From: Armatimonas rosea
GTDB lineage: Bacteria > Armatimonadota > Armatimonadia > Armatimonadales > Armatimonadaceae
Assembly (NCBI RefSeq): GCF_014202505.1
Contig: NZ_JACHGW010000003.1
Coordinates: 372,001 to 436,000 of the forward strand
Direction of reading: 5' to 3'
DNA length: 64,000 bases
Shown here: positions 1 through 64,000 of the stretch, one piece after another
Position numbering within the stretch: position 1 is the stretch's first letter
Layout of the letters: each line of letters begins with the position of its first letter
The notes under the pieces: generated by a model
Seen by the model: the letters and a program-made list of their open reading frames with translations, nothing else
Databases searched by the model: none
What the model was told of the DNA's origin: nothing
Position numbers and translations under genes: made by a program

Positions 1-224
1 GTCTCTTTGTGGCGTTTTTCTTTGTCCATGTGAGCCAGGTGGTGCGTGCGGGCTGGAACAACTTCCGCGCCATGGTCACTGGCTGGGAGCAGCTGCCCGA
101 TACGGAGGAAACCATTGTCCCCGAAACAGCGTTAATAGAAGAGGAAGAAGAAATTGTCGATGAACCCGAACCAACCACCACCGAGCAGCCCACCGACACA
201 AGAGCTGACACCAGCGGAGCTTAA
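1..224 (+). CDS. membrane cytochrome b subunit, 3' end only
   Basis: The reading frame is open from the first bases of the window (codons in phase from base 3) and stops at 224, so only the C-terminal part of the protein is present. The visible part begins with the end of a hydrophobic helix carrying a histidine (FVHV), followed by AGWNNFRAMVTGWE, a pattern typical of the last helix and cytoplasmic edge of cytochrome b561 / thiosulfate-reductase cytochrome b subunits. The tail is a disordered, Glu- and Thr-rich stretch. The next gene, a molybdopterin oxidoreductase, starts inside this frame, and such cytochromes commonly carry electrons to or from that enzyme class. The family call rests on this short stretch, so it is moderate. 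Confidence 0.6.
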   Translation, partial: LFVAFFFVHVSQVVRAGWNNFRAMVTGWEQLPDTEETIVPETALIEEEEEIVDEPEPTTTEQPTDTRADTSGA

Positions 225-927
225 GCGCCTCTCACGCCGCTCGTTTCTCTGGGCGGGTGCGGGGGTAGCAGGGAGCCTGAGCCTGCTGTCGCTCTTCAAC
301 CACAAGGCCAAGGACGATGGCACGGGGATCAAGCAGGTCTTCCGGTCGGCGCACCTGACCAATGAAGCGCTGGCGCAGAGCCTGCTCTCGGGACGCCTCG
401 CCCCGGAGTTTCCCGCCTCGCTTGCGGTCGAGCCGCGCAACAACTACCACGGTGCGACCCCCGAGATCGACCAGGCGGCCTGGCGGCTCCAGCACGGGGA
501 GCTCTCGCTCTCGCTGGACGACCTCAAGACCCTCCCCGAGGTCTCGCTGACCACGGAGCTCAAGTGTGTGGAGGGCTGGAGCGCGATTGTCACCTGGACC
601 GGCTGCCGCTTTGCGGACTTTGCCAAGAAGTACCCGCCGCTGCCGGGGAGCAAGTATGTCGCCCTGCGCTCCGAGCCCGCGGGCTTTGAAGACGAGTGGT
701 ACTACGTGGGTCTAGATATCGAGAGTGCGCTCCACCCCCAGACCCTCTTGGCGTGGTCGATGAACGGCCAGCCCCTCACGGCGGAGCACGGCGCACCGCT
801 ACGCCTCGCCATTCCGATCAAGTACGGCATCAAGAACATCAAGCTCATCACCCACCTGAGCTACGAGACCGAGCGGCCCCGTGACTACTGGGCCGATAGT
901 GGGTACGATTTTTACGCAGGACTCTAA
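160..927 (+). CDS. Tat-exported molybdopterin-dependent oxidoreductase (sulfite oxidase/MsrP-like)
   Basis: A 255-residue protein with a twin-arginine signal (SRRSFLWAG, Arg26-Arg27) followed by a hydrophobic stretch, which indicates folded export to the periplasm. The mature part fits the oxidoreductase molybdopterin-binding fold. ELKCVEGWS (Cys136) is the family motif whose cysteine binds molybdenum, and a C-terminal [10 protein letters not shown] stretch is also typical. I chose ATG 160 over TTG 154 because GAGGAAGAAG (141-150) is a well-spaced ribosome site for it. The gene overlaps the upstream cytochrome b gene by 65 nt, suggesting translational coupling and a membrane electron-transfer pair. 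Because an exported methionine sulfoxide reductase follows 4 nt downstream, the substrate may be oxidised methionine (MsrP-like), but sulfite or another oxo-substrate is equally possible. Confidence 0.85.
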
Positions 928-931
928 GACC

Positions 932-1465
932 ATGAAAACAACACAGCTGATTGTGATCGCAACCCTCGCCTTGGGCGGCGCTGTCTGGGCACAGCAGAAG
1001 CCCACGGCCCCGGCTGCCCCCGCCCCGGCGCAGAAAGAGATCGACTGGAAGAAGCTCAGCGATGCCGAGTGGCGCAAGCGGCTCACCACAACCCAGTTCA
1101 ATATCCTCCGTCGTGCCGCCACCGAGTACGCCTTCCGTAACGCCTACCACGACAACCACAAGCCCGGGACCTACCAGTGCGCAGGCTGTGCCCAGGAGCT
1201 CTTCTCCAGCGAGACCAAGTTCGACTCCGGCACCGGCTGGCCCAGCTTCTACCAGCCCGTCAAGAAGACCGCCGTGGTCGAGAAGCGCGACCCCGATGGC
1301 GAGCGCTCTGAGGTGGTCTGTAGCCGCTGCCTGGGGCACCTAGGCCATGTCTTCAACGATGCCGACGGCAACTACGGCATCCCCAAGACCCCCACCGGCC
1401 TGCGCTACTGCATGAACTCCGGCGCAATGAAGTTCATCCCCAAGGCTACCGGATCCGGGCATTAA
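932..1465 (+). CDS. msrB: peptide-methionine (R)-S-oxide reductase, exported
   Basis: MsrB reduces methionine-R-sulfoxide in proteins. All family landmarks are visible: zinc-binding pairs CAGC (Cys83/Cys86) and CSRC (Cys130/Cys133), the GTGWPSFY motif, GHLGHVF, and the catalytic RYCMNS (Cys160). The start at ATG 932 gives a clean signal peptide ([20 protein letters not shown]) with likely cleavage before QQ, so the enzyme acts outside the cytoplasm. It begins 4 nt after the molybdopterin oxidoreductase stop and shares its operon. The combination of an exported Moco enzyme, its membrane cytochrome and an exported MsrB points to repair of oxidised envelope proteins; the operon-level role is inference. 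Confidence 0.95.
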
Positions 1466-1476
1466 AACAGCAGCTC

Positions 1477-2094
1477 ATGTCCGTTCTTGAGCTAACAAAA
1501 GAGCTAAAATACCAGTTGCTCCAGGCACATCCCGGCCTGGAGCAACGTCTTCGACCGGGCCTGCCTCCACGCGACGCAGTCGCCCTGGCCGCCCGCTACG
1601 GTGTCACCCTCACCGACGAAGCCCTCGATTTTTTTTCTGTCCTCAATGGTTTTTATGACCCTTATGCGGAACCTCAACAAGAGACGCATCTCTACCAGGG
1701 ACGGTTTTTAGAGAGCTTAGAGGATGCCCTGGAGCACTATCACGAGCTGTGGCGCCGCGGGGAAGATAAAGAAGAGCAGGCTCTGATCTTCAATGCCTAC
1801 CAAGGTGAGTTCTTCCTGTTTGACTCGCAGGCTCTCCCACCACTACGTTTTTTGGGAGAGGACTCTCTGTTTTTCTACGCCTTCGATCTTCGAGGCGAAG
1901 GCAAACCGGTTTGGGACATGGATGACCTGAGCGGGTTGTCCGTTGTATTTGAAAATCTTGAGGCAATGCTTCGCACGTTGACTACCTTACTTGCCGAAGG
2001 CGTTCTTCTCTTTGACCAGGGAGAGTGGGGAATCGAGGATAGCCGCGCCGAGCGGGAGATCATGGAGCGCTGTAACTCCAAGTCCGGGGATTAA
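1477..2094 (+). CDS. SMI1/KNR4-like protein
   Basis: A 205-residue cytoplasmic protein. Residues about 25-60 (LPPRDAVALAARYGV..TDEALDFFSVLNG) and the later VWDMDDLSG..VVFENLEAML pattern resemble the SUKH/SMI1-KNR4 fold found in bacterial toxin-immunity proteins and in many housekeeping-context proteins of unknown role. No toxin gene is adjacent. It follows msrB by 11 nt and ends just before a strong terminator, so it is probably the last gene of the cytochrome b-Moco-msrB operon. The family assignment is by overall pattern only. Confidence 0.55.
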   Translation: MSVLELTKELKYQLLQAHPGLEQRLRPGLPPRDAVALAARYGVTLTDEALDFFSVLNGFYDPYAEPQQETHLYQGRFLESLEDALEHYHELWRRGEDKEEQALIFNAYQGEFFLFDSQALPPLRFLGEDSLFFYAFDLRGEGKPVWDMDDLSGLSVVFENLEAMLRTLTTLLAEGVLLFDQGEWGIEDSRAEREIMERCNSKSGD

Positions 2095-2118
2095 AAATCC
2101 CCGGTATGAACTTTTGGG

Positions 2119-2176
2119 GAGCGTCCCGGGGACGCAGGAAACGAGCTTTCCTGTGCGTCCTCGGGACGCTCTTTTT
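2119..2176 (+). terminator. Rho-independent terminator after the msrB operon
   Basis: A long hairpin with arms 2119-2140 and 2148-2171 (GAGCGTCCC at the base pairs with GGGACGCTC, small internal mismatches, loop ACGAGCT) is followed directly by TTTTT at 2172-2176. It lies between the SMI1-like gene and dxr, both on the + strand. Confidence 0.85.
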
Positions 2177-2207
2177 CGGGAGGCCGGTATTTCAATGCCG
2201 GGACGGG

Positions 2208-2213
2208 TAGAAT
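2208..2213 (+). promoter_or_regulatory. -10 element of a leaderless dxr promoter
   Basis: GGGTAGAAT ends 7 nt before the dxr ATG at 2221, so transcription should begin at or within a base of the start codon. No ribosome-binding site lies between. The same arrangement recurs across the window. Confidence 0.6.
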
Positions 2214-2220
2214 CCCAGCA

Positions 2221-3327
2221 ATGGCAAGACGAAAGATTGTGGTGCTGGGCTCGACCGGCTCGATTGGGACACAGACCCTCGATATCTGCGAGCGGCTGGG
2301 GAGTGAGCGAGCGCAGGTCGTGGGGCTCGTGGCGCGGCGGGACTCGGCGCTGCTGGGGGAGCAGGCGGCGCGCTGGGGGCTCTCGGGCGAGCGCGTCGTG
2401 GCCGTGGAGCGCGATGGTAGCGAGGCGATGACGCGGCTAGCGGTGCTTGATGAGGCCGATACGATTGTCGTGGCGGTCGCGGGTGCCGCGGGGCTGGCGG
2501 CGACCCTGGCGGCGTGCGCGGCGGGCAAGCGGGTCTGTATCGCCACCAAGGAGGTGCTGGTCGCCGCGGGAGCGCTGGTCACGCAGACTGCAAAAGACGG
2601 CGGTGCGACCCTCCTGCCTATCGACTCCGAGCACTCCGCCCTCTTCCAGTGCCTTGCGGGCTACGACCTCGCGCTGATCGACAAGCTCCATATCACGGCA
2701 TCGGGCGGGCCGTTTCGGACCTGGGAGAAGGAGCGCATCCAGAACGCGACTGTCGAGGAGGCCCTCAACCACCCGACCTGGCGCATGGGCGGCAAGATCA
2801 CGATCGACTCCGCGACCCTCATGAACAAAGGCCTGGAGATTATCGAGGCGTGCTGGCTCTACGGCGTGGGCGAGGAAAAAGTCGAGGTCGTGGTCCATCC
2901 GCAGTCGATCATCCACTCGTTTGTGGAGCTCCGCGATGGGGCACTCTTGGCACAGCTGGGGCTGCCGGACATGCGCCTGCCGATTCAGATCGCCCTGCTC
3001 CACCCCGAGAAAGTGGACACGGGAATCCCGCGCCTCAAGCCCACCGAGCTCCGTGACCTGACATTTGAAGCCCCCGACCACGAGCGCTTCCCCGCCATCA
3101 CCCTCGCACGGCAGGCGTTTCGCACGGGAGGCACCGCGCCGGTCGTCCTGAACGCCTCCAACGAGGCTGCAGTGGGGGCGTTTCTGGAGGGAAAGCTGCG
3201 CTTTGGGCAGGTCCTGGAGCGGGTAGAGGCGGCCCTGAGTAGCATTCCGCATAGCGAAGCGGATACACTGGAAAAAATTGTGCGTGCAGATGCCACGGCG
3301 CGGCACTTTATCGCGGAGCATCTGTAG
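2221..3327 (+). CDS. dxr: 1-deoxy-D-xylulose-5-phosphate reductoisomerase
   Basis: Second enzyme of the MEP isoprenoid pathway: it rearranges and reduces DXP to MEP with NADPH and a divalent metal. The 368-residue length is normal for the family. Visible motifs are the NADPH-binding GSTGSIGTQT (residues 10-19), metal ligands in DSEHSA (Asp135, Glu137), SGGPFR (161-166), the substrate-binding NHPTWRMGGK (183-192), MNKGLE (201-206) and HPQS (226-229). A strong terminator and a leaderless-type -10 box precede it, so it starts its own transcript. The site-2 protease gene follows 9 nt downstream, the usual dxr-rseP pairing. The same pathway's ispG is also in this window, 25 kb away. Confidence 0.98.
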   Translation: MARRKIVVLGSTGSIGTQTLDICERLGSERAQVVGLVARRDSALLGEQAARWGLSGERVVAVERDGSEAMTRLAVLDEADTIVVAVAGAAGLAATLAACAAGKRVCIATKEVLVAAGALVTQTAKDGGATLLPIDSEHSALFQCLAGYDLALIDKLHITASGGPFRTWEKERIQNATVEEALNHPTWRMGGKITIDSATLMNKGLEIIEACWLYGVGEEKVEVVVHPQSIIHSFVELRDGALLAQLGLPDMRLPIQIALLHPEKVDTGIPRLKPTELRDLTFEAPDHERFPAITLARQAFRTGGTAPVVLNASNEAAVGAFLEGKLRFGQVLERVEAALSSIPHSEADTLEKIVRADATARHFIAEHL

Positions 3328-3336
3328 GAGAGAGCA

Positions 3337-4404
3337 TTGCTGCATAAACTAGAGTCCTTGCTGACGTGGGCCATTCTCTTTGGAATCCTGATCTTTATCC
3401 ACGAGCTGGGGCACTTCCTGGCCGCAAAAGCCTTCAAGTTCAAGGTCTACGAGTTTGCCTTTGGCCTGCCGTTTGGGAAAAAATGGCGGTACTGGTACGA
3501 CGGTGAGACGGAGTACACGATCCGGGCGGTCTTGCTGGGAGGTTTTGTGGGCTTTGCCGAGGCGGAGGCCGACGACGAGACCCGGGACCGCCAGATGGCG
3601 GACTTCCACGCCAAGCCTATCTACCAGCGGCTGATCGTGATCCTCGCGGGGCCTATCGCCTCGTTCCTCTTGGGCTGGCTGGCCTTTGTGGCACTGGTCG
3701 GGCTGCGCGGAGTCGAGGTGCCAGGGCCACAGCTGGCGACCGTGGTCTCCGGGAGCCCCGCCGAGCAGGCAGGGATGAAGACCGGCGACAAGATCCTCAA
3801 GGTGGGCGGAGCACCGGTCGAGTCACTGAGCGCGATGATCGAGAAGGTCAATGCGTCCAAGGGCGAGCCCCTGCCGGTCGAGGTGGAGCGGGACCAGAAA
3901 ACCGTCACCCTGAGCATCACTCCCAAGTCCGTGGACGAAGGCAAGGTCAAGGTCTACCGGATCGGGGTAGGGCTCCAGGCACCGCTGCGGGCGGCGCGCC
4001 CCGACGAAGTCCTGACCGAGGCGAACCGGCTGACGTCGCGCTTCTTTGAGGAGCTGCGCAAGCTGGTCTCCAAGCCACGGGACCTCAAGAAGAATATCGG
4101 GGGACCTATCGCCATCGCCGGCGCGGTCTCCGAGGTGACCAAGCTGGACTGGTCGGAGCGGGTGGGGGCGCTGCTGGGGATGATGGGGCAGCTCTCGCTC
4201 TCGCTCTACGCCGCGAACCTCTTTATCCCGATTCCGGTCTTCGACGGTGGCCAGGTGGTCTTGCTCCTGGTCGAGGCGGTTCGGCGGCGGCAGCTGAGCA
4301 AGGACCAGCAGATGTGGGTGGCGCTAGTGGGCTGGGCGATGGTGCTCCTGCTCTTTATCAGCACGACCTTCAACGATATTTTGCACCTGCTCGGCAAGGG
4401 CTAG
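3337..4404 (+). CDS. rseP: site-2 (RIP) zinc metalloprotease RseP
   Basis: A 355-residue intramembrane protease that in other bacteria cleaves anti-sigma factors and leftover signal peptides. The zinc motif HELGH (residues 22-26) lies in the first membrane helix. A PDZ domain with the AEQAGMKTGDKIL motif sits mid-protein in the periplasm, and the second catalytic motif FIPIPVFDGGQV is near the C-terminal membrane helices. The start is TTG 3337, supported by AGGAG at 3326-3330 with 6 nt spacing; no ATG lies at a suitable position. It is co-transcribed with dxr. A convergent gene lies just beyond a hairpin at 4419-4444. Confidence 0.95.
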   Translation: MLHKLESLLTWAILFGILIFIHELGHFLAAKAFKFKVYEFAFGLPFGKKWRYWYDGETEYTIRAVLLGGFVGFAEAEADDETRDRQMADFHAKPIYQRLIVILAGPIASFLLGWLAFVALVGLRGVEVPGPQLATVVSGSPAEQAGMKTGDKILKVGGAPVESLSAMIEKVNASKGEPLPVEVERDQKTVTLSITPKSVDEGKVKVYRIGVGLQAPLRAARPDEVLTEANRLTSRFFEELRKLVSKPRDLKKNIGGPIAIAGAVSEVTKLDWSERVGALLGMMGQLSLSLYAANLFIPIPVFDGGQVVLLLVEAVRRRQLSKDQQMWVALVGWAMVLLLFISTTFNDILHLLGKG

Positions 4405-4418
4405 CCCCGACACTGTCT

Positions 4419-4444
4419 GGGGAGGTGCGGTGCCGCACCTCCCC
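4419..4444. terminator. hairpin between convergent genes
   Basis: A perfect 12-bp inverted repeat, GGGGAGGTGCGG / CCGCACCTCCCC, separated by only TG, lies between the stop codons of rseP (+) and the unknown repeat protein (-). There is no T-run, so it may act as a weak or Rho-assisted bidirectional terminator. Confidence 0.5.
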
Positions 4445-4452
4445 GCTCACCA

Positions 4453-5193
4453 CTACTCGCCTTCTGTCTCGGGGGTAGCAAAGTTCCCCAGGTTCGCCTC
4501 ACAGCGGGCATCCAGGTAGTCCAGAAGTCCGCGCGGGGCGACCGTCTGGCCGATATTGATGTAGGCGGAGATCTTCTGCTGAACCAGCTCAAGTGGGACA
4601 TCCTCCGCGAAGATCGTCTGCCCGATATTGACATAGAGGTTGTCGTCTTTCACGTGCCGTAGGTAGCCTGCGGTGATGGTTTTTTGTCCGATCTCCTTGA
4701 TGACATTCTTTACACCGACGGGGAGAGTGACTATGGGGCCGATGTGCTCGATCCGTGCGAGGAGGGCACCGCGCACCGCCTGAGGGGCGAGCAGTATTCC
4801 GGTCAGTCGGAGCCGGGAGAGCTTCTTCTGCACCTGCTCCACGGTGACGGTATCCGTGAACCAGAGGATCCCTACGACAATCAGTTTCTGGCCCTCTTCC
4901 ATAGCCTCTAAGGCGAGGCCATCGAGCTCCAGCATTGGCCCCACGAGCAGGCGCTCGTCGGGATCGGCCTCGATAAAGGAGCCGACATTCTCGCTACTCA
5001 CCCCCGAGAGACCGCCACGGATGGCGCTACTCACTAAGACGGTGCCGATATTGCGCAGGGACTTCAGCTGGCTTAGCTCTTCCAGGGTGCAGGTACGGAG
5101 GTCTAAAACCCCGACATTCTCGACATGGGGGCCAGGAACCCCGATCAGGTGCCCGGCGTTGCTGGCACCGGGTTGCATTGTCTCGTCTTCCAT
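4453..5193 (-). CDS. unknown 246-residue repeat protein of the sigma operon
   Basis: I do not recognise this family. There is no signal peptide or membrane segment. The protein contains a degenerate repeat of roughly 40-50 residues. Its hallmark is N(I/V)G followed by hydrophobic strands, a charged helix of the type VxLEQVQQKIS, and another (N)IGx(T/L)(V/L) turn, for example around LRNIGTVLV, VNIGQTIF and INIGQTVAP. This suggests a solenoid or beta-rich oligomeric scaffold. It is the third gene of an ECF sigma factor operon (26-nt gap after the 70-residue protein). It could be a partner or target of that sigma factor, or a structural protein; the sequence does not decide. Confidence 0.75.
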   Translation of the reverse strand: MEDETMQPGASNAGHLIGVPGPHVENVGVLDLRTCTLEELSQLKSLRNIGTVLVSSAIRGGLSGVSSENVGSFIEADPDERLLVGPMLELDGLALEAMEEGQKLIVVGILWFTDTVTVEQVQKKLSRLRLTGILLAPQAVRGALLARIEHIGPIVTLPVGVKNVIKEIGQKTITAGYLRHVKDDNLYVNIGQTIFAEDVPLELVQQKISAYINIGQTVAPRGLLDYLDARCEANLGNFATPETEGE

Positions 5194-5219
5194 TATCTAC
5201 TTTCCTTTCATGCGAGGCG

Positions 5220-5432
5220 CTACCGTGGATCGGCCAGTGCCTGGGAGTGCGTACGAATAGCAGCCACTTGTGAGTTGAAGCTCTGGAGAGCCTGGTGGAT
5301 GGCGCGCCAGACAATCGTGTCCCGCTCCGCCTCTACGATTCGCTGGGCTATGTCTTTTGTGAGACGCTCTTGGTCGGTCGGGCTCAGGGTGAGCGCATCG
5401 GCAAGGAGCGCACGTAGCGCATCGTCGTTCAT
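5220..5432 (-). CDS. 70-residue protein coupled to the ECF sigma factor
   Basis: A small, soluble, mostly helical protein (LSPTDQERLTKDIAQRI..). Its ATG overlaps the sigma factor stop codon as ATGA (5429-5432), so the two are translationally coupled. That position is where an anti-sigma factor is usually encoded. However, it has no membrane helix and no HxxxCxxC zinc motif, so it is not a standard ZAS-type anti-sigma. It may be a minimal soluble sigma regulator; this is inference from position. Confidence 0.7.
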   Translation of the reverse strand: MNDDALRALLADALTLSPTDQERLTKDIAQRIVEAERDTIVWRAIHQALQSFNSQVAAIRTHSQALADPR

Positions 5433-5905
5433 CTTGTACTCCAGCTCTCCAGCGCGGCTTCAAGGCGGACACGAGCCTCGTGGAGCCGTCGCCGCACCGT
5501 TCCCGGTGGCAGGCTCAGGATCGCCCCGATCTCTGTGGCGTCGCACTGCTCGAAGTAGCGCAGGACGATGAGCTCCCGGTCAGTATCGCTGAGGCGGGTT
5601 AAGGCACGGGCGATATCTACCCGGAGCGTGGGATCGTCGGGTGCCGCCGCGACGGTCTCCACGAGAGGCTCTAGAGGCTTTCTCTGGCGCCAGCTCTCGA
5701 TGGCTCGGTGTCGTAGCGCCGTCAAGAGCCAGGCTCGCTGTCCGGAGTCGTCGCGGGTTTGAAGCGCTGCAAAGTGTCTCCAGGCAGAGAGCATGGTCTC
5801 TTGGGTCAGGTCGTCTGCGAGAGCGCCATCGCCAGTTCGTGCCAGGGCCATGGCTCGGACAAGCCCGAGGTGGCGCTGGTAAAACCGGTTGAAGCTCTCT
5901 TGCAT
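5429..5905 (-). CDS. ECF-type RNA polymerase sigma factor
   Basis: A 158-residue protein with the two-domain ECF layout. Region 2 is at residues about 10-75 (FNRFYQRHLGLVRAMALART..DDLTQETMLSAWRHF) and region 4 at about 95-150 (RALTRLSDTDRELIVLRYFEQ..EIGAILSLPPGTVRRRLHEARVRL) with a helix-turn-helix. It heads a three-gene operon with the 70-residue protein and the repeat protein. It diverges from the propeller-cytochrome gene at 5982. No clear autoregulated ECF promoter was identified by eye upstream. Confidence 0.92.
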   Translation of the reverse strand: MQESFNRFYQRHLGLVRAMALARTGDGALADDLTQETMLSAWRHFAALQTRDDSGQRAWLLTALRHRAIESWRQRKPLEPLVETVAAAPDDPTLRVDIARALTRLSDTDRELIVLRYFEQCDATEIGAILSLPPGTVRRRLHEARVRLEAALESWSTR

Positions 5906-5969
5906 CGTACTCTCAGCTTATAACACGAGTATGGGAGGCGGAAGTGTTCAGACTATTTTTAGGCTCGGG

Positions 5970-5975
5970 TAAGAT
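5970..5975 (+). promoter_or_regulatory. -10 element, leaderless propeller-cytochrome gene
   Basis: GGGTAAGAT ends 6 nt before ATG 5982, predicting a transcript that starts at the start codon. No separate ribosome-binding site is available. Confidence 0.6.
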
Positions 5976-5981
5976 AAGGCC

Positions 5982-7742
5982 ATGCGCGTTTCTTGGCAGG
6001 CAGTGGGCGGGCTTGTGCCGCTGGTCGTGGTCGCGGGGCTGGCGCTGGCACGGCCGGAAGAGAGCAAGGTCGTCGTGCGGGACCCTGCGCCACAAGCACT
6101 GGCACTCGTGCCCGGTGGGCGAGCGCTAGTCGCCGAGCGTGGCACGGCAAGTGTCGCCCTGCTTGAGCTCGCTGAGGGGCGTGTCTTAAACCGCGTCTCC
6201 GTGGGCGCGGAGCCGTTTGGGCTGGCGGTGCGGGGGAGCGTGGCGGTCGTCACCAGCTACGGCGCGGACTCGCTGAGCGTGCTCTCCCTGGCTCCGAAGG
6301 GTGTTGGAGTGACAGCGACCTTTCCGGTGGGGGCAGAGCCGCGCGGGGTCGCGCTGAGCGCCGACGGTAAGCGGGCCTATGTCGCGCTGGGGGCCGAGAG
6401 CTGCATCGCGGTCGTGGACCTGGCGAGCCGTAAGGTGATCCGTCGTCTTCCCACGGGCCTAGAGCCCTGGCATGTTGCGCTTACGCCCGATGGCAAGCGC
6501 CTCGCGGTGGGTTGTACACGGGCACGTACCCTCTCGGTCTTTGCCGTGCCGTCGGGGCAGGAGCTCTACACCGTCCCCCTCAACGGTCGCAACGTGCGCC
6601 AGCTCGCGGTCTCCCCCGACAGCAAGCAGGCTTTTGTTCCCTTTATCAACGAGCGGCGCTTCCCGGCGACCAAGGACAATATCGGGCGGGGCTGGGTCGT
6701 GGGAAATCGTCTTGCGCGGGTGCCGCTCAGCGACGAAGGCCCGCGGGAGGCGATTGCGCTGGACACCAACGGCGATGCGCTGGGCGATGTCGAGGGCTGC
6801 GCACTCTCGCCCGATGGCCAGACTCTTGCCCTGACTGCGGGGGGAACTCATGAGCTGGTGCTCTTCTCTCGGATTGCCGGCCTGCCCTTTGTCGCTTTTG
6901 GTGGCCCCGAGGACTTTCTGGAGCCCGCATCGGTGCAGCGCATCCGGCGCATCAAACTGGGCGGCCGGCCGATGGGGGTCCAGTTCTCCCCCGAGGGCAA
7001 GCAGCTCGTGGTCGCCAATGACTTTCTCAATGCGGTGCAAGTGATCGAGGTGGTGACGGGCACGGTGACCAAGACAATCGCGCTTGGCGGGCCGGCGACG
7101 CCATCGCTCGTGCGCCAAGGGGAGATTCTCTTCCACGATGCCAAGCGCTCGTTTCACTCCTGGTACTCCTGCGCCTCGTGCCACACCGAGGGCCACACCA
7201 ACGGCGGGAACTTCGACACCAAAAACGACGGTGGCTACGGCAAGCCGAAGAAGACCCTGAGCCTGCGGGGAGTGGCCCAGACCGCGCCCTACACCTGGCA
7301 CGGCTGGCAGACCGACCTGCGCCAGGCGATCCGTGAGTCGTTTGTCAGTAGCATGCAGGGCGACGAGCCATCGGGGGCGGATCTCGATGCCGTGGAGGCC
7401 TACCTGAAGTCGCTCGACTGGAAGCGATCGCCCTTTCCCCCTAGCGCGGCGGGCAAGCAGGTCTTTGAGGCGAAGGGGTGCACAAGCTGCCACGGCGGAC
7501 CGAACTACACATCGACAGCGATCACCAAGGTGGGGCTGGAGGAGCCTAGTGATGTCTACCAGGGCTACAACCCACCCAGCCTGCGCAATGTCTACAGCCG
7601 CGCTCCGTACCTGCACGATGGCCGCGCCGCCACTCTGGAGGATGTCCTCACCAAGTACCACCGCCCGAGTACACTTACCAGCCAGCCGGACTGCACACCC
7701 CAGGAGCTCAGAGACCTGGTAGCGTTCTTAAAGAGCCTCTAG
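5982..7742 (+). CDS. YVTN beta-propeller fused to dihaem cytochrome c peroxidase-like domain
   Basis: A 586-residue exported protein with an N-terminal hydrophobic segment (VGGLVPLVVVAGLALA). Residues about 35-365 are seven-bladed-propeller repeats of the YVTN type (e.g. GKQLVVANDFLNAVQVI). Residues about 380-586 resemble the MauG/bacterial cytochrome c peroxidase family. Two haem sites are visible: CASCH (Cys397, Cys400, His401) and CTSCH (Cys500, Cys503, His504), with the family segments APYTWHGW, PPSLRNVY and APYLHDG. The fusion probably couples a binding or docking propeller to periplasmic dihaem redox chemistry. The substrate is unknown. It ends overlapping the convergent tdk stop by 4 nt. 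Confidence 0.88.
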   Translation: MRVSWQAVGGLVPLVVVAGLALARPEESKVVVRDPAPQALALVPGGRALVAERGTASVALLELAEGRVLNRVSVGAEPFGLAVRGSVAVVTSYGADSLSVLSLAPKGVGVTATFPVGAEPRGVALSADGKRAYVALGAESCIAVVDLASRKVIRRLPTGLEPWHVALTPDGKRLAVGCTRARTLSVFAVPSGQELYTVPLNGRNVRQLAVSPDSKQAFVPFINERRFPATKDNIGRGWVVGNRLARVPLSDEGPREAIALDTNGDALGDVEGCALSPDGQTLALTAGGTHELVLFSRIAGLPFVAFGGPEDFLEPASVQRIRRIKLGGRPMGVQFSPEGKQLVVANDFLNAVQVIEVVTGTVTKTIALGGPATPSLVRQGEILFHDAKRSFHSWYSCASCHTEGHTNGGNFDTKNDGGYGKPKKTLSLRGVAQTAPYTWHGWQTDLRQAIRESFVSSMQGDEPSGADLDAVEAYLKSLDWKRSPFPPSAAGKQVFEAKGCTSCHGGPNYTSTAITKVGLEEPSDVYQGYNPPSLRNVYSRAPYLHDGRAATLEDVLTKYHRPSTLTSQPDCTPQELRDLVAFLKSL

Positions 7743-8305
7743 TCCTCGGGGACACGGTGGCACTGGCGGCAGCGGGCCTCGTAGTGCTCGGTCGCGCCGA
7801 TCAAGACGGTCGGGGCGCTGGCAGGGGCGGGCTGGCCGTCCAAGAGCCGCTGCGACCGGGCGGCATCCCCGCCACAGACCGCGCAGATCGCCCTGAGCTT
7901 CACCACATTGTCTGCGACTGCGATCAGGCTTGGCATCGCGCCAAAGGGAGCGCCGCGAAAGTCCATGTCCAGCCCCGAGACAATCACCTCTTTGCCTTCG
8001 TCGGCGAGGGCCTGGCAGACCGAGAAGATGTCTTCGTCGAAGAACTGCGCCTCTTCTATGGCGATGACCTGGGTCTCTGGGGCGATGGAGAGATAGAGCG
8101 ACGCCGAGCTCTCGACCGCAAGGGCTTCGTGGAGCGCGCCGTTGTGGGAGCGAATCACCGTGGCGGGATCGCGGGTATCGAGGGCGGGCTTGAAGACCTG
8201 GACCGTGCGCCGCGCGTAGAGCGCACGGCGCACCAGACGGATCAGCTCCTCGGTCTTTCCCGAGAACATCGAGCCACAGATGACAGTGAGGGAACCAGCA
8301 GGCAT
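7739..8305 (-). CDS. tdk: thymidine kinase
   Basis: Salvage enzyme that phosphorylates thymidine with ATP. The 188-residue form beginning MPAGSLTVICGS has the P-loop GSMFSGKT (residues 11-18), the catalytic-glutamate region IEEAQFFDE, the lasso segment, and a C-terminal zinc site made by CAVC and CRQC pairs. The frame is open further upstream, but the start at 8305 is favoured: homology begins there, TAAAAT lies 7 nt before it (leaderless type), and the upstream codons run through a palindromic element. Confidence 0.95.
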   Translation of the reverse strand: MPAGSLTVICGSMFSGKTEELIRLVRRALYARRTVQVFKPALDTRDPATVIRSHNGALHEALAVESSASLYLSIAPETQVIAIEEAQFFDEDIFSVCQALADEGKEVIVSGLDMDFRGAPFGAMPSLIAVADNVVKLRAICAVCGGDAARSQRLLDGQPAPASAPTVLIGATEHYEARCRQCHRVPED

Positions 8306-8332
8306 ACGGACTATTTTATCGTTTCCAAAGTG

Positions 8333-8479
8333 CCCGAGGAACGAATAACCCGAGGAACGAGTCCTCGGGCTTAAGAAGGCGACGGCTGCCTTCGCAGCCA
8401 ACCGAATCTCTTGGGCACGAAGGTGCCCGTCGCCCTTTAAAGCCCGGACACTCGTTGTCTGGGATTCTCGTTGTCCGGG
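8333..8479. repeat. large imperfect palindromic (cruciform-like) intergenic element
   Basis: Between Pnkp and tdk lies a nested palindrome. The outer arms are AACGAGT (8356-8362) and ACTCGTT (8450-8456), continuing into CGGGCTT/AAGCCCG. The inner arms are GGCGACGG (8378-8385) and CCGTCGCC (8427-8434). Inside are two small perfect hairpins, GGCTGC-CTTC-GCAGCC and GGGCAC-GAAG-GTGCCC. Short direct repeats flank it (CCCGAGGAACGA twice on the left, CTCGTTGTC twice on the right). It looks like a REP/MITE-class element rather than a gene. Confidence 0.65.
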
Positions 8480-8493
8480 CACCTTGTCTGAGA

Positions 8494-9759
8494 TTACTCA
8501 GCTGGCGCCGAGCCGCCGCGGCGCTCGGCGTAGGCGTGCTCAGCAGGGACGGTCACCAGCTCGCGCTCGGGGAAGCGGAGCGCGGCCAAGAAGCCCCCAA
8601 AGACACAGCCACCGTCGAGGTTGACCGTATTATTCACAAAGCGGATCTCGTCTTGTGGCGTGTGACCGTAGCAGATCAAGGGGCCAGAGTCCCCGTTTTC
8701 GCGCTCGGCGGCCCAGTCGTGGCGGAGCGGCATGCCATCGGGCGCGAAGCCGCGGACATCCCCAAAGCGCGTGAAGCGGGTGATAAAGTCTGAGCTCTGC
8801 CCCAGCATGTCGTCGCGAATCCCCGCGTGCGCCACCGCGAGCCTGCCCTCCGCGAGCACAAGGTGCACCGGCTGGGGCGCGAGGTAGGCCAGGATATCCA
8901 GCGTGAGCCGCTCGCGCTCCTTCTCGGGCATCCCCAGGAGCTGCTCCTCGGTTAAATCTAGGCCGTGGGTGCGCTGGACCTTTCCGCCCTGGAGCATACG
9001 AAAGAGCTTGTCATCGTGGTTGCCGGGGACAAAGAGGGCCTTGTCCGCCGCGACCAGGTCACAGACAAACCGGAGGACGCCCGGCGAGTCGGGGCCACGG
9101 TCGGCGAGGTCCCCCACAAAGACCGGGACGCGGCCCGTGGGGTGGGTGCTCTCGTGGTCGTAGCCGAGCTTTGTGAGCAGGCTCTTGAGCTCGGGGAGGC
9201 AGCCGTGCACATCGCCGATCACATCGAAGGCGGGCGCGGCGACAGCACCGGGCGTGGTCTGGACGGTCACCGTGTCTTGTTGCTCCGGGGTGAGGACATG
9301 GAGCGCGGCAAGGCGCGTGTCCTTGGCCAGCTCGCGCAGGGCCTGCTCCAGAGTCGCCCGGTGGCGCGTCACCACTTTCTCCCCGACAGAGCGCTCTGTA
9401 CGCAGGGAGTCGCGCCGGATCGCCTCGTCGAGCGGGACATCGAAGGCAACCACGACCACGGGAACCCGCGCCTCTTGGGCAAGCGCGATCAGCCGATCCC
9501 GCGCCCCCGGCTTGAGAGCGGTTGAGTCCGCGACTGTGAGGCGGCGGTTCTTGAGCCGGAGCGCAATCCACTGGTGAAAGAGCGCAAAGGCATCGTCGTT
9601 GGCGCTCTGCGATGCGGCACTGTCCACGACCATCTCACGGCACTGGTCGCTGGAGACAAGCTGGGAGGGGAGAAAGTGCCGCCGCGCCCAGGTCGATTTG
9701 CCCGAGCCCGACGCGCCACACAGAACGATCAAGCAGACTGGGGGGAAGTTGAGTGTCAT
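8494..9759 (-). CDS. polynucleotide kinase-phosphatase (Pnkp-like, no ligase domain)
   Basis: A 421-residue two-domain protein. The N-terminal P-loop kinase has GASGSGKST (residues 15-23) and resembles the 5'-OH polynucleotide kinase of bacterial Pnkp. From about residue 175 there is a calcineurin-like metallophosphoesterase with GDVHGC, GDLADRGPDS, GNHDDK, AHAGIR and YGHTP, plus the NLDGGCVFGG end. Bacterial Pnkp normally continues into a ligase/adenylyltransferase domain and pairs with Hen1; both are absent here. ATG 9759 is chosen over GTG 9762 because TACAAT lies 7 nt before it. Likely role: end-healing of broken RNA or DNA, or 2',3'-cyclic phosphate removal. Confidence 0.85.
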   Translation of the reverse strand: MTLNFPPVCLIVLCGASGSGKSTWARRHFLPSQLVSSDQCREMVVDSAASQSANDDAFALFHQWIALRLKNRRLTVADSTALKPGARDRLIALAQEARVPVVVVAFDVPLDEAIRRDSLRTERSVGEKVVTRHRATLEQALRELAKDTRLAALHVLTPEQQDTVTVQTTPGAVAAPAFDVIGDVHGCLPELKSLLTKLGYDHESTHPTGRVPVFVGDLADRGPDSPGVLRFVCDLVAADKALFVPGNHDDKLFRMLQGGKVQRTHGLDLTEEQLLGMPEKERERLTLDILAYLAPQPVHLVLAEGRLAVAHAGIRDDMLGQSSDFITRFTRFGDVRGFAPDGMPLRHDWAAERENGDSGPLICYGHTPQDEIRFVNNTVNLDGGCVFGGFLAALRFPERELVTVPAEHAYAERRGGSAPAE

Positions 9760-9820
9760 CACAGGAATTGTATCGTCTGAGAGAGGCGGCGTGGTAAAAG
9801 TCCCGCCGATCAGAACGGCC

Positions 9821-9847
9821 GGACGGGAGAGCCTCTGGCTACGAAGG
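9821..9847 (+). repeat. left REP-like arm, 27-bp perfect inverted repeat
   Basis: This 27-base sequence is the exact reverse complement of 10362-10388; the similarity extends imperfectly on both sides to roughly 60 bp (about 9801-9860). The arm itself folds: GAACGGCC (9813-9820) pairs with GGCCGTTC (9846-9853), and the inner AGCC-TCT-GGCT (9830-9840) is followed by AC, the complement of GT in the GTAG tetranucleotide. Confidence 0.85.
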
Positions 9848-9881
9848 CCGTTCCGGCCATGAAATTTTTTTTGGTTGCGTT

Positions 9882-10370
9882 TTGTCAGATTTGGGGAGTC
9901 TCACCCGTTATAGGGGTGTGGAAAAGCGACGACGAAATCATACAGAGCTGGCGGTGCATCTGGTCTGGACGACCTGGAAGCGCATGCCCCTGATCCGAAG
10001 TAGTGAGCTGGAGCGTAGCCTCTGGCGCGTGATACAGAACGAAGCAGAGATCCTAGGATGCTCGGTTCTCGCGATTGGAGGAATGCCAGATCACGTGCAC
10101 CTGGTTCTGGTGCAACCACCAAGCCTCTCTTTATCGAAACTGTTAAACCAGCTCAAAGGTGTTTCTTCGTCGGTGGCACGTACACAACTCGGCAGCGAGG
10201 CATTTTTTCAGTGGGCGGAAGGCTACTCTGCCTTCTCCCTGAGCAGCACGCACTGCCAGAATGCGATTGCCTATGTCCAGTCCCAGAAAGAGCACCACTC
10301 GCTTGAGACGCTCTGGGAGCGCTGGGAAGAAACCCCCGACCTAGAGCTATGGGCGGAACGCCCTTCGTAG
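9882..10370 (+). CDS. REP-associated tyrosine transposase (RAYT, Y1/HUH family)
   Basis: A 162-residue (or 150-residue) single-strand transposase of the IS200/IS605-related Y1 superfamily. The HUH motif is seen in GMPDHVHLVL, preceded by the typical HLVWTTWKRMPLI strand. The catalytic tyrosine is probably in the C-terminal AIAYVQSQKEHH helix. TTG 9882 is the longest start; GTG 9918 with TAGGGG just upstream is a plausible alternative. The gene is bracketed by long inverted repeats, and its TAG stop codon lies inside the right arm. RAYTs are domesticated-like transposases thought to spread REP palindromes; they usually occur once with flanking REPs, as here. Confidence 0.9.
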   Translation: MSDLGSLTRYRGVEKRRRNHTELAVHLVWTTWKRMPLIRSSELERSLWRVIQNEAEILGCSVLAIGGMPDHVHLVLVQPPSLSLSKLLNQLKGVSSSVARTQLGSEAFFQWAEGYSAFSLSSTHCQNAIAYVQSQKEHHSLETLWERWEETPDLELWAERPS

Positions 10371-10388
10371 CCAGAGGCTCTCCCGTCC
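10362..10388 (-). repeat. right REP-like arm, 27-bp perfect inverted repeat
   Basis: Exact inverted copy of 9821-9847. It contains GTAGCC-AGA-GGCT (10367-10379), i.e. GTAG at the foot of a small hairpin; characterised RAYTs recognise a GTAG tetranucleotide next to the REP hairpin. The transposase stop codon is part of this arm. Confidence 0.85.
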
Positions 10389-10409
10389 CCCCGTTCCAAT
10401 CGGGGGGGC

Positions 10410-11093
10410 TTATACCCACTCCAGGGTGGCATCGGGGAGGGCGTTGTTGAGCTCGTCGCAGACATCCTGCTCTTTGACATCGGGGCGCATGCGGATCGTC
10501 ACCAGCAAGACCCGGCGGCCATCGGGGTGGTCTTCGGTCTCGAAGCTGGAGACGGTCGCGCCGGCCTCGGTGAGGGCGGTAAGGGCTGCGCTGACCGCAC
10601 CCTTGTGTCGGTTGACCGTGATGGTCAGCGTGGTCTGGCGCTCGTTTTTATGGATCAGGTTCTCCGACCAGCGCCCGACACTCAGCGTGAAGAGCACCAA
10701 GAGAGTCGTGAACGTGGCGGTGGCCGGGTAGATTCCCCCCGCACCACAGGCGATCCCGATCGCGGCGACGATCCAGACGGTCGCGGCGGTCGTCAGGCCC
10801 CGTACCGAGAGCCCGCGGCGCAGGATCACGCCCGCCCCCAGAAAGCCAATACCGGTCACCACCTGGGCTGCGATCCGCCCCGGGTCGCCGCTGGGGAAGT
10901 GGATTCGGGTGAGCAAGCACGCCCCCAGGCAGACCAGAACGTGCGTGCGGAGCCCTGCCGAGTGGTTGGTCGCCTCCCGCTGCGCCCCGATAAAGCCCCC
11001 AAGGAGCGAGGCCAGGATGAGATAGCCCGCCTCGGTGTAGAAGGACAGGGCCTGCGGTTGAAGGAAAAAGTCCCACGGCGGACGCAAACTCAT
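10410..11093 (-). CDS. MgtC/SapB family membrane protein
   Basis: A 227-residue inner-membrane protein. About four or five hydrophobic helices occupy residues 20-150, with the family signature GGFIGAQREATNHSAGLRTH and the segment GIGFLGAGVILRRG..VRGLTTAATVW. A C-terminal ACT-like cytoplasmic domain follows (about 155-227). MgtC proteins are linked to growth at low Mg2+ and to control of P-type or F-type ATPases. ATG 11093 is preferred over ATG 11114 because the membrane-domain homology begins there. It is divergent from the S41 peptidase gene and convergent with the transposase. Confidence 0.9.
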   Translation of the reverse strand: MSLRPPWDFFLQPQALSFYTEAGYLILASLLGGFIGAQREATNHSAGLRTHVLVCLGACLLTRIHFPSGDPGRIAAQVVTGIGFLGAGVILRRGLSVRGLTTAATVWIVAAIGIACGAGGIYPATATFTTLLVLFTLSVGRWSENLIHKNERQTTLTITVNRHKGAVSAALTALTEAGATVSSFETEDHPDGRRVLLVTIRMRPDVKEQDVCDELNNALPDATLEWV

Positions 11094-11124
11094 TCGACAA
11101 TTGTACCGTACCATGGGGAGAAGC

Positions 11125-11130
11125 TATACT
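11125..11130 (+). promoter_or_regulatory. -10 element, leaderless S41 peptidase gene
   Basis: TATACT ends 6 nt before ATG 11137, favouring that start over in-frame codons further upstream. Confidence 0.55.
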
Positions 11131-11136
11131 GAGACC

Positions 11137-13143
11137 ATGCTTGAACTGGCGAAGCTCTACGCCACGGTGACCTACTTCCATCCCCGTGCGGGTGCGCGCT
11201 GGGCGGAGGCAACGGAGGCCTATTTCCCCGAGGTGCTCCGTGCCCCCAACCCGGAGACCCTGGGGCGCTGGCTGAGCGTGCTCGACGACCCATGGACCGG
11301 TGTGGTTACTTCCAAGCCCGAGCCACAACCCGAGAGCGCGACTCCCGGCTACACCGCGACCACCGCCGAGGGCTGGCCGCTCCTGACCCTCTCCGATGTG
11401 GGCTGGCTCCTCACCCCGGAGGGCGAGCGCTGCCTGGCAGGGTTTATCGCCCAGGCGAGCCGGGCTCCTGCGGCGATCCTCGACCTGCGCACGGCTCAGC
11501 TTCCACGTCGCAGTGCCGCCGCTCGCCTTGCGACCCTCACCGATGGGATCGCCCAGCCCGCTCTCTGGCAGCGCGCCCACTACGGCAAGGTCCCCGAGGC
11601 ACAGAGCGCGACCGGCAACTTTCGCACCGGCTGGGTGGGGCGTGCGGCTGTCATCTCCCTGGCGCGCTGGCCGCTGACCGCGGTCGTGCTGAGCCCCCAG
11701 AGCCCCGTGCCGCCGTTTGTCCTCGCGCTGGCACAGCTCGGTCAGGCGGTCTTGTTGTGTGAGGGGGAGGTCCCACTTAGAGAGCCCTGGGCTCCGACCA
11801 CGACTGTCACCCTTCCTGGTGGCCCGACCCTCCGTGTCCGAACGGGGCTCACCGAGCTACCCAGGCTACAGCCCACCCGCGACCCCCTCCCTGAGGCGCG
11901 TGCCTGGCTAGCCGCGAACCTTGCCCTACCCTCTGAGGAGCGTAAGGGGACGAGCGCACTCCTGCCGTCGGGGCAGCCACGCCTCGTTCCTCCCACAACC
12001 CGCCTGCACGCGGCCCTGCGGCTCTGGAGTGCGCTCTGGCTGCTCCATCCCCACCGCGTGGCCCTGCAGCCCGAGCTGGAGCGGGCGTGGCCAGGGTTCT
12101 TGGCCCAGGTACAGGCCGCCGGGGACGCGCCCACGTTCCACAAGGCCGTGCGCCAGCTCCTGCGACTGACTCGCGATGGCCACGCCGTCACCGTGACCCC
12201 GCTGGACAGCCTGCTCTTTGGGAGCGTGGGAGCGGCGGTGCGCCTACAGACCATTGAGGGCAAGGCGACTGTCGTGGCGCTTCGTGGGGCCAGTGAGCTG
12301 AAGGTGGGGGATGCGGTGGTGGCGGTGGAGGGCGTGCCGCTGACCGTGCGACGGGCCCAGCTCGATCCCTACCTGGCTGCCGGGACCCCCCAGGCCCGGG
12401 AGAACTACCTCAACAACCGCGTGCTGCTCGGGCAACGCGGGAGCCTGGCAAACCTCACGCTGGAAGGGGGACGTCAGGTGGCTGTCCCACGCCTGCCCTC
12501 CGATGGCAAGGAGCGTCAGGGCGAGGTGGTGCGTGTTCTGAAGGGGGGCGTGGTCTACGCCGATCTCGACCGCCTGACCCGCCCCGAAATTGCGCCTTTT
12601 TTTGTGCACTTTGGCCAGGCACCCGGCCTGATCTTCGACTTACGCGGCTATGTGGAAGAGACAGCCTGGGAGCTGGCACCCTACCTCGCACCCACGGAGC
12701 CGCTGATTGCGGCGCGCTTCCACCGGCCGGTGGCGCTGCCCCCGGAGGATGGCGAGCTCGCGGGGCGGCACCTGGACGAGGTCTTTGACCAGACTCTCCC
12801 CCGCCGCACGACCCAGCGGCGCTACCGTGGGAGGGTGGCGGTGCTCATCGACGAGCGCACGCAGAGCCAGGCCGAGCACACAGTGCTGTTTCTCAAGGCC
12901 TGCGGGGCGCTGCTGGTGGGCTCCCCAACGGCCGGGGCGGTGGGGGATGTGACGAACCTGCTCCTAAGCGATGGGATCGTCGTGCGCTTCTCCGGCCAAG
13001 ATGTCCGCCTCCCGGAGGGCACCAAGGTGGCAGGGGTCGGCGTGATGCCTGCGCTACGCAAACGGCCCACCCGGAGAGGTCTCCAGGCGGGCCGTGATGA
13101 GGTGCTTGAGGCAGCGCTGGGCGCTATTCTTTCACACGGGTGA
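11137..13143 (+). CDS. S41 family (tail-specific-like) serine peptidase
   Basis: A 668-residue protein without a signal peptide from this start. Residues about 350-460 look like a degenerate PDZ region (LKVGDAVVAVEGVPL). The C-terminal part fits the TSPc catalytic fold: VVYADLDRL, APGLIFDLRGY, VAVLIDERTQSQAEH and GALLVGSPTAGAVGD. Ser577 in TQSQAE is the likely nucleophile with Glu580 nearby. The N-terminal 300 residues have no recognised domain apart from a weak resemblance to other S41 proteins beginning LYATVTYFHP. Substrate unknown. The 3' end overlaps the convergent lipoprotein gene by 20 nt. Confidence 0.8.
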   Translation: MLELAKLYATVTYFHPRAGARWAEATEAYFPEVLRAPNPETLGRWLSVLDDPWTGVVTSKPEPQPESATPGYTATTAEGWPLLTLSDVGWLLTPEGERCLAGFIAQASRAPAAILDLRTAQLPRRSAAARLATLTDGIAQPALWQRAHYGKVPEAQSATGNFRTGWVGRAAVISLARWPLTAVVLSPQSPVPPFVLALAQLGQAVLLCEGEVPLREPWAPTTTVTLPGGPTLRVRTGLTELPRLQPTRDPLPEARAWLAANLALPSEERKGTSALLPSGQPRLVPPTTRLHAALRLWSALWLLHPHRVALQPELERAWPGFLAQVQAAGDAPTFHKAVRQLLRLTRDGHAVTVTPLDSLLFGSVGAAVRLQTIEGKATVVALRGASELKVGDAVVAVEGVPLTVRRAQLDPYLAAGTPQARENYLNNRVLLGQRGSLANLTLEGGRQVAVPRLPSDGKERQGEVVRVLKGGVVYADLDRLTRPEIAPFFVHFGQAPGLIFDLRGYVEETAWELAPYLAPTEPLIAARFHRPVALPPEDGELAGRHLDEVFDQTLPRRTTQRRYRGRVAVLIDERTQSQAEHTVLFLKACGALLVGSPTAGAVGDVTNLLLSDGIVVRFSGQDVRLPEGTKVAGVGVMPALRKRPTRRGLQAGRDEVLEAALGAILSHG

Positions 13144-13495
13144 GCGGCTGGCTCTTGCCCGCATTGGTGAGCGTCAGCGTGTCGCCCTCGATCTTGAATG
13201 TCCCTGTGGACTGGCGCTTGTCGGCGGGGATCATGTTGAGGATCATCGCCGGGTTGGCACTGGTGAGGCTCGTGGTGAGCTTGTCCCCATCGGCGCTCCA
13301 GGTCCCCGAGAGATTGGCGGTCTGGCCCATCACCGAGGCGGAGACGGACATCTGACCGCCTTCTTTGAACTCAAAGGTCGCCGGGATACTGTTAAAGTTC
13401 CCCGACCACTTCCCCACGGGCGTGGGTTTTTTACAGCCCACGGAGAGAACAAGAGCCGGGACCAGACAGGCCGCGGCAAGCATCTTTATTTTCAT
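13124..13495 (-). CDS. small lipoprotein
   Basis: A 123-residue protein with a lipoprotein signal (ALVLSVGCKK, lipid-modified Cys about residue 21). The mature part is a compact beta-rich domain (VGKWSGNFNS..FEFKEGGQM..LSGTWSADGDKL..GTFKIEGDTLTLT), resembling lipocalin-like or META-type small extracytoplasmic folds that report a fitted quantity in repeated strands. No enzyme motif. It follows grpE by 12 nt on the same strand, probably in one operon. Confidence 0.8.
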   Translation of the reverse strand: MKIKMLAAACLVPALVLSVGCKKPTPVGKWSGNFNSIPATFEFKEGGQMSVSASVMGQTANLSGTWSADGDKLTTSLTSANPAMILNMIPADKRQSTGTFKIEGDTLTLTNAGKSQPLTRVKE

Positions 13496-13507
13496 ATCGA
13501 CTTACTC

Positions 13508-14119
13508 CTAGCCGCCGGTGGCGACTTTCACTAAGGTGGGACGGAGGACCTTGGTTCCCAGCAGGTAGCCCCGCTGAAGCTCCTCGACAATGGTATTCTC
13601 CGGCAGGTCACTGTTCTCATCGCGGAGGACAGCGTTGTGCAGGTTGGGATCGAACGGGGTGCCGGTGGTTCCCGGAATCACCATCACGCCCTCACCGGCG
13701 AGTGCCTCACCGAACTGCTTGTAGATCGCATTGACCCCCACGACAAGCTTGTCGTAGTCGCTGGTCTGGGAGGCGGCGATGAGCGCGCGCTCAAAGTTAT
13801 CGAGAATGGGGAGGAGCTTCTGCAGGATATCCTCGATCAGGTAGCCCTTGAGCCCCTCGCGCTCCTCTTCCGTGCGACGCTTGAGGTTGGAAAAATCGGC
13901 GCGGGCGCGAAGAAAATCGGTGCGTGCGGCGTCGAGCTCCGCGGTCAGGCTCTCCACTTGGGCTTGAAGCTGAGCCACATCGGAGGTTCCTGCCTCCGTG
14001 TCGGTCATAGGTGGTGCGCTATCGGCATCAAACTCCGCCCCAGACCCGGTCTGGGCAGTGCTGTCGTCGGTCATGGCGTCTCCGTTGGAATTTTTATCGC
14101 GTTTAAAACGTGAAAACAC
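13508..14119 (-). CDS. grpE: nucleotide exchange factor GrpE
   Basis: Co-chaperone that releases ADP from DnaK. A 203-residue protein with a disordered acidic N-terminus, a long coiled coil (about residues 48-105) and the C-terminal beta domain with LLPILDNFERAL, YKQFGEAL, FDPNLHNAV and the RGYLLGTKVLRPTLVKV signature. The start is probably GTG 14119: TAAACT lies exactly 6 nt upstream, giving a leaderless mRNA. No CIRCE element or dnaK/dnaJ neighbour is seen, so heat-shock control, if any, is not through HrcA here. Confidence 0.96.
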   Translation of the reverse strand: MFSRFKRDKNSNGDAMTDDSTAQTGSGAEFDADSAPPMTDTEAGTSDVAQLQAQVESLTAELDAARTDFLRARADFSNLKRRTEEEREGLKGYLIEDILQKLLPILDNFERALIAASQTSDYDKLVVGVNAIYKQFGEALAGEGVMVIPGTTGTPFDPNLHNAVLRDENSDLPENTIVEELQRGYLLGTKVLRPTLVKVATGG

Positions 14120-14128
14120 GCCCCTAGT

Positions 14129-14386
14129 TTACCGCAATTTTCGACGGATCAGATAGTGTAGAAACGACACGAGCCCCGCGAACCTATAGCTCGGGTCGAT
14201 ATACTTCTCGATCACGTAGAACGCAAAGTAGTACAGCCGGCAAAACGCCCAGATGCCGATCGCCAGGAGCGCCGCCACACGCCCGCTAGGAAGCTCGACC
14301 AGGATGCCCGCGACCGCGCCGCACCCGGCCACGAGAAAGAGCACGGCCTTGAGGTACATCAGCCGCGGATCGGTTAAGTCGCCCAT
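14129..14386 (-). CDS. small two-helix membrane protein
   Basis: An 85-residue protein with two hydrophobic segments (about residues 10-30 and 33-57) and a basic C-terminus (LIRRKLR). No family recognised. It lies upstream of grpE on the same strand with a 9-nt gap to the grpE start. The gap contains the grpE -10 box, so grpE also has its own promoter. Confidence 0.6.
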   Translation of the reverse strand: MGDLTDPRLMYLKAVLFLVAGCGAVAGILVELPSGRVAALLAIGIWAFCRLYYFAFYVIEKYIDPSYRFAGLVSFLHYLIRRKLR

Positions 14387-14402
14387 GCTGATGCAACGGC
14401 TT

Positions 14403-15251
14403 TTAGGCGCTTGCGGTTACGCCAAAGGAGCACTCAAAGCTGGCGATATTTTTATCGGGGCCGCTGCGTGGGTTCATGATCGCAAAGACTATCCTCTGAA
14501 AACGCCCTTTGAGCTCCGGCTCGGCGAGGGCTTCGGCGAAGAGGCGGGCGATGAGCTCCGGGTCGCAGCGGAAGACCCCGCAGCCCCAAGCTCCCAAGAC
14601 CAGCGCCTCGGTCTCCTGCGCCGCCGCCACCGCGAGCACCATGCGTACCCGGCGCGCCATCGTGGCCTCGACAAAGCGCAGGCTCTGGGGCTCGTTCTTC
14701 TCCAGCGCTCCCACATTGACCGCTGCACTGGTGAGCATCGAGACCGTGTAGGGCTGCGCCAGCGCGTGGTGGTGGTCATCGCAGAAGACCGGCACATCGG
14801 GGGAGAAGATCACCCGGTCGGAGTAGAGGCAGGAGCGCAGCGCACGGTGGTAGTCGTAGAACTCCGGCTGGGTGCGCAGGCAGCTATAGAGCCCCGATGC
14901 CCGCGCGAGGCTCTCTTCCTGTGCCCGTGCGCCGCCCATAAAGCCCCCGCCGGGGTTGCGCGCCGACGCGAAGTTCAGCAGAGCCACCCGCTCGTAGCGC
15001 TTTCGGAGCTCCCGTGCCGCCTCTAGAGTCGAGGCATTCTCTACCGTGACCTCAGTCTCGCAGAGCACGCTCTGCTCACCCAGCGCCTCCCACAGCGTGT
15101 CGAAGTCCTCGGGGAGATAGAGCTGAGTGCCATCACAGGCCTTCTTGAGAGCTCTCTCGATAGAGACAGTCGTGCCATTGGGGAGCTTGTACCAGCCGCG
15201 CTCCTGGATTGCCAGCGCTTCTCTGGCTGCGATTGCAAGTTTAACGTTCAT
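14403..15251 (-). CDS. bacterial-type poly(ADP-ribose) glycohydrolase (TIGR02452)
   Basis: A 282-residue macrodomain-related hydrolase. The diagnostic loop NFASARNPGGGFMGGARAQEES contains the Gly-rich ADP-ribose loop and the catalytic Glu pair (QEE). SLARASGLYSCL and the C-terminal GAWGCGVFRCDP segment match microbial PARG (DUF2263). Such enzymes remove ADP-ribose from macromolecules. No ADP-ribosyltransferase gene is in the window. The upstream TATATT lies 8 nt before the ATG. Confidence 0.88.
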   Translation of the reverse strand: MNVKLAIAAREALAIQERGWYKLPNGTTVSIERALKKACDGTQLYLPEDFDTLWEALGEQSVLCETEVTVENASTLEAARELRKRYERVALLNFASARNPGGGFMGGARAQEESLARASGLYSCLRTQPEFYDYHRALRSCLYSDRVIFSPDVPVFCDDHHHALAQPYTVSMLTSAAVNVGALEKNEPQSLRFVEATMARRVRMVLAVAAAQETEALVLGAWGCGVFRCDPELIARLFAEALAEPELKGRFQRIVFAIMNPRSGPDKNIASFECSFGVTASA

Positions 15252-15284
15252 AACACACCAATATAGTTTCCCGAGGGCAGCTTG

Positions 15285-16196
15285 CTAAAAACCGCCGGAT
15301 CGCCATGCCTGGGTTGGTGCGTCGAGAAGCGGCCAGCCGGTGATATGGGCCAGGAAGCGCCCTAGAGCGGCGGCCTCATCGGTGCTGGGCGCGAGAAGGG
15401 GCTGCGAGCCACCGCCCAAGAAACCGTCGAGGGCTCCCATGTCGGTGGGAACCTGGTAGCTATCCAGTGTCGCCCCGCCACTGCGGCCCGCGACCCGTAG
15501 CGTTCGATAGACCTGATGACCGTAGCGGCTGGAGACCTCGCGGTAGCTGAGGCGGAAGGTCGCGGCCGCGGGGCCCTCCCAGCGCCGGACCCGCTGAAGC
15601 TTGCCCAGGGTTCGGCGCCGCTCCAGAAGCTCACGCCCGACCCGGAGCTGCTCTGAGGCACCCAGCATCCAAATCAGGACGGCCACGGCGAGTACTCCAA
15701 AGACAATGGCAACAACAAGCATGTAGGGGCGGGGCTCGCCGTGCTTCGGGTAGGCAAAAGCAAGGCTAAAGAGCGCTCCCATCCCAAAGACCACGAGAGC
15801 GACGCCCTCTTCCCAGTCTGTTGCCCCTGCGCGTGTGATTCTGGCCCAGATGCCCCGCTTGAGCCGGGTCGTGCCATCGGGGAGCGGGTCGATCTCCCAG
15901 TCACCGATACTGCCAATCGCGCTGGCTTGCTGGAGCGCATCGGTGACCCGGGAGAAGTCTTGGAGGGCCATGCCCTGAACGGCTCCGTAGCTGGGAACCG
16001 CTGCCTGCACCGCAAGCCCACAGTGCGGGCAGACCGGAGCTGCGAAGGGGACAGGCTTCTCACAGGCACGGCAGGGGTAGGTCTTGGCGGGCGGTGGCGC
16101 GGCTTGGTCTAGGGTTCGCCCACAGGCATAGCAGACTGTTAGATGGTGCGGATTGGGCGCCCCACAGCCCGCACAGTGTTTCATTTCCGGCTTCAT
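15285..16196 (-). CDS. zinc-ribbon membrane protein of unknown role
   Basis: A 303-residue protein with two N-terminal zinc ribbons (CAGC..CYAC at residues 8-26 and CRAC..CPHC at about 42-58). Two hydrophobic helices follow (about 130-150 and 158-178), and then a C-terminal domain (VGRELLERRRTL..FRLSYREVSSRYG..TLRVAGRSGG) likely on one side of the membrane. No enzyme motif. It is monocistronic as far as visible. Confidence 0.7.
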   Translation of the reverse strand: MKPEMKHCAGCGAPNPHHLTVCYACGRTLDQAAPPPAKTYPCRACEKPVPFAAPVCPHCGLAVQAAVPSYGAVQGMALQDFSRVTDALQQASAIGSIGDWEIDPLPDGTTRLKRGIWARITRAGATDWEEGVALVVFGMGALFSLAFAYPKHGEPRPYMLVVAIVFGVLAVAVLIWMLGASEQLRVGRELLERRRTLGKLQRVRRWEGPAAATFRLSYREVSSRYGHQVYRTLRVAGRSGGATLDSYQVPTDMGALDGFLGGGSQPLLAPSTDEAAALGRFLAHITGWPLLDAPTQAWRSGGF

Positions 16197-16257
16197 CGTT
16201 TGAGGTCAGACACAAAACTCCCGGCACGGTTGCGGATTTTGTTGCTGTGGGTGTTGC

Positions 16258-16392
16258 CCTCTCCCTCGGTGAACGTGGGGCAATGGGGCGTCGTTCCTCC
16301 GCCGCGCCTTCGGCGGATAAATCTTGTACCGACGAGGAACGAGGAGGCGGCGCGAAGCGCCCCCTAGCCCCACGTTTACCGTGAGGGAGAGG
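16258..16392. repeat. palindromic element overlapping the 3' end of rfaE2
   Basis: The terminal arms CCTCTCCCTC..AACGTGGGGC (16258-16281) and GCCCCACGTT..GAGGGAGAGG (16367-16392) are nearly perfect inverted repeats with a small indel. The interior has CCGCC/GGCGG and GTTCCTC/GAGGAAC pairs. The right arm supplies the last codons (SPSR) and the stop of rfaE2. Confidence 0.7.
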
Positions 16393-16846
16393 TTAGTTTT
16401 TTCACTACGTTGGTGGTGGAGCGGCCTGGAACGAGGGGGAGGATCACGACCTCGCCGCCGTACTCACGGACGATAGCCGTCTCTGGGAGCACATCGGGCG
16501 AGGCATAGTCGCCGCCTTTGCAGTGAATACTGGGCTGGACAGCGCGGATGAGCTCCACCGGCGTGTCTTCCTCAAAGACACAGACCGCGTCTACGCACTT
16601 CAGGCCCAGCAAGAGCTCCGCACGCTCGCCCTCCGGGTTGATCGGGCGCTCCGGGCCCTTGCCCAGCCGACGGACACTCGCATCGGCGTTCACGCCCACA
16701 AACAGCGCATCCCCGAGGGCGCGGGCCTGCTGGAGATAGCGCAGGTGCCCGACGTGCAAGATATCAAAGACCCCATTGGTAAAGACGACGCACTTACCGT
16801 CGGCCTTCAGTCGCGCCGCCTCCGCGGCAAACTCGTCACGTGTCAT
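16376..16846 (-). CDS. rfaE2: D-glycero-beta-D-manno-heptose 1-phosphate adenylyltransferase
   Basis: Makes ADP-heptose precursor for the lipopolysaccharide core. The 156-residue single-domain form corresponds to the C-terminal half of HldE. Motifs: TNGVFDILHVGHLRYL (nucleotidyltransferase HxGH), GVNADASVRRLGKGPERPI, and the C-terminal PGRSTTNVVKK. It follows waaF immediately (TAG then ATG with no gap) and is the last gene of the waaC-waaF-rfaE2 operon. The final residues and stop are inside a palindromic repeat, so the natural C-terminus may have been altered by insertion. Confidence 0.93.
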   Translation of the reverse strand: MTRDEFAAEAARLKADGKCVVFTNGVFDILHVGHLRYLQQARALGDALFVGVNADASVRRLGKGPERPINPEGERAELLLGLKCVDAVCVFEEDTPVELIRAVQPSIHCKGGDYASPDVLPETAIVREYGGEVVILPLVPGRSTTNVVKKLTSPSR

Positions 16847-17818
16847 CTAGCGAATCCGTCTTTCTATCGCGTCCCAGACCCCGTCCACGGGGAGCTGGGT
16901 CATACAGGCAATATCGCCGCGCTTGCAGGAGCGAGCCTGGCAGGGGACACAGCTCAGCTCGCGGTTGATCACGACCAGATCGCCGGGGCGCGTGGGGCCG
17001 GTGCGATCCGGGTCTGCGGCACCCGAGAGACAGACAATCGGGGCCTTCACGGCGGAGGCGATGTGCAGGGGGCCGGTATCCCCGGTCACGACACAGGTCG
17101 CCCGCTCCAGCAAGGCTCCTAGCTCCTTGACCGTGAGCTTGCCCGCCAGGTTCTCCACGGGCGCTTGGGTCTTCCCCGCGATCTCCGACGCCAGCGCCAG
17201 GTCGCCCGGCCCGCCTAGGAGAAGTACGCGCCGTCCCGCTCCCACCAGCCGCTCGATGAGCTCGGCGAAGCGCTCTGGGGGCCAGCGGTTGATGTCTCGG
17301 GTTCCTGCGGGGTTGATAGCGATATAGGGGACACTCAGGTCCAGCTTCGCCGCCAGCGACTCCCGCGCCGCTTCGGGCACAAAGAAGTCCAGCTGTCGGT
17401 CGGTGACCGTGATCCCCAGCGGCACAAGCTCCTTGGCAAAGTCGTCGATGGCGTGGCGCACCCGTCCGGTAGCGGCCTGCTTGCGGCGGTCTTTCTTGAA
17501 GACAATGGTCTGCTGGGGCTGGGAGAGCGCCATGAGCGTCAGGGTCTTGAGGCTAGGCTGGAAGTTCAGAAAGAGGTCGTAGCGGCCGTCGGCACGGAGC
17601 GTCTTGACAAAGCCAGGGAGGCCTTTTCCCCAGTGCTTCTTGCGGTCGAAGGCCAGGATGCGCCCTGCGTAGGGGAGCCCGGTGACCGCTGCCTCCATCC
17701 CTGGGCCTACCACAAAGTCGATCGTGCTGCCGGGGAAGTGGGCGGCGAGCGCCCGCAGTGTCGGGGTGGCGAGCAGGATATCTCCCATCCCCCCGAGGCG
17801 AACCACACAGACCCTCAT
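16847..17818 (-). CDS. glycosyltransferase family 9, ADP-heptose:LPS heptosyltransferase (second)
   Basis: A 323-residue GT9 enzyme beginning MRVCVVRLGGMGDILLATP, with the C-terminal donor-site pattern VTGDTGPLHIASAVKAPIVCLSGAADP and a cysteine-rich tail (CVPCQARSCKRGDIACM) seen in many heptosyltransferases. Its ATG overlaps the stop of the upstream GT9 gene (ATGA, 17815-17818), so the pair is coupled. Longer in-frame starts lie inside the upstream gene and are rejected. It probably adds a heptose to the inner core; donor specificity is inferred from rfaE2 next door. Confidence 0.88.
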   Translation of the reverse strand: MRVCVVRLGGMGDILLATPTLRALAAHFPGSTIDFVVGPGMEAAVTGLPYAGRILAFDRKKHWGKGLPGFVKTLRADGRYDLFLNFQPSLKTLTLMALSQPQQTIVFKKDRRKQAATGRVRHAIDDFAKELVPLGITVTDRQLDFFVPEAARESLAAKLDLSVPYIAINPAGTRDINRWPPERFAELIERLVGAGRRVLLLGGPGDLALASEIAGKTQAPVENLAGKLTVKELGALLERATCVVTGDTGPLHIASAVKAPIVCLSGAADPDRTGPTRPGDLVVINRELSCVPCQARSCKRGDIACMTQLPVDGVWDAIERRIR

Positions 17819-18798
17819 GTCAAGAGCCTCTCGACAGCGTCTAAGACCGCCTCCGCAGGGATGCGAGCAAGGGCATCGGGGATCGTGCCATGGCGCGGGC
17901 GGCGGCTCTCCGGAGGGGCTTCTTTCTCGACAAAGTCCAAGACAACTGCGGGGGCGGGGCCCCAGCCAGGGCCGGTGCGTGCCGGATCGGTGACCCCGTA
18001 GAGCCCCACCACCGGGGTTCCCACCGCGACCGCAAGGTGCAGCGGTCCCGTGTCCGCCCCGATCACCACACCGCACTGCGCCACCGTCTTTGCCAGCTCG
18101 GGGAGCTTTGTCTTGCCCGCCAGGTTCAGGCAGCCCGCACTCGCCACCTGCGCGGCCGCCTCCGCCTCCGCGCCGGGGCCGCCCAGCAGGACGGGCGTCA
18201 GGCCGCGCCCCTCCAGCGCCGCAATCAGAGACTTCCAGCGCTCCAGGGGCCAGGTCTTATCGGGCGTGCTCGCCCCGATAATGCAGCCCACCCAGGTCTT
18301 CTCGCGTGGGGCGTCTCCCGCGAGGTAGGTCTGGACACGCGGCGCGAGCCGGGGATAGCCCAGCACATCGCAGAAGGCGGCGAGCTTCTCCACCTGGTGC
18401 GCCCGGTGGGTGCTGGCGATACGGGCATCGGTGAGGAAGAGCTTGTTGCCCTCCCGGTTCTTATCCAGCCCGATCCGGCGCGGTGCCCCCGAGAGCAGCG
18501 CCAGCAAGCCCGAGACAAAGAGCCCTTGGGGATCGAGCGCGGTGTCGAAGCGCTCCTCCTTGAGCGTCTTGCCAAAGGCTAGGGTAGCGCGGAGGCTCTT
18601 CTCTTCGAGGACATGAACCGCGCTGACGTGCGGGTTGCCCAGCACCAGCGGCGCAAAGGCCTTGCGCACCGCCCACGCGAGGTGCAGCTCCGGTCCTCCG
18701 CCGTGACGAAGCGCCTCGATCAAGGGCAGTGTATGGACCACATCGCCCAGCGACGAGAGCTTGACCACGAGAAGACGAGACGGAGCAGGCGAAGGCAT
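17815..18798 (-). CDS. glycosyltransferase family 9, heptosyltransferase I-like
   Basis: A 327-residue GT9 protein with the N-terminal LLVVKLSSLGDVVHTLPLI motif typical of heptosyltransferase I, and VIGADTGPLHLAVAVGTPVVGLYG at the donor site. First gene of the waaC-like/waaF-like/rfaE2 operon. GGGTAAAAT ends exactly 6 nt before its ATG (leaderless type). Presence of these genes indicates a heptose-containing lipopolysaccharide or glycan, and so an outer membrane. Confidence 0.88.
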   Translation of the reverse strand: MPSPAPSRLLVVKLSSLGDVVHTLPLIEALRHGGGPELHLAWAVRKAFAPLVLGNPHVSAVHVLEEKSLRATLAFGKTLKEERFDTALDPQGLFVSGLLALLSGAPRRIGLDKNREGNKLFLTDARIASTHRAHQVEKLAAFCDVLGYPRLAPRVQTYLAGDAPREKTWVGCIIGASTPDKTWPLERWKSLIAALEGRGLTPVLLGGPGAEAEAAAQVASAGCLNLAGKTKLPELAKTVAQCGVVIGADTGPLHLAVAVGTPVVGLYGVTDPARTGPGWGPAPAVVLDFVEKEAPPESRRPRHGTIPDALARIPAEAVLDAVERLLT

Positions 18799-18855
18799 CG
18801 GCGTATTTTACCCGCAAGCGTCGGCGATCTGGCCGGGTGTCCGGGGAGATTTGGG

Positions 18856-18861
18856 TACAAT
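18856..18861 (+). promoter_or_regulatory. -10 element, leaderless acyltransferase gene
   Basis: GGGTACAAT ends 6 nt before ATG 18868 and fixes that start. It diverges from the similar box of the heptosyltransferase operon. Confidence 0.6.
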
Positions 18862-18867
18862 GAGCCC

Positions 18868-19944
18868 ATGAACACCCCCCCGCCTCGTCTCTCCTATGCC
18901 ACACTGGATGCCTGGAGGGGGATTGCGAGCCTGATGGTGGTGTGCTTCCACACGGCGGGAGTTCACGCCCTGCACCACCCCGAGCTCAAGGACCGCGGCA
19001 TCTTCTGGCTGGCGCAGTTTGGCTGGCTGGGGGTGCAGCTCTTTTTTGTGATCAGCGGCTTCTGTATCGCCAATGCCGCCGCGATCTCCCAAGCACGCGA
19101 CCCGGGTGTCGGCAGCTTTTTTGTCGCGCGCCTGCGCCGCATCTTCCCGCCGTACTGGTGCGCCTTACTCCTGACTACCTTACCGTTGGTGGTGATGCAG
19201 CTTCGTGGCGCAGGGACGGCAGAGACTGCGGGGATGCTGACGGGCGGGAATATCTTCTGGAACCTGACCCTCACGCAGCTAATCACCAAGACCCCGAGCA
19301 TCGTGGCCGTAAGCTGGACGCTGTGCTTTGAGCTGGCTTTCTATCTGTTAGTGGGGGGGGCGCTGGCGGCATTTGGGAAGCGGCTGGGGGTCCGGGCGAT
19401 GCTCCGGGCGCTCCACGGTCTGACACTTCTGTGCCTGATTGCGCAGCTGATCTTTGGGGATGCCGTGCCCTACCCATTTTGTATGTGGGCGCAGTTTGGC
19501 TTTGGCGTCCTGGTCTACGATGCGCTCACCGACCCCAAGAGCCGGGAGCCGCGGGTCTGGGCGGCGGTGCTCGCTCTAGCGACCCTCGTTCTTATCACGA
19601 CCCGAGATTTCTATGTCGCCAACCAGCCCTATCGCCTGAGTATGGTGGTTACTCTGCTCTTTGCCGCTCTGTTGGTGGGCCTGCACCGCTTCGATACCCT
19701 CACGGGGGCACACCGCGCCCTCCGGGGGCTCTCGGTGATCGGCGGCTTTTCCTACAGCCTCTATCTCACGCACCACTACCTCCTGCGGATCGGGCTCCAG
19801 ATCTTCGAGCGGCTCCGCCTGCCCGATCCGGGCGGGCTTGTGGGGCTGCTCTTTGCCATTGCCTTTAGCGTGGCGACTGCCGCTGTGTTCTACCGGTTCT
19901 GCGAGAAGCCGTTCCTTAAGAAGCGCCCGACAAAGTCCCTGTGA
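18868..19944 (+). CDS. acyltransferase family 3 (OafA-like) membrane protein
   Basis: A 358-residue polytopic protein with about ten hydrophobic helices. Family landmarks are LDAWRGIASLMVVCFHTAGV (catalytic-His region), GVQLFFVISGFCI, FFVARLRRIFPPYW, VSWTLCFELAFY and YSLYLTHHYLL. Such enzymes O-acylate cell-surface sugars. It sits between heptosyltransferases and two polysaccharide-type glycosyltransferases, so modification of a surface glycan is likely. The start is at ATG 18868; upstream in-frame codons are antisense to the heptosyltransferase. Confidence 0.92.
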   Translation: MNTPPPRLSYATLDAWRGIASLMVVCFHTAGVHALHHPELKDRGIFWLAQFGWLGVQLFFVISGFCIANAAAISQARDPGVGSFFVARLRRIFPPYWCALLLTTLPLVVMQLRGAGTAETAGMLTGGNIFWNLTLTQLITKTPSIVAVSWTLCFELAFYLLVGGALAAFGKRLGVRAMLRALHGLTLLCLIAQLIFGDAVPYPFCMWAQFGFGVLVYDALTDPKSREPRVWAAVLALATLVLITTRDFYVANQPYRLSMVVTLLFAALLVGLHRFDTLTGAHRALRGLSVIGGFSYSLYLTHHYLLRIGLQIFERLRLPDPGGLVGLLFAIAFSVATAAVFYRFCEKPFLKKRPTKSL

Positions 19945-21100
19945 TGGTAGAGAGAGTGAGGGGCTGGGGGCGGTACTGACTATCGAGCAGGTGCATCTTT
20001 ACCCCCTCAACACGGTAAGGGGTGGTGTTTTTATCACGTCGCACAAAGCCGACTCCCGCGAGCTGCTGTGCCGTGGTGCCTGGTGGGAGCGGGATTGCGG
20101 TTCGGTTCCAGCCACTGCGGAAGAGAGTGAGACGCGGGTCGTTGTAGTCGGAGCTGAGGGTCTGCCGGTTGCGCAGGGTCGCCTGCGCCGCAAGGAGTGT
20201 TCCGGGTGGCAGGGTTGCCTTGAAGTCGACATAGAGGAAGTTGCGCGGGTCGAGGGTGTTGGGGACATAGCTGGCCTCACGACGTTGCTCCTTCTCTGTG
20301 AGTGCCAGTGCCCAGGGAAAGGCATCCAGAGCGCATTCCCGCGCCCCACGGGTCTCATCGTAGGCCCACACGGGTGGTAGCGCGAACAGAAACGGGCTCG
20401 TTCCCTTGAGGCTCACCATGTTGTTGCGGGTCGAGGTCGCCAGGACGGGGTGTCCTGCGATCGTGCGGCTGAGCAGGGGATCGGTGGTCTGGCCCGCACC
20501 CTGCACCACGGCCTTGGGAACACGGCCCGTGCGCGGGTCCACATAGAGCTCGTAGACCCAGTCGATATCCACCGGGGTGCCATCTTGGGCGAGCCGCTGG
20601 AGCATCGTGCGGTCGGTGTCCTGGTCGCTCCAGACAACGGCATAGGCCAGTCGAAGAAGTGCTCCCTCGGGGCGGACACGGGCGAGTAACAGGAGGGGGG
20701 TGTCTGAGGTCGCACTATCCGGGCGCCCATAGAGCCGGGGGGCGTAGCGCCAGAGCAGGTAGTCAGGGTGGGGGGAGGGGACGGTGGTGACTGTCGCATC
20801 GTGGACCTGCACCTCGCGAGCGCCTGCGGGGGAGAGCTCGGGGCGAAAGGTCACGCTAATCTGAACGGTGCCGCGCTCCAGGTTGCCCAGCGCAATAAAG
20901 TACTCTGCGAGCTCCTCACCCCGGTAGAGAACGAGCTCCGCAGTCGGAACCCCATCCACTGCAATGCTCGCCACCGCAGACTCTGCTCCACGACGGCTCC
21001 AGTCACAGCCCGGAGCACGAGCCAGCAGTCGCAGACCTCCCTCACCTGCAGTGGCGATGGTCTGAGTCATAGTGAACGGCTTTGTTTGGAGGACTTTCAT
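19916..21100 (-). CDS. unrecognised 394-residue protein
   Basis: No family recognised with confidence. No signal peptide or membrane helix. It is predicted beta-rich, with segments such as HPDYLLWRYAPRLYG, YAVVWSDQDTDRTML, DIDWVYELYVDPRTG and RNFLYVDFKATLPPG. ATG 21100 is preferred because TAAAAT ends 5 nt upstream; GTG 21115 is the alternative. The 3' end overlaps the convergent acyltransferase by 29 nt. Its base composition matches the GC-rich backbone, unlike the AT-richer genes upstream of it. Confidence 0.7.
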   Translation of the reverse strand: MKVLQTKPFTMTQTIATAGEGGLRLLARAPGCDWSRRGAESAVASIAVDGVPTAELVLYRGEELAEYFIALGNLERGTVQISVTFRPELSPAGAREVQVHDATVTTVPSPHPDYLLWRYAPRLYGRPDSATSDTPLLLLARVRPEGALLRLAYAVVWSDQDTDRTMLQRLAQDGTPVDIDWVYELYVDPRTGRVPKAVVQGAGQTTDPLLSRTIAGHPVLATSTRNNMVSLKGTSPFLFALPPVWAYDETRGARECALDAFPWALALTEKEQRREASYVPNTLDPRNFLYVDFKATLPPGTLLAAQATLRNRQTLSSDYNDPRLTLFRSGWNRTAIPLPPGTTAQQLAGVGFVRRDKNTTPYRVEGVKMHLLDSQYRPQPLTLSTITGTLSGAS

Positions 21101-21156
21101 GCCGCATTTTATCACTTCACGACTCCTGCTGCGATCTGCTTTGTGTGTGCCTTTAT

Positions 21157-22419
21157 CTAATCAAACAGGCTAGATAGCTGTTTTGGCAGAATAGCTGACA
21201 GGCCATATGTCGCATAGAGAATCAAAGCGATCATGGTCCCATCACGAAATCGCGGATCCCCCCAAAACACAATTGCTGTAATCAACGTAGAGGTCATTGC
21301 CAAATGGATGACGAGCCACTCTGTTGAGAATAACCTATAGGTCTTTAATGATTTTACGATTCCTATAATGCATAATATTAATACGGGTGTGCTGAATATG
21401 ACGTTCGAAAGAAGCATTAGTTTATTTCCTGAGTTGAAATCAGGAAGAAAGAAACGGATTATCTTGGAAATGAATAATACTGGGATAGAGAGAGGGTGAT
21501 CTCGAATCCAATCAATACCTAGTTTCCATTCCATCTTATCGTGAGCATATTCGTTAGGTGTCGCATCAACCATCGAACGATAAGGTAGCTCCGTTGTGGA
21601 CACCCAAGCACCAAGTAGCTTGGGCTGGGTTGCGACAGTCGTGTTATTGCCACCATAGAACGTAGATCCACCATTTGTTGCTACCAGCACAAATTTTCCA
21701 TGCACTAAATAATTACGTATAGTCCAAGGTGCGACTATACTGGTAAACGAGAGCGCGTATAGTATTGCAGGGAAAATTGCTCTAGCTACGTTTTTCTTAT
21801 GTGTGATTACGATAACGAGGAGGAACGCTGGTAGTAGTAAAATTGCAAACGGGCGAGTTAATGTGCTGAATCCAAGGATGAGCCCGGATAGTATTAGGCC
21901 GTATCTGGATTCTGTTTTTAGGTTTTTTGTGAATAGCAGTATGCCGAGTGATAGTAGGAATATAAACAAGTTCTCGCTTGCGAAAACGGTTGAGAAATAT
22001 ATATGAGGGAAATAAAATGCAGATAAAAGTGCTGACAGTATAGCGAGCTTCTTGCTTAGTAATATCTCGGCTGTTAAAAAAATAAATAAACAGGAAAACA
22101 TTCCCAAAAGGCTGAAGGTGAGATAGGAAAATACGTAGTTTTCACCAACAAGCGAATACAGTCCCGCAAGCAAAAAGGGCAGCCCTGGAGCTCTAAAGGA
22201 AGTCAGCTGGCCGGACTCCCAAGCGTATCCATGTCCGCGTATGAGCTGTAGGCCGAGTAGGTTAAATTCTATTCCATCAGCTCCAAACGTTTTGTCGGGA
22301 GGGAGATGTATATTACGCAATGCAACTGCCGCGCTGATCCTGAGGAGAAATGCGACGATCATAAAGGCAATAATGAATATTGTCCGGTGCTTTAGTATAG
22401 TTGCAAGTAACTGTCTCAT
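21157..22419 (-). CDS. polytopic membrane glycosyltransferase (ArnT/PMT superfamily)
   Basis: A 420-residue protein with about ten or eleven hydrophobic helices, of the GT-C fold that uses polyprenyl-phosphate sugars. The N-terminal loop after helix 1 has acidic residues (FGADGIEFN), typical of the catalytic DxD-like site. STLTRPFAILLLP and WTIRNYLVHG are recurrent in this family. It lies directly downstream of a GT2 dolichol-phosphate-mannose-type synthase, the usual donor-making partner. Base composition is clearly lower in GC than the flanks and codon choice is AT-rich (many ATT, AAA, TTT), indicating recent acquisition. Confidence 0.82.
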   Translation of the reverse strand: MRQLLATILKHRTIFIIAFMIVAFLLRISAAVALRNIHLPPDKTFGADGIEFNLLGLQLIRGHGYAWESGQLTSFRAPGLPFLLAGLYSLVGENYVFSYLTFSLLGMFSCLFIFLTAEILLSKKLAILSALLSAFYFPHIYFSTVFASENLFIFLLSLGILLFTKNLKTESRYGLILSGLILGFSTLTRPFAILLLPAFLLVIVITHKKNVARAIFPAILYALSFTSIVAPWTIRNYLVHGKFVLVATNGGSTFYGGNNTTVATQPKLLGAWVSTTELPYRSMVDATPNEYAHDKMEWKLGIDWIRDHPLSIPVLFISKIIRFFLPDFNSGNKLMLLSNVIFSTPVLILCIIGIVKSLKTYRLFSTEWLVIHLAMTSTLITAIVFWGDPRFRDGTMIALILYATYGLSAILPKQLSSLFD

Positions 22420-22451
22420 TGGAGATTTCTTAACGATCGTGTTTCTGTTTT

Positions 22452-23222
22452 TTAGTCCGTGAATCTATACCGAAGAATAGCCCAGACCGCTGAAAATGCA
22501 TCTTTGAGGCCAATTTTTTTACCCTCTGTATAGTCTCTGCCGTAGTAGCTGATCGGCACCTCGTAGATACGACACCGTTTACCTGTAGTCGGATCCATCC
22601 ATCTTGCTACTTTTGCTGTTACTTCAGGCTCGAAATCAAAACGATTCGCGCGAAGCTTTATGGATTGAATTACGTCTCTGCGAAATATCTTATAGCACAC
22701 TTCCATATCGGTAAGATTGAGATTTGTTGTGATATTCGATAATGTGGTTAAGAGGGCGTTCGCAACACGATGCCAAAAGAAGCAAACACGATGTGGTCCA
22801 CTTCCCAAAAAACGAGAGCCAAAGACGACATCTGCATCACCATTTAAGAGTGGCTCTAAGAGGACAAAAAACTCATTTGGGTCGTACTCAAGATCTGCAT
22901 CCTGCACCACAACGTAGTCACCTGTTGCTTGGGCAATACCCGTTCTTGTAGCAGCGCCTTTGCCTTGATTTTTATCATGGTAATAGACTTTTACATCCGG
23001 AAAAAAGCCTTCAATGTCATTCTTGAGTATGTCACGAGTTCCATCTTTGGAGCCATCGTCGACAAGGATAACTTCTTTCGATATATCGACATTACGAACC
23101 CGTTCTAGGATCTCTTTGATCGTATGGATCTCATTGTAGACGGGAATGACGACAGATAGACAGAAATCCTTGCTTTTGAAAGTTTCTGAGTCAGATAGTC
23201 TCTCTCGATGTGTTTTTCTCAA
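22452..23222 (-). CDS. glycosyltransferase family 2, polyprenyl-phosphate sugar synthase-like
   Basis: A 256-residue GT-A enzyme with [39 protein letters not shown], the metal-binding [11 protein letters not shown], and a C-terminal [18 protein letters not shown] segment typical of DPM1/GtrB-like synthases without extra membrane domains. It probably loads a sugar on a polyprenyl phosphate for the GT-C enzyme that follows 32 nt downstream. AT-richer than the surroundings, like its partner. The 165-bp region upstream to 23387 is AT-rich and shows no gene. Confidence 0.88.
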
Positions 23223-23387
23223 TTAGTATTGGCCTTTAAATTTTTGTTCGTTGCTATATGTTCTAATGTCTGTAGGGGGATTCTGTGTTTGAATGATATT
23301 AAATTGTTTGTTGTTCATCGCTTTGAAAGTAGAATTGACCTACCCGTCCAGATGCGCTTTATAGGGTTTTTGTGCAAATACAGCAGG

Positions 23388-24560
23388 CTACTTGGACTCC
23401 AGAGTCGCCAAGATACTTAGCAAGCGCTCTACTTCGGGAACGGTGTTGTAGTGTGCCAGTCCCACCCGAACCGCGCCCTCGGGGAGGCTGAGAGTCTCCA
23501 TCACCCCGACGGCGTAGTAGTTACCGCTCCAGGTGCAGATCCCTGCAGCCCCGAGTACCTCAGCAACGGCACGCGGGGTGTGACCAGCGACCGTGAAGGC
23601 GACCGTTGGTACCCGGTCCGATTTGCCTGGCCCGTAGACCGTGACTCCGGGGAGCCTGTGGAGTCCCTCAAGAAGGCGGGTACCGAGCTCCGCTTCGTAG
23701 CGCTGCATCGCGTCCATGCCAACACTCTCGATGTACTCCACCGCGGCGGTTACCCCTGCCAAGCACTCGTGGTTGAGGGTTCCTTGCTCCCAGCAGTGGG
23801 GAATGCTGGTCTTGGCGGGGCGGACTTTGTGGGGCTTAAGGCGCTCTAAGTGCTCCCGCTTGCCGTAGAGGACACCGATGTGCGGCCCGAAGAACTTGTA
23901 GGCGGAGCAGGCGAGAAAGTCGCAGTTCAGCGCACGGACATCCGTGGGGCAGTGGGGGACAAACTGCACGGCATCGACAGAGACCAGCGCCCCCGCGGCA
24001 TGGGCGAGCCCGATGGCATGCGCTAGGTCGGGGATCGTGCCAAGGGCATTGGAGGCCGCGGTGATCGCCAGCAGGCGGGTCTTGCCCGGTGTGAGGGCCG
24101 CCTCCAGCGCTGTCATGTCCAGAAGGCCCGTTGCCGGGTCGAAGGGCACACGACGAATCACGGCCCCGACCGCCTCTAGCTCCCGCCAGGGCGCGACATT
24201 GGCATCGTGGTCTAGGTCCGTGACAATGATCTCATCGCCGGGGGAAAGCGTCTCCCCAAACGAGCGGGCGAGATGAAAGGTCAGCGCGGTCATGCTCTGC
24301 CCAAAGACAATCTCATAGGGATCGGGCGTGCCTAAAAGCCGGGCCATCGCCGCCCGCGCCGCCGCGACAGTCGCATCGGTGCGCTGGCTGGTGGCAAACG
24401 CGCCGCCCACATTGGCACAGCTGGTCGCCCAGTACCCACTCACGGCATCGATCACACTCTGGGGCACTTGGGTTCCGCCTGGGTTATCGAAGAAGATCAA
24501 GTCGGGGTTGTTGGCCAGCGCCGGAAACTGCGCCCGGATGGTGTCGATGGGAAAGCTCAT
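23388..24560 (-). CDS. class V aminotransferase (cysteine desulfurase-like)
   Basis: A 390-residue PLP enzyme. The PLP lysine is in ACSAYKFFGPHIG (Lys222), with SVDAVQFVPH upstream (cofactor Asp) and the N-terminal FFDNPGGTQVPQSVI motif. It belongs to the group often annotated 'cysteine desulfurase-like' or selenocysteine-lyase-like. The C-terminal domain lacks a clear catalytic-Cys loop of the IscS type (GICTWSGNYYAVG is present), so sulfur transfer is uncertain. Start ATG 24560 has TACAAT exactly 6 nt upstream. Its promoter region is shared with the divergent blaI gene, and the first BlaI operator lies where its -35 should be. Confidence 0.85.
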   Translation of the reverse strand: MSFPIDTIRAQFPALANNPDLIFFDNPGGTQVPQSVIDAVSGYWATSCANVGGAFATSQRTDATVAAARAAMARLLGTPDPYEIVFGQSMTALTFHLARSFGETLSPGDEIIVTDLDHDANVAPWRELEAVGAVIRRVPFDPATGLLDMTALEAALTPGKTRLLAITAASNALGTIPDLAHAIGLAHAAGALVSVDAVQFVPHCPTDVRALNCDFLACSAYKFFGPHIGVLYGKREHLERLKPHKVRPAKTSIPHCWEQGTLNHECLAGVTAAVEYIESVGMDAMQRYEAELGTRLLEGLHRLPGVTVYGPGKSDRVPTVAFTVAGHTPRAVAEVLGAAGICTWSGNYYAVGVMETLSLPEGAVRVGLAHYNTVPEVERLLSILATLESK

Positions 24561-24579
24561 ACGGGGATTGTACCTGGCC

Positions 24580-24608
24580 TTGACAAGATACGACACCTGT
24601 CGTATGAT
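24580..24608 (+). promoter_or_regulatory. blaI operon promoter
   Basis: TTGACA (24580-24585), 17-bp spacer, TATGAT (24603-24608): a near-consensus sigma-70 promoter on the + strand. The first operator dyad occupies the spacer and part of the -10 box. Confidence 0.8.
24588..24605. promoter_or_regulatory. BlaI/MecI-type operator O1
   Basis: Perfect dyad ATACGACA-CC-TGTCGTAT inside the blaI promoter. BlaI/MecI repressors bind TACxACA-type dyads; this version has TACGACA half-sites. Binding would block both blaI and, in part, the divergent aminotransferase. Confidence 0.75.
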
Positions 24609-24622
24609 GCCGATGACGGTTA

Positions 24623-24638
24623 TACGACGATTGTCGTA
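24623..24638. promoter_or_regulatory. BlaI/MecI-type operator O2
   Basis: Second dyad TACGAC-GATT-GTCGTA, downstream of the -10 box and 13 bp before the blaI start. Centres of the two dyads are 34 bp apart, about three helical turns, which would allow cooperative binding. Confidence 0.7.
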
Positions 24639-24651
24639 CGGAGAGTTAAGG

Positions 24652-25023
24652 ATGAGAAAGAAGACAAACTTAGGGCGGGCGGAGTCGGAGGTGCTGCGCT
24701 TTATCGCGGAGCGGCACCCGATCAGTGTGCGTGAGGTCGCCGAGAGCTTCGGCGACGTGCGCAAGACGACGATCCTCAACGTGATGGAGCGCCTCCGGGA
24801 GAAAGGCTTTCTAACCCGCGAGCCCCGAGAGGGAATCTACCAGTACTCCCCGACCCAGACCCAAGCTAGCCTGATGCGTGGCCTGGTCGCCGAGTTTGTG
24901 GACACGATGCTCGGCGGCTCGGTCGAGCCCTTCGCCGCCTACCTCGCCGAAAAAGAGACCCTCACCGAGACCGAGCTGGCGCGCCTTAAGGAGATCATCG
25001 CCAAGCTGGAGGAGAAGCCATGA
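24652..25023 (+). CDS. blaI: BlaI/MecI/CopY family repressor
   Basis: A 123-residue winged-helix repressor: helix-turn-helix in SVREVAESFGDVRKTTILNVMERLREKGFL (residues about 23-53), then a wing (REGIYQYSP) and a C-terminal helical dimerisation region. These repressors are inactivated by proteolysis triggered by the partner M56 sensor. GGAGAG at 24640-24645 is the ribosome site. The gene overlaps the M56 sensor (ATGA, 25020-25023). Two operator dyads upstream indicate autoregulation. The symbol denotes family only; no beta-lactamase is nearby. Confidence 0.92.
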   Translation: MRKKTNLGRAESEVLRFIAERHPISVREVAESFGDVRKTTILNVMERLREKGFLTREPREGIYQYSPTQTQASLMRGLVAEFVDTMLGGSVEPFAAYLAEKETLTETELARLKEIIAKLEEKP

Positions 25024-28000
25024 CCGAGACCCTGCTTCGCACCACGTTCCAGAGCGGTGTCGCGCTTTTGGTAATCGCCGTCCTCTGCCGCCTCTTTTCC
25101 AAGCTCTCCCCAAACATCCGCTGTTGGCTCTGGCGTGCAGGCTATCTCAAGTGTCTTGTTGCTTTTGCTGTCCCAATCACGCTTTCGATACCTTTTCTTC
25201 CACCTAAAACCATTTCTACAGACTTTCCTATTACCCATACGGGCTCTCCTGTGGGCCATACAGATTTTTCAGTCACTCGTACGGACTTACATTTAATCCG
25301 TACAGACACACCGACGATACAAAAAAGCTCTCCTGTAATCCATACTACTTTTTTACCGACCCGTATGGGATTTCAAAGCGGGCAAATGATGAGCATACTC
25401 TATTTATTAGGCGTTGGCGTGGCGTTTATGCGGCTTGTGGTCGCCGCGGCGCAGACTAGAGCGCTTCTCCAGAAAGCCACACAAGTCTCTCTCCCCGCTC
25501 TGCCCGCCCTCTGTGCCCGCTTCGGTCTTTGTCGTGCGCCGCGAGTGGCCCGGCTTACGGGCTTTTCGAGCCCCCTGCTTGCCTTTGGGACGATCTTGCT
25601 GCCCGAGCCCGCGCTCGCCGACGAAGCGCTGATTGTCGCCCATGAGCTGGCGCACGTGAAGCGTCGCGATCTGTTCTGGGAGGGACTTGGTGCGCTTGTG
25701 GGCGTGCTGCTCTGGTTCCATCCGCTGGTCTGGTGGGCGCGGCGCGAGGAAAAACTCGCCCGTGAGCAGGCCGCCGACACCCTCGCGCTTGCCGTCACCG
25801 CTGCCCCCCGCGCCGAGTACGCCCGTGTGCTCCTCACGGCGACCCTCGCCCACACCCCGGAGCTCGCCGTGGGTGCGTTTGCGAGCCCATCGCGCCTTCG
25901 CCGCCGCCTGGAAGCGCTCGCTCAGCCCGCCCTGCCGCGGCGCAAGGCTACCTCGCTACTACTCCTCGCCTGCGTCTTGGCTCTGCCCGCACTGATTCCC
26001 TGGAGAGCGGTCGCGCGGCAGCAGGCAGCACAAGGGGGGGTGGGCCTTCCGCGTCCTGACAGCCCTCATCCCCACTTTGGAATGGTACGCACGAAGGCGG
26101 ATCAGCCCTTGGGTGATGTTCTCGTGCGCCTTGTGCAGGTCGAGGTGGAGCCGCTCACTAAGAAGGCCCATGCCACGGTGGTTGCCCAGACACACACAGC
26201 ACCCGATGGTACGTTTCGTTTTCCAGAGAACCTCACTCAGGCAAGCCTGCGGGTGCTGGTCGATACACCTGGCTACTCGCCCAACTACGCGCCCAACGAG
26301 GGGATGTTCTTCGAGCCGGGGCGTGGCTGGCGCATTACGCTGGAGCCTGCGACACAGTGGGAGGTAACTATCCTTGACAAACAAGGCCGCCCCCTGAGCC
26401 AGCAGCCCCTTGAGGTCCGGCAATGGGGATGGGGAGGACTTGCCCGACAAGCGCTAGAGCCCGAGCGCTTCCAGGGAACCACCGATGCCCAGGGGACCTT
26501 TCGCACCGAAGGGCTCAGTGCGCCCGGTACAATGGATCGGCAAAGTGGCCAGCTCGTGCGGCTCAAAGACCCTCGCTTGGTCCCTGTGTCCCTTCAAACA
26601 ACCAAACAGGGAAGCCGGGTCTTCCAAAAAATGGTGGTTATTGAGGGGCGGACCATCAGCGGTCGAGTCCGTGACCTCCAAGGCAGGCCGGTGGCGGGGC
26701 GGGAGGTCGTGCTGGAGCAGCCAGGGTTGATGGGGACGTACTTTCCCAGCCCAAGTACCACAACAGACTCTCAGGGGCGCTTTACACTTGTCGGTGCACG
26801 GCCCGCGCCTTGCCGTGTACGCTTAGAGGTGGGACGTCAGGAGAGCTATGCCCCCGTGCGGAGTGAGCGTCTCTCGTTGGAGAGTGGCAACCTGACGGGT
26901 GTCGAGCTACGGCTCACTCCTGGGGGCGTGGTACAGGGAACAGTGCGCGAGAAGAGTCGTAACCAGCCGCTCCCCGGAGCGGGAGTGCGGGTGGACATCG
27001 CCTATAGCTACACGGATACATCTCAAGGAAAGCCCGTAACCCGAGTCGATTTCCAGTTTGCCGGTTTCACCCGAACGGATTCCCAGGGACGCTACACGCT
27101 TCACGTTCCTCCCGGAAAGACAGTCAAGCTCAGTCTTGAGGGGACGTTTAGCCCGCGCTTCCCAGCACCGTCGGCGCGGGTATTCCAAGGGAGAGAAGGA
27201 GAGACACACACCATAGACTTCTCCCCCGTTAGTCCGATGCCTCTGGAGGGGATCGTCGTGGATAGCACAGGCAAGCCGGTTGAGGGGGCAACGGTGCAAG
27301 AGCAACACGTCATGGGGATTGCCGCCACTACCAATGCACGTGGGCACTTTTCTATCCCAGAGTGGCAGCTTCCCATGGGGGTGTACGGTGGCTGGGCCAG
27401 CAACGACCGTGGAAAGCGCACCAAGGGAGTTCTTGTCGCAAATGACTTCCAGCTCTTTGCCCAAAAAGGAGTTCTCTCCGGGAGGGCCACCGTGGGATTT
27501 AACCAGAAAGCGCCGGTGCGAGTTGTTCTCGTGGCGGGCAAGGTCATCACCGTGCGTGGCAGAGTGGTGAGTGCCTTTGGTGAGCCACTCTCTGGCGTGA
27601 AGATTCGAGTCATGCCCCTCAACCCAGAGCCACGAGACCGAGAGAATGGCTTGGCACCCGAGAGCCTCTCTCTCACCACGGATGCAGACGGGCGCTTCGA
27701 GGGCTTGCTCCACTCCGTGGGGAAGGTCATGGCGGCCATCTGGAAGGAAGGCTGGTCGCACCAGTCGGTTCGAGGGATGAAGGTCCTCCCCCTCGGGAGC
27801 ACGGCTGAGCTGGGGACGCTGCAGCTAACCAAGGCGGACGCGGTTCTTGCCGGTAAGGTGGTGGATCGCCAGGGGAGCCCTATTGCGGGTGTGTCCTTGC
27901 ATGTCTTTGGCGGGGCCATCCTTACACAGACAACCAAGACCGATGCGGCGGGCCGCTTCTTTGTCTCCAACATCGTTCCAGGCAGCACGCTCAGCGCCAA

Positions 28001-28115
28001 TCTTGCAGGCATGATGAAGGGCAAACGGGTTCAGGCCTACCGCTATCGTATCCCCGCCAACCGAAAAGATATCGTCTTCTGCCTCGACGGCCCGGATGGA
28101 TTTAGCACACGCTAG
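25020..28115 (+). CDS. M56 (BlaR1-type) metallopeptidase sensor with carboxypeptidase-regulatory-like repeats
   Basis: A 1031-residue protein. N-terminal membrane helices lie at residues about 12-30 and 44-60. An extracytoplasmic loop with seven tandem 7-residue repeats follows (69-117), then another helix (about 122-142). The cytoplasmic-side M56 peptidase carries HELAHVKRRD (His208, Glu209, His212) and a helix at LLWFHPLVWW. A further helix sits near 317-333. From about 345 to the end the protein has about seven beta-sandwich domains of the CarboxypepD_reg type (e.g. GRVRDLQGRPVAG, GIVVDSTGKPVEGA, GKVVDRQGSPIAG), presumably outside the cell membrane. There is no penicillin-binding domain, so the ligand is not an obvious beta-lactam. 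It is coupled to blaI. Confidence 0.88.
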   Translation: MTETLLRTTFQSGVALLVIAVLCRLFSKLSPNIRCWLWRAGYLKCLVAFAVPITLSIPFLPPKTISTDFPITHTGSPVGHTDFSVTRTDLHLIRTDTPTIQKSSPVIHTTFLPTRMGFQSGQMMSILYLLGVGVAFMRLVVAAAQTRALLQKATQVSLPALPALCARFGLCRAPRVARLTGFSSPLLAFGTILLPEPALADEALIVAHELAHVKRRDLFWEGLGALVGVLLWFHPLVWWARREEKLAREQAADTLALAVTAAPRAEYARVLLTATLAHTPELAVGAFASPSRLRRRLEALAQPALPRRKATSLLLLACVLALPALIPWRAVARQQAAQGGVGLPRPDSPHPHFGMVRTKADQPLGDVLVRLVQVEVEPLTKKAHATVVAQTHTAPDGTFRFPENLTQASLRVLVDTPGYSPNYAPNEGMFFEPGRGWRITLEPATQWEVTILDKQGRPLSQQPLEVRQWGWGGLARQALEPERFQGTTDAQGTFRTEGLSAPGTMDRQSGQLVRLKDPRLVPVSLQTTKQGSRVFQKMVVIEGRTISGRVRDLQGRPVAGREVVLEQPGLMGTYFPSPSTTTDSQGRFTLVGARPAPCRVRLEVGRQESYAPVRSERLSLESGNLTGVELRLTPGGVVQGTVREKSRNQPLPGAGVRVDIAYSYTDTSQGKPVTRVDFQFAGFTRTDSQGRYTLHVPPGKTVKLSLEGTFSPRFPAPSARVFQGREGETHTIDFSPVSPMPLEGIVVDSTGKPVEGATVQEQHVMGIAATTNARGHFSIPEWQLPMGVYGGWASNDRGKRTKGVLVANDFQLFAQKGVLSGRATVGFNQKAPVRVVLVAGKVITVRGRVVSAFGEPLSGVKIRVMPLNPEPRDRENGLAPESLSLTTDADGRFEGLLHSVGKVMAAIWKEGWSHQSVRGMKVLPLGSTAELGTLQLTKADAVLAGKVVDRQGSPIAGVSLHVFGGAILTQTTKTDAAGRFFVSNIVPGSTLSANLAGMMKGKRVQAYRYRIPANRKDIVFCLDGPDGFSTR
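25224..25370 (+). repeat. seven-copy 21-bp tandem repeat inside the M56 sensor gene
   Basis: Seven in-frame 21-bp units encode degenerate heptapeptides: FPITHTG, SPVGHTD, FSVTRTD, LHLIRTD, TPTIQKS, SPVIHTT, FLPTRMG. At the DNA level most units keep a C-[AG]TA-[CT] core (CATACGG, CGTACAG and similar) at the same phase. The block sits between predicted membrane helices 2 and 3. Its base composition is lower in GC than the flanking gene. Confidence 0.75.
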
Positions 28116-28133
28116 CCCACTCAAGGTGCGCGG

Positions 28134-28139
28134 TATCAT
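28134..28139 (+). promoter_or_regulatory. -10 element, leaderless thioredoxin gene
   Basis: GGTATCAT ends 6 nt before ATG 28146, predicting transcription from the start codon itself. Confidence 0.55.
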
Positions 28140-28145
28140 AGACAC

Positions 28146-28601
28146 ATGAGTAGTGTTTTCACCGCCGATCTAAAAGGCATTGTCGTACCGTGCCCGTCGT
28201 GTGGCCAGAAAAACCGCATCCCCTACGAGCGTCTTGCCGCGCACGGCACCTGCGGCAAGTGCGAGGCGAGCCTGCCGCTGGTCCATGCGCCCGTGGACAT
28301 TCCCAGCACGGCGGTCTTCAATGCGGTGCGGGGCGCGAGCTCGCTCCCCGTTCTGGTCGATTTCTGGGCGGCGTGGTGCGGCCCGTGTCGCATGGTCGCG
28401 CCGCAGCTGGAGAAAGTGGCCGAGCAAGAGGCGGGGCTGACCCTGATCGTCAAGGTCAACACCGAGGCGCTGCCCGGACTCTCGGCGCAGTACAACATCC
28501 AGGGGATTCCGGCGCTCCTGCTCTTTAAAAACGGCAGCTTGGTTGCGGAGCAAGCGGGCGCACAACCTGCCTCCGCAATCCGGGAATTTATCTACCGCTG
28601 A
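28146..28601 (+). CDS. trxC: thioredoxin 2 (zinc-binding)
   Basis: A 151-residue cytoplasmic disulfide reductase. An N-terminal zinc ribbon (CPSC at 16-19, CGKC at 36-39) precedes a thioredoxin domain with the active site WCGPC (Cys78, Cys81), cis-proline region [11 protein letters not shown], and the family helix ending. The zinc ribbon is the mark of the Trx2/TrxC subfamily. Between its stop and ispG lies only a palindromic element. Thioredoxins can serve Fe-S enzymes indirectly, but the adjacency to ispG alone does not show a link. Confidence 0.93.
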
Positions 28602-28602
28602 G

Positions 28603-28724
28603 CCGGCCTCATGGACGAGGCGGGCTCCGGGCTTCGCCCTACTGGCCTCCAGCCGCCAAGTCGCTCCGCGACATCGTAGCCGCAGGCTAGAAGCGGAGCG
28701 TGCCCGCCTCGTCCATGAGGCCGG
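28603..28724. repeat. palindromic element with 23-bp perfect terminal inverted repeats
   Basis: The arms 28603-28625 and 28702-28724 are perfect 23-bp inverted repeats (CCGGCCTCATGGACG.. at the left end). Inside are a GGGC-TTC-GCCC-type hairpin, CGCTCCGC (28662-28669) pairing with GCGGAGCG (28693-28700), and GTAGCC-GCA-GGCT (28676-28688), the same hairpin type as in the transposase arms. The right arm abuts the ispG -10 box. Confidence 0.8.
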
Positions 28725-28725
28725 G

Positions 28726-28731
28726 TACAAT
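28726..28731 (+). promoter_or_regulatory. -10 element, leaderless ispG
   Basis: GGGTACAAT ends 6 nt before ATG 28738. The -35 region would fall inside the right arm of the palindromic element, so insertion of that element may have created or replaced the promoter. Confidence 0.6.
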
Positions 28732-28737
28732 AGCGCC

Positions 28738-31050
28738 ATGAGCCTCTACGATTCGCTTCCGTTGACCTTCCCTCGCCGCAAGACCCGCCCCGTTCGTGTG
28801 GGCAAAGTGACCATTGGCGGGGACCATCCGGTGGTGGTGCAGTCGATGATCACCGCCGAGACCCACCAGGTCGAGGACTGCGTCCGTCAGATCACCGAGA
28901 TGGCGCGCAAGGGGGCGGAGATCGTCCGCGTGACCACGCCGTCGATGCGCGATGCCCACTGCCTGGGACAGATCAAGGAGAAGCTCCGGGCTCGGCTGGT
29001 CGATGTGCCGTTGGTCGCCGATGTGCACCACCAGGGCAGCGATATCGCGGTCGCGGTGGCGGAGTATGTCGATAAGGTGCGCCTCAACCCGGGGCTGTTT
29101 GTCTTCCACAAGCACACGGGCCGCTCGGAGTTCACCGACGCCGAGCACGACGAGCAGCGGGAGGCGATCGAGGCGAGCCTGGTGCCGGTGATCGAGGCCT
29201 GCAAGAAGCGCGACATCGCCATGCGGATCGGGGTGAACCATGGCTCTCTGGCCGAGCGCATGCTGGTCACCTACGGCGACACGCCCGAGGGGATGGTCCA
29301 GAGCGCGCTGGAGTACCTCCGAATCTGTGAGAAGCACGACTTTCGCAACCTGGTGATCTCCCTCAAGGCCAGCCGCGTCCCGATCATGCTCGCCGCCAAT
29401 CGGCTCATGGTGCAGCGCATGGACGCCGAGGGCATGGACTACCCCTTGCATCTTGGGGTCACGGAGGCCGGCGACGGCCAGTACGCCCGTATCAAGAGCA
29501 CGACGGGGATTGGTACTCTATTGGCAGAGGGGATTGGTGACACGATTCGGGTATCTCTTTCCGAAGACCCCATTCAAGAGCTGCCCGTCTGCTACGAAAT
29601 CCTGCAAGCGCTCGGTCTACGCAAGACACAAGTCGAGTTTATCGCCTGCCCCAGCTGTGGACGTACGAAATTTGATCTTCCAACGGTCTTAAATCAAGTG
29701 AAACGTGCCACAAGTCATCTTGTTGGGCTAGACATTGCGGTGATGGGATGCTTCCCTCCTGGCGAGACGGTTGTCACGGAGGCTGGTTTCGTTCCCATCG
29801 AGACTGTGGAACAGGGACAGAAGGTACTCACGCAGGAGGGGACCTACTCTCCGGTAACCGCAGTGGATACCCACTCCTTTGAGGGGGAACTCGTTGAGCT
29901 AAAGCTACGTGGCGCACCTTCCATTTTAGTGACGCCCAACCATCCGATCTTGGCACTAGAGCGCACGGGGAAAGCGAAAAAAGATCGCACGCGCTGGCAA
30001 AACATGGCCGAAGTGCCAGGGCTAGGACAGGAGCCGAGCTGGCAGGGAGCAGAAAATCTCCATAAAGGACACGTCCTTCTCTATCCTGTACTTCAGGGGG
30101 AGCAAGCCCTAACAAGCATTCCTGAGGCATCGCAGCTTTCCATGAACGAGGACTTTCTCCGGCTTGCAGGGTACTTTGCCGCCGAGGGCTCCCTGGGCGG
30201 CCGTAATGGTATCCCACGACAGGTTTTCTTGACTTTTGGTTCTGATGAGCCTGAGCTCGCACAGGACGCTCGGGATATCTTCTGTCGCCTTGGGGCTTCG
30301 GTTAGCCTACGAGAGCGCCCGGAGAGGAATACCATTGAGACCGTGGTTCACTCCACGGAGTGGGCAACTCTCTTCGCCCAGCTTTTTGGACGGCGTGCAG
30401 AGAACAAGCACTTTCCTCAATGGATGCTGACTCTGCCTAAAACCCAGCAAGTTACCTTGCTCAGGACTCTCTGGCTTTGCGACGGCTACACGGGCGTGGT
30501 GCGTGGCTATCCCCGTGCTACCTATGTGACCGTCTCGCGTCAGCTTGCCTACCAAGTGCACCAGCTGCTGCTCCGTTTGGGAATCCCTGTGACCCTGGTT
30601 CGCCGCCAACCTAAGAACCGCCAGGAGGTCTATTTCCTCTCTGTGACCAACGCCGACGCGCTCCGCACCTTCGCCAGCACACTGGGATATGAGATCGCCA
30701 TCCCCGAGGAGCGCCAGAACAGGGCTCGCCTGGCGCTTGACGAACATTTTCTCTACCTACCTGTTCTCTCTACTGGACGAATCGCTTATAAGGGAAATGT
30801 CCACAACCTGGAAGTCGCCGGTTCGGGAACCTACGTGAGTTCGCTCGCCGTGGTGCACAACTGCATCGTCAATGGCCCCGGCGAGATGGCGGACGCTGAT
30901 TATGGTTATGTGGGTAAAGCGGGTGGGAAAATTACGCTCTATCGCAAGCGAGAAGAGATTAAGACAGTCGATCAGAGTGTTGGGGTTGAGGAGCTGATCG
31001 CACTGATCAAGGCCGACGGGATGTGGCAGGAACCGAAAAAGGAGAACTGA
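28738..31050 (+). CDS. ispG: 4-hydroxy-3-methylbut-2-enyl diphosphate synthase, intein-containing precursor
   Basis: Penultimate step of the MEP pathway: reductive ring-opening of MEcPP to HMBPP by a [4Fe-4S] enzyme. The 770-residue precursor contains an in-frame intein (residues 338-708); removing it leaves 399 residues, normal for IspG. Host motifs before the insert: [45 protein letters not shown] and ACPSCGRT (Cys304, Cys307). After it: [18 protein letters not shown]. The spliced junction [10 protein letters not shown] restores the third cluster cysteine and the glutamate ligand with the spacing known for E. coli IspG (C270, C273, C305, E312). Start ATG 28738 is fixed by homology and by the leaderless -10 box. 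Codon use is AT-richer for some 250 bp before the intein and about 120 bp after it. Confidence 0.97.
29749..30861 (+). other. intein with LAGLIDADG homing endonuclease, in IspG
   Basis: A 371-residue class 1 intein. It begins with Cys1 (block [19 protein letters not shown]). Block B is TPNH at intein residues 62-65. The DOD endonuclease motifs are LAGYFAAEG (139-147) and LWLCDGYTG (241-249). The C-terminal splicing blocks are [15 protein letters not shown] and SLAVVHN, with His370 and Asn371. The +1 extein residue is Cys709 of the precursor, itself the third Fe-S ligand of IspG. All residues needed for splicing are present, and both acidic endonuclease residues (Glu146, Asp245) are retained, so the element looks active. 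No stop or frameshift interrupts it. Confidence 0.96.
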
Positions 31051-31051
31051 G

Positions 31052-31846
31052 ATGCCGTCTCCGTTTCCTGGGATGGACCCGTGGCTGGAGAGCCCAGAGC
31101 ACTGGCACAATGTCCACCAAATCTTGATCACACTAATCGCTGCGCAGCTCAATCGAATACTCCCCGAGGGGTTTGCGGCGACAATTGATGAAAATATTTA
31201 TCTTCTGTCGCCCGGGGATCGGTTTCTGCCCGATGTTGCGATCTTGCGTACGAGCAATAACTTTGCGACTGCTCCCAATCTCCCTGGTGCTTCCGGTGCG
31301 GTGTTAACGGCGACAATGCCGTATGAGATTGTTGAAGAAGCCGACGAAGTACGGGAGCCTTTTGTCAAAGTGATCTCGACCAACGCACAACGCACGGTGG
31401 TGACAGTGATTGAGGTACTCAGTCCGATCAATAAGACAGGGGCGGGGCGGGAGCAGTACCGCAAAAAACAGCTGGAGATTTTGGAAAGTGCCGCCCACTT
31501 GCTAGAGATTGATCTCTTGCGTGGGGGCCAGCACACCGTTGCGGTGGAGCAACGAAGCCTCACCGCGCAGTACCGAGGGTTCTGGGACTATATCGTCTGT
31601 CTCCACCGGGCGGGAGTGGGGAACCGCTTTACCTGCTGGCCGGTGGGGCTGTTTGACCCGTTGCCGACGATCTTTGTCCCACTCACTGTGGGGAGCCCTG
31701 AGCTTACTCTCGATCTCGGGGCACTTTTTTCCCGCTGCTATGACGAAGGTCCGTTTCGGCGCACGGTAGACTACTCGCAAGTGCCCACACCGCGTTTGAA
31801 GCCTTCCGAGGCACAGTGGGCAGCGGAGTGGCTTAAGCAAGAGTGA
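31052..31846 (+). CDS. DUF4058 family protein
   Basis: A 264-residue protein with the unmistakable family start MPSPFPGMDPWLE and the later RFLPDVAIL and VTVIEVLSPINKTG..REQYRKKQ segments. The ExK-like VIEVLSP..K arrangement recalls restriction-endonuclease-fold nucleases, to which this family may be related, but no activity is known. The family is common in Armatimonadota, Cyanobacteria and Planctomycetes. It starts 1 nt after the ispG stop with AGGAGA at 31040-31045, so it is co-transcribed with ispG. Its 3' end overlaps the convergent MscS gene by 14 nt. Confidence 0.88.
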   Translation: MPSPFPGMDPWLESPEHWHNVHQILITLIAAQLNRILPEGFAATIDENIYLLSPGDRFLPDVAILRTSNNFATAPNLPGASGAVLTATMPYEIVEEADEVREPFVKVISTNAQRTVVTVIEVLSPINKTGAGREQYRKKQLEILESAAHLLEIDLLRGGQHTVAVEQRSLTAQYRGFWDYIVCLHRAGVGNRFTCWPVGLFDPLPTIFVPLTVGSPELTLDLGALFSRCYDEGPFRRTVDYSQVPTPRLKPSEAQWAAEWLKQE

Positions 31847-32693
31847 TCTTTGCGGCGAGGAGCGCATCCCGCAGAGTGGCGCGTAGGTGCGGCAGGAGCT
31901 GGGCGGGGCGCTGGCCTTTGGGGGCCTTGAAGGTGATCTTGAGCGTCGTCTTGGCGGCGTCGGCGAGGGTGACTCCCTCGACACGCGGCGGCTCGGGGAG
32001 GTTTTGCTGGGCGAGAGTCTCTTCGATCAGTTTGGTCACGGCGGCGATATCCTCCGCGGCGGCCACCGAGAGCTCGAAGCTCGCCCCCACCAGCCCGCGG
32101 CTGTGGTTGCAGACCGAGGCGATGTCGCCGTTGGAGAGAATATAGAGCTTGCCGTCGTCGTCACGGATGCGCGTGATCCGCATCCCCAGCTCCTCCACCA
32201 CCCCTGTCACGGCCCCGATGGTCACGTAGTCCCCGGCCACGTACTGGTCCTCTAGGAGCAGAAAGTAGCCGGTGATAACATCCTTGACCAGCTTCTGGGC
32301 TCCGAAGCCAAAGGCCAGTCCGGCCACACTGGCGGTGCCAATAATCGGAGCGACATTGATGCCCAGCAGGCTCAGTGCGGAGACAATAAAGACAAAGGCC
32401 AGCACGAAGTGGAGCGTGTGCTGGAGGATGGTGGCGAGGCTCCGTACCCGCGCCGCCTGGTGCTCCGTGGCCGCCTTGTTCGCCAGCTGCTCGCCCACGC
32501 GCCGCACCCCCCGCTTCAGGAGCCAGCGCAGGCCGATATAGAGCCCGATCAGCAGGACAAACTCTAGAAGGAACAGGACGATCTGACGGTAGGCGAGCCG
32601 CTCCAGCCCCGTGAGCTCGGAGAGCTCTTCGACAACGCCGCGTGTGGAGACAGGCGGCTTAGGAGTGGGGCTGGGAGCGGGGGTGGGCTGCAT
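31833..32693 (-). CDS. MscS family mechanosensitive channel
   Basis: A 286-residue membrane protein with a Pro-rich N-terminus and three hydrophobic helices (about 42-62, 95-115, 120-145). The pore helix region GTASVAGLAFGFGAQKLVKDVITGYF and the beta-domain DQYVAGDYVTIGAVTGVVEELGMRITRIRD follow, then a C-terminal alpha/beta domain. It relieves osmotic pressure. Its ATG directly follows the prfA stop codon, so it is in the prfA operon. Confidence 0.93.
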   Translation of the reverse strand: MQPTPAPSPTPKPPVSTRGVVEELSELTGLERLAYRQIVLFLLEFVLLIGLYIGLRWLLKRGVRRVGEQLANKAATEHQAARVRSLATILQHTLHFVLAFVFIVSALSLLGINVAPIIGTASVAGLAFGFGAQKLVKDVITGYFLLLEDQYVAGDYVTIGAVTGVVEELGMRITRIRDDDGKLYILSNGDIASVCNHSRGLVGASFELSVAAAEDIAAVTKLIEETLAQQNLPEPPRVEGVTLADAAKTTLKITFKAPKGQRPAQLLPHLRATLRDALLAAKITLA

Positions 32694-33758
32694 CTACGCG
32701 ATCCCACCCTCACCAAGCTTATCGGCCTGGTCGATACTCACGAGAGAGTCGATAATGTTCTGGATGTCGCCGTCCATGACATTGTTGAGCCCATGAATGG
32801 TCAGCCCGATCCGGTGGTCTGTCAGACGGTCCTGGGGGAAGTTGTAGGTGCGAATCTTATCCGAGCGGTCCCCCGAGCCCACTTGCAGGCGCCGGTTCTG
32901 GGTGACAGAGGCCAGCAGCTTCTCCAGCTCGCGCTCGTAGAGGCGGGCACGGAGCACGCGCATGGCCTGCTCGCGGTTCTGGAGCTGGCTGCGCTGGTCC
33001 TGACAGGCGACCACGATCCCGGAGGGGATATGGGTGATGCGCACCGCGGTCTCGTTCTTCTGAACATTCTGGCCGCCCGCGCCGCCCGAGAGGTAGTAGT
33101 CCATCTTGAGGTCCTTGGGGTCGATATTGACCTCGACATCGTCCACTTCCGGCATCACCGCGACCGTCGCCGTGGACGTGTGAATGCGCCCGCCGGACTC
33201 GGTGACCGGGACGCGCTGCACGCGATGGACACCGCCCTCGAACTTGAGCTGCGAGAACGCGCCCTCGGCCTGGATCGAGAGCTGGGCATCTTTGACCCCG
33301 CCGATTCCCGTCTCCTGGCAGGCGATCAGCTCGCTCTTCCAGCCGCGCCGCTCCGCCCAGCGCATGTACATCCGCAGGATCTGCCCGCAGAAAAGCTCGG
33401 CTTCGTCGCCACCCGTGCCCGGACGGAACTCCATAATGACGTTTTTATCGTCGGCGGGGTCCTTGGGCAGGAGCATGAGGCGCAGCTCTTTCTCCAGCGG
33501 GGTCACCTGTGGCTTGAGCTCTTCCAGCTCTAGCTGCGCCAGCTCCTTCATCTCCGGGTCGCCCAGCATCTCCTCCGCATCGGCGATTCCCTGCACAACT
33601 GCTTTATAGCGGCGGAAGGTCTCGACCAGCGGGGTGAGCGCCGTGTGCTCGCGCGCCACGGGGGCGTAGCGCTTGGGGTCCGACGCTACCGTGGGGTCCA
33701 TCATCTGATGGTTCAGCTCTTCGTAGCGTTTCTCAACATCAAGTAGTTTTTCAAACAT
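32694..33758 (-). CDS. prfA: peptide chain release factor 1
   Basis: Terminates translation at UAA and UAG. A 354-residue protein with the stop-codon-reading PxT tripeptide (RVPVTES), the GGQ loop in [13 protein letters not shown] (Gly228-Gly229-Gln230) whose glutamine is normally methylated, and the C-terminal [20 protein letters not shown] segment. Start ATG 33758 fits the family N-terminus ([15 protein letters not shown]); the longer open frame upstream runs antisense to the next gene. MscS follows without a gap. Confidence 0.97.
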
Positions 33759-33928
33759 GGTTTTTCCAGAATCAAAAAGACAGCAAAAAGCAGCCGCAAG
33801 ACACGTGCAAGACTGCAAAAGGGGGAGACGTGAGGTGATGCAGGTGCCCCGGGGGGCTAGAGGGGGAGTGGCCAGAGGCTGGCATGAAGGAAGGTGTGCA
33901 TCGTAGAATCCAACAGGATTGTACCATA

Positions 33929-36172
33929 ATGCCACAAAAACCGATCCAAACCCTCGCCGATGCCCTTGCCTTCCTGCACTGGGACCCCCGACGCCACGGC
34001 GCGCTGCTCTGTATCGCCCCGGAGAAAACGCCGCTTCTGCTCCCAAGCCCCTCCCGGGAAATTCTGGGGGCTCTCGGTGCCTACGAGGCTTGGCTGAAGC
34101 AGCAGACGCTCCTTGCGCAGCAAAAGCTGGGCATGCCGCCGCCCGGTGGCTGGATGCCCCAGGAGCTGGTTGCGGCATTTGGGCGTGGCCTGCGCCGCTT
34201 TGGCAGTGTCACTGCGCTGGGGCCAGCGGAGCGCGTGGGCTACAGCCGCAACCCCGCCCCGCCGCGCTTCGATGCCTCGGCCAGCACGTTTCTAGAGACC
34301 GTCACCGAGGCGCAGTGGCAGCAGCTCTGTGGCGGTGGGCTTGCCGTGGCGCAGTGTACAGCCGCTCAGCGTGCGCTGGTGCTGGGGCTCCTGCCCGAGT
34401 CGACGCTGATTCGGGATGCATCGTTTCAGGGCATGATCCCGCTCGATGGCCCACGACGCTCTCAGCTCATGCTCTCCTTGGGGCTGGTGGCGATTGTGCA
34501 GGGGCCGCCTATCGGGCCCTTTGGTTTTACGCTCTTGGGAAGCGGGTTTAACTTTCCTCTCAAACCACAAGTGCCCCCCCTGGGGCAAGAGCTCTTGCAG
34601 AGGCTTCCGAACCGCGGGGGAGTGGGGCAGCTCAACCCACGGGCGCTCTCCGGGCAGGTCGCGCTGGAGGGGGAGAAGGTGACGGTCGCGCTGCTTCTGG
34701 AGCGGGCGACCCAGGCCAGTGGCGTCCTGGTACGCGCCGATGCACGGGTTGCCAAGCTCCCGGTGTGGAGCCAGGGCACGACACTGGCCACGGGCGAGCT
34801 GCTCGAGGCGCTGTGCTTCGCCCTCGCGGGAGTTTTTCGCAAGACCGACGAGGGCTTTTTGCTGGTGGAGGAGCTTGCCCCGCTTCAGGTCCGCCGCGCC
34901 CGTGTCGCTGAGTGGCATGCCAGTGCGGAAGCCGTACATCCGCGCGAGACACAGGCCTTCGCTGAGCGCTTTGATGCACTCTTGAGCGTGCCCTTTGCTA
35001 CGGGAGCAGTGTTTGCCCTGACAGACTCCCAGCGCCGCCAGTACCGTGCGGCGCACCAGGAGGGTAAGGAGCTCCGGCTGGGCTACTCGGAGCTGACTGC
35101 AAGCCAACAGGTGGTGGTGGATGCGGAGCATAAAAAACTCCAGACTGCCTTTCAAGCGGCCCAGCGGCAACCCGCGGTAGCGGTCACGCTTGATAAGGTG
35201 ACTGTCTCCCTGAGCCTCCAGCTCCAGGCCCGTGTCCCCGATGCACCGACGTTCTACGTGGGCGATATCGACTTGAGTGAAACGCGACGCCTCCGTGTGT
35301 CCGTCAAGGGCCGGCCCGTGCTCGTGCGTGTGGGCGACAAAGACAAAGACGAGCTGAAGGCACTCCTGCAAGCGGCGCAAGAGGCGGGCGCGGCGGCGGT
35401 CTGGCTGGAGGCGAGCCCGGAGCTGCTGGAGGTCGCGCTGGCGGAGAGGCGCTTGCCGATCTGGGCGTGCGTCCCCGTGTTGCGCAGCAACGACGGCACC
35501 CCGGCGCGCAATAGCCTGGGCGAGACCTGGCGTGCGCTCTGCCGCCGTCGGTTCCGCCGCGACGAGCTAGACTGGCTGGACCCTGGTGTCGAGAGCAACC
35601 TGGCGGTGGCACGGGCAACGATCGAGCGCTTCCGCCTGCCACAGGTCGCGGGGCTGGTCTTGACCGAGACCGTGCCACCGGGGTTCCGGGAAGAGGTCTC
35701 GGACTGCCACACGGAGGAGCTGGGCTACACGCCGGAGCGCTGTCGTGCCTTTCGCCAGAAAAACGGGGTCGAGCCCGCCGATGTGATTGTCTCCTACGGC
35801 AGGACATTCCCCAGTGAGTCCGACCGACGCCTCTTCCCGCCCGCCCACGACCTGGCGCAGACCTGGCTGGGGGAGCGCGAGGACGATGCAGATCGCTTTT
35901 TGACCCGTCTCCAGCAGGCGCTTCTGAAGGAGCAGCCCACCCTGAGTGTCTGGTGGGGGGGAAGTAGTACGTGGGTGGTGTGCTGGAAAGCAAAGCAGCC
36001 CATCCCGCTTCTCTACCCCTACTACGACCCAACCCCCGCGAAAGAGTACGAGACGCAGTGGGTGGTGGCACCGGAAAAATTTACGGAAAAGACGCCGTCA
36101 ACGGCGACGGTCGATCTTCGGACGCTCTCTGTGTCGGCGCTTCTGGCTGGATTTCGACAGGGGGTATTTTAA
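33929..36172 (+). CDS. large unrecognised cytoplasmic protein
   Basis: A 747-residue protein; no family recognised. No signal peptide or membrane helix. The N-terminal half is rich in short Leu/Val strands and Gln; residues about 250-310 resemble a secretin/TonB-type short domain ([24 protein letters not shown]). The last 250 residues look like an alpha/beta barrel: [44 protein letters not shown] and [20 protein letters not shown], reminiscent of putative glycoside-hydrolase-like barrels. ATG 33929 is preferred to the longer start at 33884 because TAGAAT (33904-33909) would place the mRNA start downstream of 33884. Confidence 0.65.
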
Positions 36173-36286
36173 AGTGCCTTTTATAAATTAAATAATGAAT
36201 TAGATTGCCTGAAGTTGCCGATTGTGTCACGGGTTTTGGGTTGAAATGGGCTTTTAGTGGGTAGAATCCCCGCTGGAAAAGAAATT

Positions 36287-37585
36287 ATGAATATTTGTGT
36301 TATTGGTACAGGCTATGTCGGACTTGTCACTGGGGTGATCTTTGCGGACCTGGGAAATGAGGTCATCTGTGTGGACAAGCTGGAAGCGAAAGTGGAGCAG
36401 CTCAACCGCGGTGAGATGCCAATCTACGAGCCCGGGCTTGAGGAGCTGGTACAGCGCAACGCGGAAGAGGGGCGCCTCACCTTCACCACAGACTTGGATG
36501 GCGCGGTGCGCAAGTCCGAGATTATCTACATCTGTGTGGGCACCCCGCCGCGTGAGGACGGCTCCACCGACATGAGCCAGGTCGAGGGTGCGGCGCGTGG
36601 GATCGCGGCGGCGATGGACCGCTACAAGGTGATCGTCAATAAGTCCACGGTCCCGGTGGGCACGGGCAGCTTTGTGCGCGAGGTGATCGAGACCAACCGC
36701 CGCCGCAATGTGGATTTCGACGTGGTCTCCAACCCGGAGTTCCTGCGCGAGGGCTCGGCGATTCAGGACGCGCTCAACCCGGACCGCATCGTCATTGGTG
36801 CCCCCAACCAGATTGTCGCGCTCAAGGTGCTGGAGCTCTACGCCCCGCTGGAGCGCCCGATGATCATCACCGATGTCGCCAGCGCTGAGCTGATTAAGTA
36901 CGCGTCGAACGCGTTCTTGGCCGTCAAGATCAGCTTCGCCAACTCCATCGCCAATATCTGCGAGGCCGTGAACGCCGATGTGATCCAGGTGATGAAGGGG
37001 GTCGGGCAGGACCGCCGCATCGGCCCCGCCTTCCTCAACGCCGGCCTTGGCTACGGCGGAAGCTGCTTCCCTAAGGACTCGTCGAGCCTGCTCCACACCG
37101 CGCAGAGTGTCGGCTACGACTTCCCGATCCTAGAGGCGACCATCAAGACCAACGATGAGCAGCCCAAGCGCTTTATCAAGAAGATCGAGAAGGAGCTGGG
37201 CGGCTTCAAGGGCAAGAAGATCGCGCTGCTCGGGCTGGCCTTCAAGGCCAACACCGACGACATGCGCGATGCGAAGTCCCTCGATGTGATTGCGGCGGTG
37301 CTCGCGGGCGATGGCGAGATTGTCGCCTTTGACCCGATTGCGATGGAGAACTGCAAGAAGATCTTCCCGCAGATTACCTACGCCAAGAGCGCCTTCGATG
37401 CCGCGGAGGGGGCCGATGCCGCGGTGGTTGTCACCGAGTGGAACGAGTTCAAGCAGATCAACCTGGAGAAGCTCAAGGCTGCAATGAAGGGGAGCCATGT
37501 CTTCGATGGCCGCAACCTCTACGACCCCGAGAAGATGCGGCGTGCGGGCTTTGTCTACCACGGAATCGGCCGCACGAGTAAGTAG
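36287..37585 (+). CDS. ugd: UDP-glucose/GDP-mannose 6-dehydrogenase
   Basis: Oxidises a nucleotide sugar to its uronic acid with two NAD+. A 432-residue protein with the NAD site VIGTGYVGLVTG, NPEFLREGSAIQD, the catalytic cysteine in GYGGSCFPKD (Cys260), and the C-terminal FKANTDDMRDAKSL and VVTEWNEFK segments. It supplies uronic acid for surface polysaccharides, consistent with the exopolysaccharide locus further along. TAGAAT at 36262-36267 plus a GGAAAAG ribosome site gives a short-leader mRNA; a strong terminator follows. Confidence 0.95.
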   Translation: MNICVIGTGYVGLVTGVIFADLGNEVICVDKLEAKVEQLNRGEMPIYEPGLEELVQRNAEEGRLTFTTDLDGAVRKSEIIYICVGTPPREDGSTDMSQVEGAARGIAAAMDRYKVIVNKSTVPVGTGSFVREVIETNRRRNVDFDVVSNPEFLREGSAIQDALNPDRIVIGAPNQIVALKVLELYAPLERPMIITDVASAELIKYASNAFLAVKISFANSIANICEAVNADVIQVMKGVGQDRRIGPAFLNAGLGYGGSCFPKDSSSLLHTAQSVGYDFPILEATIKTNDEQPKRFIKKIEKELGGFKGKKIALLGLAFKANTDDMRDAKSLDVIAAVLAGDGEIVAFDPIAMENCKKIFPQITYAKSAFDAAEGADAAVVVTEWNEFKQINLEKLKAAMKGSHVFDGRNLYDPEKMRRAGFVYHGIGRTSK

Positions 37586-37605
37586 CGCTTTCGCGCTCGG
37601 AGTGA

Positions 37606-37647
37606 CCCTCTTCCTCATTTCCGCTCCGCGGAGGAAGAGGGTTTTTT
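37606..37647 (+). terminator. Rho-independent terminator after ugd
   Basis: Perfect 11-bp stem CCCTCTTCCTC / GAGGAAGAGGG (37606-37616 and 37631-37641) followed by TTTTTT. Confidence 0.92.
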
Positions 37648-37888
37648 ATTGGCCAGAGTGGATTCCCTTGCATTAGGGCTCTACGGAGCACAAGTACCCC
37701 TCTCAGGAGGGCCAAAGCTCTCGTTATTTGTATTTGCAACCGAAATAAAAGGCGTGATATAGTGGTTAGGAAGCAACCTCAAGGTTTGTGGTCTGCTTCA
37801 ATTCAACTCTCCCCGGCGAGCCTTTTTCCCCACACTATTTTGTGTTTCGTCGTGCTCTCGCCGACCGCTTCGTTTTCGGAAAGTCCTC
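37648..37888 (+). promoter_or_regulatory. rho promoter and long leader
   Basis: No gene was found in the 303-bp gap between ugd and rho. After the ugd terminator, TTGCAA (37734-37739) with an 18-bp spacer and TATAGT (37758-37763) is the best promoter candidate. It leaves a leader of about 120 nt before rho, which contains small hairpins such as AACC-TCAA-GGTT. A long leader would fit autoregulated termination of rho, known in other bacteria; that is inference here. Confidence 0.45.
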
Positions 37889-39574
37889 ATGCCAAGACGT
37901 CGTTTGACAACGCCCCCCGACCCGGATGGGGTCGATACAACCTCTGCTCCTGCTAGCGTGGAGAGTGCCCCTGAGGCGACCACCACGCCCTCTACTCCGA
38001 CACTACTCCCAACCCCTCCCCCTGAAATGATTGCTGCGGCAGAGTCGCTGCTGGGTGACGCCGCGCTTCCTCCTCCCGCCCCCCCCTCGCGTCGCCGCCG
38101 CCTCCTCCAGACGAGCGCTCCGCCGCCGCTGACCCAGCAAGAGGCCTTAGAGCTTGTCGCCGATCTGCCTGAGCGTGTCGCGGAGCCCCTGCCACCGCCT
38201 GCCCGCATCGAGCGCCAAGACCGCAACGACCGCAACGAGCGTCCTGATCGTGGCGACCGCCCCGAGCGCCGGGATCGTCCTGGCCATAGCATGCGCCCCG
38301 CTCGCGGCAACGCGGCGAGTCCGGGGAACTCCTACAACAACCCGCCTCGGCGTGGCAATGTGGGGCCTGCTCTGGGAGCGGGAGCCGATCTCCGTGACCT
38401 GGAAGAGGCCTCGCTCAATGGTGAGGAGCCGCTCAGCGGTGAGGGGGTCCTGGAGATCAATAGCGAGGGCTACGGCTTTTTGCGCCGCCAGAACCTCGCC
38501 GCCAGCAACGACGATATCTATGTGGCGCAGGCACAGATCAAGCGCTTTGGCCTCAAGACGGGCGACCAGGTGCTAGGGTTTGTCCGCCCTCCCAAGGACT
38601 CGGAGAAGTACTTCGGGCTCCTGCGGGTGGAGAAGATCAATGGCTTCGACCCGGATGTCGCCCGGATGCGCCCCAACTTCGATGAGCTGGTGCCGATCTT
38701 CCCGGAGTCCCGGATCGTGCTGGAGCTGGACCCCAAGACCCTCTCGATGCGCTTTATGGACCTGGTCTCCCCGATTGGCAAGGGCCAGCGCGGGCTGATT
38801 GTCGCGCCGCCCAAGGCCGGTAAGACCATCCTGCTCAAGCAGATCGCCAACTCGATTGCTATCAACCACCCGGACATTCACCTGATGGTGCTCCTGGTGG
38901 ACGAGCGCCCGGAAGAGGTGACCGACATGCGGCGCTCGGTGCGAGGAGAGGTGATCGCCTCGCCCTTTGATGAGCTACCCGACAACCACATGCGTGTCGC
39001 CGATCTCTGCCTGGAGCGGGCCAAGCGCCTCGTGGAGGTGGGTAAAGATGTCGTGATCCTCCTAGACTCCATCACCCGCTTTGCCCGCGCGTCGAACCTG
39101 ACCGTGAACCCGTCGGGGCGAACCCTCCAGGGCGGTCTGGACCCCGCCGCGATCTACCGTCCTAAGCGCTTCTTTGGCGCGGCTCGCAACATCGAGCACG
39201 GCGGCTCGCTCACCATTATCGCCACGGCGCTGGTGGAGACCGGCTCGCGCATGGACGATATCATCTTCGAGGAATTTAAGGGCACGGGCAATATGGAGCT
39301 GCGCCTGGACCGCTCGCTGGCGGAGCAGCGGCTCTACCCGGCGATCGACATCAAGCTCTCCGGCACCCGCCGCGACGAGCTCCTCTACCCGGCCGACGAC
39401 CTGCGCAAGATCTGGCAGGTGCACCGCATCCTGGCCAACTTGGGGACCAAAGAGGCCACCGAGCTCCTGCTGGACCGCCTCGATAAGACACGCTCGAACC
39501 GCGAGTTCCTCTCCGCGATCGGGGGGACCGCACCCGCGGCGACCAATAAGTCGGAAGCAAACAAGTCGGAGTAG
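37889..39574 (+). CDS. rho: transcription termination factor Rho with disordered N-terminal extension
   Basis: Hexameric RNA-dependent ATPase that ends transcription. The conserved part has the cold-shock-like RNA-binding domain ([14 protein letters not shown]..), the P-loop APPKAGKT (Lys312), [10 protein letters not shown], the arginine-rich Q/R-loop region and [11 protein letters not shown]. Lys312 corresponds to Lys181 of the E. coli protein, so the N-terminus is about 130 residues longer. That extension is low-complexity: first Pro/Thr-rich, then a run of Arg-Asp dipeptides ([18 protein letters not shown]) and RPARGN. Such insertions occur in Rho of several GC-rich and Bacteroidota species, where they bind RNA or drive condensation. 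The bfn gene follows after one base. Confidence 0.96.
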
Positions 39575-39575
39575 T

Positions 39576-40055
39576 ATGTCTAGCCCGTTTGACGAGACCA
39601 GTGAGGACGAGAACCGGAAGCCGCGCTCGCTCGACGAGAAAGAGGTGACGGTTCTCGGGCTCTGGGAGACCCGTGAGGCGGCGCAGGCGGACGGACCGAT
39701 CGAGGAGGTCGCGCTGGTGCTCCGCGATGGCCGAGGGCGCCGGCTCTCGGTGCATATCGGGCCGTTTGAGAGCATGGCGATCCACAATGCCCTCCAGAAA
39801 GTCGCGCCCGAGCGGCCCCTGACCCACGATCTGCTCCGCAATCTGATCGAGAAGCTCGGGGGAAGGCTGAGTCGTGTCGTGATCGACGATCTCTGGCAGG
39901 GAACGTACTATGCCAAGCTTCACATCGAGCGCGAGAAAGCACCCGCTCTGGAGATCGACTGTCGCCCCTCGGATGCCATTGCGCTTGCGCTACGCTTCCG
40001 CGCCCCAATCTCCGTTGCGGAGCACGTGCTCGTGGAGGCGGCGGAGTCCGAGTAG
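39576..40055 (+). CDS. bifunctional nuclease family protein (DUF151)
   Basis: A 159-residue protein with the BFN domain: RLSVHIGPFESMAIHNALQ (conserved I..GxxEaxAI pattern), RPLTHDLLRNLIEKLGG, GTYYAKLHI and the C-terminal IDCRPSDAIALALR signature. Family members have weak RNase/DNase activity reported in plants and a cyanobacterial homologue linked to transcription antitermination (Rae1-unrelated); function here is not certain. It starts 1 nt after rho, so co-expression with a termination factor is notable. A strong terminator follows. Confidence 0.88.
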   Translation: MSSPFDETSEDENRKPRSLDEKEVTVLGLWETREAAQADGPIEEVALVLRDGRGRRLSVHIGPFESMAIHNALQKVAPERPLTHDLLRNLIEKLGGRLSRVVIDDLWQGTYYAKLHIEREKAPALEIDCRPSDAIALALRFRAPISVAEHVLVEAAESE

Positions 40056-40076
40056 GCACCACGACGGAGATGTGCA

Positions 40077-40110
40077 AGAGCCCGAGGACACGTGCCTCGG
40101 GCTCTTTTTT
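40077..40110 (+). terminator. terminator after rho-bfn
   Basis: Perfect 11-bp stem AGAGCCCGAGG / CCTCGGGCTCT with a 7-nt loop, overlapping a T-run (40105-40110). It may also stop the convergent PEP-CTERM gene, since AAGAG precedes the stem on the other strand. Confidence 0.9.
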
Positions 40111-40129
40111 GCGTTGGGCTCTTGCTTTT

Positions 40130-41713
40130 TTAGTGCTTGCGGCGGCGCAGAACCACGAGCCCCAGCACGGCGAGCGCGAGGGTGCCTGGCTCGGGAGCGC
40201 TCGTGCCACTGAGGGCTCCGACTGCATAGAGCGTGGCATTGTTGATCGCGTAGACCTTGCCATCCGCGCCAATCAGGGTCGGGGTGTAGGCCTCGCCGAT
40301 GCCCGCGGTGAGCGTGATGACCTCCGTGAAGGTATTGGAGTCGAGCGACCAGCGGTAGAGCTTGCCGTCCTCGCTATTGGCCAGGACGCTGTTGCTGAAG
40401 GGATCGAAGACCGCTGTGTTGATACACCACTCGCGCACCCGGGGGAGAACGGGGTCGGGGGTCTGGCCGGCGATCGTGAGGATCTCTTTCATCACAATCG
40501 TGTTGGTGCGGGTGTCCAAGAAGGTATCGTTGGGATCGAGGATCGCCAGGCGGTTGTTGCCGACCCCGTAGTCGTTGTACTTGGTCATCAGCAGGTACGA
40601 CGATGTCCCGGTGTAGGACTTAACATTCTTGGCGGGAATCACGGTCGCGGTATCGTCCCAGCCAAACGCACCCGCCGCGCCGGAGGGAGTGAGGTCGCCG
40701 TTGAACTGGAGCATCCACCCGCGCGACGAAGCAAAGGGGCGCTCTAGGACTCCGATATAGACCTTTCCATCCGGCCCCACCATGGGCGAGGCCGTGCCAT
40801 CGTCGCTGATCCAGGCATCGTTGAGCGGGTTCTGGGCATCCTTGAGCCGCACCGTGGCGGTAGGGGCCAGGGTCGTGGTGTTCATCGAGACAAGATAGCC
40901 CGCCGGGAGCGTGTCGGCGTTGCGCATCACCGCATAGACCTTCGAGCCATCGTTGCTGATGGCGAGGGCTGCGTTCATGGCGATCTCGGTGGCATTGCCC
41001 CCGGTCGCCGCAGACGCCGACATCAGGCTCACCTGTCCTCCCGGGGTGACCTTTGCGATACCGCTGGAGAGCGTGGCCCCACCCTCCAGGGTGAGAAAGG
41101 CACTGACACGGTAGCCGAAGTACACATTCCCCTGAGAGTCCGAGGTCAGCGGGGTGCAGATCTTGAGCCCGGAGTCAAAGGCCGCTTTATTGGCCGCGTA
41201 GTGGGCGTCCCCGACAATCGAGATCCGTGTGGCCGCGCTGGGGGCGTTGGAGTCGAGGTTGCTCTGGTAGAGGACCGTTCCGCCGCCGCCCGCCATGTAC
41301 ATGCGGCCTGTCGAGGTCAGGGTGGGGGCGTAGCTGGGGACCCAGCCGTGGCCCGGAAGGGAGTAGTCCGTGGAGGAGGTCCACATCAGCGCACCATTGG
41401 CCCCGTTGCGCGCCTCGACCTTGAAGCCATCGTTTGCACCGGTCTTCACGGGGATGATCACCGTGTTGTTGTTGGTCACGAGCGGAGAGCCATAGTGGAC
41501 CAGCAGGCTCGTCCCTGAGTACTGGGGGTTCAGGTCCACCGGGGTGCTCCAGACAATCTGCTGGAGCGACTGGGAGGCGACAGTCGAGAGGGCGGTGTGC
41601 TGGGCATTGCCGGCGTAGCCGCTCCACACCTGCGCGTGCGCTCCCCGCGGAAGCAGGAGCGCCCCCGTCGAGAGAGCGATGAGACACGAGAGTTTTAATC
41701 TTGATGAGATCAT
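40130..41713 (-). CDS. PEP-CTERM protein with quinoprotein-like beta-propeller
   Basis: A 527-residue exported protein. The signal peptide ends near PRGAHAQ. The middle has PQQ-propeller-like blades (GANGALMWTSS, YAPTLTSTGRMYMAGG, GSKVYAVMRNAD, GPDGKVYIGVLE, GADGKVYAINNATLYAVG). The C-terminus APEPGTLALAVLGLVVLRRRKH is a textbook PEP-CTERM sorting signal: PEP motif, membrane helix, basic tail. Exosortase would cleave it and release or anchor the protein in the extracellular matrix. No exosortase gene is in the window. Confidence 0.88.
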   Translation of the reverse strand: MISSRLKLSCLIALSTGALLLPRGAHAQVWSGYAGNAQHTALSTVASQSLQQIVWSTPVDLNPQYSGTSLLVHYGSPLVTNNNTVIIPVKTGANDGFKVEARNGANGALMWTSSTDYSLPGHGWVPSYAPTLTSTGRMYMAGGGGTVLYQSNLDSNAPSAATRISIVGDAHYAANKAAFDSGLKICTPLTSDSQGNVYFGYRVSAFLTLEGGATLSSGIAKVTPGGQVSLMSASAATGGNATEIAMNAALAISNDGSKVYAVMRNADTLPAGYLVSMNTTTLAPTATVRLKDAQNPLNDAWISDDGTASPMVGPDGKVYIGVLERPFASSRGWMLQFNGDLTPSGAAGAFGWDDTATVIPAKNVKSYTGTSSYLLMTKYNDYGVGNNRLAILDPNDTFLDTRTNTIVMKEILTIAGQTPDPVLPRVREWCINTAVFDPFSNSVLANSEDGKLYRWSLDSNTFTEVITLTAGIGEAYTPTLIGADGKVYAINNATLYAVGALSGTSAPEPGTLALAVLGLVVLRRRKH

Positions 41714-41822
41714 GCGAATAAGCTTTCTGATTCACTGCCAGAGTTACAGGGACGTTCACCAGGTGGGAAGAAAACTCCTGCCTCGGGGTTTTGAGGTATC
41801 ATACGCCGGCCTCGAACACCTC

Positions 41823-43010
41823 ATGCAAACCACACCACGCTCCCTGCTCGCCGCGCTTTGTTGCGTCGCCATGCTCCTCTACTCTGTCTATCTCGGCGCG
41901 GTGGGGGTGCTCCTGCCCTACCTCGGGAGAGCGTTCTCGCTGGGGGAGGAGGCGCAGGGAAGGCTCTTTCCGGCCAACTTTGCGGGCTTTGTGGTGGGGG
42001 TGCTCCTGTGTGGCTACCTCTCGGACCGCTGGGGGCGCAAGGCGGTTTTGCTGATCGGGCTGGCGGTCTATGCGGGCGGGCTGAGCCTCTTTGGGAGCGC
42101 GGGGAGCTATCCGCTGGCGCTGGCCGCGGCCTTGCTCGTGGGAGCGGGGAGTGGGGCGATGGAGGTGGTCGCCAATGCGCTGGCCGCCGATCTCTACCCC
42201 GAGAGGCGTGCGTTTCTGCTCAATGCGCTCCAAGTTGCCTTTGGGGTGGGAGCCGCCGTCGCCCCGACCCTCTGCCGCTACTTGCTCACCCACGGCACCG
42301 ACTGGCGCTGGCTCTACTTCGGGCTGGCGGCGATCAATGGGGTGGTCTTTGTGGTCCTGAGCCTCTGTCGCCTGCCGCAGAGCGCCGCCCCCGAGGCGCT
42401 GGAGCTGGCGGCGCTACGGGCGGTCCTGCAGAAGCCGAGCTTTGCGACTCTGTGCGTGATGCAGGCGCTCTATGTGGGGGCGGAGGTGAGCTTCTTCTCC
42501 TGGCTCCCGACCTACTTTGAGAAGCAGCTCACCGGGGGCGTGGCCTGGATGGCGGGGGTGGGAACCCTGTTCTGGATCACGATGACGATCGGGCGGTTTG
42601 CGCTGGGGGGGCTCCTGGGGCGGTTTCCACTGATGCGGCTCAATGCGCTCGCGGCGGGGGGCGGGGTGGTCTTTGCCGCGCTGGCCCTGCTCTGGCACAC
42701 CCCGCTCCCGGTCTTGGTCTGTGTGGCGCTGGCGGGGCTGTTCTTTGCGGGTATCTTCAGCCTGGTGCTGGCCGAGGCCGGAGAGCGCTTCCCGAGTGTG
42801 GCGGGCACGGCCTTTGGTGGTGTCGTGGCGGCGGGCGGACTGGGCGGTGCGGTGATTCCGTGGGTTGTTGGTGCCTTGGCGGCGGGCGGGCTGGGCTGGC
42901 AAGGGGCACTGGCGCTCGTGCCCCTCACACTAACGGGAACTCTGGTACTGAGCCTCGTCCTGCTACGCACGCCGCCGTCGGGCCAGTACCAGAGTCCCGC
43001 CGAGCGCTAG
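41823..43010 (+). CDS. MFS transporter
   Basis: A 395-residue transporter with about twelve hydrophobic helices. The signature loop between helices 2 and 3 is GYLSDRWGRKAVLL, with the second-half equivalent GLLGRFPLMRLN. Helix 5 has a typical antiporter-like GVGAAVAPTLCR. The substrate cannot be read from sequence; sugar or drug efflux are both possible. TATCAT at 41797-41802 predicts a 14-nt leader. Its 3' end overlaps the convergent PEP-CTERM gene by 48 nt. Confidence 0.88.
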   Translation: MQTTPRSLLAALCCVAMLLYSVYLGAVGVLLPYLGRAFSLGEEAQGRLFPANFAGFVVGVLLCGYLSDRWGRKAVLLIGLAVYAGGLSLFGSAGSYPLALAAALLVGAGSGAMEVVANALAADLYPERRAFLLNALQVAFGVGAAVAPTLCRYLLTHGTDWRWLYFGLAAINGVVFVVLSLCRLPQSAAPEALELAALRAVLQKPSFATLCVMQALYVGAEVSFFSWLPTYFEKQLTGGVAWMAGVGTLFWITMTIGRFALGGLLGRFPLMRLNALAAGGGVVFAALALLWHTPLPVLVCVALAGLFFAGIFSLVLAEAGERFPSVAGTAFGGVVAAGGLGGAVIPWVVGALAAGGLGWQGALALVPLTLTGTLVLSLVLLRTPPSGQYQSPAER

Positions 43011-43685
43011 AAACGCAACGGAGGTGGGCTCAGGAGCGGCAGTCGTTGCGTGTGCCGCGAGCTGGATTGTCAGGCCGTTGGGGAGGATCGAGCCGGTCCA
43101 GCTGGTGCGGTTGTTCTCACTAAAGCGGTAGCCCTCCAGGATCACATCGCCCGCCCCCGCCCCGGTGGCGCTGGGAAGGACACTCCCGGTCGAGATGTCC
43201 CAGCGCACGACATTCTGAAAGTTGGTCCCCCCCGCGTTGTAGGCCTCGGAGGTCAGGACAAACCAGTAGGTCGTGCTGGGGACCAAGGTGACAATGCCGG
43301 CGGTGGTGAAGGTGAGGAGCGTCGCAGGGGGCGCACTTGCCCCGATCAGCTGGGAGCCAAAGGCACCGCCCGGGACAAGCGTGCTGGAGGGGTTGCCCGC
43401 GCTATTGGTGTAGATTCCGCCGGTGATGGTATGGGCGGCACCGTCCTCGTTCTCCGCGGCGATCTGGAGTGAGGTGAAGTCAAAGGTCCCCGAGGCACTG
43501 GTGGTGATCCCATAGGCTTTCCAGTACCGGTCGGCGAGGACTCCGGCGGAGTTTCCCAAGACAGTCCCCTGCACGTTGGCAGTGGCGGGGTTATTGGAGA
43601 TCGTCACCTGCGCATGGGCAGGCAGCCAGAGCGCACTGAGGAGAAGCACGCCACAGAGTCGAAGAGAGGCAGTCAGGTTCGTCAT
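42963..43685 (-). CDS. PEP-CTERM protein, choice-of-anchor-like domain
   Basis: A 240-residue exported protein starting at ATG 43685 (signal peptide LLLSALWLPAHAQ). The body is beta-rich with DRYWKAYGITT, FDFTSLQIAAENEDG, LVPSTTYWFVLTS and NRTSWTGSILPNGLTIQL, resembling the choice-of-anchor R type domains. The C-terminus TTAAPEPTSVAFLALGG..LARRRRA is a PEP-CTERM signal. It is the second such protein within 2 kb. The 3' part is read on the opposite strand by the end of the MFS gene. Confidence 0.85.
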   Translation of the reverse strand: MTNLTASLRLCGVLLLSALWLPAHAQVTISNNPATANVQGTVLGNSAGVLADRYWKAYGITTSASGTFDFTSLQIAAENEDGAAHTITGGIYTNSAGNPSSTLVPGGAFGSQLIGASAPPATLLTFTTAGIVTLVPSTTYWFVLTSEAYNAGGTNFQNVVRWDISTGSVLPSATGAGAGDVILEGYRFSENNRTSWTGSILPNGLTIQLAAHATTAAPEPTSVAFLALGGTLVLARRRRA

Positions 43686-43820
43686 GCCTCCAGTATGGCG
43701 CTCGCACGGGGACGGAGCTGGGGACAAATGCGGGGGTATTTAGGGGACAAGAGCCCCCGGATGGCGACCGAAAGATTTTTCTGCCGTGTCGAAGGAATTT
43801 TAAAGGAGGATGGCAAACTT

Positions 43821-44345
43821 ATGTTTATGAAGAGTGTTGCCCACTACGCCCATCTCTACGACTACGAGCGCTCTGCCAATGCACAGATGCTTACGATGCT
43901 GGAGTCTGTCCCGGAAGCCGGCCGCACGGACCCGCGTTTCCAGCGTGCGGTGACGATCGCCGCGCACTTGGCGGCCTGCCGGGAGAACTGGCTGACCTGG
44001 ATGGCGGGGGAGGACCGGCCTATCGGGCTGTGGTTTGAGCGCGATGCTACCCTGGAGTCGCTGCGCCCGCGCTTTGCCGTGCTGGAGCAGCGCTGGGCAG
44101 ACTATCTCGCCGCCCTCCCCGACGATCAGCTCCAGGCGACCTTTTCCTTTACAGAGGGCGACGGTAATACCTACCGCGTGCTCCGTGAGGGGCAGCTCAT
44201 CCAGCTCGATGGCCATGCCTGCTACCACCGCGGCCAGGTCGTGTTGCTGGTCGATCTACTCGGCGGGGAGACCGTGGACACGGACTATATCGACTGGATC
44301 TACCCGCGTGATCCGCGCTATGGGGTGGTTACGGCAGGGGAATAA
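43821..44345 (+). CDS. DinB family protein
   Basis: A 174-residue four-helix-bundle protein with the three metal-binding histidines expected of the DinB/YfiT superfamily: one in AAHLAACRENW and two in DGHACYHRGQVV. The start at ATG 43821 has AGGAGG at 43805-43810. Many members are thiol transferases or stress proteins of unknown substrate. Its end overlaps the convergent alginate-lyase-like gene by 17 nt. Confidence 0.9.
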   Translation: MFMKSVAHYAHLYDYERSANAQMLTMLESVPEAGRTDPRFQRAVTIAAHLAACRENWLTWMAGEDRPIGLWFERDATLESLRPRFAVLEQRWADYLAALPDDQLQATFSFTEGDGNTYRVLREGQLIQLDGHACYHRGQVVLLVDLLGGETVDTDYIDWIYPRDPRYGVVTAGE

Positions 44346-45534
44346 AGAGCCGGTCGCGGAGGGTGTCCCAGGTCTTGGCCCCGAGGGCCTGGGCACGCTT
44401 CGCGTAGGCGGGCTCGTTGAAGGCCCTGCTGGCGCGCAAGAGAGGGAGCACGAGCTTGCTGCCCTCGACCTTGTGAGTGGGGTCGTTCTCATGCGGCCAG
44501 GGCTTGCTCCCCTCGGCGAAGGGGAGGAGGTACTCCAGCGCGCCCCGGAGGCTCCGGCCATCGGCGGTCTTGTAGCTCCAGAGGTCCACCCCCACTTGCT
44601 GGGCGTAGTCGGCGAGGGCGCACATGGCGGTGAGGTTGAAGGTGCTGTAGCCCCAGCTATCGGCACGCTCCAGCTCACGGGGCATCGTCCCATCGGGCTG
44701 AATCTGCTCGGCAATGCGCTTGGTCTTGAACTCCTCCGCGATCTTACGGGCATCGTCGGGCTTGCCCAAGTAGAGCGCCAGCGCCGTGGCCTGCACATCC
44801 CACCAGCAGCCGTGGTTGTTGCCCGCCTTCTTCTCCGCTACCCCGATCTTGCTGGTGGTCAGCCAGGTGTAGTAATCCGCAAGCCAGGCACGCATGGCTT
44901 TTTGGTCATCGGCGCTCCACTCAGGCGACTTGTCGAGGAGCTCTAAGCACAGCAGCAGCGTCGTCAGGTCGCGCCACTCGATCACGCCCTCCTTGCGCCC
45001 CAGCACCCCGCCGGGGATCGCCTGCCCGTTGTCGAGGTGGGGGAGCATGCGGGTCTTGGGATCGAGAAACCAGGTCCTCAGGAGTAGCGCGGCGTGCTTC
45101 AGATAGCCGGGGTTGCTCTTGAAAGAGTCGGCGAGGATCAGGGTGCAGGCCGCACGCTTGATCGCGCCAGCGTTGTTCTCATCGCCCATGGCCACCTGCG
45201 CCGCGTTGCGCTTGCCGTCTTTGCGGATAAACGGGAGGCCGTCGGGCTTTTCTGGGTTGGGCCAGAAGTAGGGGGCGTAGCTAACATACGCATGGGGATC
45301 GACTCCCACGAGCCCCTGCTTCTTATCCAGCACCGAGAGTGGCTTCTGCTCCAAAGCCTTCGTGGCATCGTCGAGCAGGCGCTGGAGCACGGGCTGGAGC
45401 GCACTGGTCGGGCTGGCGAGGCTGGCCTTGGCGGTGTAGAGCTCGGCGAGGGTCGCCTGAGCACGGACAGGGGAGCCGACGGCAAGGAGCGGCAGGAGAG
45501 AGAGAAGAAGCGCGGCGCGGCGCAGAGTAGGCAT
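44329..45534 (-). CDS. alginate lyase family protein (PL5-like), exported
   Basis: A 401-residue protein with a signal peptide (LLLSLLPLLAVGSPVRAQ) and an alpha/alpha-toroid catalytic domain. Motifs: DPHAYVSYAPYFWPNPEKPDG, RDLTTLLLCLELL and the catalytic NNHGCWWDVQ (Asn-His). Family members cleave uronate-containing polysaccharides by beta-elimination in the periplasm or outside. Start ATG 45534 is chosen for the signal peptide. It lies 32 nt downstream of a redoxin gene on the same strand. Confidence 0.88.
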   Translation of the reverse strand: MPTLRRAALLLSLLPLLAVGSPVRAQATLAELYTAKASLASPTSALQPVLQRLLDDATKALEQKPLSVLDKKQGLVGVDPHAYVSYAPYFWPNPEKPDGLPFIRKDGKRNAAQVAMGDENNAGAIKRAACTLILADSFKSNPGYLKHAALLLRTWFLDPKTRMLPHLDNGQAIPGGVLGRKEGVIEWRDLTTLLLCLELLDKSPEWSADDQKAMRAWLADYYTWLTTSKIGVAEKKAGNNHGCWWDVQATALALYLGKPDDARKIAEEFKTKRIAEQIQPDGTMPRELERADSWGYSTFNLTAMCALADYAQQVGVDLWSYKTADGRSLRGALEYLLPFAEGSKPWPHENDPTHKVEGSKLVLPLLRASRAFNEPAYAKRAQALGAKTWDTLRDRLFIPLP

Positions 45535-45566
45535 GGTACCTAGACGGGCCCGACGGGGGGAATTGT

Positions 45567-46577
45567 TCACCTTGAGCGGTATCCAAGCACCTTGAGAGCC
45601 TTCTGGAGGCGCTGCTCGTCAAAGCCCAGGATTACCTCGACGACTAGGCCCTGCGCATTGACGAGGACTGTTACGGGGTAGGTCGTTATCCCGACTGCCT
45701 CCGCTAGCTTTCGGGCACCCGTCCCAACCAGTGTTGCGTAGCGGAGTCCATAGGTGGTGCTGGTGCGCTTGGCATCGCGACTCGTATCGATGGGGTTGAC
45801 TCCCAGAATCCCTATTTTTTGGGCTTGGAGCGGTGCGGCTAGCTTTGCGAGGAGGGGCATCTCTTGGATACAGCCCGTGCAGGCCGAGAACCAGAAGTTC
45901 AGCAGGAGGCCGCGGTGGCGCTTCGAGACCTGCCGGGAGTCGATAGAACGGCCCGTAAAGTCGGTTCCCGTAAAGGCAGGGAGCTTTGTACCCACTCGTA
46001 TCCGTTTGGAGAGGTCAGGTGGGCTACTGAAGACCTTGGCATCGCGCGGGGCAATAAAGGTGAGGTCACGGGCAGTCAGTGGTCTTTCCTCAACCGAGAG
46101 ATACCGCAGCTCGTACTCTGTCCCCTGAGCGGTTGCGATACTGCCAAGGGGAAGGAGCGACTCGGGGTGGATATAGAGAAGCACATCGTGCCCCATTGCT
46201 GCCTTGCAGGGAAGCTCTAGTGCTGGTTTTCCCGCAAAGGACGCCTGGCGCGTCGCAGCCTTCGCCCTGAGGAGCGCGCCCTTCGGCCACAAGATCTCAA
46301 ATCCTGCAGGAAGGGGGTTGCCGTCCTCAGGCTTGCCCCTACTGAACTCTTTCTTGGCAGGCATCCAGGTCACTTGCTCGTCGCGCGAGATATACATCTC
46401 TGAGGTGGGATACTTCGCGTAGAAGAAGCCCGTGGGGGCGATCTTAAACTCCATGGGCACCGACGAAGGTCGGACCATCTCTGCTCGGATCACGACTCCT
46501 CTTAGCTTGGCGATGCGTGCATAGACCTGCGTGAGGTCAGGGAGGGCTCTCTCTGTCTGGGGGGGCATCTGTTGCAT
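45567..46577 (-). CDS. TlpA-like redoxin with N-terminal lipoprotein-sorting-like domain
   Basis: A 336-residue two-domain protein. The C-terminal half (about 195-336) is a thioredoxin fold of the TlpA/ResA type: VGTKLPAFTGTDFTGR, LLLNFWFSACTGCIQEMP with the CTGC redox pair, and TTYPVTVLVNAQG. The N-terminal 190 residues resemble LolA/DUF2092-like beta domains (FYAKYPTSEMYISRDEQVTWMPAKKEF). Such pairs are normally exported, but no signal peptide is visible from this or any nearby start, which is odd. It is probably co-transcribed with the lyase. Confidence 0.8.
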   Translation of the reverse strand: MQQMPPQTERALPDLTQVYARIAKLRGVVIRAEMVRPSSVPMEFKIAPTGFFYAKYPTSEMYISRDEQVTWMPAKKEFSRGKPEDGNPLPAGFEILWPKGALLRAKAATRQASFAGKPALELPCKAAMGHDVLLYIHPESLLPLGSIATAQGTEYELRYLSVEERPLTARDLTFIAPRDAKVFSSPPDLSKRIRVGTKLPAFTGTDFTGRSIDSRQVSKRHRGLLLNFWFSACTGCIQEMPLLAKLAAPLQAQKIGILGVNPIDTSRDAKRTSTTYGLRYATLVGTGARKLAEAVGITTYPVTVLVNAQGLVVEVILGFDEQRLQKALKVLGYRSR

Positions 46578-46634
46578 ACACTTCTTAGACCCCCTTTGGC
46601 TAGGGTTTATTCAAGGGGTTCTTAAGGGGGAGGG

Positions 46635-49499
46635 CTAGTCTAGTGCGAGGGTGAGGGCCTGCTCCAGGGGGAGGGCGTAGCCGACGGCCCAGGCGGCGTC
46701 GAAGGCAACCGCGCCGAGGAGTGTCTTGGCGGCGTCGAGCTTGGTGGTGTACTCGGCCAGATCAGTGGGGGGGACACTCGCCCCGAGCTCGTCGCGTAGG
46801 TGGGCGGCAGCGCCCCAGAGGTGGGTGGCCTGGGTAGGGCTCACCAGAACCGCGGCGATACGGCCGAGGCTATCGAGCAGGTTGGCCAGCCCCTCGCGGT
46901 TGCCGAGCTCGCGGTGGAGGGTGAGGCTCTGGCGGTAGAGGCCGCGCGCCACCCCGAAGTCCCCCTGCTTCTCCGCCAGGTCGCCCTGGTTGCTCAGCGA
47001 GACCGCGACCTCCGCCTGGTGGCCACCGTCGCGGTAGAGTGCCTGGCTCTCCTGGTAGAGCTGCTGCGCCGCGGCGTAGTCGCCCTGGTTTGCCGCCATG
47101 AGCCCCAGATTATTGAGTGCATTGGCCGTCCCCTGGAGGTCGCCCAGCTCGCGCTGGAGGGCGAGGCTCTGGGCGTAGAGGTGGCGTGCCGCGGCGTAGT
47201 CCCCCTCGTTGGAGGCGAGAATCCCCAGGTTATTGAGTGAGATGGCGATCCCATGGCGGTTGCCCAGGGCACGCTGGATCACGAGGCTCTCTTCGTAGAG
47301 CGGGCGGGCTGCCGCGTAGTCGCCTTGATTGGCCGCGATCAGCCCCAGGTTGTTGAGTGCATTGGCCGTGCCCTGGGAGTCGCCCAGCGCGCGCTGGAGG
47401 GCGAGGCTCTCCTCGTAGAGCGCCCGGGCGGCGGCGAGGTTGCCCTCCGCGGCGGCGAGGACCCCGAGGTTGTTCAGACAGATCGCGATCCCCTGGGGAT
47501 CGTCGCGCTCCCGCTGGAGCGCAAAGCTCTCCTCGTAGAGTGCCCGGGCGGCGGTGTAGTCGCTCTGGATACGGGCCAAGTTGCCCGCGCCATTGAGGAC
47601 CCGTGCGCGCAGGCTGGTCTGGGGGGCGCTTGTGGGGGGCTTCAGCGCGACGGCGCACCAGTCGCGGCCCTCTTCAAAGTAGCCCCGGGTGTACCAGAAC
47701 CGCCAGAGCACGCCACAGAACCGGAGCAGGGCCTCGGGGGGACTCCCTTCGTCCTGGGCAGAGGTCAGGGCGGCGCGTAGGTTGTCGTGCTCGGTCTCCA
47801 GGCGCTCTAGCCAGTGCTGCTGGTCGGGGCCGGTGAGCTCTGCGGACTCGACCAGCGCGAGGAAGTGCTCCTCATGCCGGCGACGCCAGAGCGTGGCCTC
47901 GCCCGTCTCTTGTAGGCGCTCGCGTGCGTACTGGCGCACGGTCTCCAGCAGACGAAAGCGTGTCGTTCCCGCGGTCTCTTCCGTGAGGCAGAGGCTCTTG
48001 TTCACCAGGGACTCCAGGAGGTCCAGCACTTCAACGCTCTCGACAGCTTGGTCGGCGCAGACTAGCTCGGCGGCATCGAGTGTCCAGCCATCGGCAAAGA
48101 CCGAGAGCCGGCAGAGCAGCGCTTTCTCGGCATCGGTGAGCAGGTCATAGCTCCAGTCGATCAGCGAGCGCAGGGTCTGCTGGCGCGGGAGGGCGGTGCG
48201 CGAGCCCCCGGTGAGCAGCCGAAAGCGCTGGTCGAGCCGGTGGTTGACCTCGTCCACGGACATGCTCCGCACCTTGGCTGCCGCCAGCTCGAGCGCCAGA
48301 GGAATCCCATCGAGGTGCTGGCAGAGCGATGCCAGGGCGGGCGCGTTGGCATCGGTCACCTGAAACTCGGGGCGCGCGGCACGCGCGCGCTCCACAAAGA
48401 GCCGGACCGACTCGACCTGCGAGAGGCTTGCCGCGCTGGGGGCTTGCTTGGGATCGGGGAGAGAGAGGGAGGGGACGCGGTAGGTGCTCTCCCCAGCGAT
48501 TCCCAGCGCCTCACGGCTGCTGGTGAGCAAGACCACCTGGGGGCACTGCTTTAGGAGGCTGGCCGCGAGCTGGGCGCAGGCATCGACCAGGTGCTCACAG
48601 TTATCCAGCACGAGCAGGAGCTGCTTGCTCTTCAGGTAGGTGGTCAGCGTGCTCAGCAGGGGCTTGCCCATTTCTTCTGGGAGCCCGAAGACACTAGCGA
48701 CTGTCTGGGGGACCAGAAGCGGCTCGGCCAGCGACGCAAGCTCGACCAGCCAGACCCCGTCGCCGAAGCTATCTAACAGGTCCGCGGCCACCTGGAGCGA
48801 GAGGCGGGTCTTGCCACTCCCCCCGCTCCCGGTGAGGGTGAGGAGGCGGGTTGTCTTCAGGAGCGCCTTGACCTCCGCGAGCTCTCTCTCGCGCCCGATA
48901 AAGCTCGTCACCTGCAAGGGAAGGTTGTTGGGCAGGGCGACACTGCTCAGAGAGCGCAGGGGAGGGAACTCGGCGGGAAGCGCGGGGTGGAGGAGCTGGT
49001 AGACCACCTCGGGGCGGCCCAGGTCCTTGAGCCGATGCTCCCCGAGGGGGCGGAGCGAGCACGGGGGCGGGAAGGCATCGCGGGCGAGCTCGTGGGTGGT
49101 CTGTGAGAGAAGAACCTGCTCCCCATGTCCTGTGGCTAAGAGCCGCGCGAGGCGGTTGAGCGACTGCCCAAAGTAGTCCTGGTCGCGGCTCTCTACCTGC
49201 CCGCTGTAGAGCGCCATCCGAACCTTGAGCGTAATGTGCTCGGGCCAGGGCTCGGTGGAGAGCGCCTGCTGCGCCGCTACCGCCGCCACGACTGCGGCAT
49301 GAGCTTGGTCAAAGGCGGCATAGAAGGCATCCCCGATAGTCTTGAAGACATGCCCTCCGTGTGCCTCCAGCACCTCGTGCAGGAGCGCATCGTGACGGGC
49401 AAGCGCGGTCCGCATCTGCGCAGGGTACTCTTCCCAGAGCCGTGTACTGCCCTCGATATCGGTGAAGAGGAATGTCACCATTCCTGAGGGTGGGGGCAT
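46635..49499 (-). CDS. adenylate cyclase - NB-ARC ATPase - TPR regulator (copy 1)
   Basis: A 954-residue cytoplasmic protein. Residues 1-170 form a class III cyclase domain with metal aspartates Asp14 (FTDIEGS) and Asp57 (TIGDAF), adenine-side Lys53 and Asp108, and catalytic Asn115/Arg119 (LNRLARL), so it looks active. Residues about 195-540 form an AfsR/NB-ARC-type ATPase with P-loop GSGGSGKT (224-231) and LLVLDNCEHL. Residues about 620-890 hold six or seven 40-residue TPR repeats, nearly identical to each other (NNLGLIAANQGDYAAARPLY type). No DNA-binding domain is present; output is presumably cAMP. Confidence 0.92.
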   Translation of the reverse strand: MPPPSGMVTFLFTDIEGSTRLWEEYPAQMRTALARHDALLHEVLEAHGGHVFKTIGDAFYAAFDQAHAAVVAAVAAQQALSTEPWPEHITLKVRMALYSGQVESRDQDYFGQSLNRLARLLATGHGEQVLLSQTTHELARDAFPPPCSLRPLGEHRLKDLGRPEVVYQLLHPALPAEFPPLRSLSSVALPNNLPLQVTSFIGRERELAEVKALLKTTRLLTLTGSGGSGKTRLSLQVAADLLDSFGDGVWLVELASLAEPLLVPQTVASVFGLPEEMGKPLLSTLTTYLKSKQLLLVLDNCEHLVDACAQLAASLLKQCPQVVLLTSSREALGIAGESTYRVPSLSLPDPKQAPSAASLSQVESVRLFVERARAARPEFQVTDANAPALASLCQHLDGIPLALELAAAKVRSMSVDEVNHRLDQRFRLLTGGSRTALPRQQTLRSLIDWSYDLLTDAEKALLCRLSVFADGWTLDAAELVCADQAVESVEVLDLLESLVNKSLCLTEETAGTTRFRLLETVRQYARERLQETGEATLWRRRHEEHFLALVESAELTGPDQQHWLERLETEHDNLRAALTSAQDEGSPPEALLRFCGVLWRFWYTRGYFEEGRDWCAVALKPPTSAPQTSLRARVLNGAGNLARIQSDYTAARALYEESFALQRERDDPQGIAICLNNLGVLAAAEGNLAAARALYEESLALQRALGDSQGTANALNNLGLIAANQGDYAAARPLYEESLVIQRALGNRHGIAISLNNLGILASNEGDYAAARHLYAQSLALQRELGDLQGTANALNNLGLMAANQGDYAAAQQLYQESQALYRDGGHQAEVAVSLSNQGDLAEKQGDFGVARGLYRQSLTLHRELGNREGLANLLDSLGRIAAVLVSPTQATHLWGAAAHLRDELGASVPPTDLAEYTTKLDAAKTLLGAVAFDAAWAVGYALPLEQALTLALD

Positions 49500-49519
49500 G
49501 ACGACAAAAGTATACCCTG

Positions 49520-50212
49520 TCAGCTGCCTTCACCGAAGGCACGTTTCCAGCCATAGGGGGTATCCAGGGCTTCGGGAAAGTCGCTGAAGCGTAAGGGATG
49601 AGGGCTGATCCCACAGATTCTTAGGCGACGAGGTGGGATTCTTAGGAGCGCGTAGGCGTAGAGCTTATGGTGGCCATCGAGGATGAACTCGGTCCAAGTA
49701 CTTCTCGTTGCCGTTGCGGTCAGGACGATAGGCCGTTCCCCGGCTTCGATGGCATACATCCACTCCAGGATCCGTTTTTCGTCGAGGGTGGCATAGCTCT
49801 GGGTGGCGAGTAGGTTGGGAATGTCTTGGTACTTGTCATCGGTGGGATAGAACCACCCCATAAACATATGGTCTTCACTCTCCCACTCGTCCATCCACCA
49901 GGAGGGGATGTCTTCCAAGACGAGCTGATACGTGCCGGGAGTGAAGAACTCAAAGAAGGGCCGGATCTGTGACCGAAGCGACTGCCTCTCCGAAAAGCCC
50001 TGCGCGACACGCGCACGCAAGGCAGCAATATCGTCTTCCGCAGAGAAAGACCGCAGGTGCAGGTAGTCCTGTAAGATACTCCCGCTACACTGCGCCCAGG
50101 TCAGCGTAACCGGCCGGCCATCGGCAAAGAGCCCCAGCGCATGGGAGTGCTGTCGAACCTCAAGCCGCCCCTTGCTCGCTTTAAGTGTTGTGGTTTCTTC
50201 ACGCAGAAGCAT
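49520..50212 (-). CDS. unrecognised 230-residue protein with a DGHHKL motif
   Basis: No family recognised. No signal peptide or membrane helix. The segment TEFILDGHHKLYAYALL near residue 175-190 resembles the nucleotide-binding DGHHR of ParB/Srx-like folds, which today includes CTPases and kinases. Other motifs: YQLVLEDIPSWWMDEWES and PHPLRFSDFPEAL. It lies 20 nt upstream of the cyclase gene on the same strand and may be co-transcribed with it. Confidence 0.65.
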   Translation of the reverse strand: MLLREETTTLKASKGRLEVRQHSHALGLFADGRPVTLTWAQCSGSILQDYLHLRSFSAEDDIAALRARVAQGFSERQSLRSQIRPFFEFFTPGTYQLVLEDIPSWWMDEWESEDHMFMGWFYPTDDKYQDIPNLLATQSYATLDEKRILEWMYAIEAGERPIVLTATATRSTWTEFILDGHHKLYAYALLRIPPRRLRICGISPHPLRFSDFPEALDTPYGWKRAFGEGS

Positions 50213-50229
50213 CAGAAGTATCGGCCCTA

Positions 50230-50304
50230 GCCCCCCCTCTCCTCTCCCCCTTCCTTCGTCCCGACGAAGTCGGAAACAGAGCGAAGGAAGGGGGCCGGGG
50301 GGAT
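50230..50304. repeat. C/G-rich palindromic element upstream of the unknown/cyclase genes
   Basis: Perfect 13-bp arms CCCCCTTCCTTCG (50246-50258) and CGAAGGAAGGGGG (50282-50294), extended outward by C-runs and G-runs. It lies between GH4 and the DGHHKL protein, both on the - strand. It may work as a terminator for GH4, though there is no T-run. Confidence 0.6.
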
Positions 50305-50324
50305 GGATGCCTGGGAGGGATGCC

Positions 50325-51887
50325 CTACGCGTTGGTGGTCATCTTGCCCTTGTCGGCGGCTTGGGCGTTCTTGCGGGACTCTTCCTTTGCGGCGGCCATC
50401 TCCTCCACGGTCTTCGTGTGCTGGCGCGCCGTGCCCTTGAAGCCGACCATGCGATGCACGCGCGTTCCGTTGGCCTCTTGAGCTGCGAGCTCGGCCTGGG
50501 CAGCGTCCACTGCGCCGCTAGCGACATACTGCGGGAGCCACTCGGCCTGCGCGACCAGCATCTGGTCGGTCATCTGCCAGATCTCCTCGGGGTCACAGAC
50601 CGCGCCGGTGAGCGGGTCGTGGAGCATCGCTTGCTTGAGGAGCGTGCGGTCGCCGGTGAGCGCGGCGTGCACAGACATCCGCTGGACATTGATGCTCGCC
50701 GTACAGGTGGCGGCGCAGGCCAGCGGCAGGTCCCCGACAATCGGGATACTGATGCCATTGCGGTCGACGTAGCCCGGCACCTCTACAATGGCATCGGCGG
50801 CCAGGTTCGGGATCGCGCCGTTGTTGACCACATTGAAGTGCCCCCGGTAGACACGGCCGGTCTCCAGCGACTCGATAATGTAGCTCCCGTGCTCCTCGCT
50901 GCGCTTCTCAGGCGTGAACTGCGGCGGGTCCTGCGCCAGCCAGTTGGGGAAGTCGGTCTCAAACCAGTTGCGCCCCTCAGTGCAGACCCGCAGGTAGCCG
51001 CCAGTCTCGCCATTGATCCAGCTCGAAAGGTCAATCCACTTCGTCACTTCGTCGAGGCGCTTGCGGTACCAGGGCAGGTACTCACTTAAGTGCCCATTGC
51101 TCTCGGTGGAGTAGTAGCCAAAGCGCTTGAGGGCATCGATACGCACTTTCTCGGTGGTGGGGTAGCGGTCGTGGCCGGTGAAGAGCTCGTAGAGCTTGGG
51201 GATCAGGTCGATCCCGCGCCAGACCGCCTTGACACACCAGGTCTGGTGGTTGATCCCGGAGAAGACAAAGTCGATGTCTTTTCGATGGACTTTCTCATCC
51301 GCGCCGAGCAGCTCCTCGCGCTTGGCCCACTGCTCGACACAGCTGGCGATCTGGTGCTGTGCACCCTGCACCCCGTGGCACAGCCCGACCGTGTTCACGC
51401 CGCCGTAGTGGTTGGCGGCCCAGGTGAGCATCGCCATCGGGTTGGCGTAGTTCAGAAAGAGCACGTCCGGCTTGGCCACTTCCCGGATGTCTTTACAAAA
51501 ATCCAGGGTCGCGGCGATCCCGCGCTGGCCGTACATGATCCCGCCCGCACACAGCGTATCTCCAACACACTGGTCGATCCCGTACTCCAGCGGGATGTCA
51601 ATGTCATCTGCAAACGCCGAGAGTCCGCCGATACGCACGGTGCTAATCACATAGTCGGCATCGGCGACCGAGGTGCGCCTATCCGTGGAGGTGCTGATGG
51701 TCGCGGGCAGGCCATTGCCCTTGATATCGCGCTCGGCGAGCTGCTTGACCATGTCTAGGTTCTGGGCATTGAGGTCGTGGAAGGCAAAGTGCATGTCCGC
51801 GAACTCGGGGACAGTGAGCAGGTCGGCCATCAGGCGACGGGTGAAGCCGATACTGCCGGCTCCGATCATGGCAACTTTTAGGGGCAT
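50325..51887 (-). CDS. glycoside hydrolase family 4 (alpha-galactosidase/alpha-glucosidase type)
   Basis: A 520-residue NAD+- and Mn2+-dependent glycosidase that works by transient oxidation of the sugar. Motifs: dinucleotide site MIGAGSIGFTRRL, NYANPMAMLTWA, metal-binding cysteine and neighbours in VGLCHGVQG, GINHQTWCVKAV, and TGGYLRVCTEGRNWF. The MelA-like layout suggests an alpha-galactosidase or alpha-glucosidase acting on imported sugars in the cytoplasm. AGGAAGAA just upstream of ATG gives a conventional ribosome site, unlike many neighbours. It sits between two cyclase regulators. Confidence 0.93.
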   Translation of the reverse strand: MPLKVAMIGAGSIGFTRRLMADLLTVPEFADMHFAFHDLNAQNLDMVKQLAERDIKGNGLPATISTSTDRRTSVADADYVISTVRIGGLSAFADDIDIPLEYGIDQCVGDTLCAGGIMYGQRGIAATLDFCKDIREVAKPDVLFLNYANPMAMLTWAANHYGGVNTVGLCHGVQGAQHQIASCVEQWAKREELLGADEKVHRKDIDFVFSGINHQTWCVKAVWRGIDLIPKLYELFTGHDRYPTTEKVRIDALKRFGYYSTESNGHLSEYLPWYRKRLDEVTKWIDLSSWINGETGGYLRVCTEGRNWFETDFPNWLAQDPPQFTPEKRSEEHGSYIIESLETGRVYRGHFNVVNNGAIPNLAADAIVEVPGYVDRNGISIPIVGDLPLACAATCTASINVQRMSVHAALTGDRTLLKQAMLHDPLTGAVCDPEEIWQMTDQMLVAQAEWLPQYVASGAVDAAQAELAAQEANGTRVHRMVGFKGTARQHTKTVEEMAAAKEESRKNAQAADKGKMTTNA

Positions 51888-51947
51888 AGTTCTTCCTAAG
51901 GGTTTCCGCGCAGCCGCGCAGGGATAGGCTATTTTAGCGCTCCAAAC

Positions 51948-54764
51948 TCACGAATTGCAATCGTCGCCTTCGAGAGGAGTCGCTTCTTGTAGCGCTTGTG
52001 CGATCACGGTCTCCTCGGTCAGGAGGCTTCCTTCTTCTATGGCAGCCGCGAAGGCAGTGTCGCCAAGAGCGAGGCGGGCTTGCTCACGCCACTTCTGCAG
52101 GTAGGCTTCGACAAAGGGCTCTTTGGGAAAGCCGATACACTCATGGATTTTTTGGGCCGCGCCCCAGAGCAGTGTTGCTTCATATGCCTTTTCGCGACAG
52201 ACAAGCACGGCTCCCAGACCCTCTAGAGCGGTCGCGGTGCCTTGCTTATTTCCCTGCTGCTGGCAGAGGGTTAGGCACTCCTGAATCAGAACCTGCGCGG
52301 TATCAAGGTTCCCCAGGACACACTCCACCTCGCTCAGATTCCGCAGAAGTGTCTTGAGGGTGTGTCGGTTGCCTTGGGCACGGAGCATCGCAACTCCCTC
52401 ACGGAGCAGGGACTGAGCGCTGACATAGTCGCCACGGGCCGCGGCAATATTTCCTAGGCCTTCTAGGCCCGTTGCGAGAGCTCGGGTGTTGCCTGTGGAA
52501 CGAAACAAAGCCATGCTCTCTTCAATGAGGGGCTCTGCCGTCAGGAAGTCATTCTGGATGATCGCCGTCCCTCCCAGAGTTACCAGGGAGAGTCCCAGGT
52601 AGATGGGATCGTTGATCTCTCGGAAAAAGCTCAGGTTCTTCTCGATGAGCTGTCTGGCCGTGTTATAGTCGCCGCGATGGTTTGCCAGCCAGCCCTGCGC
52701 CATCCCAAAGACAGCAATGCTATGTTGGTCTTCCAGCTCGTGGGCAAGCTGTAGCGCCTCATCAAGGGCCGCGCCCGCCGCGACATCGTCGCCTTGCTCC
52801 ATCGCCAGGAGGCTGGTGCCATGCAGGACCTCGGCAAGGGACTTTACCACCGTGCGGGGGCGTGTCCCCTGCCATGCGTGCCCGAGTCTGGCAAGCTCTT
52901 CTAGATGCTCACGTCCGTCGCTGAGATAGCCACAGACGTGCCAGAAAGGCCAGAGTGCCTCCCCAATGCGCAGTCCACGACGGATAAAAGTCTCTGAGGA
53001 TGCGTTTGCACTGCACCAAGCAAGAGCCGCACGAATATTTTCGTACTCTTCATCCATGTGCTGCATCCAGAGGGGAAATCCTTCAAAGCTCGTGATCGCA
53101 AAGATGGCCTCCACTTGGGTGACCGTATGATCTAAGTGCCTCCCACGTACCGTCTCGGACTCACCGGACTCCGCGAGACGCTCCCGTGCATACTGGCGCA
53201 CGGTCTCTAAGAGTCGGTAGCGGGCGCGGTTGCCGTGCTCTTCGTAGGTGACAAGGCTCTTATCCACCAAGGAGGTGAGTAAGTCCAGCACATCAAGTTC
53301 GTCAATGCCGGCTCCACTACCGACACTCTCTGCGGACTCCAGCACCCAGCCTCCCGCAAACACCGAGAGTCGGAGTAAGAGCGTTTTTTCTTCTGGGGTG
53401 AGTAGGTCAAAGCTCCAGTCAATGAGAGCCCGCAGGGTCTGCTGGCGTGGGAGCGCGGTGCGTGAACCCCCTGTCAGCAGGCGGAAGCGATTGTCCAGTC
53501 GGTCTTCGAGCTGCTCGATAGGCATGGCACGGAGGCGGGCGGCGGCGAGCTCAATGGCCAGAGGAATCCCATCTAAGCGATAGCAGACAGAGGCAAGCGC
53601 CGGGGCATTCTCGTTGGTGACGAGGAAGTCCGGCTTTGCGGTGGTGGCGCGCTCCAAAAACAGCCGCACGGCTTCAAACTGTGAGAGACTCTCGGGCGTG
53701 TGGTGTGGAGAGGGCTGAGGCAGGGAGAGGGAGGGGATGCGGTAGGTACTCTCCCCGGAGATGCCGAGCGCTTCTCGGCTACTGGCAAGCATTCGTATGC
53801 TAGGGCAGGAGCGCAACAGCGTGTCACCCAGCAAGGCAACCGACTCAAGAACGTGCTCACAGTTATCGAGGACCAGGAGGAGCTGCTTGCCTTTCAGGAA
53901 CCCCTGCAGAGATTTTGTCAGGGTCTCCCCCGGCGACTCACGTACCCCGAGCACCTCCGCGACCATCTGCGGGACAAGGGCAGGGTTGGTAAGCGGTGCC
54001 AGCTCGACAAGCCAGACTCCCTGTGGGTAGTGCTCTAGTACCTCAGCCGCGACTTGCAGGGAGAGGCGTGTCTTGCCGCACCCTCCGCTTCCGGTCAGGG
54101 TCAGGAGCGAGGTGGTCGCGAGCAGGGACTTGATCTCTTCCATCTCACGCTTCCTACCAATAAAGCTTGTCACTTCCTGTGGCAGGTTATTAGGGAGGGC
54201 AATACTATCAAGCGAGCGCAGCGTGGGGAACTCCGCAAGGAGTTCGGGATGCAGCACTTGGTAGATATGCTCTGGCCGAGAAAGATCACGCAGGCGGTGC
54301 TCGCCAAGATTCAAGAGGGTTGTTTGTGCCGGGAGGCTGTCTCGTACGAGCTCCTGTGTTGCCTGAGAGAGCAGCACTTGCCCTCCATAGCCTGTGGCGA
54401 GTAGGCGTGCGACACGGTTGAGCGGTTGCCCGAAGTAGTCATTGTCGCGGCTCTCGACCGCTCCTGTGTGCAGGGCCATCCGAGCCCTGAGGGCAATACC
54501 ATCTTCCCAGGGTTCTGCGTAGAGACAGCGCTGTGCGGTCAGGGCTGCGGACAGAGCCTCTGGTGCGGTAGCGAAAGCCGCGCAGAAGGCATCCCCGATG
54601 GTCTTGAAAACATAGCCATTGTGCTCCGTAATCGCTTGATGTAGGAGCGCATCGTGACGGGCCAGCGCGGTCCGCATCCGCTCGGGATGCTCTTCCCAGA
54701 GCCGTGTGCTGCCCTCGATATCGGTGAAGAGGAAAGTGACAGTTCCAGCAGGCAGTATCGGCAT
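51948..54764 (-). CDS. adenylate cyclase - NB-ARC ATPase - TPR regulator (copy 2)
   Basis: A 938-residue paralogue of the protein at 46635-49499, with the same order: class III cyclase (Asp15, Asp58, Lys54, Asp109, Asn116, Arg120 all retained), NB-ARC ATPase with GSGGCGKT and LLVLDNCEHV, then TPR-like repeats about 650-900 that are more diverged than in copy 1. TACAAT ends exactly 6 nt before the ATG (leaderless type). The two copies are in the same orientation, which fits an old tandem duplication later separated by the GH4 and DGHHKL genes. Confidence 0.92.
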   Translation of the reverse strand: MPILPAGTVTFLFTDIEGSTRLWEEHPERMRTALARHDALLHQAITEHNGYVFKTIGDAFCAAFATAPEALSAALTAQRCLYAEPWEDGIALRARMALHTGAVESRDNDYFGQPLNRVARLLATGYGGQVLLSQATQELVRDSLPAQTTLLNLGEHRLRDLSRPEHIYQVLHPELLAEFPTLRSLDSIALPNNLPQEVTSFIGRKREMEEIKSLLATTSLLTLTGSGGCGKTRLSLQVAAEVLEHYPQGVWLVELAPLTNPALVPQMVAEVLGVRESPGETLTKSLQGFLKGKQLLLVLDNCEHVLESVALLGDTLLRSCPSIRMLASSREALGISGESTYRIPSLSLPQPSPHHTPESLSQFEAVRLFLERATTAKPDFLVTNENAPALASVCYRLDGIPLAIELAAARLRAMPIEQLEDRLDNRFRLLTGGSRTALPRQQTLRALIDWSFDLLTPEEKTLLLRLSVFAGGWVLESAESVGSGAGIDELDVLDLLTSLVDKSLVTYEEHGNRARYRLLETVRQYARERLAESGESETVRGRHLDHTVTQVEAIFAITSFEGFPLWMQHMDEEYENIRAALAWCSANASSETFIRRGLRIGEALWPFWHVCGYLSDGREHLEELARLGHAWQGTRPRTVVKSLAEVLHGTSLLAMEQGDDVAAGAALDEALQLAHELEDQHSIAVFGMAQGWLANHRGDYNTARQLIEKNLSFFREINDPIYLGLSLVTLGGTAIIQNDFLTAEPLIEESMALFRSTGNTRALATGLEGLGNIAAARGDYVSAQSLLREGVAMLRAQGNRHTLKTLLRNLSEVECVLGNLDTAQVLIQECLTLCQQQGNKQGTATALEGLGAVLVCREKAYEATLLWGAAQKIHECIGFPKEPFVEAYLQKWREQARLALGDTAFAAAIEEGSLLTEETVIAQALQEATPLEGDDCNS

Positions 54765-54794
54765 AGCTGTATTGTAACCGCTGGAAGGTGTTTA

Positions 54795-54823
54795 TTGCCT
54801 GCCTACGTTCGGTAGGCAGGCAA
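54795..54823 (-). terminator. hairpin downstream of the 54832 gene
   Basis: Perfect 12-bp stem TTGCCTGCCTAC / GTAGGCAGGCAA with a 5-nt loop, 9 nt beyond the stop of the 184-residue gene on the - strand. The T-run is weak. Confidence 0.6.
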
Positions 54824-54831
54824 GGGCTTGC

Positions 54832-55386
54832 TTAGCGCGTGTAGACACCCGTGGGGGACCAGACCGCGCAGGGGCCACCCGAGAGCCCGATAGGCAAGGG
54901 GAAGATCGGGATCGCTTCGCCATTGATCTTCAGGCTGAGCTGCCCCGCCGCCGCCTCGATTCCCTGTTGCACAAAGGGCAGGGGCTCCCCAAACGGCCGC
55001 TCGACCAGCTCCAGTACCCCCAGCTCACTGAGGCGGGTCTCGATCTCAAAGCCCTCTATCGTGACGCGGCAGCCGACAGTGCCCGGCTGGCTAGCAAAGA
55101 CCTCGATCTGGGCAGGGAGAACGGGCGCGCTCTCAAACGGGGTTCCCGCGAAGATATTGGGGCCAAAGTACGCCCCGATCTGCGGGTCGGTGGAGACAAA
55201 GCCCATAAACAGCGGTGCGGCGCTCGGGTCGGGCTGGTAGAAGACCATCCCGCTCGCGGCGGAGCCCAGCGGCGTGTGCACCAGCCGCGCGATATGCACA
55301 ATGACATTGGGCTGCTCCGCCCCCGCGATTGTGGAGGCGACCAGGTCGACCCCGCCCTCCCAGCTCATCCAGTTCGTAACTTGCAT
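54832..55386 (-). CDS. unrecognised 184-residue protein
   Basis: No family recognised. No signal peptide. Segments such as VIVHIARLVHTPLGS, MVFYQPDPSAAPLFMGFVSTDP, IGAYFGPNIFAGTPFESAPVLPA and EIETRLSELGVLELV suggest a compact alpha/beta protein. ATG 55386 has GAGAGGAA at good spacing. It stands between a lipoprotein gene and a cyclase gene, with a hairpin after it. Confidence 0.65.
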   Translation of the reverse strand: MQVTNWMSWEGGVDLVASTIAGAEQPNVIVHIARLVHTPLGSAASGMVFYQPDPSAAPLFMGFVSTDPQIGAYFGPNIFAGTPFESAPVLPAQIEVFASQPGTVGCRVTIEGFEIETRLSELGVLELVERPFGEPLPFVQQGIEAAAGQLSLKINGEAIPIFPLPIGLSGGPCAVWSPTGVYTR

Positions 55387-55436
55387 TGAAGTGTTCCTCT
55401 CAAGAAACACTTTAGCGGTCTCCCGTAACGGTAGCG

Positions 55437-56099
55437 TTACAGGGGCAGATCGGTTTTCTTGGTCCAGTTACCCGTGCCCTCTTTTTCCAGGACGGTGACG
55501 GTCTCTCCCTTGGTGAAGGTCATGCGGGTGATATTGGGGGCGACCAGCTCGTAGCGGATATCGGTGGTTCCGCCCGAGACCGAGACCGTGCTGGTGATTC
55601 GGAGCGCCTCGCTCTTGCCAAAGAAGAGGCCAGCGGCGCGGTTGGCACGCAGGTAGGTGTCGAAGGTGACATTGAACCAGCTCTGGTCGCCGTCGTCGTG
55701 GAGGAAGGTCACGGACTTGGCATCGTACTGCTGAAAGAGCTCATCGAGCTCACGAACCCCCGTGGTGAGGACGCCACTCTTCCAACGGCCGAGCCAGGGG
55801 GCATCGTGGCTGATGGCAAAGTGAAGCTCGTGGCCGTTGTAGGCGGAGGCGGCGTGGATGTCCTTGAGCTCCGGGAAGGCAAGCCGTGCACTGGTAAGCT
55901 CTTCCTGTCGGGTACGGACCGCGTCCATGGGCACCACGTAGCCCACGACATCGCGTGCGGCCAGCAGCAGTGCATCGCGGTCGATGGTCGCCTCCAGACG
56001 CGTCGTGACAAAATCGTCCCCGGAGCCTTTTCCCCCACAGCCGGAGAGCAGGAGCAGGCCTGCAAGTGCGACGAGACAAAGTGTTCTGGAGCGTTTCAT
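55437..56099 (-). CDS. lipoprotein of unknown function
   Basis: A 220-residue protein with a lipoprotein signal (LAGLLLLSGCGGKG, Cys about 21). The mature part is mixed alpha/beta with no recognised domain; TFLHDDGDQSWFNVTFDTYLR and TMTFTKGET-like ends are seen. TACAAT ends 5 nt before the ATG. It follows the exopolysaccharide glycosyltransferases but with its own promoter, so membership of that operon is uncertain. Confidence 0.8.
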   Translation of the reverse strand: MKRSRTLCLVALAGLLLLSGCGGKGSGDDFVTTRLEATIDRDALLLAARDVVGYVVPMDAVRTRQEELTSARLAFPELKDIHAASAYNGHELHFAISHDAPWLGRWKSGVLTTGVRELDELFQQYDAKSVTFLHDDGDQSWFNVTFDTYLRANRAAGLFFGKSEALRITSTVSVSGGTTDIRYELVAPNITRMTFTKGETVTVLEKEGTGNWTKKTDLPL

Positions 56100-56117
56100 G
56101 CCCCATTGTAGCGCATT

Positions 56118-57191
56118 TTACGGGGGGGGCGAGAGAATCGCGGCGCAGAGGTTGTCCACCCAGCGCTCCAGGCTCGCGTGCTTCTCGATCCAGCGGCGCG
56201 CATTGCTGCCGAGTTTTTGGCGTAGCGCGGGGTCGGACTGGAGGCGCGTGAGGGTCTTCTCCCAGGCACCCGGGTCGCCCACGGGGACATAGAGCCCGTT
56301 CTCACCGTCGAGTATCGCATCGGTCTGGCCCTCGGTGCGGGTGGTCACCACGGCTTTCCCACAGGCCATCGCCTCCAAGATCGCGGTGATCCCTGCCTGG
56401 AAGTCGTTCTCATAGAGGGGGACCGCGACCACGCCCGATGAGAGATAGAGCTCACGGAGCTCCCCGTACTCGTAGCGGCGGGCGGAGACATTGGCGGGCA
56501 TGGTGCGCTTCTCGGTCTCGTTGTTGTGCTTCGACCAGGGCGAGGCGGCCGCGAGCGGGAACTGCGTCTCGGGGAGGCGTTCGGCGGCGGCCAGGAGGGT
56601 GGGGTAGTCCCGCCACTCCAGCCCCGCAGCGCTGACCTGCTTCTCGTTCTCCGCGATCTCGGGGAGGGGGCGCCAGAAGTTGGCATCGGCGTGAAACGGG
56701 ATCAGGCGCAGGCGCTCGGCAGGGATTCCCAGCACTCTCTCACCATGGGCGAGCTGCGTTGTGGCGTAGACAAAGATCGTGTCCATCTCGCGCCAGAGCT
56801 GGAGCGTCCCGAAAAAGAGCTTCTTCTTGCCGGTCGAGAGCCGGTGGCCAATGGTGACGTGCTTTGGCCGCTTCTTCCCCGAGAGCCGGAGCAAGAGCGC
56901 CAGAAAGATGCCGATATTCTCGCCGTTGGTGAAGAGTGCCTGGTAGCCCTTGCGCCGCCGCCAGCCCGCCACGGCGAGGGCGATATCTTTCCCGAGCGTC
57001 TTGCGTGCCAGCGCCACCAGCGGGTCCGAGTCGGCCTCCAGCGCGCGGTAGTCGTAGAGCTCGGCGCAGGTGCCACGGCTCTCCAGCCCCGCGACCAGAG
57101 CATCGTAGTCCATCGTGGGGTGCTTGTCCGCCGCGACCGCCTCGGCGATCTTCTCTTTCCGGTAGCTCGGGATCAGTAGCAGGGTCTTCAT
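56118..57191 (-). CDS. glycosyltransferase, GT4-like
   Basis: A 357-residue GT-B enzyme. The C-terminal domain has the GT4 donor pattern VVAVPLYENDFQAGITAILEAMACGKAVVTTRTEGQTD and NGLYVPVGDP. The N-terminal acceptor half is more unusual (MKTLLLIPSYRKEKIAEAVAADKHPTMDYDALV). It lies 2 nt after another GT4 gene, at the end of the wecG operon, and probably adds a sugar to the exopolysaccharide repeat. Confidence 0.88.
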   Translation of the reverse strand: MKTLLLIPSYRKEKIAEAVAADKHPTMDYDALVAGLESRGTCAELYDYRALEADSDPLVALARKTLGKDIALAVAGWRRRKGYQALFTNGENIGIFLALLLRLSGKKRPKHVTIGHRLSTGKKKLFFGTLQLWREMDTIFVYATTQLAHGERVLGIPAERLRLIPFHADANFWRPLPEIAENEKQVSAAGLEWRDYPTLLAAAERLPETQFPLAAASPWSKHNNETEKRTMPANVSARRYEYGELRELYLSSGVVAVPLYENDFQAGITAILEAMACGKAVVTTRTEGQTDAILDGENGLYVPVGDPGAWEKTLTRLQSDPALRQKLGSNARRWIEKHASLERWVDNLCAAILSPPP

Positions 57192-57193
57192 GA

Positions 57194-58369
57194 TTACCTC
57201 CCCCCCATCCCCCGCTCAGCGGGGGGGACGAGAGGATGTTCCTTATATTCCCCCCGCCGGGCGGGGGTTAGGGGGGCAAGCCCTTTCAGGCGGGCGAGGA
57301 TCCGGGGATAGTTCACCGCGGCATCGTAGCGTTCGAGAGCGGCCTCGCGGGCGTTGCGGCCCAGGCGCAGGCGCAGGGCGTGGTCGGTGAGGAGGTGCTC
57401 AAGGGCTATCGCGAGCGCGGCGTCGTCCCCGACCGGCACGAGCTTGCCCGTCTCGTTGTCGATCACGGCCTCGGGGATCGCGGCGACTGCGGTGGTAATG
57501 ACCGGCAGGCCCGCGGCCATTGCCTCCAGGACCGCTTGCGGCAGGCAGTCGGCGCGGGTGGGGAAGACAAAGAGATCGGCCTCGGCAAAGAGGGTCCGCA
57601 GGCGCTCGGAGTTGGGGGTGACACCGTTATGAACCGTGATATTCTCCGTGGTGGCGAGCTCCGTGGCCTGGGTGACGAGGTGCAGGTGGGCGGTGCGGCG
57701 GACACTCTCCGGGAGGCGGGCGAAGGCGGTGAGCAGCGTGTCTCCGCCCTTGCGCACAAAATCTCCCCCGACAAACAGAATGTTGAGCGGCGCACCGGCG
57801 GCACGGGGCTGGCGCAGGGCGCGGGCGGCGTCCCAGGCGGCGATATCCACCCCGGGCGGGATCACAAAGACTTTATCGGCGGGCACCCCGTAGTCGGCGA
57901 CCAGCGAGTCCTTGGCCCACTGGCTCCAGGTGATGAGGCCCCGGGCCGCGGAGAACGCGCGCTGGTTGAGGCGGGCCTTGAGCACCTCGACTCGGCCGTT
58001 GCCCGGTGTGTGCCCGTAGTGGGCCCCAAGTCTATCGTACTGGAGCGGGGTGGCATCGAGGGAGATCAAACCAGGCGTCTTCTGGAGCATGCCTGCGGCC
58101 AGGAGCGCGGTGACCTGCGTGTGGAAGAAAAGCGCGTCAAAGCTCTGTCCGCGTAGTCCTAGATACGCTCCCAGTGAGGCTCGCAGGCTCCAGTTCGAGC
58201 GGACGCCGGGAAGCTTGGCCCAGGCACCGGGGGTGTTGTGGTAGGGGAGCTCCACAAAAGTGGGGTGCACCAGGCTATCGCTGGCGAGGGCTGCCTTGAG
58301 GTTCTTGGCGTGGGTCGCGTGGCCGAGGGAGTGCTCCAGCGCGAAGCCGAGCTTGAGGGTCGCAGACAT
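57194..58369 (-). CDS. glycosyltransferase, GT4 family, with repeat-encoded tail
   Basis: A 391-residue GT-B enzyme. N-terminal region LGFALEHSLGHATHAKNL, core LNILFVGGDFVRKGGDTLL, donor site ADLFVFPTRADCLPQAVLEAMAAGLPVITT and IDNETGKLVPVGDD. The last ~27 residues (LTPARRGEYKEHPLVPPAE..) are encoded by a C/G-rich hairpin repeat (about 57200-57285), so the original stop was probably lost when the repeat inserted. It starts 11 nt before the 128-residue gene on the - strand ends, in one operon with wecG. Confidence 0.9.
   Translation of the reverse strand: MSATLKLGFALEHSLGHATHAKNLKAALASDSLVHPTFVELPYHNTPGAWAKLPGVRSNWSLRASLGAYLGLRGQSFDALFFHTQVTALLAAGMLQKTPGLISLDATPLQYDRLGAHYGHTPGNGRVEVLKARLNQRAFSAARGLITWSQWAKDSLVADYGVPADKVFVIPPGVDIAAWDAARALRQPRAAGAPLNILFVGGDFVRKGGDTLLTAFARLPESVRRTAHLHLVTQATELATTENITVHNGVTPNSERLRTLFAEADLFVFPTRADCLPQAVLEAMAAGLPVITTAVAAIPEAVIDNETGKLVPVGDDAALAIALEHLLTDHALRLRLGRNAREAALERYDAAVNYPRILARLKGLAPLTPARRGEYKEHPLVPPAERGMGGR
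57209..57267. repeat. twin hairpin repeat in the tail of a glycosyltransferase gene
   Basis: Two hairpins with the same 7-bp stem: CCCCCGC-TCA-GCGGGGG (57209-57225) and CCCCCGC-CGG-GCGGGGG (57251-57267), flanked by further C-run/G-run pairing. They resemble short dispersed repeats that extend reading frames into tails like TPARRGEYKEH. Confidence 0.7.
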
Positions 58370-58380
58370 CAGAGAGCTCC

Positions 58381-58767
58381 TCAGGCCAGCGGGGTCGGAC
58401 CGACAAAGTTCTCAAAGGCGGCGGCGGGCTCGGAGGAGTGCGAGCCGATCCCATAGCGGGTGAGCAGGTGGGTGATCAGGTGCTCCAGGCGGTGCTTGGG
58501 CAGGCGGGCCGGCGCAAAGATAAAGACGTTGTCGTCGATCTGTAGCAGGCTCATACGGCGGCGCTCCGCGGTCAGCCCTAAGTAGGTGTTGGGCGCGATC
58601 TCGCGGCAGACAATCTTGCCCCGGCTGGTGCGGATCATCATCTGGCGGTCGTTGGTGATGGCGCGGGCGTGGGTGGCAGCGGCCTCATTGACATCGCCAA
58701 TGGGGTACTCAAGGTCGTCGAGGTCGACGGTCGTGGTGACGACTATTTTCTTCGATGCGTTCATCAT
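58381..58767 (-). CDS. unrecognised 128-residue protein of the exopolysaccharide operon
   Basis: A small soluble protein (VVTTTVDLDDLEYPIGDVNEAA, RGKIVCREIAPNTYLGL, MSLLQIDDNVFIFAPARLPKHRLEHLI). No family recognised. It sits between wecG and the first GT4 gene with gaps of about 19 and 11 nt, so it is surely co-expressed with polysaccharide synthesis. A regulatory or chaperone role is possible but unsupported. Confidence 0.7.
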   Translation of the reverse strand: MMNASKKIVVTTTVDLDDLEYPIGDVNEAAATHARAITNDRQMMIRTSRGKIVCREIAPNTYLGLTAERRRMSLLQIDDNVFIFAPARLPKHRLEHLITHLLTRYGIGSHSSEPAAAFENFVGPTPLA

Positions 58768-58786
58768 GTGAGGTCCTTTGTCCGAG

Positions 58787-59683
58787 TTACTTACGAAGGC
58801 TAGCTTCGGTCGGTTCCGTGGGCTGCACGGGAGCCGTGGTGATATTGAGCTTCTGGGGCACCGTGGTGCGGGGCTCCTCGATCAGAGGGCGAGGGCGGGG
58901 CCGTCGCAGACCGGCACGCACCAGGAGCGCCTCGTGTGTCAGCTGGAGCAAGAGCGGCAAGTCGCGGCAGATGTAGCGCTTGTAGAGGCGCTTGGGGTCC
59001 TGCAAGAGCCGCCAGGCCCACTCCATTCCTGTCTTCTGGATCAGGCGAGGTGCCCGCAGAACCATCCCCGCCGCCATCTCAAAGCTGCCGCCCACCCCGA
59101 TACTCACCGGGACACTGAGCTGCATCTTATGTCGGGCTATCCACTTCTCTTGCTTAGGGGCACCCAGACCAACCAGTAAAACATCCGGGTTGGCATCGCG
59201 CAGGATCTGGGCGATCTTGGCCTGCTCCTCGGGGGTGTCGAAGGTCTCTTTGGGGGGGCAGTAGGTGCCGCAGATCTGCACGCCGGGGAAGCGCTCCTCC
59301 AGAATGGCCTTGGCGGCATCGGCCGCGCCGGGCATGCCCCCGAGGAAGAAGAGCTTCAGGCCGGTCCACGCCGAGGCGCGGCACAGCTCTAGGAGAAGAT
59401 CGCTCCCCGCAACACGCTCGATCAGGTCGGCCGTATCGGGGCGGAGCCGCGAGAGCCAGACAATCGGCATCCCATCGGCCAGGACCAGCGCGGACGACGC
59501 ATAGATCTCACGAAACTCTGCATCCTCTTTGAGCAGAGCCAGGTGGTCCAGGTTTCCCGTACAGACATGCTGGGGCGCATCGGCTTTATGGACGAGCTGA
59601 AGGATGCGCTCGACAGCCGCGGTCATGGTGACATTGTCGAACCGCGTGTCTGAGATAACCACCTGTTCATTGAGTGGCGACAT
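58787..59683 (-). CDS. WecG/TagA/CpsF family glycosyltransferase
   Basis: A 298-residue GT26 enzyme that transfers a sugar (often N-acetylmannosamine or a uronate-type sugar) to a lipid-linked first sugar. Signature segments: TGNLDHLALLKED, SALVLADGMPIVWLSRL, GLKLFFLGGMPGAAD, PDVLLVGLGAPKQEKWI and VGGSFEMAAGMVLRAPRLIQKTGMEW. The start is put at ATG 59683. The upstream 97-bp gap carries a -24/-12 promoter candidate. It heads the operon wecG - 128-residue protein - GT4 - GT4. Confidence 0.92.
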   Translation of the reverse strand: MSPLNEQVVISDTRFDNVTMTAAVERILQLVHKADAPQHVCTGNLDHLALLKEDAEFREIYASSALVLADGMPIVWLSRLRPDTADLIERVAGSDLLLELCRASAWTGLKLFFLGGMPGAADAAKAILEERFPGVQICGTYCPPKETFDTPEEQAKIAQILRDANPDVLLVGLGAPKQEKWIARHKMQLSVPVSIGVGGSFEMAAGMVLRAPRLIQKTGMEWAWRLLQDPKRLYKRYICRDLPLLLQLTHEALLVRAGLRRPRPRPLIEEPRTTVPQKLNITTAPVQPTEPTEASLRK

Positions 59684-59727
59684 ATCGATTTTTCTCCGAG
59701 TTGAAAACATACTGAGGAAAAACAAAA

Positions 59728-59743
59728 GCAGATTCCGTGCCGG
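59728..59743 (-). promoter_or_regulatory. sigma-54 type promoter upstream of wecG
   Basis: On the - strand CGGCACGGAATCTGCT matches the sigma-54 consensus TGGCACGGNNNTTGCW, with GG and GC exactly 12 positions apart. The predicted transcript start would be some 30 nt upstream of ATG 59683. Confidence 0.55.
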
Positions 59744-59780
59744 TGTGTGACAAAAGCACTAAAAAAAACTCTAGGAAAAT

Positions 59781-60470
59781 TTAGTAGGCACCGTCGCCCC
59801 GGAGAATCGCCGGGATAGCACGCAGGAGGATCGAGAGGTCCAGCAGTAGCGAGCGATTCCGCACATACTCCAGGTCCAGCGCGATCCACTCGTCGAAGGT
59901 CAGCTTGGAGCGCCCCGAGACCTCGCGCAGGCAGATCAGCCCGGGCGGCACGGAGAGGCGCTCCTGAGGGTAGTTGGGGCACTGCTCCAGCTCACGGGGC
60001 AGGTGAGGGCGCGGCCCGACCAGGCTCATATCCCCTTTGAGGACATTCCAGAGCTGCGGGAGCTCGTCGAGCGAGTAGCGGCGCAGTACCCGCCCGATCC
60101 GTGTCACCCGGGGATCGTCTTTCATCTTAAAGATCGGGCCGGTCGCCTCGTTCTGCTGGCTCAGGCTGGCTTTAAGGGCTTCTGCATGGGGCACCATGCT
60201 CCGAAACTTATAGAAGGCAAATCGCCGCCCTCCACGCCCGACACGCTCCTGCTGGAAGAAGACCGGCCCCCGGTCCTCCGACCAGACCAAGAGGGCCAGG
60301 GTCGCCAGGACGGGGGCGAGGAGAGTCAGGGCAGTGAAGGCAACCAGGATATCAAGGGTGCGCCGGGCCGGTTCGGCGCGCACCGCGCTCTTTTCGTTGG
60401 GGATGTCCATTGCGGTAGATGTCTTGACCATGGGGCTGAAGGTTTCTCCTGAGATAGTGACGCGTGGCAC
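59781..60470 (-). CDS. polyprenyl-phosphate sugar-1-phosphate transferase (initiating glycosyltransferase)
   Basis: A 229-residue member of the bacterial sugar transferase family (PF02397) that starts repeat-unit assembly on undecaprenyl phosphate. One membrane helix (TLDILVAFTALTLLAPVLATLALLV region, about 38-62), then QERVGRGGRRFAFYKFRSM, DDPRVTRIGRVLRRYSLDELPQLWNVLKGDMSLVGPRPH and the C-terminal GLICLREVSGRSKLTFDEWI. The short form lacks the N-terminal polytopic region of WbaP. TTGGCAC lies upstream (about 60490-60507), but a good -12 GC is missing. Confidence 0.92.
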   Translation of the reverse strand: MPRVTISGETFSPMVKTSTAMDIPNEKSAVRAEPARRTLDILVAFTALTLLAPVLATLALLVWSEDRGPVFFQQERVGRGGRRFAFYKFRSMVPHAEALKASLSQQNEATGPIFKMKDDPRVTRIGRVLRRYSLDELPQLWNVLKGDMSLVGPRPHLPRELEQCPNYPQERLSVPPGLICLREVSGRSKLTFDEWIALDLEYVRNRSLLLDLSILLRAIPAILRGDGAY

Positions 60471-60854
60471 GCGTATACTTCTAAACTCCTACCGTTACTG
60501 TGCCAAAACGAGGCGCAATCCTGAAAACTGGTAGTTTTTTCAGTGAGGTTTTGGTAGCAGATCGTATGGCTATTTTCGTATTTAGTATGCTAGTTTCGAT
60601 ATTGATTGCTGGTAATGCTACTAGTATGGACACTATATTTGCTGGTTTTTAGAAATAGAGTGATTAAATTGCTAAAATAGGCCTGAGACCTCGTTGCGGG
60701 TATTCCGATTCTCTGATGACAGTGTTTTGGCATCAGAAAAAATTTAGGGGATTATTCGTGTTCGTGTCGATTTGGCATGGTGGTTGCTTTAGCTCTATGA
60801 GTGACCCTACTAGGGAAAACTTTTAAACGAGCACACGAGAAGGGGAGCGTTAAA
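60471..60854. promoter_or_regulatory. AT-rich divergent control region of the exopolysaccharide locus
   Basis: This 384-bp gap between the initiating transferase (-) and the exporter gene (+) has no credible gene. It is conspicuously AT-rich (e.g. 60540-60680) compared with the backbone. It contains the sigma-54 element at 60772-60788 and a TTGGCAC half-element for the other direction near 60490-60507. The AT-rich centre could hold activator or nucleoid-protein sites. Confidence 0.6.
60772..60788 (+). promoter_or_regulatory. sigma-54 type promoter of the exporter operon
   Basis: TTGGCATGGTGGTTGCT differs from the consensus TTGGCACGNNNNTTGCW at one position only; GG (60774-60775) and GC (60786-60787) have the required spacing. 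The expected start near 60799 leaves a leader of about 56 nt with AAGGGGAG before ATG 60855. Confidence 0.75.
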
Positions 60855-62207
60855 ATGAAGACAACTCAACAAACACGACGGATGATGATGACACTGGGGG
60901 TCCTTGCGACCACGCAGACCACCTGGGCAGCCGGCCCCATTCCCGGCATGGCGGTTGTTCCCGTCGTGGTTGGTGCCCAGGCCCGCCGCGTCCAAGAGGC
61001 TCGTCCTCTGCAGCTGCCCGCTCCCAGTGAGCCCCGCAGCACGCCCTCCGTTGCGAGCCCCGCCGCGAGCTCCGTAGCTAGTGCACAGAGCCGCTATAAA
61101 GTCCGGGCGGGCGACTCGCTGGAGATCAAGGTCATGGGGCGCCCCGAGCTCACCCAGGCAGTGACGGTCGCTCCGGATGGGACGATCATCTACCCCTATG
61201 TCGGAGAGGTCGCGATCGCGGGGGACTCGCTGGTGCAGATTATCGCCAAGCTCAAAGGGGGCCTGAAGCGCCAGCTCGAGAACCCGCAGATCCTGGTCTC
61301 CGTGGTCAAGCGCCAGATGGGCGAGGTCGCGGTGCTGGGGCCGGTGAAAGAGGCGGGCAAGAAAGAGCTCGGCGACGACTGGAGGGTGCTGAACCTAATC
61401 GCCGCCGCCGGTGGGCTGACCGTGGAGCGTCCTGAGTTTGTGACGATGCGCCTGGTGCGCAAGGGCGGCCAGACCACCCTCAATGTCGATCCGATCCAGC
61501 TCTACGCGTCGGGCGATCCCAAGCTGAACTTTATGCTCGAAGACGGCGACCTGCTGGTGATCCAGGAGCGCGACAAGAGCGAGACCATGGTGACTGTCGT
61601 GGGTGAGGTCGGCAAGCCCGGCCAGGTGATCTGCCCCCGCGATGGCTCTCCCCTGGCGGCTCTGGTGGCGGCGGGCGGTGCGACCGGCAAGGCGAGCCTC
61701 TCCAAAGCGACCCTGCGCCGCGGCTCGGGCGGAACCCCGATCCCCGTGGACCTGAGCAACCCCGATAAGCTCCCGCTGAGCCTGCAAGTGGGGCCAGGCG
61801 ACACCCTGACCATCCCCGCGAGTGTCAGCCAGGTCTTTATCGCCGGCGCGGGTGTCCTCAAGCCCGGTGCCGTGGAGATCCCCGACAAGACCGCGCTGAC
61901 CATCTACTGGGCGATCCAGCAGGCCGGTGGTGTCCAGCAAGACGCCGACCTGAAGCACGCCAGTATCACCCGGATCGCTCCCAACGGCGCTCCGATCGCG
62001 GAGGAGATCGACCTGGAGAAGATCTTCAAGAACCGCAACTCCCAGGGCAAGGGAGCGGAGGAAGCCGCCGCTCTCAATAGCAAGCTCAAGCCCGGTGACA
62101 TCCTGGAGATTCCTACCAAGGGTGCCAAGCGGCGCGGGTTCAACCTGGGCCTAAACGAGGCGATGATGGGCCTCTCGACCTACCTGATGGTTCGCCAGAT
62201 TCGCTAA
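60855..62207 (+). CDS. polysaccharide export protein (Wza-like, SLBB domains)
   Basis: A 450-residue periplasmic/outer-membrane exporter. Signal peptide MKTTQQTRRMMM.. to WAAG, without a lipobox. After a Pro/Ser-rich linker comes the polysaccharide export domain (YKVRAGDSLEIKVMGRPEL, VAPDGTIIYPYVGEV). Then two or three SLBB domains follow (EVAVLGPVKEAG.., VTVVGEVGKPGQV.., VFIAGAGVLKPGAVEI). ATG 60855 is chosen for the signal peptide and ribosome site; the open frame from 60801 would overlap the predicted transcript start. It heads the operon that includes the Wzz-type gene. Confidence 0.92.
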   Translation: MKTTQQTRRMMMTLGVLATTQTTWAAGPIPGMAVVPVVVGAQARRVQEARPLQLPAPSEPRSTPSVASPAASSVASAQSRYKVRAGDSLEIKVMGRPELTQAVTVAPDGTIIYPYVGEVAIAGDSLVQIIAKLKGGLKRQLENPQILVSVVKRQMGEVAVLGPVKEAGKKELGDDWRVLNLIAAAGGLTVERPEFVTMRLVRKGGQTTLNVDPIQLYASGDPKLNFMLEDGDLLVIQERDKSETMVTVVGEVGKPGQVICPRDGSPLAALVAAGGATGKASLSKATLRRGSGGTPIPVDLSNPDKLPLSLQVGPGDTLTIPASVSQVFIAGAGVLKPGAVEIPDKTALTIYWAIQQAGGVQQDADLKHASITRIAPNGAPIAEEIDLEKIFKNRNSQGKGAEEAAALNSKLKPGDILEIPTKGAKRRGFNLGLNEAMMGLSTYLMVRQIR

Positions 62208-62229
62208 CGTACGGAAATTATCAAGAACT

Positions 62230-63774
62230 ATGTATCGTCGCACAAACGTTATTTATCGAGTGGTGGATGCGCTGTTTCGGAACCGCAACCTGGTTCTGAT
62301 CACCCTGCTGTGTGTCGCGATTCCGGTCGCGCTCCTGCTGATCTTCAAGTCCAAGGGCTACACGGCCACCGCCGCGGTGAGTGTCGCGCAAGAGGGCAAG
62401 ATCCTGCGGGAGAACATCGGGGCCAATATCGACCAGTCCGGCTGGAAGAGCGCCGCGGAGGTGCATGTCGCCAACCTCACCACGCTGATGAAGGATGTCC
62501 GCCAGGGCGGCTTTGTCGATGAGGTCTTTCAGCGGGCGGCGCTGAGCCACCCGATCTCGCTGGCACCGGGCAGCTACGACAAGCGGGTCGAGGCCTTTCT
62601 CAGCGGCTTCACGATCAAGACAGATGGCGACAACCTCTTTACGATCAGCCTGAACTGGGAAGATGGCGACGAGTGCAAGAAGCTGGTGAAGGCGATCCAG
62701 GACCAGTACATTGTCGAGACCGTCCGCTCCAAGCAAGTCGCATCGCAGAGCGGGGTGGTCTACTACCAGAAGCAGATCGAGCAGGTCGAGCAGAAGATGA
62801 CCGATGCCAATGTGCAGCTGGAGCGCTTTCGCAAGCTGCACCCTGAGCTCGGCCCGACCAGCCACGAGGTCATCACCGACCGCATTGGCCTCCTGGAAGA
62901 CCGGCTGCAGCGCGCCAAGCTTGCTCTTGTCGAGGGCGGCGAGCGCCAGACACTGCTCGCACCGCGCCTCTCGCAAGAGAGAAAGTTTATCGAGCCCGAG
63001 AGCCCGTCGGTGGTGGGAAGCACCGACTCGGTCGCCCGAAAGCACCTGCGTGAGCTGGAGGACCGCCGCTCGCAGCTGACCTCGGGAGATAGCCCCTACG
63101 CCACGACCAGCGACACGATCCGCGCCTTAGACCAGCAGATCGACCGTGCGCGCCTCGATGTCAAGCGGGAGCAGCGCGAGAAAGTGAAGACCGGGGGCGT
63201 CACCCGCCGGGTGAACCCTCGCTACGCCGAGCTCGCCGAGGCGACGACCCAGTCCGCGCTGACCGCCAAGACCGCCAAGCTAGAGATCGAGCAGGTCACC
63301 CAGCAGATCGCCGCGGCCAAGAAAGAGCTCAAGGACCTCCCCGCCCTCCAGAACAAGATGAACGATCTTGACTTCAAGGCAACCTCGATCCAGAACGACC
63401 TTGGCAAACTACGGACCGGCCTCCAGAACGCCCTGCAGAAAGATGCCTTGGAGAAGGACCTGGCGAGCCAGACCCTGAAGGCGGTGGGCGAGGTCTATGC
63501 GGCCAGCCTCTCCGGCCCGAAGAAGCGCATCCAGCTCGGGTTTGTGAGCCTGATCCTGGGCGCTGTGGTCGCGGCCCTGATGGTGGCGCTCCGTGAGTGG
63601 GCCGACCCGACCATCCGCTACGAGACCGATATCGAGCAGGCGCTGGACATTCCCGTCCTGACCGGCCTCCCCGAGACCCGCGCCGTCCTGGCACCTAAGA
63701 GCCTCGAAGGAAGCCGCCGCTCCGGAAGCAAGTCCCGCAGGCCCAAGGCCCTGCTGCCTTCCGAGGAACTATAG
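62230..63774 (+). CDS. Wzz/GumC-type chain-length determinant protein
   Basis: A 514-residue polysaccharide co-polymerase. Membrane helices at about 21-39 and 431-452 enclose a long periplasmic coiled-coil region (VEQKMTDANVQLERFRKL, AKLEIEQVTQQIAAAKKELKDL). The C-terminal cytoplasmic tail ends LTGLPETRAVLAPK.. and is basic. There is no tyrosine-kinase (Walker) domain fused, so any partner kinase must be encoded separately. It follows the exporter by 22 nt. Confidence 0.9.
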   Translation: MYRRTNVIYRVVDALFRNRNLVLITLLCVAIPVALLLIFKSKGYTATAAVSVAQEGKILRENIGANIDQSGWKSAAEVHVANLTTLMKDVRQGGFVDEVFQRAALSHPISLAPGSYDKRVEAFLSGFTIKTDGDNLFTISLNWEDGDECKKLVKAIQDQYIVETVRSKQVASQSGVVYYQKQIEQVEQKMTDANVQLERFRKLHPELGPTSHEVITDRIGLLEDRLQRAKLALVEGGERQTLLAPRLSQERKFIEPESPSVVGSTDSVARKHLRELEDRRSQLTSGDSPYATTSDTIRALDQQIDRARLDVKREQREKVKTGGVTRRVNPRYAELAEATTQSALTAKTAKLEIEQVTQQIAAAKKELKDLPALQNKMNDLDFKATSIQNDLGKLRTGLQNALQKDALEKDLASQTLKAVGEVYAASLSGPKKRIQLGFVSLILGAVVAALMVALREWADPTIRYETDIEQALDIPVLTGLPETRAVLAPKSLEGSRRSGSKSRRPKALLPSEEL

Positions 63775-63801
63775 AGCAAGAGAGCAAGAGGAAGAGACCG
63801 C

Positions 63802-64000
63802 GTGATTACCCAAGACCACCCGCTAGAGCAGCCCACTATGAACGAAGACCACAACGACCTGAGCCTAGAGCGAGTCGCCCCCACGACTAGTGTCACCCTT
63901 GTTCCTGCGGAGGCCCTCCGCCGTGTCCATGTCGCCATCGAGCGCGCCGATGCGGACTTCGCCCAGCTCCACGCCGCCATGGAGTGGCAGCTCGCCGAGA
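63802..64000 (+). CDS. next gene of the exopolysaccharide operon, 5' end only
   Basis: An open frame runs from GTG 63802 (GAGGAAGAG just upstream) or ATG 63838 to the window edge, 27 nt after the Wzz-type gene. The visible ~66 residues (MNEDHNDLSLERVAP.. , VHVAIERADADFAQLHA) are acidic and helical with no recognised domain. It could be an unrelated operon member or a protein with a later catalytic domain. Confidence 0.6.
   Translation, partial: MITQDHPLEQPTMNEDHNDLSLERVAPTTSVTLVPAEALRRVHVAIERADADFAQLHAAMEWQLAE

Follow-up and report, generated by a model that had tools for sequence, protein, structure and literature searches.

Several systems built around a small tyrosine transposase have been described which resemble the locus reported here. 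TnpA-Y1 proteins of subclass 1.2 were reported as low-copy and without REPs, mostly from Cyanobacteria and Bacteroidetes (PMC6006769). In REPtrons, the gene of a class 2 TnpA (RAYT) is placed between two oppositely oriented copies of a palindromic repeat which is dispersed in the genome, the repeats also form inverted pairs (REPINs), and each gene has a family of its own. In TIRtrons, a tyrosine transposase (TIRYT) is enclosed by long inverted repeats which are unrelated to GTAG REPs and of which some are genomically repeated (PMC3733652); most TIRYTs belong to subclass 2.1 (Quentin et al. 2018, PMC6006769). Insertion sequences of the IS200/IS605 family carry a Y1 HUH transposase (Pfam PF01797) and have hairpin ends.

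The locus analysed here lies in a window of 64,000 nt (the whole stretch of DNA that was examined, C3:372001-436000) of Armatimonas rosea and shares features with each of these systems. Its protein is like subclass 1.2 in the motifs DHVH and Y---Q--HH, in its length (~150 AA, compared to ~148 AA in the subclass) and in having few, dissimilar copies per genome, but it departs from the subclass as published (PMC6006769) by its arms and dispersed repeats and by an occurrence in more than ten phyla. All REPtron features named above are present, whereas the TnpA is of another class, a constant GT[AG]G foot is missing and each half-unit consists of three hairpins. The TIRtron layout is similar as well, but TIRYTs have the motif GGGGWSAS, the HTH C-terminal domain of class 2.1 is absent by Pfam from the window protein, and three covarying hairpins in REPIN pairs are undescribed for TIRtrons (PMC3733652). 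The ends of the module, which are inverted copies of a repeat, probably differ from those of IS200/IS605 elements, which are subterminal hairpins, and copies of an IS are near-identical and often accompanied by tnpB, in contrast to seven divergent tnpA genes in this genome. Taken together, the locus is probably a REPtron-like module of TnpA-Y1 subclass 1.2, whose TnpA would act on its own REPINs and whose promoter-like motif may connect it to a competence or DNA-processing regulon. The features of the module are as follows:

9793..9860, plus strand: left arm, a three-hairpin half-unit (repeat search, single-stranded DNA fold and covariance-model match)
9800-9824, 9830-9840 and 9846-9858, plus orientation: hairpins A, B and C of the left arm (DNA fold)
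9862-9884: A/T-rich tract directly 5' of the promoter-like motif (read from the sequence)
9885..9917, plus strand: promoter-like motif TCAGATTTGG-N7-CACCCGTTATAGGGGT
9918..10370, plus strand: tnpA, Y1 HUH transposase of subclass 1.2 type (Pfam, NCBIfam)
10349..10416, minus strand: right arm, a three-hairpin half-unit in inverted orientation, into which the 3' end of tnpA extends

A sequence-only reading of this locus had described perfect 27-bp inverted repeats with symmetry extending beyond them, arms able to fold, and a transposase stop codon embedded in the right arm, all of which was confirmed. The exact repeats (9821-9847 and 10362-10388) lie inside larger arms of 68 nt each (9793-9860 and 10349-10416), which are 87% complementary according to the repeat search, and the stop codon TAG (10368-10370) is within the right arm. 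Folded as single-stranded DNA, both arms gave three successive hairpins with z-scores of -1.9 to -3.0, and another copy folds likewise. The covariance model, built from 36 sequences including both arms of the window module, matched the left arm at 9800-9861 with 81.9 bits and the right arm at 10348-10409 of the minus strand with 82.6 bits. The fold, the model scores and the genome-wide recurrence described below show that the arms are not a product of chance. The start codon of tnpA is probably GTG at 9918 (150 AA) and not TTG at 9882 as given by the ORF tool, because positions 9885-9917 form the promoter-like motif which is also present 5' of unrelated genes.

Pfam found Y1_Tnp (PF01797; 75.7 bits, E-value 4.5e-21) as the only domain of the window protein, with no HTH C-terminal domain. 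The NCBIfam model for IS200/IS605 transposases (NF033573) was matched with 69.4 bits at a cut-off of 55, and that for REP-associated tyrosine transposases (REP_Tyr_transpos, NF047646) with 30.5 bits at a cut-off of 80. The protein contains DHVH and YVQSQKEHH, the latter of the Y---Q--HH type; judged by these motifs, its length and its low copy number, it is of the TnpA-Y1 subclass 1.2 type. The earlier identification as a RAYT of class 2 was rejected, since Y---Q--HH takes the place of Y---NP and the score for NF047646 is far below the cut-off.

The interval between left arm and start codon contains the motif TCAGATTTGG-N7-CACCCGTTATAGGGG. Allowing up to three mismatches, the pattern TCAGAT-N14-CCGTTATAGGGGC was found at 17 sites in the genome compared to one site for the reversed-pattern control. 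In a weight matrix search of a 1.26-Mb sample, the eight known sites scored 48-61 and the best control 10.7. Genes following the motif were identified by Pfam or NCBIfam and comprise all seven tnpA paralogues (one site weaker), all five DUF559 genes (PF04480; two sites weaker), two ComEA-type genes (TIGR00426 over cut-off), radC, rpsF followed by ssb, a YifB/ComM gene (616.7 bits, cut-off 362.4) and recQ (390.7 bits, cut-off 219.8). Three further motif genes have no obvious role in DNA metabolism: an ECF-sigma-like gene scoring below cut-off, a possible regulator (L173, C3:260216); a gene without Pfam family (L164, C2:1211134); and a gene for a PEP-CTERM-like secreted protein (L166, C4:75721). 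The congener genome (G001) had 14 pattern matches. Thirteen were examined, and an identifiable gene was found downstream of all except one, the gene families being mostly those of A. rosea: three ComEA-type genes, radC, recQ, three DUF559 genes and four tnpA genes, two of which are broken. The site L262 (G001:C145:9823) is without a clear gene directly downstream.

The motif was seen in this genus only; in other families a shared leader was not found and the arm abuts the start codon. A leader belonging to a mobile element or to the N-terminus of the protein was considered and dismissed, as the motif also precedes comEA, radC, rpsF and others. Preceded by an A/T tract and closely followed by a start codon or ribosome site, it occupies the place of a promoter, and we infer that it functions as one. 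It might further be a competence promoter: comEA, radC and ssbB are part of the core SigX regulon of streptococci (PMC5069739), and in Haemophilus parasuis, competence CRP-S sites are present at radC, comE1/comEA, comM and ssb (PMC5809987). The competence regulon is nonetheless a putative one, because dprA, checked in both species, is without the motif and comEC, comF and the pilus genes were not located. A literature search for natural transformation, IS200 and competence induction in combination returned nothing.

A different regulation is therefore to be weighed, which leaves the architecture of the module untouched. The motif could be a DNA-damage promoter or a general promoter of an alternative sigma factor, and co-expression of tnpA with com genes would then be incidental. 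The missing motif of dprA is in agreement with this, ssb, radC and recQ would equally fit a DNA-repair regulon, and the ECF-sigma-like, the PEP-CTERM-like and the Pfam-negative genes carry the motif too. Two comEA genes and comM/yifB are, however, hard to explain by repair alone, and the motif lacks the palindromic form of LexA sites. We regard this alternative as a serious one, although the odds are somewhat against it.

The DUF559 genes which follow the same motif appear to be in the same setting as tnpA. Four of five in A. rosea and all three in the congener are framed by inverted G+C-rich arms, with alignment scores of 25-98.5 in a wider search without separate calibration; the fifth gene of A. 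rosea scored 14.0, which is at background. In the 1.26-Mb sample, these arms were dispersed repeats as well, and most DUF559 genes had their own repeat family. The five loci (L156-L160) are C2:614557, C4:386066, C1:1181127, C4:839442 and C7:108267; one of the DUF559 genes occupies the same position, before argG, in the congener too. No publication on DUF559 with inverted repeats was found in the literature search.

The genome search for paired intergenic copies of the arm, suggested by the sequence-only reading, was performed. The nucleotide sequence of the module had 64 matches in its own genome of 6.33 Mb, mostly to the arms alone, and 36 aligned units displayed one architecture, consisting of hairpins A, B and C and a final AT. 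Hairpin A has a stem of up to nine pairs and a loop such as ATCAGAA or ATTGGAA, and is followed by a short linker; hairpin B reads AGCC-TNN-GGCT or has a longer AGCGC form, and the subsequent linker mostly ends in GAAG or AAAG; hairpin C is GGCC-GTTCC-GGCC with variants. At the foot position, GTAG was present in 16 of 36 units and mostly GCAG or CCAG in the remainder. The proposed guide GTAG is thus not conserved, and the coincidence of the tnpA stop with the TAG of this foot, although correctly noted for the window copy, is particular to that copy.

Compensatory substitutions were detected in all three helices: eight pairs were changed on both sides, and 95.5% of the cells were paired. The covariation score was 0.282, compared to 0.080 ± 0.011 for shuffled alignments (0/500) and ≤ 0.077 with the partners slid. 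Since an Rfam scan of positions 9500-10800 gave no match at E-values up to 1, the repeat is not a described RNA family. Using the covariance model, which was applied to 150 candidates in each genome, at least 136 half-units were found in A. rosea and at least 141 in the congener, and the arms are consequently not unique to this locus. Among the matches listed, all 54 adjacent pairs (12 in A. rosea, 42 in the congener) were convergent, a plus unit being followed by a minus unit, with spacers of 6-27 nt except for one of 49 nt and one pair which touches. The half-units therefore occur in a REPIN-like layout, and the window module is the same plus/minus pair with promoter and tnpA standing in the place of the spacer. 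The earlier notion of a REP-transposase-REP module holds insofar as the arms stem from a dispersed family of inverted pairs, as in REPtrons, but the arms are three-hairpin units and not single REP hairpins.

All seven Y1_Tnp genes of A. rosea are framed by inverted arms. The paralogues are ~38-66% identical, the best pair reaching 64-66%, and near-identical copies are absent. When the arms of the seven tnpA and five DUF559 genes were searched in the 1.26-Mb sample, 161 repeat places were obtained, most of which matched the arms of a single gene. The window gene shared places with T1634, its closest paralogue, T1634 did so with T820 as well, and T923 with one DUF559 locus; closely related paralogues thus have repeat families in common. 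Reversed arms used as control queries gave no match, and random genomic pieces gave 4-23 non-self matches per set of 23 queries. An unbiased stretch of 800 kb contained 101 repeat places, which by extrapolation would amount to roughly 800 in the genome. Copies of four other families are located in the window at 2084-2199 (T1548), 16267-16388 (T923/D839), 28606-28721 (T822) and 57199-57277 (D614). Six of the nine genus-level proteins formed one radiation in the tree (support 88/87), and T177, T1548 and T923 were on separate lineages. Co-divergence of arms and proteins was not retained as an argument: across the seven paralogues, the correlation of arm with TnpA divergence was weak and not significant (Spearman 0.36, p = 0.11).

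The two genes flanking the window module are conserved and adjacent in the congener (81% identity for the mgtC-like protein), where the orthologous site holds only a short nested hairpin of hairpin-A-like sequence, without tnpA. Module T177 occupies corresponding positions in the two species and retains its arms and promoter, but the congener gene has a large internal deletion. The other complete tnpA genes of the congener (L264, L266) are at positions matching none in A. rosea. The empty site, the broken T177 copy and the non-matching sites indicate that the modules are polymorphic between the species and decay in place. Mobility, which had been put forward as a possibility, gains indirect support from the orthologous site without the gene, but neither insertion nor excision was directly seen. 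The decayed modules noted are L015 (C1:923756) and L256 (G001:C87), which have internal deletions and still keep arms and promoter, and L265 (G001:C68), which has a broken frame.

The same comparison bears on the reading of the module as a small IS of the IS200/IS605 type with inverted ends, moved as a whole to this day, with the REPINs as non-autonomous, MITE- or PATE-like deletion derivatives. It would account for the NCBIfam assignment over cut-off, for the congener site with a hairpin only and for the common ends and orientation of modules and REPINs. Identities of ~38-66% among the paralogues are nevertheless far from the mean of 99.4% in subclass 1.1 (PMC6006769), one module has the same position in the two species but a decayed gene, and each paralogue mostly has its own repeat family. 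Hence, we consider an ordinary IS unlikely.

Homologues from other phyla extend the picture. The Y---Q--HH motif is present in 77 of 80 named homologues, and 60 of the 77 homologues with enough flanking sequence, from more than ten phyla, had inverted arms above the 99% null: Armatimonadota 7/8, Verrucomicrobiota 7/7, Planctomycetota 11/13, Bacteroidota 20/28, plus others. Random windows in the same loci exceeded the threshold in 0.7% and never reached a score of 30. In a genome of another family of the same order (G014), one tnpA arm had 64 matches, many in plus/minus pairs. Both results argue that flanking arms generally accompany subclass 1.2 and that, at least in Armatimonadota, these arms are dispersed repeats.

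That the repeats are host structures under selection, such as terminators or RNA stabilisers, into which transposase genes were inserted as passengers, is improbable. Stable hairpins and a depletion in coding sequence (41% of the repeats in crude ORFs, compared to 94% of random 70-mers) would suit such a role; passengers, on the other hand, would neither each match their own repeat family nor explain the arms around homologues in many phyla. Least probable of all is a classical class 2 RAYT/REPtron with GTAG-guided REPs, for which the REPtron-like layout, the REPIN-like pairs and the GTAG of the window copy could be cited, but which conflicts with Y---Q--HH, the NF047646 score, the variable foot and the three-hairpin units.

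For the REPtron-like module of subclass 1.2, which we favour, the following mechanism is proposed on the basis of hairpin covariation, the pairing of genes with their own families and the established chemistry of IS200/IS605 and TnpA-REP systems. TnpA would recognise its own half-unit as folded single-stranded DNA, and the catalytic tyrosine would nick and rejoin this half-unit, whereby REPINs would be copied or relocated; REPINs would represent a short version of the module from which the gene is missing. With less certainty, the shared motif would place tnpA and the DUF559 nucleases in a competence or DNA-processing regulon. If the motif is indeed a promoter of this kind, expression would coincide with DNA uptake or recombination, when single-stranded DNA is abundant. 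As a tentative and rather doubtful extension, Y1 transposases which recognise hairpins might be induced along with the uptake machinery, together with DUF559 nucleases, each enzyme being tied to an inverted hairpin repeat family of its own. Both might act on the single-stranded DNA that uptake generates, and REPINs might thereby spread through, or edit, transformed DNA.

The locus bears on the question of when domesticated REP-type transposases act and on which single-stranded DNA. A TnpA subclass described as lacking repeats is widely framed by them, and the three covarying hairpins of the repeat unit, together with the cognate enzyme, are well suited to studies of binding and structure. The regulatory link to DNA uptake is testable and is common to a second nuclease family, DUF559, in a similar setting. 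The module is REPtron-like, although its TnpA subclass had so far not been connected with repeats; unexpected is its predicted link to DNA uptake, which suggests that transposases of the domesticated kind may be active during the uptake of foreign DNA.
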